A stretch of DNA of 37,454 bases from an uncultured Rhodospirillaceae bacterium (lineage in GTDB: Bacteria > Pseudomonadota > Alphaproteobacteria > Rhodospirillales > Magnetospirillaceae), in assembly GCA_903941095.1 (NCBI GenBank), contig CAJANN010000075.1:1-37454 (forward strand), written 5' to 3'. The stretch's first letter is position 1, and every line of letters begins with the position of its first letter. The notes beneath the pieces are model-generated. The model was not told the origin of the DNA. It ran no database searches and was given only the letters and a program-made list of their open reading frames with translations. Below are positions 1-37,454 of this stretch, piece by piece. The position numbers and the translations under genes are program-made.

Positions 1-1566
1 AGCTACCTTGAGACCCATGCGGCGGAACTCGATCTGACCGGTGGCGGCCTGCGCGCCCTGATCGACGACATCGCCGCCATCACCGATCCTGGCGGGCGGG
101 TGGAGCGGATCAACGCCGCTGTAGTCGACACCTGCGCTCATCGCTATGAGGCGGTCCACAACCTTCTGCGGTCGAACGACCGGGACATTTTCGAGATGGA
201 CCAGTTGTTGCCGCCATCGCTGGATTCCATGCTGCGCTTCCTGCGGTTCGATCCCGCCGATCCACCCGAAACCATGCTGGAGCGGGCGGCCGAGCGGTTG
301 CTGGCCGATGTGGGATTGGACGAGGCGCTGTGGCGGCTGTCCTCGCTGCCCGTGCCCCTGCCGGTCTGTGTGATGGCTGCTGCGCGAGCGCTGCCACGGA
401 AGGAACTGCCGCGTCTGGCCCGGTCCTGGCAAAGCCGGCCGACTAGCCAATTGTCGATGCTGCATCTGATCCGGGTGCTGACCGAGATCGAGGGGCCAGT
501 CCCCGGGATGGGAGAGCGCATCCGACGGCACCTGGCCAACCCGGGGCGTCAGGAACTGCATACCCCCTTGTTCGACACCATCGGTTGGGTTCAGCGCGCA
601 TTCCTGCACCTGCCCGGATACCGCGACTTGCCCCATGCCGCCCGCCTGGCGCTGGCATGGTGTCACGGCGACAAGCTGTTCGCCGCCTTCCTGGTCGCCG
701 GCCGACATGTCGCCTTGTCGGAACAAGTCTCGCTGGCGACGCTGGCCGAACAATGTCGCCACGGAATCGACGTAACCATGAAGCGTCACCTGAGTGAACC
801 GTTGTTCCTGGTCCAGGGTCTGGCCTATGCCCTGGGTCCCCACGCCCCGGTGGTTCTGGGCGCCGAGGGGAGGGATTTGTTGCGTCCATCCTTGACCAGC
901 GGAAACCCCGATTTCCCGGTCCCGCTGGAATTTCACCGGATCATGTCCGCGGCGCCCAACGCTCTGGGGTCCTTCCTCGGCACCCCGGTCGAGCAGTCCT
1001 TATCGTCACTGGGCTTTGCAGACGAGGCGATGGCAATCCACCAACTCCGCGATCAGGCTCATGAGGCACTGATGCGTAAGGACGCCAGCCCGTGGGCCTG
1101 GCTAGTCGGGCTTTATCCTCACGGCCGGCCGCCCCAATCCATCGCTGATCATGCCCGCGACGCATTGCTGGCAACCGATGTCTTGTCACTGTGCCAGACC
1201 GGCCCGTCCGACAATTGGAGTCTGCTGGCTTATCTGGCGGAAACCGCCTGGGGACTGGCCGGCTCCGCCGGCACAGACCATATCCGCGACCAGGTGTTCA
1301 AGGTGGCGGAACGTCTGCGGGATGGAGGTGATGACGCCATTGCTCGGCGATCGCTGCTGGGCGCCCTGGTGGTTCTGGCCAGCCAACTGGGTGACGTTCC
1401 TGCCCGTGCCGAGCGTTTGGCCGAGGATGTCCGAAAATTTGTCGCCTTGGTCCCGTCCGCAGCCCCTATGTCCAGGGGGGTGATCCGTCATTTGATGGAA
1501 GACCTCGACGCCAGAGATATCGGGCGCTTGATGGCTGCGCTGCTGGAGTTGCGGGCCAATCGGTGA
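1..1566 (+). CDS. Hypothetical protein, 5'-truncated by window edge
   Basis: Frame is open from base 1 (SYLETHAAELDLTGGGLRALIDDIAAITDPGGRVE...) and continues into the 488-aa ORF; no family recognised. Confidence 0.65.
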   Translation, partial: SYLETHAAELDLTGGGLRALIDDIAAITDPGGRVERINAAVVDTCAHRYEAVHNLLRSNDRDIFEMDQLLPPSLDSMLRFLRFDPADPPETMLERAAERLLADVGLDEALWRLSSLPVPLPVCVMAAARALPRKELPRLARSWQSRPTSQLSMLHLIRVLTEIEGPVPGMGERIRRHLANPGRQELHTPLFDTIGWVQRAFLHLPGYRDLPHAARLALAWCHGDKLFAAFLVAGRHVALSEQVSLATLAEQCRHGIDVTMKRHLSEPLFLVQGLAYALGPHAPVVLGAEGRDLLRPSLTSGNPDFPVPLEFHRIMSAAPNALGSFLGTPVEQSLSSLGFADEAMAIHQLRDQAHEALMRKDASPWAWLVGLYPHGRPPQSIADHARDALLATDVLSLCQTGPSDNWSLLAYLAETAWGLAGSAGTDHIRDQVFKVAERLRDGGDDAIARRSLLGALVVLASQLGDVPARAERLAEDVRKFVALVPSAAPMSRGVIRHLMEDLDARDIGRLMAALLELRANR

Positions 1567-1719
1567 TTTGGGGGCGTGCGGCAACAAACGTAACATGGCG
1601 TGGTGAGATGGAGGCCTGCCGAGTTACTGGCGGGAAACTGTGTTCGCGGTTGTGCTGGGATCGTTGGCCGAAAATTGTCGCGACAAGATGTGGCGGCAAG
1701 AATCCGGTGTCCATACAGT

Positions 1720-1824
1720 TGACACGCCCGTTTCGAAACCAGTCACGCTGATTTCCATACCTGACACGCCCAATTCCGGCGTTGACACGCCCCTGCCGGG
1801 CGAAGTCACGGCCTGCTGCCGCTG
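1720..1824 (+). repeat. Iteron-like array, five units at exact 21-bp spacing
   Basis: TGACACGCCC at 1720, 1762, 1783; degenerate AGTCACGCTG at 1741 and AGTCACGGCC at 1804. Confidence 0.5.
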
Positions 1825-1940
1825 ATTCCCTGAAAAGTCACAAGCGCCTCGCCGTGTCGGCCGGCTTTATGCGGCCTTCACGCCTCGTATCCATTCAGCA
1901 GGAATAGCAAATTGTCGGACAAATTGCCGGGGGACCGGGC

Positions 1941-2303
1941 TCAGGAGGGTGGTTTGCTAGGGCGGGATGGGCCGTCCCCTAGATCGTCATCCAAGGCCTC
2001 TAAGCATTGCCGAGTGGCCTCGAGATGCGCGAACAGCGCGGCGTCGCTGCAATTGGCGATCCAGTCCTGAAAGACCGCCTTGCGGCTTTCCGGCCAGTCG
2101 GGCATGAACCGCACCGGGATGCCGATCTCACCCGCGAACTCCACGGCGGCCGGGCTGGCCGCCATCACCTCGTGCTCGCCCTTCAGCCAGCCGCTCCACC
2201 AGGCCCTGGCCGCGTCCGAACCGTCGGCATGGGGGCATTCGGCACTGATGCGCATCGGCAGCATTGCCAGGCCGGCATAATAGCCCTCGGTGAATGGATC
2301 CAT
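1941..2303 (-). CDS. CrpP/Rmf-like small protein
   Basis: N-terminus PFTEGYYAGL...CPHADGSDAARAWWSGWLKGEHE resembles the ribosome modulation factor/CrpP pattern; AGAGAGG upstream of ATG. Confidence 0.6.
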   Translation of the reverse strand: MDPFTEGYYAGLAMLPMRISAECPHADGSDAARAWWSGWLKGEHEVMAASPAAVEFAGEIGIPVRFMPDWPESRKAVFQDWIANCSDAALFAHLEATRQCLEALDDDLGDGPSRPSKPPS

Positions 2304-2334
2304 GTCCTCTCTCCGCGAATTTGAGTCGCCAGTG

Positions 2335-3183
2335 TCATGCCGTCGTGGCGGTGCCGAGCAGGTTTTCGCGTTTCAGCGCCGCCGGCCAGCTTATGGCGGG
2401 CTCGATCATCTCCGGCGTGACGGTGAAGGTCGGGTGTTTGGGCGCGGGAATCCAGCCGCTCTCCAGGAACAGGATCACGCCGTCCGTACCATCAGTGACG
2501 GTCCTGATGGCGCCGATGCGATCAACCCATCCCGGCAAATGATTGCGCGTCACCTCACGCTCGGGGAGCAGCGGTTCTCCGGCTATGGTCCAGTACTCGA
2601 AATCCGTCAGCCGTCCGTTCATGCCGTGGGCGCGGAACATTTCGATCAGGAAGGCGGTCAGCGGTCGCCGTGCCGCGAGGCTGACGATGGGCACGAATTC
2701 GTAATCCTCCGGGCTGGGGCCAAACCACATGGGCACGGTGATCGCGTCGGGGAAGGTGCATCTGGCATAAGCATCGCCGATTCGACCGACACAGAAGAAA
2801 GAGCCAGTTACCAAAGCCCCGGCCCTTTCGTGCAGGCTCTGGATCATCTGGCCGGAAGCTCGGTCGAGCAGCGCCATCCAGGGACGCAGGATACGGTCGC
2901 GAAAGTCGGGGGCGACGGGCCAGGCATGGTAAATGCCGGGGACATAGCAGCGATAGCTCCAGCCGGCGAAATTCACCTGCTGGTCCTCGGTGGGAAGCGG
3001 TGACGGCAGGGGAGGGCGAAGGTCCAGCACAGGCGGGACCGAGGTGCTGTTCCGCGCCAGGAATGTGGCTTCTATGCGGGCGATTTCAGCGTTGAAACGT
3101 TCCGTGATCTCGGGCGGGCGGATTCGCGTCGCCATGCCGGGAGCATCAAAGGGCGGAAAGGGGGCGTCGAACGTTACGGTCAT
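2335..3183 (-). CDS. Hypothetical protein, start trimmed to internal ATG (MTVTFDAPF)
   Basis: Track ORF extends to 3687 but would read through the XRE gene and the palindromic divergent promoter; ATG at 3183 leaves a 282-aa protein. Confidence 0.55.
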   Translation of the reverse strand: MTVTFDAPFPPFDAPGMATRIRPPEITERFNAEIARIEATFLARNSTSVPPVLDLRPPLPSPLPTEDQQVNFAGWSYRCYVPGIYHAWPVAPDFRDRILRPWMALLDRASGQMIQSLHERAGALVTGSFFCVGRIGDAYARCTFPDAITVPMWFGPSPEDYEFVPIVSLAARRPLTAFLIEMFRAHGMNGRLTDFEYWTIAGEPLLPEREVTRNHLPGWVDRIGAIRTVTDGTDGVILFLESGWIPAPKHPTFTVTPEMIEPAISWPAALKRENLLGTATTA

Positions 3184-3200
3184 CGCAGGCCTCTGGCACC

Positions 3201-3256
3201 GACAAGAATAAATAGTCCAATTCGGCCTAATATGCCGGTATGGACTATTTCTTGTC
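3201..3256. promoter_or_regulatory. Inverted-repeat operator in the divergent promoter of the XRE regulator
   Basis: GACAAGAAtaaATAGTCCA (3201-3219) and TGGACTATTTCTTGTC (3241-3256); AT-rich TAATAT core between. Confidence 0.6.
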
Positions 3257-3273
3257 AAGGAACAGGAGGGTGC

Positions 3274-3519
3274 GTGGGAACTCGTGACAAATACGATCCG
3301 TTCTACAGGGCCATCGTAGATGGGCTGATCGCCGAGCGGAAACGCCAGCGGTTGACCCAATGGGACATCGCCCGGATGATGGGTGTCGAGCAATCGCAGA
3401 TATCGAAGTTCGAGCGCGGCGAACGCCGGCTCGATATCCTTGACTATGTGCGTTATTGCCACGCCATCGGATTGGAGCCCGGGCTTTTGCTGAGGATCAG
3501 TCCTGGGGGCGACGACTGA
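3274..3519 (+). CDS. XRE-family HTH transcriptional regulator
   Basis: LIAERKRQRLTQWDIARMMGVEQSQISKFERGERRLDI is a canonical XRE HTH; GTG at 3274 has AGGAGG upstream (track start is ATG 3232). Confidence 0.75.
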   Translation: MGTRDKYDPFYRAIVDGLIAERKRQRLTQWDIARMMGVEQSQISKFERGERRLDILDYVRYCHAIGLEPGLLLRISPGGDD

Positions 3520-3590
3520 GGCGTCATGGGCATGAATTCCGCATAACTTGTCGGACAGACACGCTGGCAGTGCCTCGTTAGACTGGCGCC

Positions 3591-5228
3591 ATGGACGATG
3601 ACGACGACCTCTGGCGCCTGAAGATCGGCAGGTTTTCCGATGCCGATGAGCGGCTGTATGCGCGGCTGTTCCGTTTGCGCCGCCCACGCTCCCGAACCCT
3701 CAGTGGGCGTGCCCTGAGCTGGCGGGCGCGGCATGTGGACAGTGGCTGGCGGATGAACGACGGCCCCCAGGTGGTGGTTAAGGCCGCAGGCTCCAGCAAG
3801 AGCCGCTCCGGTGTCCGCGCCTGTATCTGTTATATCGCCCGGCTGCGGGCCCAGGATGATGCCGTAGTGCCGGTGTTCGACGAGATGGGGCGCCCCGTGG
3901 CGCGGGATCAGGTGTTCGGGACGCTAGCAAGCTGGGCGCTGGATGCCGATTCCGACAACCTCGCGCCAGCGGCTAGGCATCAGCCGGATGTTCAGCTACC
4001 GGAGCGTCTGCGCCTGCGCCATGTCCAGTCCCGGCACCTCGTGATGTCGATCCGGGCCGACGACATGGCGGCCGGGGCTGCCATCCTGCGGGACGCTGTC
4101 GCGGCCACGATCGACGGGGTTTTCACCCGCCAGGGCCATCGGGTGCTTTGGGCCATTCACACCGACACCCCAGGCCGCCCACATGCCCATGTAGTGGTCA
4201 AGGCGTTGTCCGAGTTGGGTGGGCGCCTGCGCTGCGATATTCACGGCGATCTTTTCGACACCATCCGCTCCGAGTTGGCGTTGAATTTGACACTGGCGGG
4301 GTTGCCGCATCAGGCGGCCCGGTGCGAGGACAGGGCGGATGTCCGGACGGCGGTGCTGAGCGGCGTCAAACCGTTACGTCGGAAGCGGGGCAGGGGGGAT
4401 GGTGATCTGCTGCGGCGTGCCCCCGCGTGGTGCGCGGAGTATGGCGCCGGTTTGGTCGCCCCATCACCATCGCCGCCACCATTGCACCAATGGTTGCGGT
4501 ATTTGGTGCCCCGCAGGAAGAAATCTGTTCAACCTTTCGAGGGGCCGGAGGAGTATCGGTTGGCTTTCTCGCTGGCGCAGGAGATTTTCTGCGATCCCAA
4601 TGCCGCACTGGTGTCCTGGCAACGTCTGACGATGGAGGGGAGCAATCGGCGTGCGAATGGGAGCGTCCACTATCCCAGCAGGGCTTTGGCTCTCTGGTAT
4701 CTCAAACGGCGTCCCGACATCTTTGGGGATCTGCTGCCGGGCTTCTCTCCCAGCGCATCAGTCCCGCTGGCGAGTGCCTTGGCTCGGGTGACGCTGCCGC
4801 CGCCCGAGGCCCAGCCAGTGCGGGCCGGCGTCATTGATCCGACCTTGGCCGTGGCGATCGCGCGGCATCTACTTGAACGGCGCATGGGGCGGGATCGCAA
4901 ACGAATTGCCGTCAGCCTTAGCCGGCTGGCGGCGCTGGTTCTGGATCGGCATGGCGATGCCCGTCAGGCCGGCCGTATCCTGGATGTCGCCGATCGAGTG
5001 GCTGTGGCATCGCTGCATCATAGAGCGACTGTCCCGCCGCCGGTGGCGGCTCGAGCTCTGGCGCCGCCTCTACTGCGGGATGTGTCAATGGCGAAGGGGC
5101 ATCTACAGGATAGGGGCACAGAGCGCCCCAAGGACCTGACACCAGCGATTCCACCGTCATCACGGCCACCGTTGGCGCCGGCCACCACCCCACGACCCCG
5201 CCCTCGCTACTCCGGGTGGGAGCGATAG
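3591..5228 (+). CDS. Relaxase/mobilization nuclease-like protein
   Basis: HRVLWAIHTDTPGRPHAHVVVKAL histidine motif and VVVKAAGSSKSRSGVRACICYIARL N-terminal motif typical of VirD2/MobA-type relaxases. Confidence 0.65.
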   Translation: MDDDDDLWRLKIGRFSDADERLYARLFRLRRPRSRTLSGRALSWRARHVDSGWRMNDGPQVVVKAAGSSKSRSGVRACICYIARLRAQDDAVVPVFDEMGRPVARDQVFGTLASWALDADSDNLAPAARHQPDVQLPERLRLRHVQSRHLVMSIRADDMAAGAAILRDAVAATIDGVFTRQGHRVLWAIHTDTPGRPHAHVVVKALSELGGRLRCDIHGDLFDTIRSELALNLTLAGLPHQAARCEDRADVRTAVLSGVKPLRRKRGRGDGDLLRRAPAWCAEYGAGLVAPSPSPPPLHQWLRYLVPRRKKSVQPFEGPEEYRLAFSLAQEIFCDPNAALVSWQRLTMEGSNRRANGSVHYPSRALALWYLKRRPDIFGDLLPGFSPSASVPLASALARVTLPPPEAQPVRAGVIDPTLAVAIARHLLERRMGRDRKRIAVSLSRLAALVLDRHGDARQAGRILDVADRVAVASLHHRATVPPPVAARALAPPLLRDVSMAKGHLQDRGTERPKDLTPAIPPSSRPPLAPATTPRPRPRYSGWER

Positions 5229-5569
5229 CGGGGGCAGCGCTTGGGCGGCAAAAAATCTTTCGCCCGATGAGACAAGGATTCGATCTGGGCCAGGACGCGG
5301 TGGATGTCTTCATTCCTTTCCAGACAGCTTTGTGAGAGTAGCAGACGCTGAAGCGCGGAGGCCAATCTGTCGAGATGGAGTGTAAGATCCCGCATTGCAG
5401 GAATGACAGTCGCTGACAGAGATGTGCTCTTAGACGTCACGGTCTCCTCCAGTAGCAGCCGTGCAGTGGCGCTTAGAGATCGTGAACCTGTCAATCGGCG
5501 GAGGCGGTGTAACTCATGCTTCAGCTCGGCACAGCACCGCATTTCTATTTTTTCATCCTTGGTCGGCAT
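5207..5569 (-). CDS. Ribbon-helix-helix / MobC-like accessory protein
   Basis: KIEMRCCAELKHELHRLRRLTGSRSLSATARLLLEETV resembles RHH/MobC accessory proteins; adjacent to relaxase gene. Confidence 0.45.
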   Translation of the reverse strand: MPTKDEKIEMRCCAELKHELHRLRRLTGSRSLSATARLLLEETVTSKSTSLSATVIPAMRDLTLHLDRLASALQRLLLSQSCLERNEDIHRVLAQIESLSHRAKDFLPPKRCPRYRSHPE

Positions 5570-5600
5570 GATGACCTCCGGCCCCGGCGCTCTGGCCGGA

Positions 5601-5632
5601 GAGTTTGATGGTCGAAATATTGCAGGAGGATG
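5601..5632 (+). repeat. 32-bp perfect inverted repeat, copy 1
   Basis: gagtttgatggtcgaaatattgcaggaggatg is the exact reverse complement of 8274-8305. Confidence 0.9.
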
Positions 5633-5727
5633 AGAAGGCGTGTGGGGGCGGGCGGACGCTGGTTTTCGGTCTTCACGCCTAGCTTGTCGGACCGGGATCG
5701 CGCCTGCGTCGGCTGTATATCGCCTGC

Positions 5728-6018
5728 TTACCCGCCGCTGTCCTGCTTTTCATGGTCGGGCGGGGCGTCCGCAGTGTTGCGCTTAAGTCCGCCGGACAGG
5801 AGCCATTGATAAAGATGACGCCGGAAATATCGAACCAATCTCGTCCCTTTGGGGCGGATGTGGATTGGGCCGCCACCGCGCGAGCGCATTGTGACCAGTG
5901 AATCGACTGGGACGCCCGTAATACGGGAGGCTTCCTCGGTGTCGATGGCCTCGTCCAGCCAGCCGGGGTTTTGGGTAAGCAGATCACGCAATTGGGGGAG
6001 TAATTTGACGATATCCAT
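5728..6018 (-). CDS. Excisionase/RDF-like helix-turn-helix protein
   Basis: EEASRITGVPVDSLVTMRSRGGGPIHIRPKGTRLVRYFRRHLYQWL fits HTH_17/AlpA-like recombination directionality factors; ATG at 6018 preferred over TTG 6093. Confidence 0.6.
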   Translation of the reverse strand: MDIVKLLPQLRDLLTQNPGWLDEAIDTEEASRITGVPVDSLVTMRSRGGGPIHIRPKGTRLVRYFRRHLYQWLLSGGLKRNTADAPPDHEKQDSGG

Positions 6019-6100
6019 GGCTGGTTCCCTCTGAAAACTGGTCCCCAGCTTGGCGTTATGCGTCCCGGCTGGGGAGGGAGAGAAATCAGCCAAAATTGCG

Positions 6101-6973
6101 CTACCGTGACCTAGATTTTAGGAGCTTTCGGTAACCACCATTCACCCTGTCCAAACCAACCTCGATGCAATTCTCAATGTCTTTGCGCATGGCGTCACCG
6201 GCGCGCCATTCTTCCTTTACGCGTTGGCGGCCATATATAATTTCAGCAATAGCGCGTGGCTTGTAGTTCCTGAGGTGCCCATCCAATACCCGTAGTATTT
6301 TGACGTGTTTCCGCGCCCTTAGCATGGATGGTGAAATGAAAAAATGGCGCCCATCTCGTGCTGGTCGGTCAAAAATGTCATGCGCATGTTCTGAAAGGTG
6401 TCTTGATGGCGTAAGATTGAGTTTAAGATTCTCATGTGGACGTGGAAATGGTGCGGTTTTGCTGCGAATTGTAACTTGTGTGAATGAGTGTCTTATTGTC
6501 ATGTAGATCCCATTGTCACTAATTGTGCAATAAACACTTCCTCCGCAAGTCATTGGGTCAAGGCGCTTGCCTCTAGTACGAAGAGGTCGCTTTGTTACTT
6601 CGGCGTTGATCGCGCTCGCATTGTCAAGCCAATGAACGACAGCATTCTCGCAACTCAAAAGTGGAGATTCATATTCGACCAAGCCCCATAGAGATGGTCC
6701 ACGTTCAATGATATCCGCTGCATTTGGGGGAAGTCGGCGTAGCTCCTCACATAACTCTTTTTTCTCCTCCTCTTCAAAGCTACCTGGGATCGCAAGGTAA
6801 TTTTCACAGTGTCGCGCGGCCTTCATAACGGCCATCGCAACATAATATTCGTGTCGATAATGCTGGTTCCTCCTCAGATATTCCCAGGCGATCATTTGCT
6901 TGTTGGCTAAGAGGATGGGGAGATACGACCCAGCGAGTTCAGGATATGGTAGAGGAAGTTCGTCTTCATTCAT
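6101..6973 (-). CDS. DUF6499/DUF2285 transcriptional activator (FseA-like)
   Basis: N-terminal IAWEYLRRNQHYRHEY (DUF6499-like) and C-terminal KILRVLDGHLRNYKPRAIAEIIYGRQRV...GYRKLL (DUF2285-like); start overlaps integrase stop (ATGA). Confidence 0.65.
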   Translation of the reverse strand: MNEDELPLPYPELAGSYLPILLANKQMIAWEYLRRNQHYRHEYYVAMAVMKAARHCENYLAIPGSFEEEEKKELCEELRRLPPNAADIIERGPSLWGLVEYESPLLSCENAVVHWLDNASAINAEVTKRPLRTRGKRLDPMTCGGSVYCTISDNGIYMTIRHSFTQVTIRSKTAPFPRPHENLKLNLTPSRHLSEHAHDIFDRPARDGRHFFISPSMLRARKHVKILRVLDGHLRNYKPRAIAEIIYGRQRVKEEWRAGDAMRKDIENCIEVGLDRVNGGYRKLLKSRSR

Positions 6974-8136
6974 CGGCTGACCTCCTCTATAATGGTTCCG
7001 ATGGTTTCGCTGGCCTTGGCCAGCGGGTCTTGCCACAGGTGGGCGTAGCGCGCGGTGGTCTGCGGGCTGCTGTGGCCGAGCAGACCGCCGAGGATCTGCA
7101 ACGGCACCCCGGCCGAGGCGGCCGTACTGGCGAAGCTGTGGCGCAAGTCGTGGATGCGCACGTCGTCGAGCTTGGCGTGTTTGCGCACACGGTTCCACGG
7201 TTTCTGCAGGTTAATGAGGTGCGAGCGCTCGTTTTTTCCGGTGATGACGAAGGGGTTGTCCTCGTCTTCCTGCGGCAGGGCTTCCAGCAGCTTGATTGCG
7301 GCCGAGTTGAGCGGGATCGCCTTGGCGCCGTGCTTGTCCGTCTTGTGCCGTTCCAGTAGCAGACGGCGGTTGGCAAGGTCGACGCTGCGCCATTCTAATT
7401 CAAGAATTTCGTTGAGCCGGCAGCCGGTTAGGCAGAGGAGACGAATCGCCGCCGCCTGGTGGGTGCCTATCACCTTCATGGCTTCCTGCTCGTCGAGGCT
7501 GGCGAACAGCCGCTTGAATTCCTCGGGGGTGAGGAAGCGCTGGCGCTTGCGTTCCTGGAACGGCTTGACCGGCTCTGCGGGATTGGCATGAGTGGGGATC
7601 TCGCCCCACTGCTCGGCCTTGTTGAACATCGCCCGCAGCAGGCCGAGGCAGCGATTGGCATTATAAGGAGTGTCGCGCAGCCCTTGGTGGAAGCGGCCGA
7701 TGTCGGTGGCGGTGATCTCCTTGACCTTGTGGGCGCCGAAGCGGGGCAGGATGAACTTGTCGAGCAGCCAGCGGTGTGCCGCCATGGTGCTGGCCTTGCA
7801 GCGGCCGGTGCAGTGCTCGTCCATATAGCGGTCCGACAGGTCGCGGACGGTGTCGCCGGCGCGTGCCTCGCGGCGCTCCCGTACCGGGTCGTCGCCCAGC
7901 GACACGCCGCCCTTCAGCTTGCTCGCCTCGCGGCGGGCCTGGTCGAGCGTGAGCTGGCCCACGCGCCCGAGCGACAGCCGCTTGCTTCTGCCGTGGCGGT
8001 TGCGATACTGGAGGATGAAGGTCTTGACGCCCGACGGCTTTACCCGCACGCCGAAGCCGGGCACCGCATCGTCCCAGACGACGATGTCATCTTCCTCGGC
8101 CTTCAACCCTCCGATCACCTGCTTCGTCAGCCTCAT
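6970..8136 (-). CDS. Tyrosine recombinase / P4-type integrase
   Basis: MRLTKQVIGGLKAEEDDIVVWDDAVPGFGVRVKPSG N-terminus; catalytic segments TGCRLNEILELEW, HDLRHSFAS and GLLGHSSPQTTARYAHL. Confidence 0.93.
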   Translation of the reverse strand: MRLTKQVIGGLKAEEDDIVVWDDAVPGFGVRVKPSGVKTFILQYRNRHGRSKRLSLGRVGQLTLDQARREASKLKGGVSLGDDPVRERREARAGDTVRDLSDRYMDEHCTGRCKASTMAAHRWLLDKFILPRFGAHKVKEITATDIGRFHQGLRDTPYNANRCLGLLRAMFNKAEQWGEIPTHANPAEPVKPFQERKRQRFLTPEEFKRLFASLDEQEAMKVIGTHQAAAIRLLCLTGCRLNEILELEWRSVDLANRRLLLERHKTDKHGAKAIPLNSAAIKLLEALPQEDEDNPFVITGKNERSHLINLQKPWNRVRKHAKLDDVRIHDLRHSFASTAASAGVPLQILGGLLGHSSPQTTARYAHLWQDPLAKASETIGTIIEEVSR

Positions 8137-8163
8137 TCGAACCCCCGCCGCCAGGTAAGCGCT

Positions 8164-8183
8164 GGGTAAGCATGTGCTTACCC
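8164..8183. promoter_or_regulatory. Palindrome upstream of the integrase gene
   Basis: GGGTAAGCA-tg-TGCTTACCC perfect 9-bp arms. Confidence 0.5.
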
Positions 8184-8273
8184 GTTATGGCCGCCTTTAG
8201 CAACCGTGGTCAATGATAGCGTAAACGCTAACATATTGAAATAGGCTATAAAACAAGTACTTCCAATCTCCCG

Positions 8274-8305
8274 CATCCTCCTGCAATATTTCGACCATCA
8301 AACTC
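8274..8305 (-). repeat. 32-bp perfect inverted repeat, copy 2, ending in the tRNA anticodon-loop sequence
   Basis: catcctcctgcaatatttcgaccatcaaactc is the reverse complement of 5601-5632. Confidence 0.9.
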
Positions 8306-8347
8306 ATAACCTGAAGGTCAGAGGTTCAAATCCTCTCCCCGCAACCA
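8303..8347 (+). tRNA. Partial tRNA-fMet(CAU), 3' fragment (attachment-site remnant)
   Basis: CTCATAACCTGAAGGTCAGAGGTTCAAATCCTCTCCCCGCAACCA: anticodon loop, T arm AGAGG/CCTCT, acceptor 3' strand and CCA. No 5' half upstream. Confidence 0.8.
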
Positions 8348-8351
8348 AATC

Positions 8352-8384
8352 AGCCCGTAAGTCTAACGACTTGCGGGCTTTTTG
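8352..8384 (+). terminator. Rho-independent terminator
   Basis: AGCCCGTAAGTC-taac-GACTTGCGGGCT followed by TTTT. Confidence 0.85.
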
Positions 8385-8467
8385 ATTCTTCAGCCCAATC
8401 TCCCAAAATCAACCTCGGTAGCACTGTGGTGGCAAGAGGGCGCAAGCTACCGCGAAGCATTGCGTGC

Positions 8468-9514
8468 TCATGGCATTTGGCGGGAGATTGTATATCCCAG
8501 GCTGTCGTATCCTCTGATCCGCTTGCCGCTCATGCGGGCCAGTACCGGGACGGCCTCATCGACGTAATCGTAGATGATGACTTCACGCTTCCCAGGGTGG
8601 AGTCGATGCAGGCGACCGGCATATTGGGCCAGGGTGCCACGCCAGGAGATCGGCATGGTCAGGAACAGGGTTGCTGTCTTGCCGGGTGTCAGGCGAATGT
8701 CGGACAACTCCCGCCATTCGGCTCCGTCGGATTCGACACGCCTCCGGATCTCTCTTTCCACTGCGGTATCCGTCACGGGATTGCCCATTTCGTCGAGCAG
8801 CACCGCGTGCATCACGACCTTCGGGGTAACGTATGTGGGGAAGGCGTGGCCGATGCCCGTGTTGGTGAGGGTGAAGCGGGCGCCGGTGTCATCGGCGGCG
8901 AAATCCGCCTGAAGGCCGGAGCGCGTCATCTCCGGGTCATGGATGCCGTGCCACAGATGTTTGCATCGGGCATGTGGCAGGTCTGGCAGGTTTGCCCGGC
9001 AGCAGCCTGCCGGCTTTGCCGCCATTCCGCGACGGTGTTTTCCAGCGGCTTGCCGTTGATGTCCTGGTCTTCGGAGAACTGGTGGCAGGCGGCGCAGAAC
9101 TCCGCCTTCTCGAAATCGGCGGCACGGGTGACGCCGCCGTGAGGTGACGCTGCCGCACTCGGGCCGACGGCACCCGTTTCCCGTTGTGGCGGCCCGAAAT
9201 GACGATGCCGCCGGACGTGGCAGCCAGCGCAGGAATTTCCCGACGCGGCGAGCCCTTGGGCTTCGGGCCGGTGGCCTTTTTTCCGTGTGGTTGCCGCCGC
9301 GAATGCCGCCGCCTGCTCGGCCAGGGGGGCATGGCAATTCATGCAGGCCCGCTCCGGAGGCATTCCCACAACCAAGAAGGTGACCCGACCCGACACCGAT
9401 GACATCATGGCCGTCTGACTACCTATGAACGCGGCACTGTCAGCCGATTGCCGTCTCTGTACAATTCTTGTAGTACGCCGCGCTGCTCATCAGCTGCTGA
9501 GATGCGCTTTTCAT
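8468..9514 (-). pseudogene. Frameshifted multiheme cytochrome c family gene
   Basis: CMNCH, CAGCH, CAACH, CQTCH in one frame (8926-9408); the continuation HLWHGIHDPEMTRSGLQADFA...GYTISRQMP is in another frame; N-terminus also frame-split. Confidence 0.7.
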
Positions 9515-9559
9515 GATAAATACTGACGTCGCAAGTTGTTTTTTTTGCAAATAAAATAT

Positions 9560-10576
9560 TTAATTTATCTGTGCAGACTTTCGTATTTTGCTTGGGCTGT
9601 AACCAAATTTTCTCTTAAATGCAGATAGAAAGTGGTTTGTGTGGCTGTAGCCAAGATTTTCAGAAATTACCTTTAGTGGCGTACTGCTGTTTTCGATTGC
9701 AGCGTGGGCTTCTAATAACCTTCTCTCCATTAAAAAATTATATATTGATTTTCCAAATACCTTTTTGAAGTCGTTGTTCAGCGTGTCGGCTGTAACATTG
9801 TATCTCTCTGCGAGTTGGTCGAGTGTTGGGATTTTTCCATTAAGTGAAGTTAGCTCAGATTCGAGCTCTCTAACTCTTTTTTGTGATTTTCCTGATTTTT
9901 GATGTGTGGTGTCTTTGTCAGCGCCAAAATGGGTTATGAGCTGAGACACATATTCAAGGCATTTTGCCTGAGCGTGTAGCACCGCTGCGGGGCCGTCCAT
10001 TTTGTGGTCGATTGCTGAATAAAGTGTCCTCCCAATATCTTGTGCAATAACTTTCTTGGAAAATGAGTTCCTGGAGGAAAGATCAACAGAGGATAAAAGT
10101 GATAAAAACGTGTCGCTCCCAACAAGGGGGGTCATCGACATCACCGGAGTTATAATACAATAAAGAATACATCTTTCGCCGGAATCCACGAATCCGGTGC
10201 TGTCATATCTGTCGGTTCGTATAAAAAGTGTTTCGCGCTTATCTTGGTGATATTTCTGTTTAAGGTGTGCATCATCGTAAACACATCGTCCTGATTTCAA
10301 CGTGTATATCATAATAACATCTTTGTTGAATTCGCTGACCGCGCGTATGACCGGGATCAGTGCCCCATTGGCTCTGGATTCAAAAATATACTCGGAATGG
10401 GCGAGTGACATTCCGAGCGGTAGATCGACGAAGGTCAACGAGGCAGAGCCAATGTTGCCTTCAAGAGGAATTTCCTGGCGTATCATCGGGGGGCGCGACG
10501 AGCCGATATTGAGATTTTTTCCGGTCTCGCCCTGAAGCCACTCAAGCCGGGCCTTATCATCGAAGATATTGCGCAT
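9560..10576 (-). CDS. AraC-family transcriptional regulator
   Basis: C-terminal double HTH: PTLDQLAERYNVTADTLNNDFKKVFGKSIYNFLMERRLLEAHAAI...VISENLGYSHTNHFLSAFKRKFGYSPSKIRK. Confidence 0.9.
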   Translation of the reverse strand: MRNIFDDKARLEWLQGETGKNLNIGSSRPPMIRQEIPLEGNIGSASLTFVDLPLGMSLAHSEYIFESRANGALIPVIRAVSEFNKDVIMIYTLKSGRCVYDDAHLKQKYHQDKRETLFIRTDRYDSTGFVDSGERCILYCIITPVMSMTPLVGSDTFLSLLSSVDLSSRNSFSKKVIAQDIGRTLYSAIDHKMDGPAAVLHAQAKCLEYVSQLITHFGADKDTTHQKSGKSQKRVRELESELTSLNGKIPTLDQLAERYNVTADTLNNDFKKVFGKSIYNFLMERRLLEAHAAIENSSTPLKVISENLGYSHTNHFLSAFKRKFGYSPSKIRKSAQIN

Positions 10577-10670
10577 TATGGCTTAATCCATCTTGTCGGA
10601 TGAGACTCTCTTAGCTCGCTTCTGGCAATGGCGTCCACCATCTCCCCGTCCCTTCGGACAGTGATTCGGG

Positions 10671-10701
10671 TTTTGCGTGGTTTTTCCTCGCTTTTGCGTG
10701 G
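10671..10701 (+). promoter_or_regulatory. Candidate AraC-type direct-repeat operator
   Basis: TTTTGCGTGG at 10671-10680 and 10692-10701, 21-bp phase, between araC-family gene and divergent operon. Confidence 0.5.
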
Positions 10702-10951
10702 CGCAGCCCTAATGCCCTAATTCACATACGGCTTTAGTCTGTGCCGGAAGCTGTCGCTCGTCTTGTGGCAAGGCTATTCGGTCGACAAAGTGGGCATATG
10801 GGCCGTCATGGCACGCATTGCCTTGCCGACATGGCGCTTTCCTCCGCCGTCGCTGTATCGCCGTCGCACACAAGGTCGATCCGCTCTTTAGGGGGGCTCG
10901 CTGGTGGGGATCATCACCGGATTTGGATTTTGAGCGACAAAGGCCTTATCT

Positions 10952-10973
10952 CCCGCGCATAGCGGGTCTTTTT
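10952..10973 (+). terminator. Terminator-like hairpin just upstream of the mini gene
   Basis: CCCGC-gcata-GCGGG followed by TCTTTTT. Confidence 0.55.
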
Positions 10974-10994
10974 CATTATTTGGGGATTGGGGCC

Positions 10995-11225
10995 ATGAAT
11001 GCCTTTTTGTCAAAGCAGAAGCGCCGTCACAACACTCTCGGTCTCATGGCTCTTGAACCCCGGTGGATGTTTGACGGCGCGGCGATGGCCGATGCCGCGC
11101 ACGCCGCCCCCGATGTTGCCGCTAGGGCGCAGATCCCCGACGCCCCCGCCCCGGTCGAGGTCAAGATCGCCTTCACCCAACAGCTCAAGCTGGCCGCACG
11201 TCATGCCGCCATCCGCTTTTCCTAA
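10995..11225 (+). CDS. 76-aa LEPR-motif mini protein (short paralogue of the giant surface protein)
   Basis: MNAFLSKQKRRHNTLGLMALEPRWMFDGAAMADAAHAAPD...DAPAPVEV then KIAFTQQLKLAARHAA, matching N- and C-termini of the 2072-aa protein. Confidence 0.7.
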   Translation: MNAFLSKQKRRHNTLGLMALEPRWMFDGAAMADAAHAAPDVAARAQIPDAPAPVEVKIAFTQQLKLAARHAAIRFS

Positions 11226-11242
11226 GTCCAGGGGATAATCAC

Positions 11243-13036
11243 ATGACCGCCAATCTGTCCCGCATGGCCCGCCAGCTGGCCGCCGTGTCCGCCGCCGCCC
11301 TGCTGTCGGCCTGCGCCGTGACGCCGACGCCGTTTACTGCCGAGGAGTTCTCGGCCAAGGCCAAGGCGGATCGCGCCGCCATGTTCGATGGTCAGGACGT
11401 CCTGTCCAAGCCGTTGACCCTGTCCGGCGCGGTGGCCCGTGTGCTGAAGTACAATCTGGACAAGCGATCCAAGATGATGGACGAAGCCCTGGCCCTGGGG
11501 CAAACCAGCCTCGACCGCTTCGACCTGCTGCCCAAACTGACGGCCAATGCGGGCTATACCGAGCGCTCGGCGCCGAACGCCACCAAGTCGCGGGATCTGT
11601 ATACCCAGACCACCAGCACGTCGAACCCCAGCTATTCGGCCGACCGCTTTTCCATCACCAACGATCTGGGCCTGACCTGGAACATCCTGGATTTCGGCGT
11701 CTCCTATTTCACCGCCCACCAGAATGCCGACCGCGCCCTGATCGCCAGAGAAAAGCGGCGCAAGACGGTGAATAACCTGGTCCAGGAGGTGCGCTTCACC
11801 TTCTGGCGGGCCGCTGCCGCCCAGACCCTGAAGGGCAAGGTCACCGAGATCATCGCCAATGCCGAGAAGGCGTTGAAGGACTCCGAGCGGGTCGAGGCCG
11901 AAAAGCTGAAGAACCCCACCGAGACGCTGCGTGTGCAAAAGACCCTGCTGGAAAGCATCCGTCAGCTTGAAGCCATCGATCAGGAGTTGACCACGGCCAA
12001 GGCCGAGCTTGCTGCATTGATCAATGTGCCGCCGGGCAGTGATTTCAAGCTTGAGGTGCCCGAGAAGGGGGGCATGACCATCCCGGAATGGTCCATGCCC
12101 GTCGAGCAGATGGAAGAGGCGGCGCTGATCAACAACCCCGATCTGCGGGAACAGGATTACCAGAGCCGCATTGCCATCGACGATACCCATAAGGAGCTTC
12201 TGAAGCTGCTGCCAGGTGTCACCCTGTCGTTTTCGCGGCAATACGATTCCAACTCGTTCCTGGTGGACAATCGCTGGAACGATGTCGGCACCAAGGTCAC
12301 CTGGAACCTGATCAACCTGCTGTCGGCCCCGGATCGCCTGGCCCACGCCGACAGTGCCGAAAAGGTGGCCGACGCCAAGCGCATTGCTTTGCGCATGGCG
12401 GTTCTGGCCCAGGTCCATGTGATCTCCCACCAATTCGCCAGCGCTGCCAGGCAGTTCGAGCGGGCCGACAAGCTGTGGGGTATCGAAACCCGCCTGGCCG
12501 AGGCCTCGGGCAACCAGCAGCGCGGTGGCACGGCCAACGATATCGAGCGTATCAGCACCGAGACCTCGGCCATTGCCGCCGAGCTTCGGCGCTTCCAGAC
12601 CTATGCCCAGATGCAGTCGGCCTACGGCAAGCTGCAATCCACCATCGGCGCCGATCCGGTGCCCGAAAGGGTGGCCTCGCACTCGCTGGACGGCCTGTCG
12701 GGCGCCATCGTGCTGGCCATGCCGCCGGTGGTGAAAGCCGATGCCGCGCCACAGGCAGCTCCTGCCGTGACAGAGGCTGTGAAGGCCGACGGTTTGACTG
12801 AAGCGGAGCAATCCGACGTGGTTGCCGATGCCCTGGGATGGCTGGGCCGCGCCATCTCAGAGAAAGTCCAGGAACTCTCCGCCCCGACCAAGCCGGACAC
12901 GGCTCCAACGGTCCTGGCGCCTCCAGCCACCGCCACGCCGGTTTCCATGACCGCCGAGCCCGCCGTGTCGCAGGTCGCTCAGGCCAATCCGTCGGACCGC
13001 CATTTCGACTGGCTGGGACGCCCCATCAACAGGTAG
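11243..13036 (+). CDS. TolC-family outer membrane lipoprotein with C-terminal extension
   Basis: Lipobox AALLSACAV; two long coiled-coil/beta modules (LDRFDLLPKLTANAGYTER, GVTLSFSRQYDSNSF, LNWNL-like) typical of TolC-type proteins. Confidence 0.8.
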   Translation: MTANLSRMARQLAAVSAAALLSACAVTPTPFTAEEFSAKAKADRAAMFDGQDVLSKPLTLSGAVARVLKYNLDKRSKMMDEALALGQTSLDRFDLLPKLTANAGYTERSAPNATKSRDLYTQTTSTSNPSYSADRFSITNDLGLTWNILDFGVSYFTAHQNADRALIAREKRRKTVNNLVQEVRFTFWRAAAAQTLKGKVTEIIANAEKALKDSERVEAEKLKNPTETLRVQKTLLESIRQLEAIDQELTTAKAELAALINVPPGSDFKLEVPEKGGMTIPEWSMPVEQMEEAALINNPDLREQDYQSRIAIDDTHKELLKLLPGVTLSFSRQYDSNSFLVDNRWNDVGTKVTWNLINLLSAPDRLAHADSAEKVADAKRIALRMAVLAQVHVISHQFASAARQFERADKLWGIETRLAEASGNQQRGGTANDIERISTETSAIAAELRRFQTYAQMQSAYGKLQSTIGADPVPERVASHSLDGLSGAIVLAMPPVVKADAAPQAAPAVTEAVKADGLTEAEQSDVVADALGWLGRAISEKVQELSAPTKPDTAPTVLAPPATATPVSMTAEPAVSQVAQANPSDRHFDWLGRPINR

Positions 13037-13217
13037 GCGGCGAGTAATGGGAGGCGACGATGATCGGTCAGACGCTCGCCCGTGCCACCAGGAATGCCAT
13101 CCGCCGGATGGGCAGCTTTCCCTGACGGAAATCGCCGTCTTGGCCAGGACGCTGCAGGATTCCAGCATGGCGGTACCCGTTGATGTTTCTCATGCCAAAA
13201 GCCAGGAGTAAGCGATT

Positions 13218-13300
13218 ATGGGCTCCATCAAGCGCAAGCGTCAGAAGATCAGCCTCGGCCTGTTGGCTTTGGAACCGCGCTGGATGTTCGACGGTGCCGT
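13218..13300 (+). other. Sub-feature: LEPRWMFDGA N-terminal motif
   Basis: SLGLLALEPRWMFDGAVVADVAHA; also in the mini protein. Confidence 0.8.
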
Positions 13301-16300
13301 TGTGGCCGATGTGGCGCACGCCACCCCGGATGCATCCGCCAAGGCATTGATCCTGGACGCTCCGGCTCCAGTCCAGATCAAAGCCGCCGATCCAGACCAG
13401 AACAACGGTCGGAAGGAGGTGGTGTTCGTCGATACCTCGGTGGCCGACTACAAGACCCTTGAGGCAGGGGTGAAGCCGGGTGTCGAGATCGAGGAGATCG
13501 ATGGCGGCCAAAGCGGTTTGGCACAGATGGCAAAATGGGCCGAAACCCATACGGGCTATGACAGCATCGCCATCCTGTCCCACGGCGCTGAAGCCGCTTT
13601 GAAACTGGGGACCGACCTTATTACCGAGACCAATATTTCGAGTGTGGTGGTTGCGGCGCAGTTGGCTCAAATCGGTCGCTCGCTGGATGCCAACGGTGAC
13701 ATTCTTCTATACGGCTGCGACGTCGCCAAGGGAGAGGATGGTGCCCAATTCATCAGCGATTTTGCCGTTGCAACGGGAGCCGATGTGGCGGCATCGACAG
13801 ATGTCACGGGCGCAGATGGGAATTGGTCGCTTGAGTTATCGCACGGACAAATAGAGGCACCGGCAGATTGTCGATGGGATGGTTATGAACATGACCTGAG
13901 CGTAACCGGGGTTAATGTGGCTAATGGCGGCATAACCCTGTCCGTCACGTATGGACAATTCAGCTTCTCTTTTGCGAATTGTTCTTTGACGGGAGATGGC
14001 GCTTGGGTCAGCGCCTATCTGGGAACGTTCAAGGTTAGCCTGACGGGTTATTATAGTGGTGATGGGCAGTACTACTCTACGGCGTATACATACCAGCCGG
14101 CATTTGATTTCACGTCTCAATCATTTAGTGGTGGTGGCGCGGTTTTTGGCACTTGGAATGCGGGGTCTCAGAGCTACACACCTTATACGGCTTACGTCTC
14201 TGGCACGTTCACCATCACGGCATCATATTGGACCGACCTGAGCGGCCGCGGGTTGAGCGGATCTGTATATGGACTGACACCAAGTGGAAGCGGCTATGTC
14301 GATCTCAATGGCAAAGGCATTCAAATAAACTATGTCGCCAACACCACTCCAAGCTTCCTTGGAGGCGGTAGCCAGTCGCTCTCCTTGGGGGTTGGCGCTT
14401 CAGCCGTCGATCTGAAAACCTATCTGCATGTCAGCGATTCCGATACGACCAACCAGACCGAGACCTGGACACAAAGCAGCGGCCCCAGCCATGGCACCTT
14501 GAGCATTGCCGGGGCCACCGGCACGTCAGGTAGCACCGATATCACGCCTGGAGGCACCATCACCTATACCCCCGCTGCGGGGTATACCGGTACTGACAGC
14601 TTTTCCATTCAGGTCAGCGATGGCACTGCCACCGCCACCAAGACCTTCAGCGTCACGGTTAACGACGCGCCAACCATCACTGGTGCGTCTGCGGGCCAAA
14701 CGGTCAATGACAACGCGACCGACATGCCGTTTTCCGGTGTCACCATCGCGGACAACGGGACTTCGGATGGTAGTACGGCACAGACCCAAACCGTGCACGT
14801 TACCCTCGATACCGCCGCCAAAGGCAGTTTCACGACCCTGAATGGGTTCACGAATGCTGGTGGCGGCGATTATACCTTCACGGGGACTGCCGCGGCGGCC
14901 ACGACGGCGATCAGGGGGCTGGTGTTCACGCCCACCGCCAACCGAGTGGCACCGGGCTCGACCGAGACCACGACGTTCACCATCAGCACCAACGACGGTG
15001 TGGCATCGACGGTGACCAATGCCACCACGACGATGGTATCGACCTCGATCAACGACACGCCGACCAACATCTCGCTGTCTTCGTCGAGTGTGGCGGAGAA
15101 CAGTGGCGCCGGAACGGCGGTGGGCACTCTGTCGACCACCGACGCGGACAGCGGCGACACTTACACCTATTCCCTGGTCAGCGGTGCCACGGACAAATTC
15201 CAAATTTCTGGCAGTCAGTTGCAGGTGAAGGCGGGGGCCAATCTGGATTACGAGACGGCCACCAGCCACAGTGTGACGGTGCGGACTACTGACTCCCAGG
15301 GTGCCTTCTACGACAAGGTCTTCACGATCACGGTGACCAACGTCAACGAGGCACCGACCGATATCGCTCTGTCGGCTGCTACGGTCCCTGAGAACAGCGC
15401 GGCGGGAACGGTGGTAGGCAACCTGTCCAGCACCGACCCGGACGTCGGCAACACCTTTACCTATTCGCTGGTGGGCGGCGCTACGTCGAAGTTCCAGATC
15501 GTCGGCGGTCAGTTGCAGGTCAAGGCCGGGGCCAACCTGGATTATGAGACCGCAACCAGCCAGAGCGTGACAGTCCGCACCACCGACCAGGGGGGGCTGA
15601 CCTACGACAAGGCTTTCACCATCGCCATCGCCAACGTCAACGACGCTGCCACCGTCACCATCAACGAGGGTGCGGTGGTGGTGCAGGGGCAGTCGGTGAC
15701 CATCTCCAATGCCAAGTTGTCATCCTATGACGGTGAGCAAGCATCCAGTACCCTGACCTATACCGTCATCACCAAGCCCACCGGCGGAACCCTTTACAAG
15801 AGCGGCGTGGCGCTGAACAACGGCGACACCTTCCTGCAATCGGATCTGGGGGCGGGCAATATCACCTACACCCATGGCGGTGGAGGCGGCGCGAGCGACA
15901 GTTTCGTCTTCAAGGTGACCGACAACGCCGCCAACGATACCGCCAACACTACCTTCGCCATCACGGTGAACCGCCAGCCGGTGGTGGCCAACGCCATCGC
16001 CAACCAGTCGTGGTCCGGCTCTGGCGTGAAGAGCTTTCAGTTCGCCCCCAATGTGTTCACCGACGCCGATGCCGACACCATGACCTATTCGGCCAAGCAG
16101 CAGGATGGCTCGGCCTTGCCGTCCTGGCTGTCGTTCAGTTCCTCGACGCGGACCTTTTCCGGCAATCCGCCTTCGGGTGTGGCCAGTGTCGCTCTTAGAG
16201 TGACCGCCGATGATGGTCGCGGCGGCAGCGCCACCAACGACTTCACCATCAATATTTCCAATGCCAACGATACTGCGACGGTGGCCAACGCCATTCCCAA

Positions 16301-19300
16301 CCAGACCTGGACCGGGTCGGGGGCCAAAAGCTATCAGGTGCCCGCCAACACCTTCTCGGCCGATCCCGACGGCGACGCCTTAAGCTATTCTGCGACACTG
16401 CAAGGCGGTGGTGCGCTTCCGTCCTGGCTGAGCTTCGACACCGCCAGCCGGACTTTCAGCGGTAATCCGCCCGTCGGTGTTGGTTCCTACAATCTGACCG
16501 TCACCGCCAATGACGGCAATGGCGGCACGGTATCGTCCACCTTCACCCTGACGCTCACCTCCGTCAACGACGCGCCGGTCCTGGCCAATCCCCTAGGGCC
16601 GCAAACCATGAGTGGACCGGGGGTTTGGAGCTATACAATCCCGGCCAGCACCTTCACCGACGCCGACAACGATACGCTGACCTGGAGCGCCACCAAGGCC
16701 GATGGTTCGGCGCTTCCCGCCTGGCTGAGCTTCAACGCCACCACCCGCGTCCTGTCGGGCAACGCCCCCAACAATGTTCCCCAGGTGGACGTCAAGATCA
16801 GTGTGTCGGATGGTAATGGCGGCACAGCCTCGTCGTCCTTCCGTCTCAACATCGACCAGAACACCAGCAACGACGCCCCGGTTCTGGCCAATGCCATTGC
16901 CAGCACCACCTGGACCGGATCGGGGGCCAATACCTATCAGATCCCGGCCAACACCTTCACCGATGCCGATGGCGATACCCTGTCCCTGTCCGCCACCCTG
17001 ACCGGCGGCGGGGCGCTGCCCTCCTGGCTGCGCTTCAATCCCCAGACCTGGGCCTTTTCGGGCAATCCCCCCGCGACCGCCGACGGCCAGACCTATGCCA
17101 TCACGGTCACCGCCAATGACAATGAAGGCGGCAGCATTACCGGGGCCTTCAATCTGACCATCGCCAGCGCCAATGACACGCCGACCCTCGCCGCCGGCAT
17201 GGCCGACCAGAGCATGAGCGGAAGCGGCAGTTGGAGTTATCAGGTTCCGGTCAATACCTTCACCGATGCCGATGGCGACACCATCACCTGGAGCGCCACC
17301 CAGTCCGATGGCAGTGCCCTGCCGTCGTGGTTGTCGTTCGACGCCAATAGTCGCACCTTCTCCGGTAATCCGCCGTCCAGCGTCTCGACTTTGCTGCTGA
17401 AGGTGACCGGCACCGATCCGTCGGCGGCGGCGGCATCCAGTACCTTTACCCTTCGGGTCTCCAATTCCAATGACGCACCGGTGGTGGCCAATGGGTTGGC
17501 GGGGCAGAACATGTCGGGGCCGGGGGCGTGGACCTATCAGGTTCCGGCCAACACGTTTACCGACGCCGACAACGACACCCTGACCTATTCCGCCATCCAA
17601 TCCGATGGATCGGCCCTGCCGTCCTGGCTGTCCTTCGACGCCAGCACACGCACCTTCACCGGCAATCCCCCCTGGGGCGCGCCCAGCGTGGCGCTGAAGG
17701 TCACCGCCGATGACGGAAACGGCGGCAGCGCGTCGTCGTCCTTCCAGCTCTCCATCGACCAGAACACCACCAACGACGCTCCGGTGGTCGCCAACGCCAT
17801 TGGCGCCCAGACCAAGGACGGCTCTGGCGCCTGGACCTATCAGGTTCCGGCCAACACCTTCTTCGACGCCGATGGCACGCCGGTGACCTTGAGCGCATCT
17901 TTGAGCAGCGGCGCCGCCCTTCCGTCCTGGCTCAGCTTCAACGCTTCCACCCGGACGTTTTCCGGCAATCCGCCGGCCTCGGTCAACGGCCAGACTTTCG
18001 CCATCAGGGTGACGGCCACTGATCCGCAGAACTCGACGGTGACCAACACCTTCAATCTGGCCGCAACCAACGCCAATGACACACCGACGGTGGCCAACGC
18101 CATCGCCGATCAGAGTTGGAGCGGATCGGGAAGCAAGACGTTCCAGTTCAATGCGAACGTCTTCAATGACGCCGATGGCGATACCATGACCTATACAGCC
18201 ACTCAGGCGGATGGGACGGCACTGCCGTCCTGGCTGAGTTTCACCAGCACAACTCGGACCTTCTCCGGCAATCCTCCCTCCAGCTTGTCCTATATCGATC
18301 TCAAGGTGACCGCTTCGGATGGCAATGGTGGCGCCAAGTCCACTACCTTCCGGGAGTACATCTCCAACGTCAACGACCAGCCGACCGTCAGTTCCCCGAC
18401 GATCTCGGGCGCACTCGGCAAGGGCGGCTCGGCACCGATTCCCGGCGGCACCTTCACTGATCCCGATGGCGATCCTCTGACCTATACCGCCAAAGGGCCG
18501 AACAACACGCCATTGCCGTCCTGGCTGAAGTTTGATCCGATCACCCATACCTTCACCGGCACCCCGTCCCAGGGGCAGAGCGGTTCCATCCCGGTGACGG
18601 TGATGGTGACCGATTCCTCGGGCGCCACCGTCTCGACCACCATGACGCTGTCCTATGACAATCCGTCCCCGCCACCGCCTCCACCGCCTCCACCAGCGCC
18701 GCCGCCGGTCGTCGAGGCTCCCAAGCCGCCACCGCCTCCCCCATCAGAGGGACCGGCGCTGATTACCTCGATCCGGGCGGCGGTGTCGGATAGTAGTGCT
18801 TTCACCCAGGGAGGCTCCGGTATTGGCAGCAATGCCTTTGCCGCCAGAATCGCTTCCGTGACCAGCGGCGGCGGATTCCAGGTGGCTGTTTCGGCGCCGC
18901 CGGTCAATGCTGTCAGCGATGGCGCGTTGTTCGTCGCCAAGGGCATCCCCGCCGTGGTCGTGGACTCCAAGGTCATCAATTTCGCGGTGCCCGTGGACGC
19001 ATTCGGTCACACTAGCGCCGAGGCCGGCATCCAGCTTGCTGCCAAGATGAGCGACGGTCGCCCCTTGCCACCTTGGATGAGTTTTGATGCAACGCGCGGT
19101 ATTTTTGTCGGTGAGGCGCCGGAGGGCTTCAAGGGGTCCTTGGCGGTCATCGTGGTCGCCCGTGATAACGGAGGACACGAGGTCGCCACCAATTTCCGTA
19201 TCCAGATCGGTGGTGGTGCGGTGAAGGAGGGCGGGCAGGCACCAGCCAATCAGAACGGCGAAGACCAACCCGAATCGGCTTCGCAAGGACAACGGAGTGG

Positions 19301-19436
19301 TGACCTCGCCCCGGCGCGTGACGGCAAGCCGATCCGCACTGGCGATCTTCATCATACGGGCAAGCTGGCCTTCACCCAGCAACTCAAGAAGGCTGGCCGC
19401 CACGTGGACATGGCCCGTCTGGCGCGGTGGGCATGA
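13218..19436 (+). CDS. Giant surface/adhesin-like protein: LEPR motif, DUF4347, cadherin and CADG/He_PIG repeats
   Basis: ALEPRWMFDGA; DUF4347-like VVFVDTSVADYKTL...LSHG...DILLYGCDVA; two cadherin-like repeats; nine repeats with GSALPSWLSF..TRTFSGNPP; Pro-rich linker. Confidence 0.9.
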   Translation: MGSIKRKRQKISLGLLALEPRWMFDGAVVADVAHATPDASAKALILDAPAPVQIKAADPDQNNGRKEVVFVDTSVADYKTLEAGVKPGVEIEEIDGGQSGLAQMAKWAETHTGYDSIAILSHGAEAALKLGTDLITETNISSVVVAAQLAQIGRSLDANGDILLYGCDVAKGEDGAQFISDFAVATGADVAASTDVTGADGNWSLELSHGQIEAPADCRWDGYEHDLSVTGVNVANGGITLSVTYGQFSFSFANCSLTGDGAWVSAYLGTFKVSLTGYYSGDGQYYSTAYTYQPAFDFTSQSFSGGGAVFGTWNAGSQSYTPYTAYVSGTFTITASYWTDLSGRGLSGSVYGLTPSGSGYVDLNGKGIQINYVANTTPSFLGGGSQSLSLGVGASAVDLKTYLHVSDSDTTNQTETWTQSSGPSHGTLSIAGATGTSGSTDITPGGTITYTPAAGYTGTDSFSIQVSDGTATATKTFSVTVNDAPTITGASAGQTVNDNATDMPFSGVTIADNGTSDGSTAQTQTVHVTLDTAAKGSFTTLNGFTNAGGGDYTFTGTAAAATTAIRGLVFTPTANRVAPGSTETTTFTISTNDGVASTVTNATTTMVSTSINDTPTNISLSSSSVAENSGAGTAVGTLSTTDADSGDTYTYSLVSGATDKFQISGSQLQVKAGANLDYETATSHSVTVRTTDSQGAFYDKVFTITVTNVNEAPTDIALSAATVPENSAAGTVVGNLSSTDPDVGNTFTYSLVGGATSKFQIVGGQLQVKAGANLDYETATSQSVTVRTTDQGGLTYDKAFTIAIANVNDAATVTINEGAVVVQGQSVTISNAKLSSYDGEQASSTLTYTVITKPTGGTLYKSGVALNNGDTFLQSDLGAGNITYTHGGGGGASDSFVFKVTDNAANDTANTTFAITVNRQPVVANAIANQSWSGSGVKSFQFAPNVFTDADADTMTYSAKQQDGSALPSWLSFSSSTRTFSGNPPSGVASVALRVTADDGRGGSATNDFTINISNANDTATVANAIPNQTWTGSGAKSYQVPANTFSADPDGDALSYSATLQGGGALPSWLSFDTASRTFSGNPPVGVGSYNLTVTANDGNGGTVSSTFTLTLTSVNDAPVLANPLGPQTMSGPGVWSYTIPASTFTDADNDTLTWSATKADGSALPAWLSFNATTRVLSGNAPNNVPQVDVKISVSDGNGGTASSSFRLNIDQNTSNDAPVLANAIASTTWTGSGANTYQIPANTFTDADGDTLSLSATLTGGGALPSWLRFNPQTWAFSGNPPATADGQTYAITVTANDNEGGSITGAFNLTIASANDTPTLAAGMADQSMSGSGSWSYQVPVNTFTDADGDTITWSATQSDGSALPSWLSFDANSRTFSGNPPSSVSTLLLKVTGTDPSAAAASSTFTLRVSNSNDAPVVANGLAGQNMSGPGAWTYQVPANTFTDADNDTLTYSAIQSDGSALPSWLSFDASTRTFTGNPPWGAPSVALKVTADDGNGGSASSSFQLSIDQNTTNDAPVVANAIGAQTKDGSGAWTYQVPANTFFDADGTPVTLSASLSSGAALPSWLSFNASTRTFSGNPPASVNGQTFAIRVTATDPQNSTVTNTFNLAATNANDTPTVANAIADQSWSGSGSKTFQFNANVFNDADGDTMTYTATQADGTALPSWLSFTSTTRTFSGNPPSSLSYIDLKVTASDGNGGAKSTTFREYISNVNDQPTVSSPTISGALGKGGSAPIPGGTFTDPDGDPLTYTAKGPNNTPLPSWLKFDPITHTFTGTPSQGQSGSIPVTVMVTDSSGATVSTTMTLSYDNPSPPPPPPPPPAPPPVVEAPKPPPPPPSEGPALITSIRAAVSDSSAFTQGGSGIGSNAFAARIASVTSGGGFQVAVSAPPVNAVSDGALFVAKGIPAVVVDSKVINFAVPVDAFGHTSAEAGIQLAAKMSDGRPLPPWMSFDATRGIFVGEAPEGFKGSLAVIVVARDNGGHEVATNFRIQIGGGAVKEGGQAPANQNGEDQPESASQGQRSGDLAPARDGKPIRTGDLHHTGKLAFTQQLKKAGRHVDMARLARWA
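15987..18655 (+). repeat. Nine tandem CADG/He_PIG-like repeats of about 100 aa (coding)
   Basis: Recurring ANAIA.Q..SGSG...YQ.PANTFTDADGDT...GSALPSWLSF....RTFSGNPP. Confidence 0.9.
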
Positions 19437-20188
19437 TGCGCAACGACATGGCCGCGTCCCATTTTCCGTTCCGCCTGGGATGGGCGGTCCCGGCCCTGTG
19501 CCTGCTCTCCTTCGGAGCGCAGGCACAGGAGCCGGCGATTCCCGTTCAACTGGTGGCCGTGCAGTTCACCACCCTGTCTGCGGAACTGCCGGGCAAGATC
19601 GACCGCATCACGGTGAAGGAGGGCGAGCGTTTCAAGGAAGGCCAACAATTGGTCGCCTTCGACTGTACCATCCAGCGGGCGCAGCAGGACGAGGCCAACG
19701 CCGTATTGGCCGCTGCCGAGAAGTCCAAGTCGGTGCATAAGCGGCTGCTGGAGCTGAATTCGGCGGGCACGCTGGAGGCCGAGAAATCGGTATCCGACGC
19801 CGCCGTGGCTCAGGCCAAACTCAACTCCGCCCGCGCGGTCACCTCCAAATGCGCCATTGCCGCGCCATTCTCTGGCCGGGTAGTGGAGCAAAAGGCGCGC
19901 GCCCATCAATACATCCAGGCCGGCCAGCCGATCCTCGACATCCTGGACGACTCAGCCCTAGACGCGGAATTCATCGTGCCGTCTGGTTGGGTCAGGAACC
20001 TCAAGCCTGGCTTGGTAGTCCAGGTGGCGGTCGATGAGGTGAAAAAGGTCTATCCCGCCAAGATCGCCCGCATCAGCGCCAAGGTCGACGCCGTCAGCCA
20101 CTCGGTCAAGGTGGTGGCCGAGGTGCGTGGCGACTATCCCGAACTGATCGTCGGCATGACTGGCCGGGTCCAGATGCCGACACCATGA
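19433..20188 (+). CDS. HlyD/RND-type periplasmic adaptor protein
   Basis: Signal peptide; lipoyl/hairpin modules GKIDRITVKEGERFKEGQQLVAFDCTIQRAQQDE, APFSGRVVEQKARAHQYIQAGQPILDI; overlaps preceding stop (ATGA). Confidence 0.85.
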   Translation: MMRNDMAASHFPFRLGWAVPALCLLSFGAQAQEPAIPVQLVAVQFTTLSAELPGKIDRITVKEGERFKEGQQLVAFDCTIQRAQQDEANAVLAAAEKSKSVHKRLLELNSAGTLEAEKSVSDAAVAQAKLNSARAVTSKCAIAAPFSGRVVEQKARAHQYIQAGQPILDILDDSALDAEFIVPSGWVRNLKPGLVVQVAVDEVKKVYPAKIARISAKVDAVSHSVKVVAEVRGDYPELIVGMTGRVQMPTP

Positions 20189-21495
20189 GCGACAACCCGC
20201 TCGTCAATCTGCTGGGGTTGGAAGAGCACGCCCGCCGGGCCACCAATTCCACCGAACTGGGCTTCGTCATGGTCAACGACAGCCGTGTGCTGGCGGCCTA
20301 TCGCCAGGCGGCGCTGTTCATTGAGGGCGAAGGATTGAAGGCGGTGTCGGGCGTCGCCGGGATCGAGGCCGGTGCGCCCTTCACCCTGTGGCTGGGGCGG
20401 GTTTTCAAGCATCTGGCCTCCGACGAGGTCAGTTTGGCTGGTCCCACCGATCTGATTGGAGCCGATGCCGAGGAATGGTCGGAATGGCTACCGCCTTGCG
20501 CCCTGATGCTACCCTTGAAGGACCGCGACGGCAAACGGCTGGGAAATTTGCTGCTGGCCCGCGACGAGGAGTGGAGCGAGCGGGATATTGCCCTGCTGAC
20601 CCGGGCCTCCGACTTCTATGGCCATGCCTGGGCGGTGCTGCACCGGCCATCACCGGTGGTGGAATGGAAGCGGAAGCTCTCCGCGATCCCCCGCTACCGT
20701 CTGAAGCTGGCGGCGGGGATCGTCTTGGCCCTGCTGTTTCCGGTTCGCCTGTCGGTGTTGGCTCCTGCAGAGGTGGTGGCCCATGACCCGGCGGTGATCC
20801 GCTCGCCCATAGAGGGCGTTATCGAACGGGTGCATGTGCGGCCCAACCAGAAGGTGGCCGAAGGAGATGTGCTGTTCGAACTGGATCGCACCACCCTGAC
20901 CGGCAAGCTGGAAGTGGCCAAGAAGGCGCTGTCCACTGCCCAGGCCGAACTGGATCAGGCCACCCAGCAGGCCTTCTTCGATCCCAAGGCCAAGGGCACA
21001 TTGGCGGTGATCCGCGCCCGCATCGAGGAGCGCGGCGCCGAGGCCGCCCAACTGGAAGAGCTGATGGCGCGCGCCCAGGTGAAGGCGCCGCGCGCCGGCG
21101 TGGCTGTTCTGGACGATCCCGCCGAATGGCAGGGCCGTCCGGTCAATGTGGGCGAGAAGGTACTGGCGGTGGCGTCACCCGACGATGTGGAAGTGGAAGC
21201 CTGGCTGGCCCCCGCCGATGTCATCACCCTGGAGAAGGGGGGGCCGGTCATCCTGTTCCTCAATGCCGACCCGCTGTCGCCGGTTTCGGCCAAGCTGCTT
21301 TATGTCACCTATGAAGCCATCCCCCAACCCGACGGCACATTGGGCCACCGGGTGCGGGCGGAATTGGCCGAGGGTGAGGTCGGTCCCCGTCTCGGCCTCA
21401 AGGGCACCGCCCGGCTCGATGGCCATCGGGTGGCGCTGATCTACTGGTTGGCACGGCGCCCGTTGGCGGTGGTGCGCAACTTCGTGGGGCTGTAG
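20185..21495 (+). CDS. HlyD-family membrane adaptor with N-terminal GAF-like region
   Basis: TM segment YRLKLAAGIVLALLFPVRLSVLAPAEVV; lipoyl motif SPIEGVIERVHVRPNQKVAEGDVLFELD; overlaps preceding stop. Confidence 0.8.
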   Translation: MSDNPLVNLLGLEEHARRATNSTELGFVMVNDSRVLAAYRQAALFIEGEGLKAVSGVAGIEAGAPFTLWLGRVFKHLASDEVSLAGPTDLIGADAEEWSEWLPPCALMLPLKDRDGKRLGNLLLARDEEWSERDIALLTRASDFYGHAWAVLHRPSPVVEWKRKLSAIPRYRLKLAAGIVLALLFPVRLSVLAPAEVVAHDPAVIRSPIEGVIERVHVRPNQKVAEGDVLFELDRTTLTGKLEVAKKALSTAQAELDQATQQAFFDPKAKGTLAVIRARIEERGAEAAQLEELMARAQVKAPRAGVAVLDDPAEWQGRPVNVGEKVLAVASPDDVEVEAWLAPADVITLEKGGPVILFLNADPLSPVSAKLLYVTYEAIPQPDGTLGHRVRAELAEGEVGPRLGLKGTARLDGHRVALIYWLARRPLAVVRNFVGL

Positions 21496-21497
21496 AC

Positions 21498-23741
21498 ATG
21501 GCCGCCACCGCCATGCCCCTGCCGGCCTTGCGCGACGAGTTGTCGCTGCATCCCGGCCCGGCCGCGCTGGATGGATCGCCCACCTGGACCATCCGGGATC
21601 CGGTGCGAAACAAGTACTTCCGCGTCGGCTGGGTTGCCTTCGAGGCGCTTTCGCGCTGGGGCGGCACGGCGGGCGAGGTGGCGGCGGCCGTCCGTGCCGA
21701 AACCACCATCGACATGGGTGACGATGAGGTGATGGATGTCGCCAAGTTCCTCCACGGCAACCACCTGACCCAGGTGGTCAGTCATGCCGACACGCTGCGG
21801 CTGGCCGAGCAGGCGGCGGCCGAGAAGCATTCCTTTTTCAACTGGCTGTTACACCATTACCTGTTCTTCCGCATTCCGCTGGTGCGGCCCGACCGCTTCC
21901 TGGGCGCCATGCTGCCGTTGGTGGCGTGGGTGGGAAGCCGCTGGTTCCGCGGGGCCACCGCCGGGGCTTTGCTGCTGGGCCTGATGCTGGTGGCGCGACA
22001 GTGGGAGCTGTTCGCCGCCACATTGGTGGATACCTTTTCGCTATCGGGCATGGTCAGCTACGGTATCGCCCTGTCGCTGGTCAAGGTGATCCACGAACTG
22101 GCCCACGGCCTGACCGCCAAGCGCATGGGGTGCCGGGTACCCACCATGGGCGTCGCCTTCCTGGTGATGTGGCCGGTGTTGTATACCGATGTCAACGAGA
22201 CCTGGACCCTGGCGTCGCGGCGTCAACGTCTATTGATTGGGGCGGCAGGCATTATGGCCGAACTGGCAGTGGCGGCCTGGGCCACCCTGCTCTGGGCCTT
22301 CCTGCCCGACGGGGCGTTGCGCCAGGGGGTCTTCGTCCTGGCCGCCGTCACCTGGGTGTCGTCGCTGGCCATCAATCTCAGCCCCTTCATGCGCTTCGAC
22401 GGCTATTTCCTGGCCATGGACGCGCTGGAACTGCCCAACCTCCACCCCCGGGCCTTCGCCATGGCCAAATGGTGGCTGCGCGAAGTGCTGTTCGGCCTAG
22501 GCGAGCCTGCGCCGGAGGACATGGATGTCGGTCGAAGTCGGGGCATGGTGGCCTTCGCCATCGCGGTGTGGATCTATCGCCTGGCGCTGTTCCTCGGCAT
22601 CGCAGTGCTGGTCTATCATTTCTTCATCAAGGCGGTGGGGGTGCTGCTGTTCGCCGTCGAGATCGGCTGGTTCGTATTCCTGCCCATCTGGAACGAGGTC
22701 AAGGAATGGGCCAAACGACGGGGCGACATCCTCGAAGGGAACCGTTGGAAACGACCACTGATCGGTCTTGGTCTCGTCTTGCTGGTGGCCGTCATCCCCT
22801 GGCGCACCCGTGTCGAGGCCCCTGCCAGCGTCGCCGCCGAGATCAACGCGCCGCTGTTCCTACCCACGCCCGCCCGGCTGGAAAGAGCTCTGGTGGAGCG
22901 CGGCCAGCGTGTCGCAGCAGGGACGCCGCTTTTGGACTTCGCCTCCCCCGACATCGCTGCCCGGCGGGCCATCATCGCGGCAAGGCTGGTTGGCAAATCC
23001 GCCGAGTTGGAGGCGGTCAGGCTCGATCCCTTCGGGCGCGAACGTTTGTCGGCCCTGACTGAGGAATTATCCCGGCTCGGCTCGGAAAAGGCGGCGTTGG
23101 ACGCCGAGGCCGAGCGCTTGACCATTACCGCGCCCCATGCCGGTGTGTTCCTCGATCCGCTGCCCGATCTGAAAACTGGTGCCTGGCTGTCGCCCAAGCA
23201 GCAACTGGGGCTGATCCGCGCCGATGGCGCCACCATCGCCACCGCCTATGTGGCCGAGGATGATCTGGAGCGGATCGGGGAGGGGGGCGAGGCCCGCTTC
23301 ATCCCCCATGGCCTCGATCACGCTGGGCTGAACGGCAGGGTGCTGTCCATCGACCGCAATCCGGTCAAGATTCTCACCGACCCAGCCCTGGCCTCGCTTC
23401 ATGGCGGCGACATCCCGGTGCGGGTATCGGGACAGATTCTGGTTCCCCAGGGCAGCTTTTTCCGCGTTAGCATCCGCCTCGACGGCCCGGCGCCCGACCT
23501 CAAACTGATCGGCCATGCCCGGATCAGCGGCCAAGGCCAAAGCCTGATCGGACGCACCATCCGCGCCGCCCTAGTAGTCCTTGTCCGCGAATGGGGGGCA
23601 ACCGTGTCTTCGAATCCTACGATCAGATCATCGCCTTGTGCTGCCATGCCTGGAACAAGCTCATCGACCAGACATGGAAAATCATCTCCATCGGCCGTCG
23701 TCAGTGGGCTCATGGGTTTTAATCAATGCAGGTTGGTATAA
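21498..23741 (+). CDS. M50-family membrane metalloprotease with C-terminal HlyD-like domain; 3' end fused to IS630 remnant
   Basis: HELAH (22092-22106) and NLSPFMRFDGYF; multiple TM helices; HlyD-like VERGQRVAAGTPLLDFASPDI. Homologous part ends near REWG at about 23597. Confidence 0.85.
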   Translation: MAATAMPLPALRDELSLHPGPAALDGSPTWTIRDPVRNKYFRVGWVAFEALSRWGGTAGEVAAAVRAETTIDMGDDEVMDVAKFLHGNHLTQVVSHADTLRLAEQAAAEKHSFFNWLLHHYLFFRIPLVRPDRFLGAMLPLVAWVGSRWFRGATAGALLLGLMLVARQWELFAATLVDTFSLSGMVSYGIALSLVKVIHELAHGLTAKRMGCRVPTMGVAFLVMWPVLYTDVNETWTLASRRQRLLIGAAGIMAELAVAAWATLLWAFLPDGALRQGVFVLAAVTWVSSLAINLSPFMRFDGYFLAMDALELPNLHPRAFAMAKWWLREVLFGLGEPAPEDMDVGRSRGMVAFAIAVWIYRLALFLGIAVLVYHFFIKAVGVLLFAVEIGWFVFLPIWNEVKEWAKRRGDILEGNRWKRPLIGLGLVLLVAVIPWRTRVEAPASVAAEINAPLFLPTPARLERALVERGQRVAAGTPLLDFASPDIAARRAIIAARLVGKSAELEAVRLDPFGRERLSALTEELSRLGSEKAALDAEAERLTITAPHAGVFLDPLPDLKTGAWLSPKQQLGLIRADGATIATAYVAEDDLERIGEGGEARFIPHGLDHAGLNGRVLSIDRNPVKILTDPALASLHGGDIPVRVSGQILVPQGSFFRVSIRLDGPAPDLKLIGHARISGQGQSLIGRTIRAALVVLVREWGATVSSNPTIRSSPCAAMPGTSSSTRHGKSSPSAVVSGLMGFNQCRLV
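23597..23722 (+). mobile_element. IS630-family transposase C-terminal remnant
   Basis: Frame GNRVFESYDQIIALCCHAWNKLIDQTWKIISIGRRQWAHGF* matches the typical IS630 transposase C-terminal pattern. Confidence 0.75.
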
Positions 23742-23787
23742 CGTGATGCGTAACAATAGAATAACGTTATGCATAACGGTATTCCAA
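23733..23787. repeat. 22-bp imperfect inverted repeat (18/22) with 11-bp spacer
   Basis: TTGGTATAACGTGATGCGTAAC and GTTATGCATAACGGTATTCCAA; contains 14-bp palindrome CGTTATGCATAACG. Confidence 0.7.
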
Positions 23788-23966
23788 ACGTGTGCGGGAC
23801 CTGCCAAATTCGTCGGCAACCCTCAGCTTCTGTGGGGCGTTCCCTCGACTGCCCCTGGACGAACTTGGCACCGGCCATTCTCCAGACCGAAGGGAGAATC
23901 CAGCGAAGTAGGGATTGGTCGATCTTCCGCGCCCGGGGTGTCTTGGCTGAAGCCTTCTCGGCACCC

Positions 23967-25715
23967 TCAAACGATTAACCGACCGAGCCCAATCTGTCCC
24001 ACCGGCGCCTCGGCCTGCCACGGCACCAATGCGGAGCGCTTGGCCAGGTCCTCGACGACCCTGCCGATGAACGGCCGCTCGTAGCCCCCGCGCCGGCTCA
24101 AGAGGGGATGCTCGGTCCCGCTGGCCAACAGGCTCTGGTTGATCACCCAGGCGTAGGGGATGATGCCCGCCCGGGCCAGATCCTGTTGCAGCCGCTCGGC
24201 CTCGTGCACCGGGGTGGCTTCGGCCAGGGTGACGATCAGAACGCGGGTGAAGGCGGGATCGCGCAGGCGGGGCAGCAACTGACGCACCGCTTCCGGCATG
24301 TCGGTCTGGGTGCGCATCACCTCGCGGTGATAGGCCTCGGCAGCGTCCAGCAGCAGGATGGTGTGCCCGGTCGGCGCGGTGTCGAGGATGACGAAGCGGT
24401 TCTTGCCGTCCTCCACCGTGCGGGCGAAGGCGCGGAAGACCGCGATCTCCTCGGTGCACGGCGAACGCAGGTCTTCCTCCAGCATGGCGCGGCCGGCGGT
24501 GTCGAGGCCGCCGCCGGCCTTGGCCAGCACCTCGTCCCGGTAATGTTGGACCTCGGCTTCCGGATCGATGCGGGAAACCTGGAGGTTGGCGGTCCTGCCA
24601 CCCACCGTCGCCGCCACATGGGCGGCGGGATCGGTGGTCGACAGGGTGACCGCATGGCCGCGCCCGGCCAGGGCCACCGCGATGGCGGCGGCCACGGTGG
24701 TCTTGCCGACGCCGCCCTTGCCCATAGTCATGATGACGCCATGCCCCATGGACTCCAACGTGTCGATCAGCGGCGCCAGGCCGGGGGGCAGGACCGTATC
24801 GGCCGCAGATGCGGGACCGTCATCCGTTTCCGGGATATCGGGACGGAACATCCGCCGCAGGGCATCCAGGCCGACCGTGCCGCCAGCCAGGAACGGAGTC
24901 TCCCGGCACGGCAGCAGGGCCAGCCCGTCCGGCATGGCGGCCAGGGCCTCGGCACCACGGCGCTCCATGGCCAGGGCGACGGTATCCGTGCTGTCGCCGG
25001 CCGAAAACACGCCGTTGAGCGCCAGGCACAGATTGCTGACACCCAGTTCGGCCAGTTCCTTGCGGGTCCGTTCGGCCTCGCGGAGCGCCGATGTTTCGGG
25101 GCGGGCCACCAGGACGATGGTGGTCGAGGCGGCATCGGACAACTGCGCCACCGTGGCGGCGTAGAGCGCCTTCTGTTTCTCCAGTCCCGCCAGCGGCCCC
25201 AGGCAGGACGCGCCGCCGGTGGAGGATGCGATGAAGTCGTTCCAGGCCGACGGCAGGGTCAGCAGTCGCAGGGTATGGCCGGTCGGCGCGGTGTCGAAGA
25301 TGACATGATCGAACTCCGCCGTCGCCGCCGGGTCCCCCAGCAGCTTGGCGAACTCGTCAAAGGCGGCGATCTCGACGGTGCAGGCGCCGGAGAACTGTTC
25401 CTCCATGCTGGCGATGGCGGCCGGCGGCAGGATGCCGCGGTAAGGCCCCACCATGCGCTCGCGATACGCATGGGCCGACGCTTCCGGGTCGATGTTCATG
25501 GCGGACAGCCCGGGAGCGCCGGCGATGGCGGTCGGAGCCTGTCCGAGCGGCGTGCCGAGCACCTCGTCCAGATTGGAGGCCGGATCGGTGCTGACGATCA
25601 GCACCCGCTTGCCGATCTCGGCCAGGGCCAGGCCGGTGGCGCAGGACAGCGAGGTCTTGCCCACGCCGCCCTTGCCGGTGAAGAACAAGATCCGGGTGTC
25701 GGGTGCGCTGGTCAT
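23967..25715 (-). CDS. arsA: Arsenite-transporting ATPase ArsA
   Basis: Two P-loops FTGKGGVGKTS and TMGKGGVGKTT, two DTAPTGHT signature motifs. Confidence 0.95.
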   Translation of the reverse strand: MTSAPDTRILFFTGKGGVGKTSLSCATGLALAEIGKRVLIVSTDPASNLDEVLGTPLGQAPTAIAGAPGLSAMNIDPEASAHAYRERMVGPYRGILPPAAIASMEEQFSGACTVEIAAFDEFAKLLGDPAATAEFDHVIFDTAPTGHTLRLLTLPSAWNDFIASSTGGASCLGPLAGLEKQKALYAATVAQLSDAASTTIVLVARPETSALREAERTRKELAELGVSNLCLALNGVFSAGDSTDTVALAMERRGAEALAAMPDGLALLPCRETPFLAGGTVGLDALRRMFRPDIPETDDGPASAADTVLPPGLAPLIDTLESMGHGVIMTMGKGGVGKTTVAAAIAVALAGRGHAVTLSTTDPAAHVAATVGGRTANLQVSRIDPEAEVQHYRDEVLAKAGGGLDTAGRAMLEEDLRSPCTEEIAVFRAFARTVEDGKNRFVILDTAPTGHTILLLDAAEAYHREVMRTQTDMPEAVRQLLPRLRDPAFTRVLIVTLAEATPVHEAERLQQDLARAGIIPYAWVINQSLLASGTEHPLLSRRGGYERPFIGRVVEDLAKRSALVPWQAEAPVGQIGLGRLIV

Positions 25716-25725
25716 GGCTTTGTCC

Positions 25726-26100
25726 TCAGCAGCACCCGGACTTGGGCGAACAGCAGGATGGGCCATCGGCCTTGACGGTGATCTTCGGCTTGGGAAGGCC
25801 GATGCCCAGCTTGGCGGCCAGCTGGTCGCGGGTGAGATGGATGCCGGTCGAGACGATGTGGCCGTCGATGGCGATGATCGGCAGGCGATCCATGCCGGCC
25901 TCCATCTCCTTGACCACCGCCGGATTGGCGGCGAAGGCCTGCGGCTCGGTGCCGAGATTGTAGCGCTGGACGGCAACGCCTTGCTCGGCGACCCACTTCA
26001 GATCGGCGGCGAAGGCCACCAGGGCCGGGTCCACCTCGGGGCCGCACACGCCGGTCGAACAGCACATGGCGGGATCGTAGACTTCGAGCTTCTTCATCAT
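25726..26100 (-). CDS. arsD: ArsD arsenite metallochaperone
   Basis: MKKLEVYDPAMCCSTGVCGPEVDP and C-terminal SCCSPKSGCC. Confidence 0.95.
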   Translation of the reverse strand: MMKKLEVYDPAMCCSTGVCGPEVDPALVAFAADLKWVAEQGVAVQRYNLGTEPQAFAANPAVVKEMEAGMDRLPIIAIDGHIVSTGIHLTRDQLAAKLGIGLPKPKITVKADGPSCCSPKSGCC

Positions 26101-26118
26101 GTCCTCCTATGCCTTCGT

Positions 26119-26547
26119 TCAGACGGGGCGCTTTCCATGCTCATCGACGACCTGCTCCCCGTCTTCCTTGGCGAAGGCGCCCCGCTGGGGGTTCGGGAGA
26201 ATGTCGAGGACCGCCTCGGACGGGCGGCAGAGCTTCACGCCCAGGGGCGTGACCACGATGGGGCGGTTGATCAGGACGGGATGAGCCATCATCGCGTCGA
26301 CAAGCTGGTCATCGGTCAGCGCCGCATCATCCAATCCCAGATCGGCGTAAGGCGTGCCCTTCCGGCGCAGCAGGTCGCGGACCGGAATGCCCATGCGCGA
26401 GATCAGCGCCTCCAGCTCATCTCTGGTGGGCGGGGTCTGCAGATATTCGATAACCCGGGGCTCCTCGCCGGAATTGCGGATCAGCCCCAACGTATTGCGC
26501 GAAGTGCCGCATGCCGGGTTGTGATAGATGGTGATTTCGCTGTTCAT
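26119..26547 (-). CDS. arsC: Glutaredoxin-type arsenate reductase ArsC
   Basis: ITIYHNPACGTSRNTLGLIRNSGEEPRVIEYLQTPPTRDEL. Confidence 0.95.
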   Translation of the reverse strand: MNSEITIYHNPACGTSRNTLGLIRNSGEEPRVIEYLQTPPTRDELEALISRMGIPVRDLLRRKGTPYADLGLDDAALTDDQLVDAMMAHPVLINRPIVVTPLGVKLCRPSEAVLDILPNPQRGAFAKEDGEQVVDEHGKRPV

Positions 26548-26563
26548 GCCGGTTCTCCCGCGA

Positions 26564-27622
26564 CTACGCCTTGGCCTCGTACCAGTCCTTGCTGGCGTTG
26601 ACGATCTTGACCACCGACAGCATCACCGGCACCTCGATCAGCACGCCGACCACGGTGGCAAGGGCCGCTCCCGACTGGAAGCCGAACAGGCTGATGGCGG
26701 CGGCCACGGCCAGTTCGAAGAAGTTGCTGGCTCCGATCAGCGCCGAGGGGCCGGCGACGCAATGGGCGACGCCCAGGCGCTTGTTGAGCAGATAGGCCAG
26801 ACCGGAATTGAAGTAGACCTGGATGGTGATGGGCACCGCCAGCATGGCGATGACCAGCGGCTGGGCGATGATCTGCTCGCCCTGGAAGCCGAACAGCAGC
26901 ACCAGGGTGCTCAGCAGCGCCAGCAGCGATAGCGGACCCAGCTTGGCCAGGGTGCCGGCCAGGACCTGCCCGCCTTGGGCCAGCAGGGTTTTTCGCCAGA
27001 TTTGCGCGACGATCACCGGCACCACGATGTACAGCGCCACCGACAGCAGCAGGGTGTCCCACGGCACGGTGATGGAGGACAGGCCGAGCAGCAATCCGAC
27101 GATGGGAGCGAATGCCACGACCATGATCAGATCGTTGACCGCCACCTGGCTGAGCGTGAAATGGGGCTCGCCATTGGTCAGGTTGGACCACACGAACACC
27201 ATCGCGGTGCAAGGCGCGGCCGCCAGCAGGATCAATCCGGCGATATAGCTGTCGATCTGATCGGCGGGCAGATAGGGCCTGAACAGATGGCTGACGAAAA
27301 CCCAGCCCAGCAGGGACATGGAAAACGGCTTGACGCCCCAATTGATGAACAGCGTCACACCGATGCCCCGCCAATGCTCTTTGACCTGATGCAGGGCGCC
27401 GAAGTCGATCTTCAGCAGCATGGGGATGATCATCAGCCAGATCAGAAGAGCGACCGGCAGGTTGACCTGGGCCAGTTCGAGGCGGCCAATGGCTTGGAAC
27501 GGGCCGGGCAGCCAATGGCCCAGGGCCACGCCGGCGACGATGCACAGGCCGACCCAAAGGGTCAGGAACCGCTCGAACAGGGTCATGGCCGGCTTGATCG
27601 CCATGTCGCCGGGGGCGGACAT
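26564..27622 (-). CDS. acr3: ACR3-family arsenite efflux permease
   Basis: LPVALLIWLMIIPMLLKIDF, LAAAPCTAMVFVWSNLTNGEP; ten TM-like segments; start trimmed to MSAPGDM. Confidence 0.93.
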   Translation of the reverse strand: MSAPGDMAIKPAMTLFERFLTLWVGLCIVAGVALGHWLPGPFQAIGRLELAQVNLPVALLIWLMIIPMLLKIDFGALHQVKEHWRGIGVTLFINWGVKPFSMSLLGWVFVSHLFRPYLPADQIDSYIAGLILLAAAPCTAMVFVWSNLTNGEPHFTLSQVAVNDLIMVVAFAPIVGLLLGLSSITVPWDTLLLSVALYIVVPVIVAQIWRKTLLAQGGQVLAGTLAKLGPLSLLALLSTLVLLFGFQGEQIIAQPLVIAMLAVPITIQVYFNSGLAYLLNKRLGVAHCVAGPSALIGASNFFELAVAAAISLFGFQSGAALATVVGVLIEVPVMLSVVKIVNASKDWYEAKA

Positions 27623-28080
27623 CAGACCTCTCCCGCCCGGTCCGGCCCCAAGTCGATCAGTCGCCGCATCTTGGCCTCGATCATGGCGTAGACCCTGCGG
27701 AATTCGGCCAGCCGTTCCTCGGCGCTGCCCGTGGCGGCTGCCGGATCGGGGAACCCCAGGTGAACCTTGGCGGGATGGCCCTGCCACACCGGACAGACCT
27801 CGCCCGCGGCGTTGTCGCAGACGGTGATGACCAGATCCATGACGGGTGCGCCGGCCACGGCGAATTCATCCCACGATTTGGATCGGTACCCGACGGCAGG
27901 CAGGCCCTTTTCGGCCAGCACCTCCAGCGACAGGGGATTGACCTTGCCGGCAGGGTTGGATCCGGCGCTGAAAGCCCGCCAGCGTCCGCCGCCCAGATGG
28001 TTGATCAGGGCTTCGCCCAGAATGGAGCGGGCGGAATTTCCGGTGCACAGCACGAGGACGTTGATCACGGAATCGGACAT
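27622..28080 (-). CDS. arsC: LMW-phosphatase-type arsenate reductase
   Basis: VLVLCTGNSARSILGEALINH, DLVITVCDNAAGEVCPVWQGHP. Confidence 0.93.
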   Translation of the reverse strand: MSDSVINVLVLCTGNSARSILGEALINHLGGGRWRAFSAGSNPAGKVNPLSLEVLAEKGLPAVGYRSKSWDEFAVAGAPVMDLVITVCDNAAGEVCPVWQGHPAKVHLGFPDPAAATGSAEERLAEFRRVYAMIEAKMRRLIDLGPDRAGEV

Positions 28081-28493
28081 GGATGTTGCCTTGTGGACTC
28101 TGTCGGATGTGGGGGCTGAATCGCCAGGGCGTCCCGGCCCTGGTCGCACAGCGCCTGGACCGGAACCTCGTTGACCATCGCCAGCAGCCTGTGGTCCTCG
28201 ACGATGGTCGGGTCATCCGCCAGGGATGCCCGCACCAGGGCGAGGAACTGTGGGGCGTAGGCGTTCAGGGGCCGCTCCGCCAAACGGTAATAGACCCATT
28301 TGCCATCCCGGCGCTGCTGCAGCAAGCCGGCAACCTTGAGGGCGGCCAGATGCTTGGAAATGGTGGCGGTCGCCAGGCCGAGGACGGCGGTGATCTGGCA
28401 AACGCACAGCTCGCCGTTTTCCAGCAGCTTGAGGATCCGCACCCGCGAGGGATCGACAACGGCCTTGGCCACGGTTTCGAAGGTCTCGATCAT
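28065..28493 (-). CDS. arsR: ArsR-family metalloregulator
   Basis: VDPSRVRILKLLENGELCVCQITAVLGLATATISKHLAALKVAGLLQQRRDGKWVYYRL. Confidence 0.93.
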   Translation of the reverse strand: MIETFETVAKAVVDPSRVRILKLLENGELCVCQITAVLGLATATISKHLAALKVAGLLQQRRDGKWVYYRLAERPLNAYAPQFLALVRASLADDPTIVEDHRLLAMVNEVPVQALCDQGRDALAIQPPHPTESTRQHPCPIP

Positions 28494-28619
28494 CGGAAAA
28501 CACTATTCTCAATTAGCTGTGCGGCAAAATGATACTTCCGTGACGGACTCCGTTCAATAGCCGAGTGGAGGTTGACCAGGGTGATCGCCTTTGGACGAGC
28601 GTAGCGAGGATTAGGCCCG

Positions 28620-28798
28620 TTGGGCGCCGCCGCCGCCGCGACGGTGGCGGAGCTGTCGGCCTGACTGCAACAGGCCGGATTCATCGATATCCGCATCCAG
28701 CCAAAGCCGGAAAGCCGCGAGCTGATCGCAGTTGGGTGCCGGGCCTGGGCATCGAGGACCACGTCGTCCCGGCTACCGTCGAGGCCCGCAAACCATGA
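28620..28798 (+). pseudogene. Decayed 3' end of an arsenite methyltransferase (arsM-like)
   Basis: AELSA*LQQAGFIDIRIQPKPESRELI then frameshift to SWVPGLGIEDHVVPATVEARKP*, resembling ArsM C-termini. Confidence 0.6.
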
Positions 28799-28834
28799 GG
28801 CTGCGCCCGTCCTGACGCCGTTGCCGGATGGCGC

Positions 28835-29956
28835 TTAGGGCGAACAGCCGGCGGGATCGCTCAGGTAGGCGTCGATTCCCTGCCGGCGCAGACGGTCGAG
28901 ATAGCAGGCGTAACGGCCGGCCCAGGCGGCGGCGCGGGAATCGGCGAGAATGCCCGCAACGTTGGTCAGCTCGACCTGGGCCACCCGCATCCGGGGGATG
29001 TCGAGACCGGCCATGAAAGCCTCGACCATCAGCATGTCGGTGACGACGCTGCCGACGAAGCGCAAGGCGCATTCCGGCGGGCCTTCGCGTCCCGCACAGC
29101 CGTCAAGACGGGCGACAATGGCTGGGTCGGTCAACCCGGCCAGCCCGGCGACCGCCCGTTGCAGGGCGATGCGATCGAAGCCGTCGGAATCGACATGGCC
29201 GGCAAGCTCGGGCGATCTGGCGGCAAGGCCGAGCAGAACGGGGTGGATGCCGCGAACCACCGGCGCGCTGACGGCGGTGACGGCGAAGCCGCTGCCCAGG
29301 GCTTGCCGGGCCTCGTCCACCACACCGCCCAATATCGCGTGGGTGCGGGCGACGGCGTCGGCGCCGACCGGATTGGCCGCACACTCGGCCTCGGCACTGC
29401 CTTTGACCTTGGCGCAGAACATCTTGCGCCATGCCTTCTGGCCAAGGGCGGTTCCCCATCCGCCCGTCGCCGCGGCGAACTGCATGCTGCCGCCGCCGAT
29501 ATCCAGAATATAGGGGGTGTCCAGCCGGCCGCCCAATTGCTGCCGCGCGGCGTAATAGCCATAGCCCGCTTCCACCGCCTGCGGCATGACGAAGACCGCC
29601 ACTCCGGTGCGGGCATGCAATCCGGCCAGGGTGTCGGCCAGTCTGTCCGGTCCGCCCTGATCGGCGGCCAGCCGCCAGGCCGAATAGCCGCCGGCCACGG
29701 CCAGGCATGAACGGCCGCCGGCCAGCCGGCGCAGGGCCTCGACGGTGGCGTCGCCGGTCTGGTCGATGACGCCGTCTGCCCATACGTCGGTCAGATAGTC
29801 GATGGACACCCGACCGTCGAGGTCGCCGGCGGCAGAGCCGACGCGGATGCCCGACGATCCGATGTCGTAGCCGATGCGGCAGGGCTCGGGCGGTTGCGAG
29901 CAGGCCGCAAGCGCCAGGGCTGCCACCAGGGCTGCCAGTCGTAGGCCGGCGCTCAT
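28835..29956 (-). CDS. Lipoprotein with Ppx/GppA-like (ASKHA) domain
   Basis: Lipobox ALALAACSQ; phosphate motifs GYDIGSSGIRVGSA and YILDIGGGSMQFAAA. Confidence 0.65.
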   Translation of the reverse strand: MSAGLRLAALVAALALAACSQPPEPCRIGYDIGSSGIRVGSAAGDLDGRVSIDYLTDVWADGVIDQTGDATVEALRRLAGGRSCLAVAGGYSAWRLAADQGGPDRLADTLAGLHARTGVAVFVMPQAVEAGYGYYAARQQLGGRLDTPYILDIGGGSMQFAAATGGWGTALGQKAWRKMFCAKVKGSAEAECAANPVGADAVARTHAILGGVVDEARQALGSGFAVTAVSAPVVRGIHPVLLGLAARSPELAGHVDSDGFDRIALQRAVAGLAGLTDPAIVARLDGCAGREGPPECALRFVGSVVTDMLMVEAFMAGLDIPRMRVAQVELTNVAGILADSRAAAWAGRYACYLDRLRRQGIDAYLSDPAGCSP

Positions 29957-29963
29957 GCCCGGC

Positions 29964-30569
29964 TCACAGATGCAGCAGATGAGGGGCCAGCCAGCCCGTC
30001 AATGCCAGCGCCACCCCGGCCAGCCCCAAGCCGCCGGCCCCCAGGGCCAGGGCGAAGACGCCGGTCACCGTGGCGGCGGAAGACAGCACGATGGCGATCT
30101 GCAGGGCGGCGGCGGCATATTCGTAGGTGTGGTAGGAGGCCAGGGCACGATCGCGCGTTTCTTCGGCGGCCTTGGCCTGGGCGGCCAGTTCCTTGCGTCC
30201 CTCGCCGGTTTCCGGCTCGCTGTCGTAACGCTGGGCGGTGGCGCGCCATGTCTCGACCTGTCTGGCGGCAGCGGCGTGGTCGGGCGAGCCCAGCAGCGTC
30301 GCCAGCACCGTGGTCTCTTCCGCGGCCGTGCGCATGGTGGTCATGCGGATCGACTTGGCCTGAAAGAACGCCCACAGGTTGGCCGCCTGGATGTTGGAAG
30401 CCATGTAGGTGTTCTGTGAGCTTTTCACCCCGATCTCGACCAGCGCCAGCAGGCATGCCAGGACGCTGATCATCACCGCGATCATTTTATTGCGGTTGAC
30501 GTGGGGGGAGTGCCCATGACCGTGATGGGCCGACTCGTGGATTTTTTCGTGGGTTTCGTGCGCTTCCAT
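29964..30569 (-). CDS. DUF4337-like membrane protein
   Basis: His-rich N-terminus, NKMIAVMISVLACLLALVEIGVKSSQNTYMASNIQAANLWAFFQAKSIR, two C-terminal TM segments. Confidence 0.7.
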   Translation of the reverse strand: MEAHETHEKIHESAHHGHGHSPHVNRNKMIAVMISVLACLLALVEIGVKSSQNTYMASNIQAANLWAFFQAKSIRMTTMRTAAEETTVLATLLGSPDHAAAARQVETWRATAQRYDSEPETGEGRKELAAQAKAAEETRDRALASYHTYEYAAAALQIAIVLSSAATVTGVFALALGAGGLGLAGVALALTGWLAPHLLHL

Positions 30570-30804
30570 GCCCTGTCGTTCCGATATGGCGGCGAGGTCG
30601 GCCGATAGTGACGGTTCGTCGCGGCCAGTTCAAGTCAAGGGCGGCAGGGCGGCTTGGTGCCGCCGAATGGAATTTCATAAAAACAGGTGAGCTGCTACCC
30701 TTGATCGGTCGATAAGGTTTCCACCCTCGGGCTCATGCACGCAGGAAAATGATTGCCGGGGGGTGTTCTTGACGGATTGTGGAACCTGCACAGGGGGGAC
30801 GGGC

Positions 30805-31905
30805 ATGGAGCGGCTGGGGCTGGATACGATCATCAGGGCGTTGGAGCATTCTGGCGACGGGGTGCTGATCACGGATGCCCGGATGGCGCCGTCCGGTCCG
30901 CGCATAGTCTATGTCAACCGGACCTACCTGCAACTCACCGGGTATGCCGAGCACGAACTGATCGGACAGACGCCGCGCATCCTTCAAGGCCCCGAGACGG
31001 ATCGGGCGGTTCTGGACAACCTGCGCCACAATCTTGAGCATGCACTGCCGTTTCACGGAGAAACCGTCAATTACCGGCGCGACGGTTCGCCGTATTGGGT
31101 TGAATGGGACATCGCGCCTGTGCGGGATGAGACCGGCGCCGTAACCCACTTCATTTCGATCCAGCGCGACGTCAGCGCTCGCAAGGCCTCGGAACGGGCG
31201 TTGGCTTCGACGATGGCTGATCTTCAGGACCGGAACGAAAGGCTCGACCAATTCGCGTCGGTGGTATCTCATGACCTTCAGGATCCGCTGTCGGCGGCAC
31301 GCGGTTACCTGGAACTCACCCTGATGATGGCCGGTGACGAATTGGGGGAACGCCGGCATTACCTGGAAACGGCCATCGAGGGCATTGACCGCGCCGTAGC
31401 CAAGGTTCGCGATCTGCTGGGCCATGCCCGGGGAGAACGGCAGTGGGCTCGGGTGGATCTCGGGTCGGTGATCGCTTCGGTACTGGCCGATCTGCGGATG
31501 CGCCTGGGTGAGACCCAAGCGGACGTCGTCGTCGCGGACCTGCCCGTTGTGGTCGGAGACCCCGTTCTTTTGGGCCAGATTTTTCAGAACCTGATCGGCA
31601 ACGCCCTTAAATATCGCCAGCCCGGTCGGGTTCCGCGTATCCGCGTCTTTGCAACTCTCATGGACGGGGACTGGCGTTTCACTGTCGAGGACAACGGCAG
31701 AGGCATCCGTCATGAAGACCGGCAATCGGTCTTCGAACGGTACAATCGCGGGTCAACGGTCCACGAAGAGCGCGGGCACGGCATAGGGCTTGCCGTGGTC
31801 AAGCGCGCTGTCGAAGCGCACGGCGGGTGCATCTGGCTGGACTCGGAGCCGGATGCGGGAACTTGCGTGCACTTCACCCTTCCGGTCGCGCCGTCCGCCC
31901 CGTAG
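30805..31905 (+). CDS. PAS-domain sensor histidine kinase
   Basis: PAS NRTYLQLTGYAEHELIGQTPRILQG; HisKA VVSHDLQDPLSAARGYLEL; HATPase NLIGNALKYRQ, GHGIGLAVVKR. Confidence 0.9.
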   Translation: MERLGLDTIIRALEHSGDGVLITDARMAPSGPRIVYVNRTYLQLTGYAEHELIGQTPRILQGPETDRAVLDNLRHNLEHALPFHGETVNYRRDGSPYWVEWDIAPVRDETGAVTHFISIQRDVSARKASERALASTMADLQDRNERLDQFASVVSHDLQDPLSAARGYLELTLMMAGDELGERRHYLETAIEGIDRAVAKVRDLLGHARGERQWARVDLGSVIASVLADLRMRLGETQADVVVADLPVVVGDPVLLGQIFQNLIGNALKYRQPGRVPRIRVFATLMDGDWRFTVEDNGRGIRHEDRQSVFERYNRGSTVHEERGHGIGLAVVKRAVEAHGGCIWLDSEPDAGTCVHFTLPVAPSAP

Positions 31906-31934
31906 TCAATCCCCCGCAATGCCGCCGCTTGCGG

Positions 31935-32630
31935 TCATGCACCCGGCGGGACGGCCGGACATTCCATTAAAAGAGAGCGCGGTGCGGCGTCGGAGAGGGT
32001 GTTCATCGGCAGGCGGTCCAGCCTGAACAGTGCCGACACCAAAGCAATGGATGACACCACCATCAGAATCGGCCCGAATAGCCATAGAACCATCGGAACC
32101 AGAAGGAAGTAGGTTCTCATGCCGACCCAATAGAAGCGGCCGGCACGGTTCAATTGGGCTGCAACCAGGGGAGGGGACATCCCCCGGCTGATCGGCACGT
32201 TGATCATGTAGCCGACATGGTGAAAAACGCGAATGGACATAGTGAAGCTAAAGAAGGCGATGAACAGATCGGTCAGCAGGACCAGCATCTTGATCAGCCA
32301 CAGACCGGGTGTTGCGATTGTCCCGGCATCCAGGACCTGCCAGGTCGCCGCAAGCTTGTCGCCCTGGGTGCTGAGGGTCAGTACGCCGGAAATCAGTAAG
32401 ATCGCCGTTGAGGCCAGAAAGGTTGCAGCCATCGTGGAATTGCGCAGGGTCTGGACCGCCAGGATGTCTTTGTGTTCTTCCATCACGGCGCGGGTCCAGG
32501 CAGCGCGGGATTCCGCCATCATGGCCTGGAAGGTGTAATTGGGATCAGTGCGCAGCTTGATCACCAGAAAAAGGTGATAGCCGGCCAGCAAGGCCATGCT
32601 TCCGGCAAAGGCAATCAGGTCGGTCGTCAT
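31935..32630 (-). CDS. DUF599-family membrane protein
   Basis: AFAGSMALLAGYHLFLVIKLRTDPNYTFQAMMAESRAAWTRAVMEEHKDILAVQTLRNSTMAATFLASTAILL; start set to MTTDLIAF. Confidence 0.75.
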   Translation of the reverse strand: MTTDLIAFAGSMALLAGYHLFLVIKLRTDPNYTFQAMMAESRAAWTRAVMEEHKDILAVQTLRNSTMAATFLASTAILLISGVLTLSTQGDKLAATWQVLDAGTIATPGLWLIKMLVLLTDLFIAFFSFTMSIRVFHHVGYMINVPISRGMSPPLVAAQLNRAGRFYWVGMRTYFLLVPMVLWLFGPILMVVSSIALVSALFRLDRLPMNTLSDAAPRSLLMECPAVPPGA

Positions 32631-32823
32631 GAAAGACGCTACTCCCCAAAGAACGGGAATGGCCGTTCCGGCGAGCGTGCCGAGAGAGCAGCCGTTCCCG
32701 TGATTCTGCGTGGAAGCAATATGGCGACGATCATTCGTAACAGGTACATGGATAGTCTCCGAAGCTATCGACAAGGATAGGCTTCGAGAATGCAGCCATG
32801 TTGACAGTCTCATTAAATGCTTG

Positions 32824-34215
32824 TCAGGTTCGTGATATGTCGATTGTCGGAGCTAGAGGCAGGCGTAGCGAAACCCGCAAACCGGGATTGTTTTCGGCCA
32901 GCCCAAGTTGTGCATGGAGGTGGCGGGCCACGGCCTGCACCACAGCCAGACCCAGGCCATTGCCAGGACTGTGCCTGCTGGCGTCCAGGCGGACGAAAGG
33001 CTGCAATACGGTGTCGCGCTGGTCGGCGGGGATACCCGGGCCGTCGTCGGCAACCAGAATTTCAGCGGTCCCGCCGCACCGCCGGAGGTGTACCGCGACG
33101 TGGCCTCCAGCCTGGGTATAGCGGATGGCATTGTCGACGATGTTGGAAAGTGCCTGGAACAGCAGGTGGCGGTCGGCCATTACCGAGATATCCGGATCGC
33201 CGCTGAACTGGAGGCTCTGGCCTTTATCTTCTGCGACAGGCTGATAATAATCGATCAGGTCCGTCGTCAGATCCCCCAGATGCACCAGTTCCAGGTCGGG
33301 GGGCACGCCATGCTGCAACCGGGCGATAGCCAGAAGCGCCTCGAAGGTTTCCAGGAGGCGGTCGGTGTCTTCGATGGTTTCGCTGACGGCCTCTTCCAAT
33401 GCATCGCGGCTGTTTCCCTGCAACAGGCACAGTTCAAGCCGATTGCGCATCCGCGCCAGCGGGCTGCGCAGATCGTGGGCGATATTGTCAGTGACCTGAC
33501 GGGTGGCCTGCATCAGTTCGGCGATCCGGTCCAAAGCCTCATTGATATTGTCGGCCAGATGATCGAACTCGTCGTCGCTACCAGACGTCGGGACCCGCTC
33601 GTCCAGGTTTCCGTGCAGCAGGCGCCACGACGTGGCATTGACCCCCGACAAGCGGTGAAGGACTGCGCGGCTGTTGACCAGTCCGGCGAACAGGGCCAGC
33701 AACACCATCAGGACTGCGGCGACGGCCAGGGTCTCTTCGATCATTTGCCGGAATGCGGTTTCCTCGGCCAGGTCGCGCCCCAGCACCAAAGTCAATCCCT
33801 GGGGAAGCGACAGGGCTGTGACCCGTGCCAGAATCTCCTGACCCTCGGGGATGCGCCGCACCGGAATGTCGGCAAAAGCGTCAAGTGCGGGAATGCTGTG
33901 GCGGCCAATTTCGACATTGGCCGCGATGGTTTCTCCATCGGCACTTTTCAGGAGGTACAGCCGGGTACTGCCACGTTCCGCGGCGATGCGTGCCTGCACC
34001 TCGCCGGCGGGGGGCCTGTGCCGGTCTGTCTGGATAGCTGCCGTCAGGCGCTTGCGCTCGGCATCCAGTCCGACGTCGATGCGTCGTTCCATGATGGAGA
34101 GGGTGTTGCTGTAGACGAAACCAAGCAACGCCCAGCCAGCCAGCAGGTATAGCGGCACTGCCAGCAGAGCCAGACGGAAGGTGGCGGAACGGAATGGGCT
34201 AATTGACAGGCGCAT
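32824..34215 (-). CDS. Two-component sensor histidine kinase with HAMP
   Basis: VTDNIAHDLRSPLARMRNRLEL, NIVDNAIRYTQAGG, DDGPGIP, GNGLGLAVVQA; start set to MRLSISPF. Confidence 0.92.
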   Translation of the reverse strand: MRLSISPFRSATFRLALLAVPLYLLAGWALLGFVYSNTLSIMERRIDVGLDAERKRLTAAIQTDRHRPPAGEVQARIAAERGSTRLYLLKSADGETIAANVEIGRHSIPALDAFADIPVRRIPEGQEILARVTALSLPQGLTLVLGRDLAEETAFRQMIEETLAVAAVLMVLLALFAGLVNSRAVLHRLSGVNATSWRLLHGNLDERVPTSGSDDEFDHLADNINEALDRIAELMQATRQVTDNIAHDLRSPLARMRNRLELCLLQGNSRDALEEAVSETIEDTDRLLETFEALLAIARLQHGVPPDLELVHLGDLTTDLIDYYQPVAEDKGQSLQFSGDPDISVMADRHLLFQALSNIVDNAIRYTQAGGHVAVHLRRCGGTAEILVADDGPGIPADQRDTVLQPFVRLDASRHSPGNGLGLAVVQAVARHLHAQLGLAENNPGLRVSLRLPLAPTIDISRT

Positions 34216-34882
34216 GGCGAAGACAGTAGCCGGCACCGCGTACGGTGTGGATCACCGGACTGGGAAAACCTTTCTCGATCTTCTGCCGCAGGCGGCTGAC
34301 ATGGACGTCAAGGGTGTTGGTCTGCGGGTGAAAGTGATAGTCCCAGACTGCTTCTCGCAGCATGGCCCGCGTCACCACCTGCCCGGCGTGGCGCATCAGA
34401 TATTCCAACAGCCGAAACTCGCGGGGATGCAGCGGGATTGGCACGCCATCCCGCCGGACGGTCCTGGCGTTCAGGTCCATTTCGATGTCCAGAACCCTCA
34501 GCACGGATTGGGGGGCGGCGTTGTCGCGCCGACGCAACAACGCTTCAAGCCGGGCATGCAGTTCGGCCAGCACATAGGGCTTGGTGACGTAGTCGTCGCC
34601 GCCGGCCCGGAGACCACGAATGCGCTCGTCGACATGCGACAGCGCCGACAGGATCAGGATCGGGGTGCGGACACCCTCGCCCCGCAGGTGCCGGATGACT
34701 TCAAGCCCATCCAGGCCGGGCAGCATCCGGTCGATGATCAGGGCGTCGTATTCCGGTCCACGAGCCAGATGTAGGCCATCGGTGCCGTCTGCGACGCAAT
34801 CGACGACCACTCCCAATTCCTGCAGTCCCCGCTGCAGGTAGGCGGCGACGTCGCGGTCGTCTTCGATCACCAGCACTCGCAC
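34199..34882 (-). CDS. OmpR-family response regulator
   Basis: MRVLVIEDDRDVAAYLQ, LIIDRMLPGLDGLEVI, DDYVTKPY, winged-helix REFRLLEYLMRHAGQVVTRAMLREAVW. Confidence 0.95.
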   Translation of the reverse strand: MRVLVIEDDRDVAAYLQRGLQELGVVVDCVADGTDGLHLARGPEYDALIIDRMLPGLDGLEVIRHLRGEGVRTPILILSALSHVDERIRGLRAGGDDYVTKPYVLAELHARLEALLRRRDNAAPQSVLRVLDIEMDLNARTVRRDGVPIPLHPREFRLLEYLMRHAGQVVTRAMLREAVWDYHFHPQTNTLDVHVSRLRQKIEKGFPSPVIHTVRGAGYCLRHAPVN

Positions 34883-34934
34883 GGGGAATCCTCCGATCTC
34901 ATGCCGGAGATGCTACGTCGAAGCCTCCGCGACC

Positions 34935-35900
34935 TCAACGCCCATCCGGCCGGGCCGGACGGCTTTCGAACATGTCGGTCAGGACATCGACCTCGTCGGC
35001 GTTTTTCCGGCGTTCCGCCTCGGCGGGATCGGGGGCGAACTGGATGTGGATGTGGCAGGCGTGGGCGATTTCCCGGGAAATCCGGATCGTCATGTCCTGC
35101 TCCAGGCCGTGCCATTCATCGATGGTCAGGTGGTGGGCCGGCAACACCGTCAGGTCGATTTCCCAGGCTTCGCCCATGCGGCGTCCCCGCGCGGCGGTCA
35201 CCTTCACCGAGGAATAGTCGGCTTCGACCAGATCCCGGATTTCGGCGATGCGATGGGGCGGGATGGCGCCGTCCATCAGGCCGTGGACGCTGTCCCACAC
35301 GATGGCGGCGCCGATCTTCAGCACCAGCAGCGACACGACGATCGCGGCCAGATGGTCGGCGGAGCTCCAGCCCAGGATGGACAGCACGATGCCGGCCAGG
35401 ACGGCCAGGGACGAATAGGCGTCCCCGCGATTGTCCGCCGCCGCGGCCATGATGGCCGGGCTGTTGGTCTGTGTTCCGACGCAGCGGAGGTAGCGGTGCA
35501 TCAGTTCGGCGGTGACGGCGGACAGCATGGCGGCGAACACCGCCCAGATCTCGGGGACCTGAACGTGGCCGGAGCCCAGGTGGCTGACGTTGTACCACAG
35601 CATCGCCAGCGCCCCGCCGGTCAGGCTGAGACCGATGAAGGTGGCCGACAGGAACTGGATCTTGCCGAAACCATAGGGAAACGCGGCATTGGGCGGACGG
35701 CTGGACAGCTTGACGCTGGCCAGGGTGATGCCCTTGGTCAGGAAGTCGCCGAAGGAATGCAGCGAATGGGCCTGCAGCGCCATGCTGCCGCTCAAGGCCC
35801 CCAGCACGGTCTTGAACACGGCCAGCGCCAGGGCGACGACCATGTCGAACCAGGCGGCCCGGTCGCGGCAATTTCGGCAATTGGTGGGGATCATGTCCAT
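34935..35900 (-). CDS. Cation diffusion facilitator, MamB-like
   Basis: NCRNCRDRAAWF, FKTVLGALSGSMALQAHSLHSFGDFL, PYGFGKIQFLSATFIG, ELMHRYLRCVGTQTNSPAIMAAAADNRGDAYSS. Confidence 0.85.
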   Translation of the reverse strand: MDMIPTNCRNCRDRAAWFDMVVALALAVFKTVLGALSGSMALQAHSLHSFGDFLTKGITLASVKLSSRPPNAAFPYGFGKIQFLSATFIGLSLTGGALAMLWYNVSHLGSGHVQVPEIWAVFAAMLSAVTAELMHRYLRCVGTQTNSPAIMAAAADNRGDAYSSLAVLAGIVLSILGWSSADHLAAIVVSLLVLKIGAAIVWDSVHGLMDGAIPPHRIAEIRDLVEADYSSVKVTAARGRRMGEAWEIDLTVLPAHHLTIDEWHGLEQDMTIRISREIAHACHIHIQFAPDPAEAERRKNADEVDVLTDMFESRPARPDGR

Positions 35901-35991
35901 TCCGAGGGGCTTTGACCGGCGGCGAAATCAGCCGGGGCAGATTTGCATAAATTCCATGAACGACCAAGGGGGGATTGTCCCGGACGGAAAT

Positions 35992-37362
35992 CTACGGCCG
36001 GGGCAGCCACAGGCAAACCGCCGTGCCGCCGTCCGCCCCGTCCTCGATCCAGATCCGTCCACCGTGGGATTCGACGATCTTCTTGCAGATGGCCAGACCG
36101 ATGCCGGTTCCTTCGCAGGCGTCCGGCCCGACCATGCGCTGGAAGATCAGGAAGGCGCGTTCGCGGTCTTCGGGGCGGATGCCGGTGCCATTGTCCTGGA
36201 CCCGGATGATCCAGCCGCCGGTTTCGTTCCGGCACGAGACGTCAATGCGTGCCGTCCGGAGCGGATGCCGGTACTTCAGGGCATTGCCGATCAGATTCTG
36301 GAACAGGCGCACCAGTTCGTCGGCATCGCCCGAAACGGCGGGCAGGCCGGCGGCGATGACGATTTCGGCGCCGGCCTCGGCGCGGGCGGGCTCAAGGATT
36401 GCGGCGGTTTCCGCCAGGACGGCGGCCAGATCCACCGGCCGGTGCGGCTTGTTGTCGCGCCCCAGGCGCGCATATTCCAGCAGGTCGACGATCAGCCGGT
36501 CCATCCGCCTGGCGCCGTCCACGGCAAAGCCCAGGAATTCCCGTGCCTCCTGGGTCAGGGACTGCCCGAACCGCCGTTCCAGGATGCCGAGATGGCCGGA
36601 CACCATGCGCAGCGGCTGGCGCAGATCGTGCGAGGCGACATAGGCGAACTGCTCCAGTTCGGCGTTGGAGCGGGCCAGTTGTCCGGCCTTGACGTTCAGC
36701 GCGTCATTGGCGCGGCGCAAGTCCTGCTCGGCCTTGTGGCGGTACATCAGGACCAGGGCGAACGAGCTCAGGATGGTGCCGACGAACGAGGCCAGCCAGG
36801 TCATCGACTGCATCATGCTGGTCGAGGACAACGACGAGAACAGCCCGGGGTCCAGCAGGGCGGGAACCCCGCGGCAGGCGAAAATGGCGGCCAGCAGGCC
36901 CAGCCCGGCGATCATGACGATCTGGGCCGGGTCGCGCCGGACCGACCCGTACTGCAGGACCACCAGGACCAGCAGCAGGTGCTGCAGGAAGCGGATCAGA
37001 TCGACGATGGCGATGGCGGTAGCGGGGTGCGCCGGAAACGACACGATCACCAGCGCCTCGATGGCGGCCGGGCCGTACAGCAGCAGGGGCCGGCGCGGGG
37101 CCGAGAAGAACAGGCACAGGGCGTAATAGCGCAGGCCGTATGCCAGACCCAGCAGGGCCGTGCGCCCCGTCAGCAACCAGGGCGACGACTGGATGCCCTG
37201 GATCAGGATGCTGCCGACGGCGATCGCAATCAGGAACAGCGACAAGATCCACAGCCCGACGCCTTTTTCCCTGCGCAGCCCCAGGATCGCCCACAGGGCG
37301 AAGCCCATCATCGTGCTGGCAAGGGCAACAACGGCGATCAGTGTGCGGGGGTCGAACGTCAC
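35992..37362 (-). CDS. Membrane sensor histidine kinase
   Basis: Several N-terminal TM segments; HisKA YVASHDLRQPLRMVSGHLGIL; HATPase NLIGNALKYRHP, DNGTGIRPEDRERAFLIFQRM, GTGIGLAICKKIVESHGG. Confidence 0.92.
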   Translation of the reverse strand: MTFDPRTLIAVVALASTMMGFALWAILGLRREKGVGLWILSLFLIAIAVGSILIQGIQSSPWLLTGRTALLGLAYGLRYYALCLFFSAPRRPLLLYGPAAIEALVIVSFPAHPATAIAIVDLIRFLQHLLLVLVVLQYGSVRRDPAQIVMIAGLGLLAAIFACRGVPALLDPGLFSSLSSTSMMQSMTWLASFVGTILSSFALVLMYRHKAEQDLRRANDALNVKAGQLARSNAELEQFAYVASHDLRQPLRMVSGHLGILERRFGQSLTQEAREFLGFAVDGARRMDRLIVDLLEYARLGRDNKPHRPVDLAAVLAETAAILEPARAEAGAEIVIAAGLPAVSGDADELVRLFQNLIGNALKYRHPLRTARIDVSCRNETGGWIIRVQDNGTGIRPEDRERAFLIFQRMVGPDACEGTGIGLAICKKIVESHGGRIWIEDGADGGTAVCLWLPRP

Positions 37363-37454
37363 CGGGGCTCCTGCCGCAATGGCCTATGGCGAATGGTATG
37401 GTGTTTCACGGAAAATAAACAAGCCCCATCGTGGCCGCCCCCAGGGTGATCGCC

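Follow-up and report, generated by a model that had tools for sequence, protein, structure and literature searches.

The window analysed here, a 37,454-nucleotide stretch of DNA, contains an operon whose first small open reading frame (mini ORF; 10995–11225, forward strand) encodes 76 amino acids, with its ATG at 10995 and its TAA at 11223–11225. The next gene on the same strand encodes a TolC-type outer membrane channel (tolC; 11243–13036; Pfam OEP, 1e-25). It is followed, also on the forward strand, by giantB (13218–19436), an intact giant of 2,072 amino acids with an LEPRWMFDGA end, DUF4347, cadherin/Ig repeats and a KLAFTQQLKKAGR end; by two HlyD-type adaptors (19427–20188 and 20185–21495; both Pfam HlyD_3); and by an M50 metalloprotease–HlyD fusion (21498–23741; Pfam Peptidase_M50, 9e-9) in which the HELAH active-site motif is present. 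An AraC-family regulator (9560–10576, reverse strand; Pfam HTH_18) is divergently oriented and is positioned as in the relatives G067 and G070. TolC, the two adaptors, the protease fusion and the adjoining giant substrates form an exporter-like set in 11243–23741, and none of the operon genes scanned in this interval was recognised as an ABC transporter ATPase. A literature search found nothing on this giant/TolC/HlyD/M50 system, nor on gene-remnant or polarity aspects bearing on it. Upstream of the operon, a phage-type integrase and a weak relaxase-like match (6970–8136 and 3591–5228) suggest that a mobile element adjoins it.

We looked for a sigma-70-type promoter upstream of the mini ORF and found none. 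The 5′ leader shows no blastn similarity to the leaders of relatives, except for a match to one relative at the coding-region start. A terminator-like hairpin with a T-rich tail lies at 10952–10966, 28 bases 5′ of the mini ORF start; such sites occur about as often as expected by chance.

Residues 1–57 of the mini ORF (10995–11165, including the LGLMALEPRWMFDGAA motif) resemble the N-terminus of this operon's secreted DUF4347/Ig-repeat giants, and residues 58–76 (11166–11225 with the stop; IAFTQQLKLAARHAAIRFS) resemble the extreme C-terminus of the same giants. In a translated search of its own genome, residues 7–63 matched the giant at 13230–13400 (63% identity, E 2e-19). A 1,033-codon frame on contig C186 was matched by residues 3–59 (67%, E 5e-21) and, at its end, by residues 56–76 (86%, E 9e-4). 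This two-end match is far above chance; together with the alignments, it bears out the sequence-only reading of a 76-residue protein built from the two ends of a giant protein. The motifs LEPRWMFDGAA and IAFTQQLK are both intact. No curated family in NCBIfam (E up to 10) or Pfam (E up to 1) matched the mini ORF. Its ends are homologous to those of full-length secreted giants with an N-terminal LEPR motif and DUF4347 (PF14252) and putative-Ig (He_PIG, PF05345) domains; unlike these giants, it lacks DUF4347, their first conserved domain, and all repeat domains.

The sequence comparisons identify giantA, a paralogue of giantB that normally lies directly upstream of tolC, as the probable parent of the mini ORF. 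The neighbouring giant at 13218–19436 had earlier been taken as the parent, a proposal that we reject: this giant ends RHVDMARLARWA, whereas in the mini ORF both the C-terminus and the sequence past the stop are of giantA type, the type found before tolC. The C-terminus, AARHAAIRFS-stop, is 90–95% identical to the giantA of C186, G067, locus 2 of G070 and G029, and 85% identical to that of the other G070 locus. The second locus in the same genome, on C186, carries its 1,033-codon giantA directly before tolC. Positions 11169–12886 of the window, which cover the mini ORF 3′ end and most of tolC, align without a break to the end of this giantA and its tolC (blastn, 83%), and positions 11036–11161 match its 5′ end (blastn, 77% over 126 bp). 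Alignment with five parents likewise showed both junction flanks running unbroken into one parent gene and its flanking gene.

The closest tolC found is that of G067 (91% at the protein level), and near identity between the window and G067 extends from the last giantA codons past the stop and across the gap into tolC. The order araC–giantA–tolC–giantB–hlyD1–hlyD2 is identical in G067 and one G070 locus, both of which have an intact giantA at the syntenic position (1,184 and 1,183 codons, respectively, with frames counted stop to stop). Full-length giantA is also present in a further G070 locus (1,427 codons), in G029 (1,038 codons) and at the paralogous C186 locus. Given this synteny and the unbroken flank alignments, the mini ORF, which is ~1,085 codons shorter than the G067 giantA, takes the place of giantA. 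Conservation of the mini ORF at homologous loci had been proposed as a check on its function, with its absence from close relatives that have intact operons to count as refutation; this is the outcome, since G067, G070 and G029, whose operons are intact and syntenic, carry full-length giantA and no mini ORF.

The mini ORF is very probably an in-frame internal-deletion remnant of giantA, which the sequence-only reading had named as its alternative and which comparison with relatives upholds. A full-length giantA (about 1,160 codons in syntenic relatives) would formerly have headed the tolC/hlyD/M50 operon. A single internal in-frame deletion, estimated at roughly 3.2 kb, would then have fused codon 57 to roughly the 19th-last codon, with both positions placed by alignment to relatives. 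The putative junction is a CAAG overlap at 11162–11165 on the forward strand, and CAAG occurs on both sides in relatives (GTCAAG|GCCGCC on the 5′ side in G070A1 and GGCAAG|ATCGCC on the 3′ side in G067A). A short-homology deletion is likely, probably through recombination or slippage at CAAG. Translation of the remnant, as the operon's first small ORF, likely continues. No function has been demonstrated for it; at most, by staying open as far as the tolC start, its frame would spare tolC and the downstream genes from polarity.

To judge from its open frame and intact end motifs, the deletion looks young. One random deletion in three would be expected to leave the frame open, and the retention of both ends carries little weight because any internal deletion keeps both. 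The remnant resembles internal-deletion pseudogenes of bacterial operons in having a syntenic intact gene in relatives, in keeping the native start and stop, and in breakpoints that vary by lineage; it differs from them in its still-open frame and intact end motifs.

Beyond the window, the search covered 61 relatives, 18 additional members of the family and 317 genomes of the order, in sets that overlap. None of them had a short ORF whose ends are intact, and strong LEPR-end matches fell almost only on long frames or contig ends. The sole other short two-ended ORF among the 317 order genomes is in G008, a single-contig genome of the same genus, where an 89-amino acid ORF lies directly before tolC (L041:5066–5332). 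Like the mini ORF, it occupies this position and keeps both the start and the stop end of a giant. Unlike the mini ORF, it has independent breakpoints, signs of at least two deletions and of a frameshift, and decayed end motifs. Only about 20 N-terminal codons are kept (LGLMALESRW, with the motif decayed to LESRWKTARDN), followed by a piece that matches another giant close to its end, an apparently frame-shifted stretch, and a retained C-terminal end in which FSKQPK replaces FTQQLK. Codons 23–57 are present in the window and absent from G008, whereas inner 3′ sequence is present in G008 and absent from the window. These reciprocal breakpoints indicate that neither ORF derives from the other and that the losses were independent, and we therefore rejected the G008 ORF as an orthologous conserved mini gene. 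A 72-codon frame in G028 was treated as a chance match, since its surroundings contain no operon genes beyond weak chance matches.

Other lineages carry different traces of giantA. G065 has a remnant of about 60 amino acids before tolC, from the 3′ side only; in G013, an N-terminal giant end runs into AraC-like sequence; and G024 has only about 25 codons between araC and tolC, with a stop that overlaps the tolC start (ATGA). At least two other genomes, G008 and G065, thus carry giantA remnants before tolC that shrank independently. By these sequence comparisons, giantA loss is recurrent: the exporter operon loses its first substrate gene again and again, but retains the exporter and the second substrate gene. 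In the G013 case (L048, 5291–5660), the LEPRWMFDGAA end is in frame with an AraC-type HTH, a recombinant remnant between a giantA start and a regulator gene.

Pairwise dN/dS between the mini ORF and the giantA ends was 0.19–0.26, similar to that between intact giantA pairs; the value against a G008 giant was lower, but dS was saturated in that comparison. A branch model (seven sequences, 76 codons) gave the mini ORF tip a dN/dS of 0.10 compared with a background of 0.15, with only one genome carrying this allele; relaxed selection is thus not yet visible, a point against the remnant reading. A dN/dS of 1 on this tip was rejected (lnL −1050.46 versus −1058.68), and a two-phase model limited the neutral share of the tip to at most about 15%. 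Either the deletion is recent or the remnant has been constrained. The low tip dN/dS does not count as evidence for function, since the deletion may postdate most of the tip.

A further explanation is that selection has preserved the translation of this ORF rather than its product, with ribosomes shielding the mRNA from Rho termination or passing on to tolC. This explanation can be compatible with an internal-deletion remnant. Short open frames reach or nearly reach the tolC start in the window, G008, G065 and G024; the gap from stop to tolC ATG is 17 bases in the window, similar in G008 and 2 bases in G065, and is replaced by the ATGA overlap in G024. In G008, the frame is open from start to stop despite its frameshifted stretch. 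However, four cases are few, and short frames stay open by chance. A Shine-Dalgarno-like CAGGGG shortly 5′ of the tolC ATG gives tolC a good initiation site of its own (−6.5 kcal/mol), and this initiation region may itself account for retention of the sequence preceding tolC. We consider selection for a translated leader possible but rather doubtful.

Across 13 intact giants belonging to this tolC clade, mean identity was 84% for the N-terminal 40 residues and 80% for the GKxAFTQQLKxAxR end, compared with 66% for DUF4347, 51% for the linker, 49% for the last Ig region and 34% for a 300-residue middle piece. Since both ends are the best-conserved parts of intact giants, it is reasonable, on sequence grounds, to regard LEPRWMFDG and AFTQQLK as candidate recognition signals for the exporter. 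This part of the sequence-only reading gains support; its argument that exactly both ends had been kept does not, as an internal deletion of any kind would have the same result.

The same reading went further, proposing a dedicated minimal substrate, pheromone or chaperone-like partner. Such a small secreted two-signal peptide could serve the TolC/HlyD/M50 exporter as a plug, competitor, priming substrate or pheromone, and it would accord with the high conservation of the retained ends in intact giants, with their intact motifs in the window and with a pairwise dN/dS of about 0.2. However, the mini ORF is conserved in no relative, and syntenic genomes carry full-length giantA. The G008 ORF has lost the motifs and has a frameshifted middle, the G065 remnant lacks any N-terminal signal, DUF4347 is missing, and a low dN/dS can be inherited from the time before the deletion. 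A dedicated substrate is thus highly unlikely. It is likewise very improbable that a deletion product was subsequently retained as a peptide with two signals, occupying or regulating the exporter as a plug or as a competitor of the giant; if this were true, two short ends alone would suffice for recognition by an exporter without a recognised ABC ATPase gene. Finally, omission of the giantA middle during draft assembly is very unlikely, even in a fragmented genome (370 contigs) with repeat-containing giant genes, given that the proposed 4-base junction overlap is too short for assembler collapse, that both ends differ from every other genome copy found and so form no chimera of known copies, and that an equivalent remnant occurs in the single-contig G008 genome.

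As an internal-deletion remnant, the mini ORF alone is of little importance, being a natural internal deletion. It is also a natural minimal construct of both conserved ends, and it could be tagged to examine whether LEPRWMFDG and AFTQQLK are sufficient for export.

Two further features of G008 were noted. Between two giant genes there is a fragment of hlyD1 made up of its final 40 codons (L041, 13557–13676), which suggests duplication of a giant and hlyD1 followed by decay. This genome also carries two near-identical copies of a tolC–hlyD–M50 locus (L099 and L100), in which the upstream giant reads as two frames, one of 752 codons with the N-terminal end and one of 286 codons with the C-terminal end.
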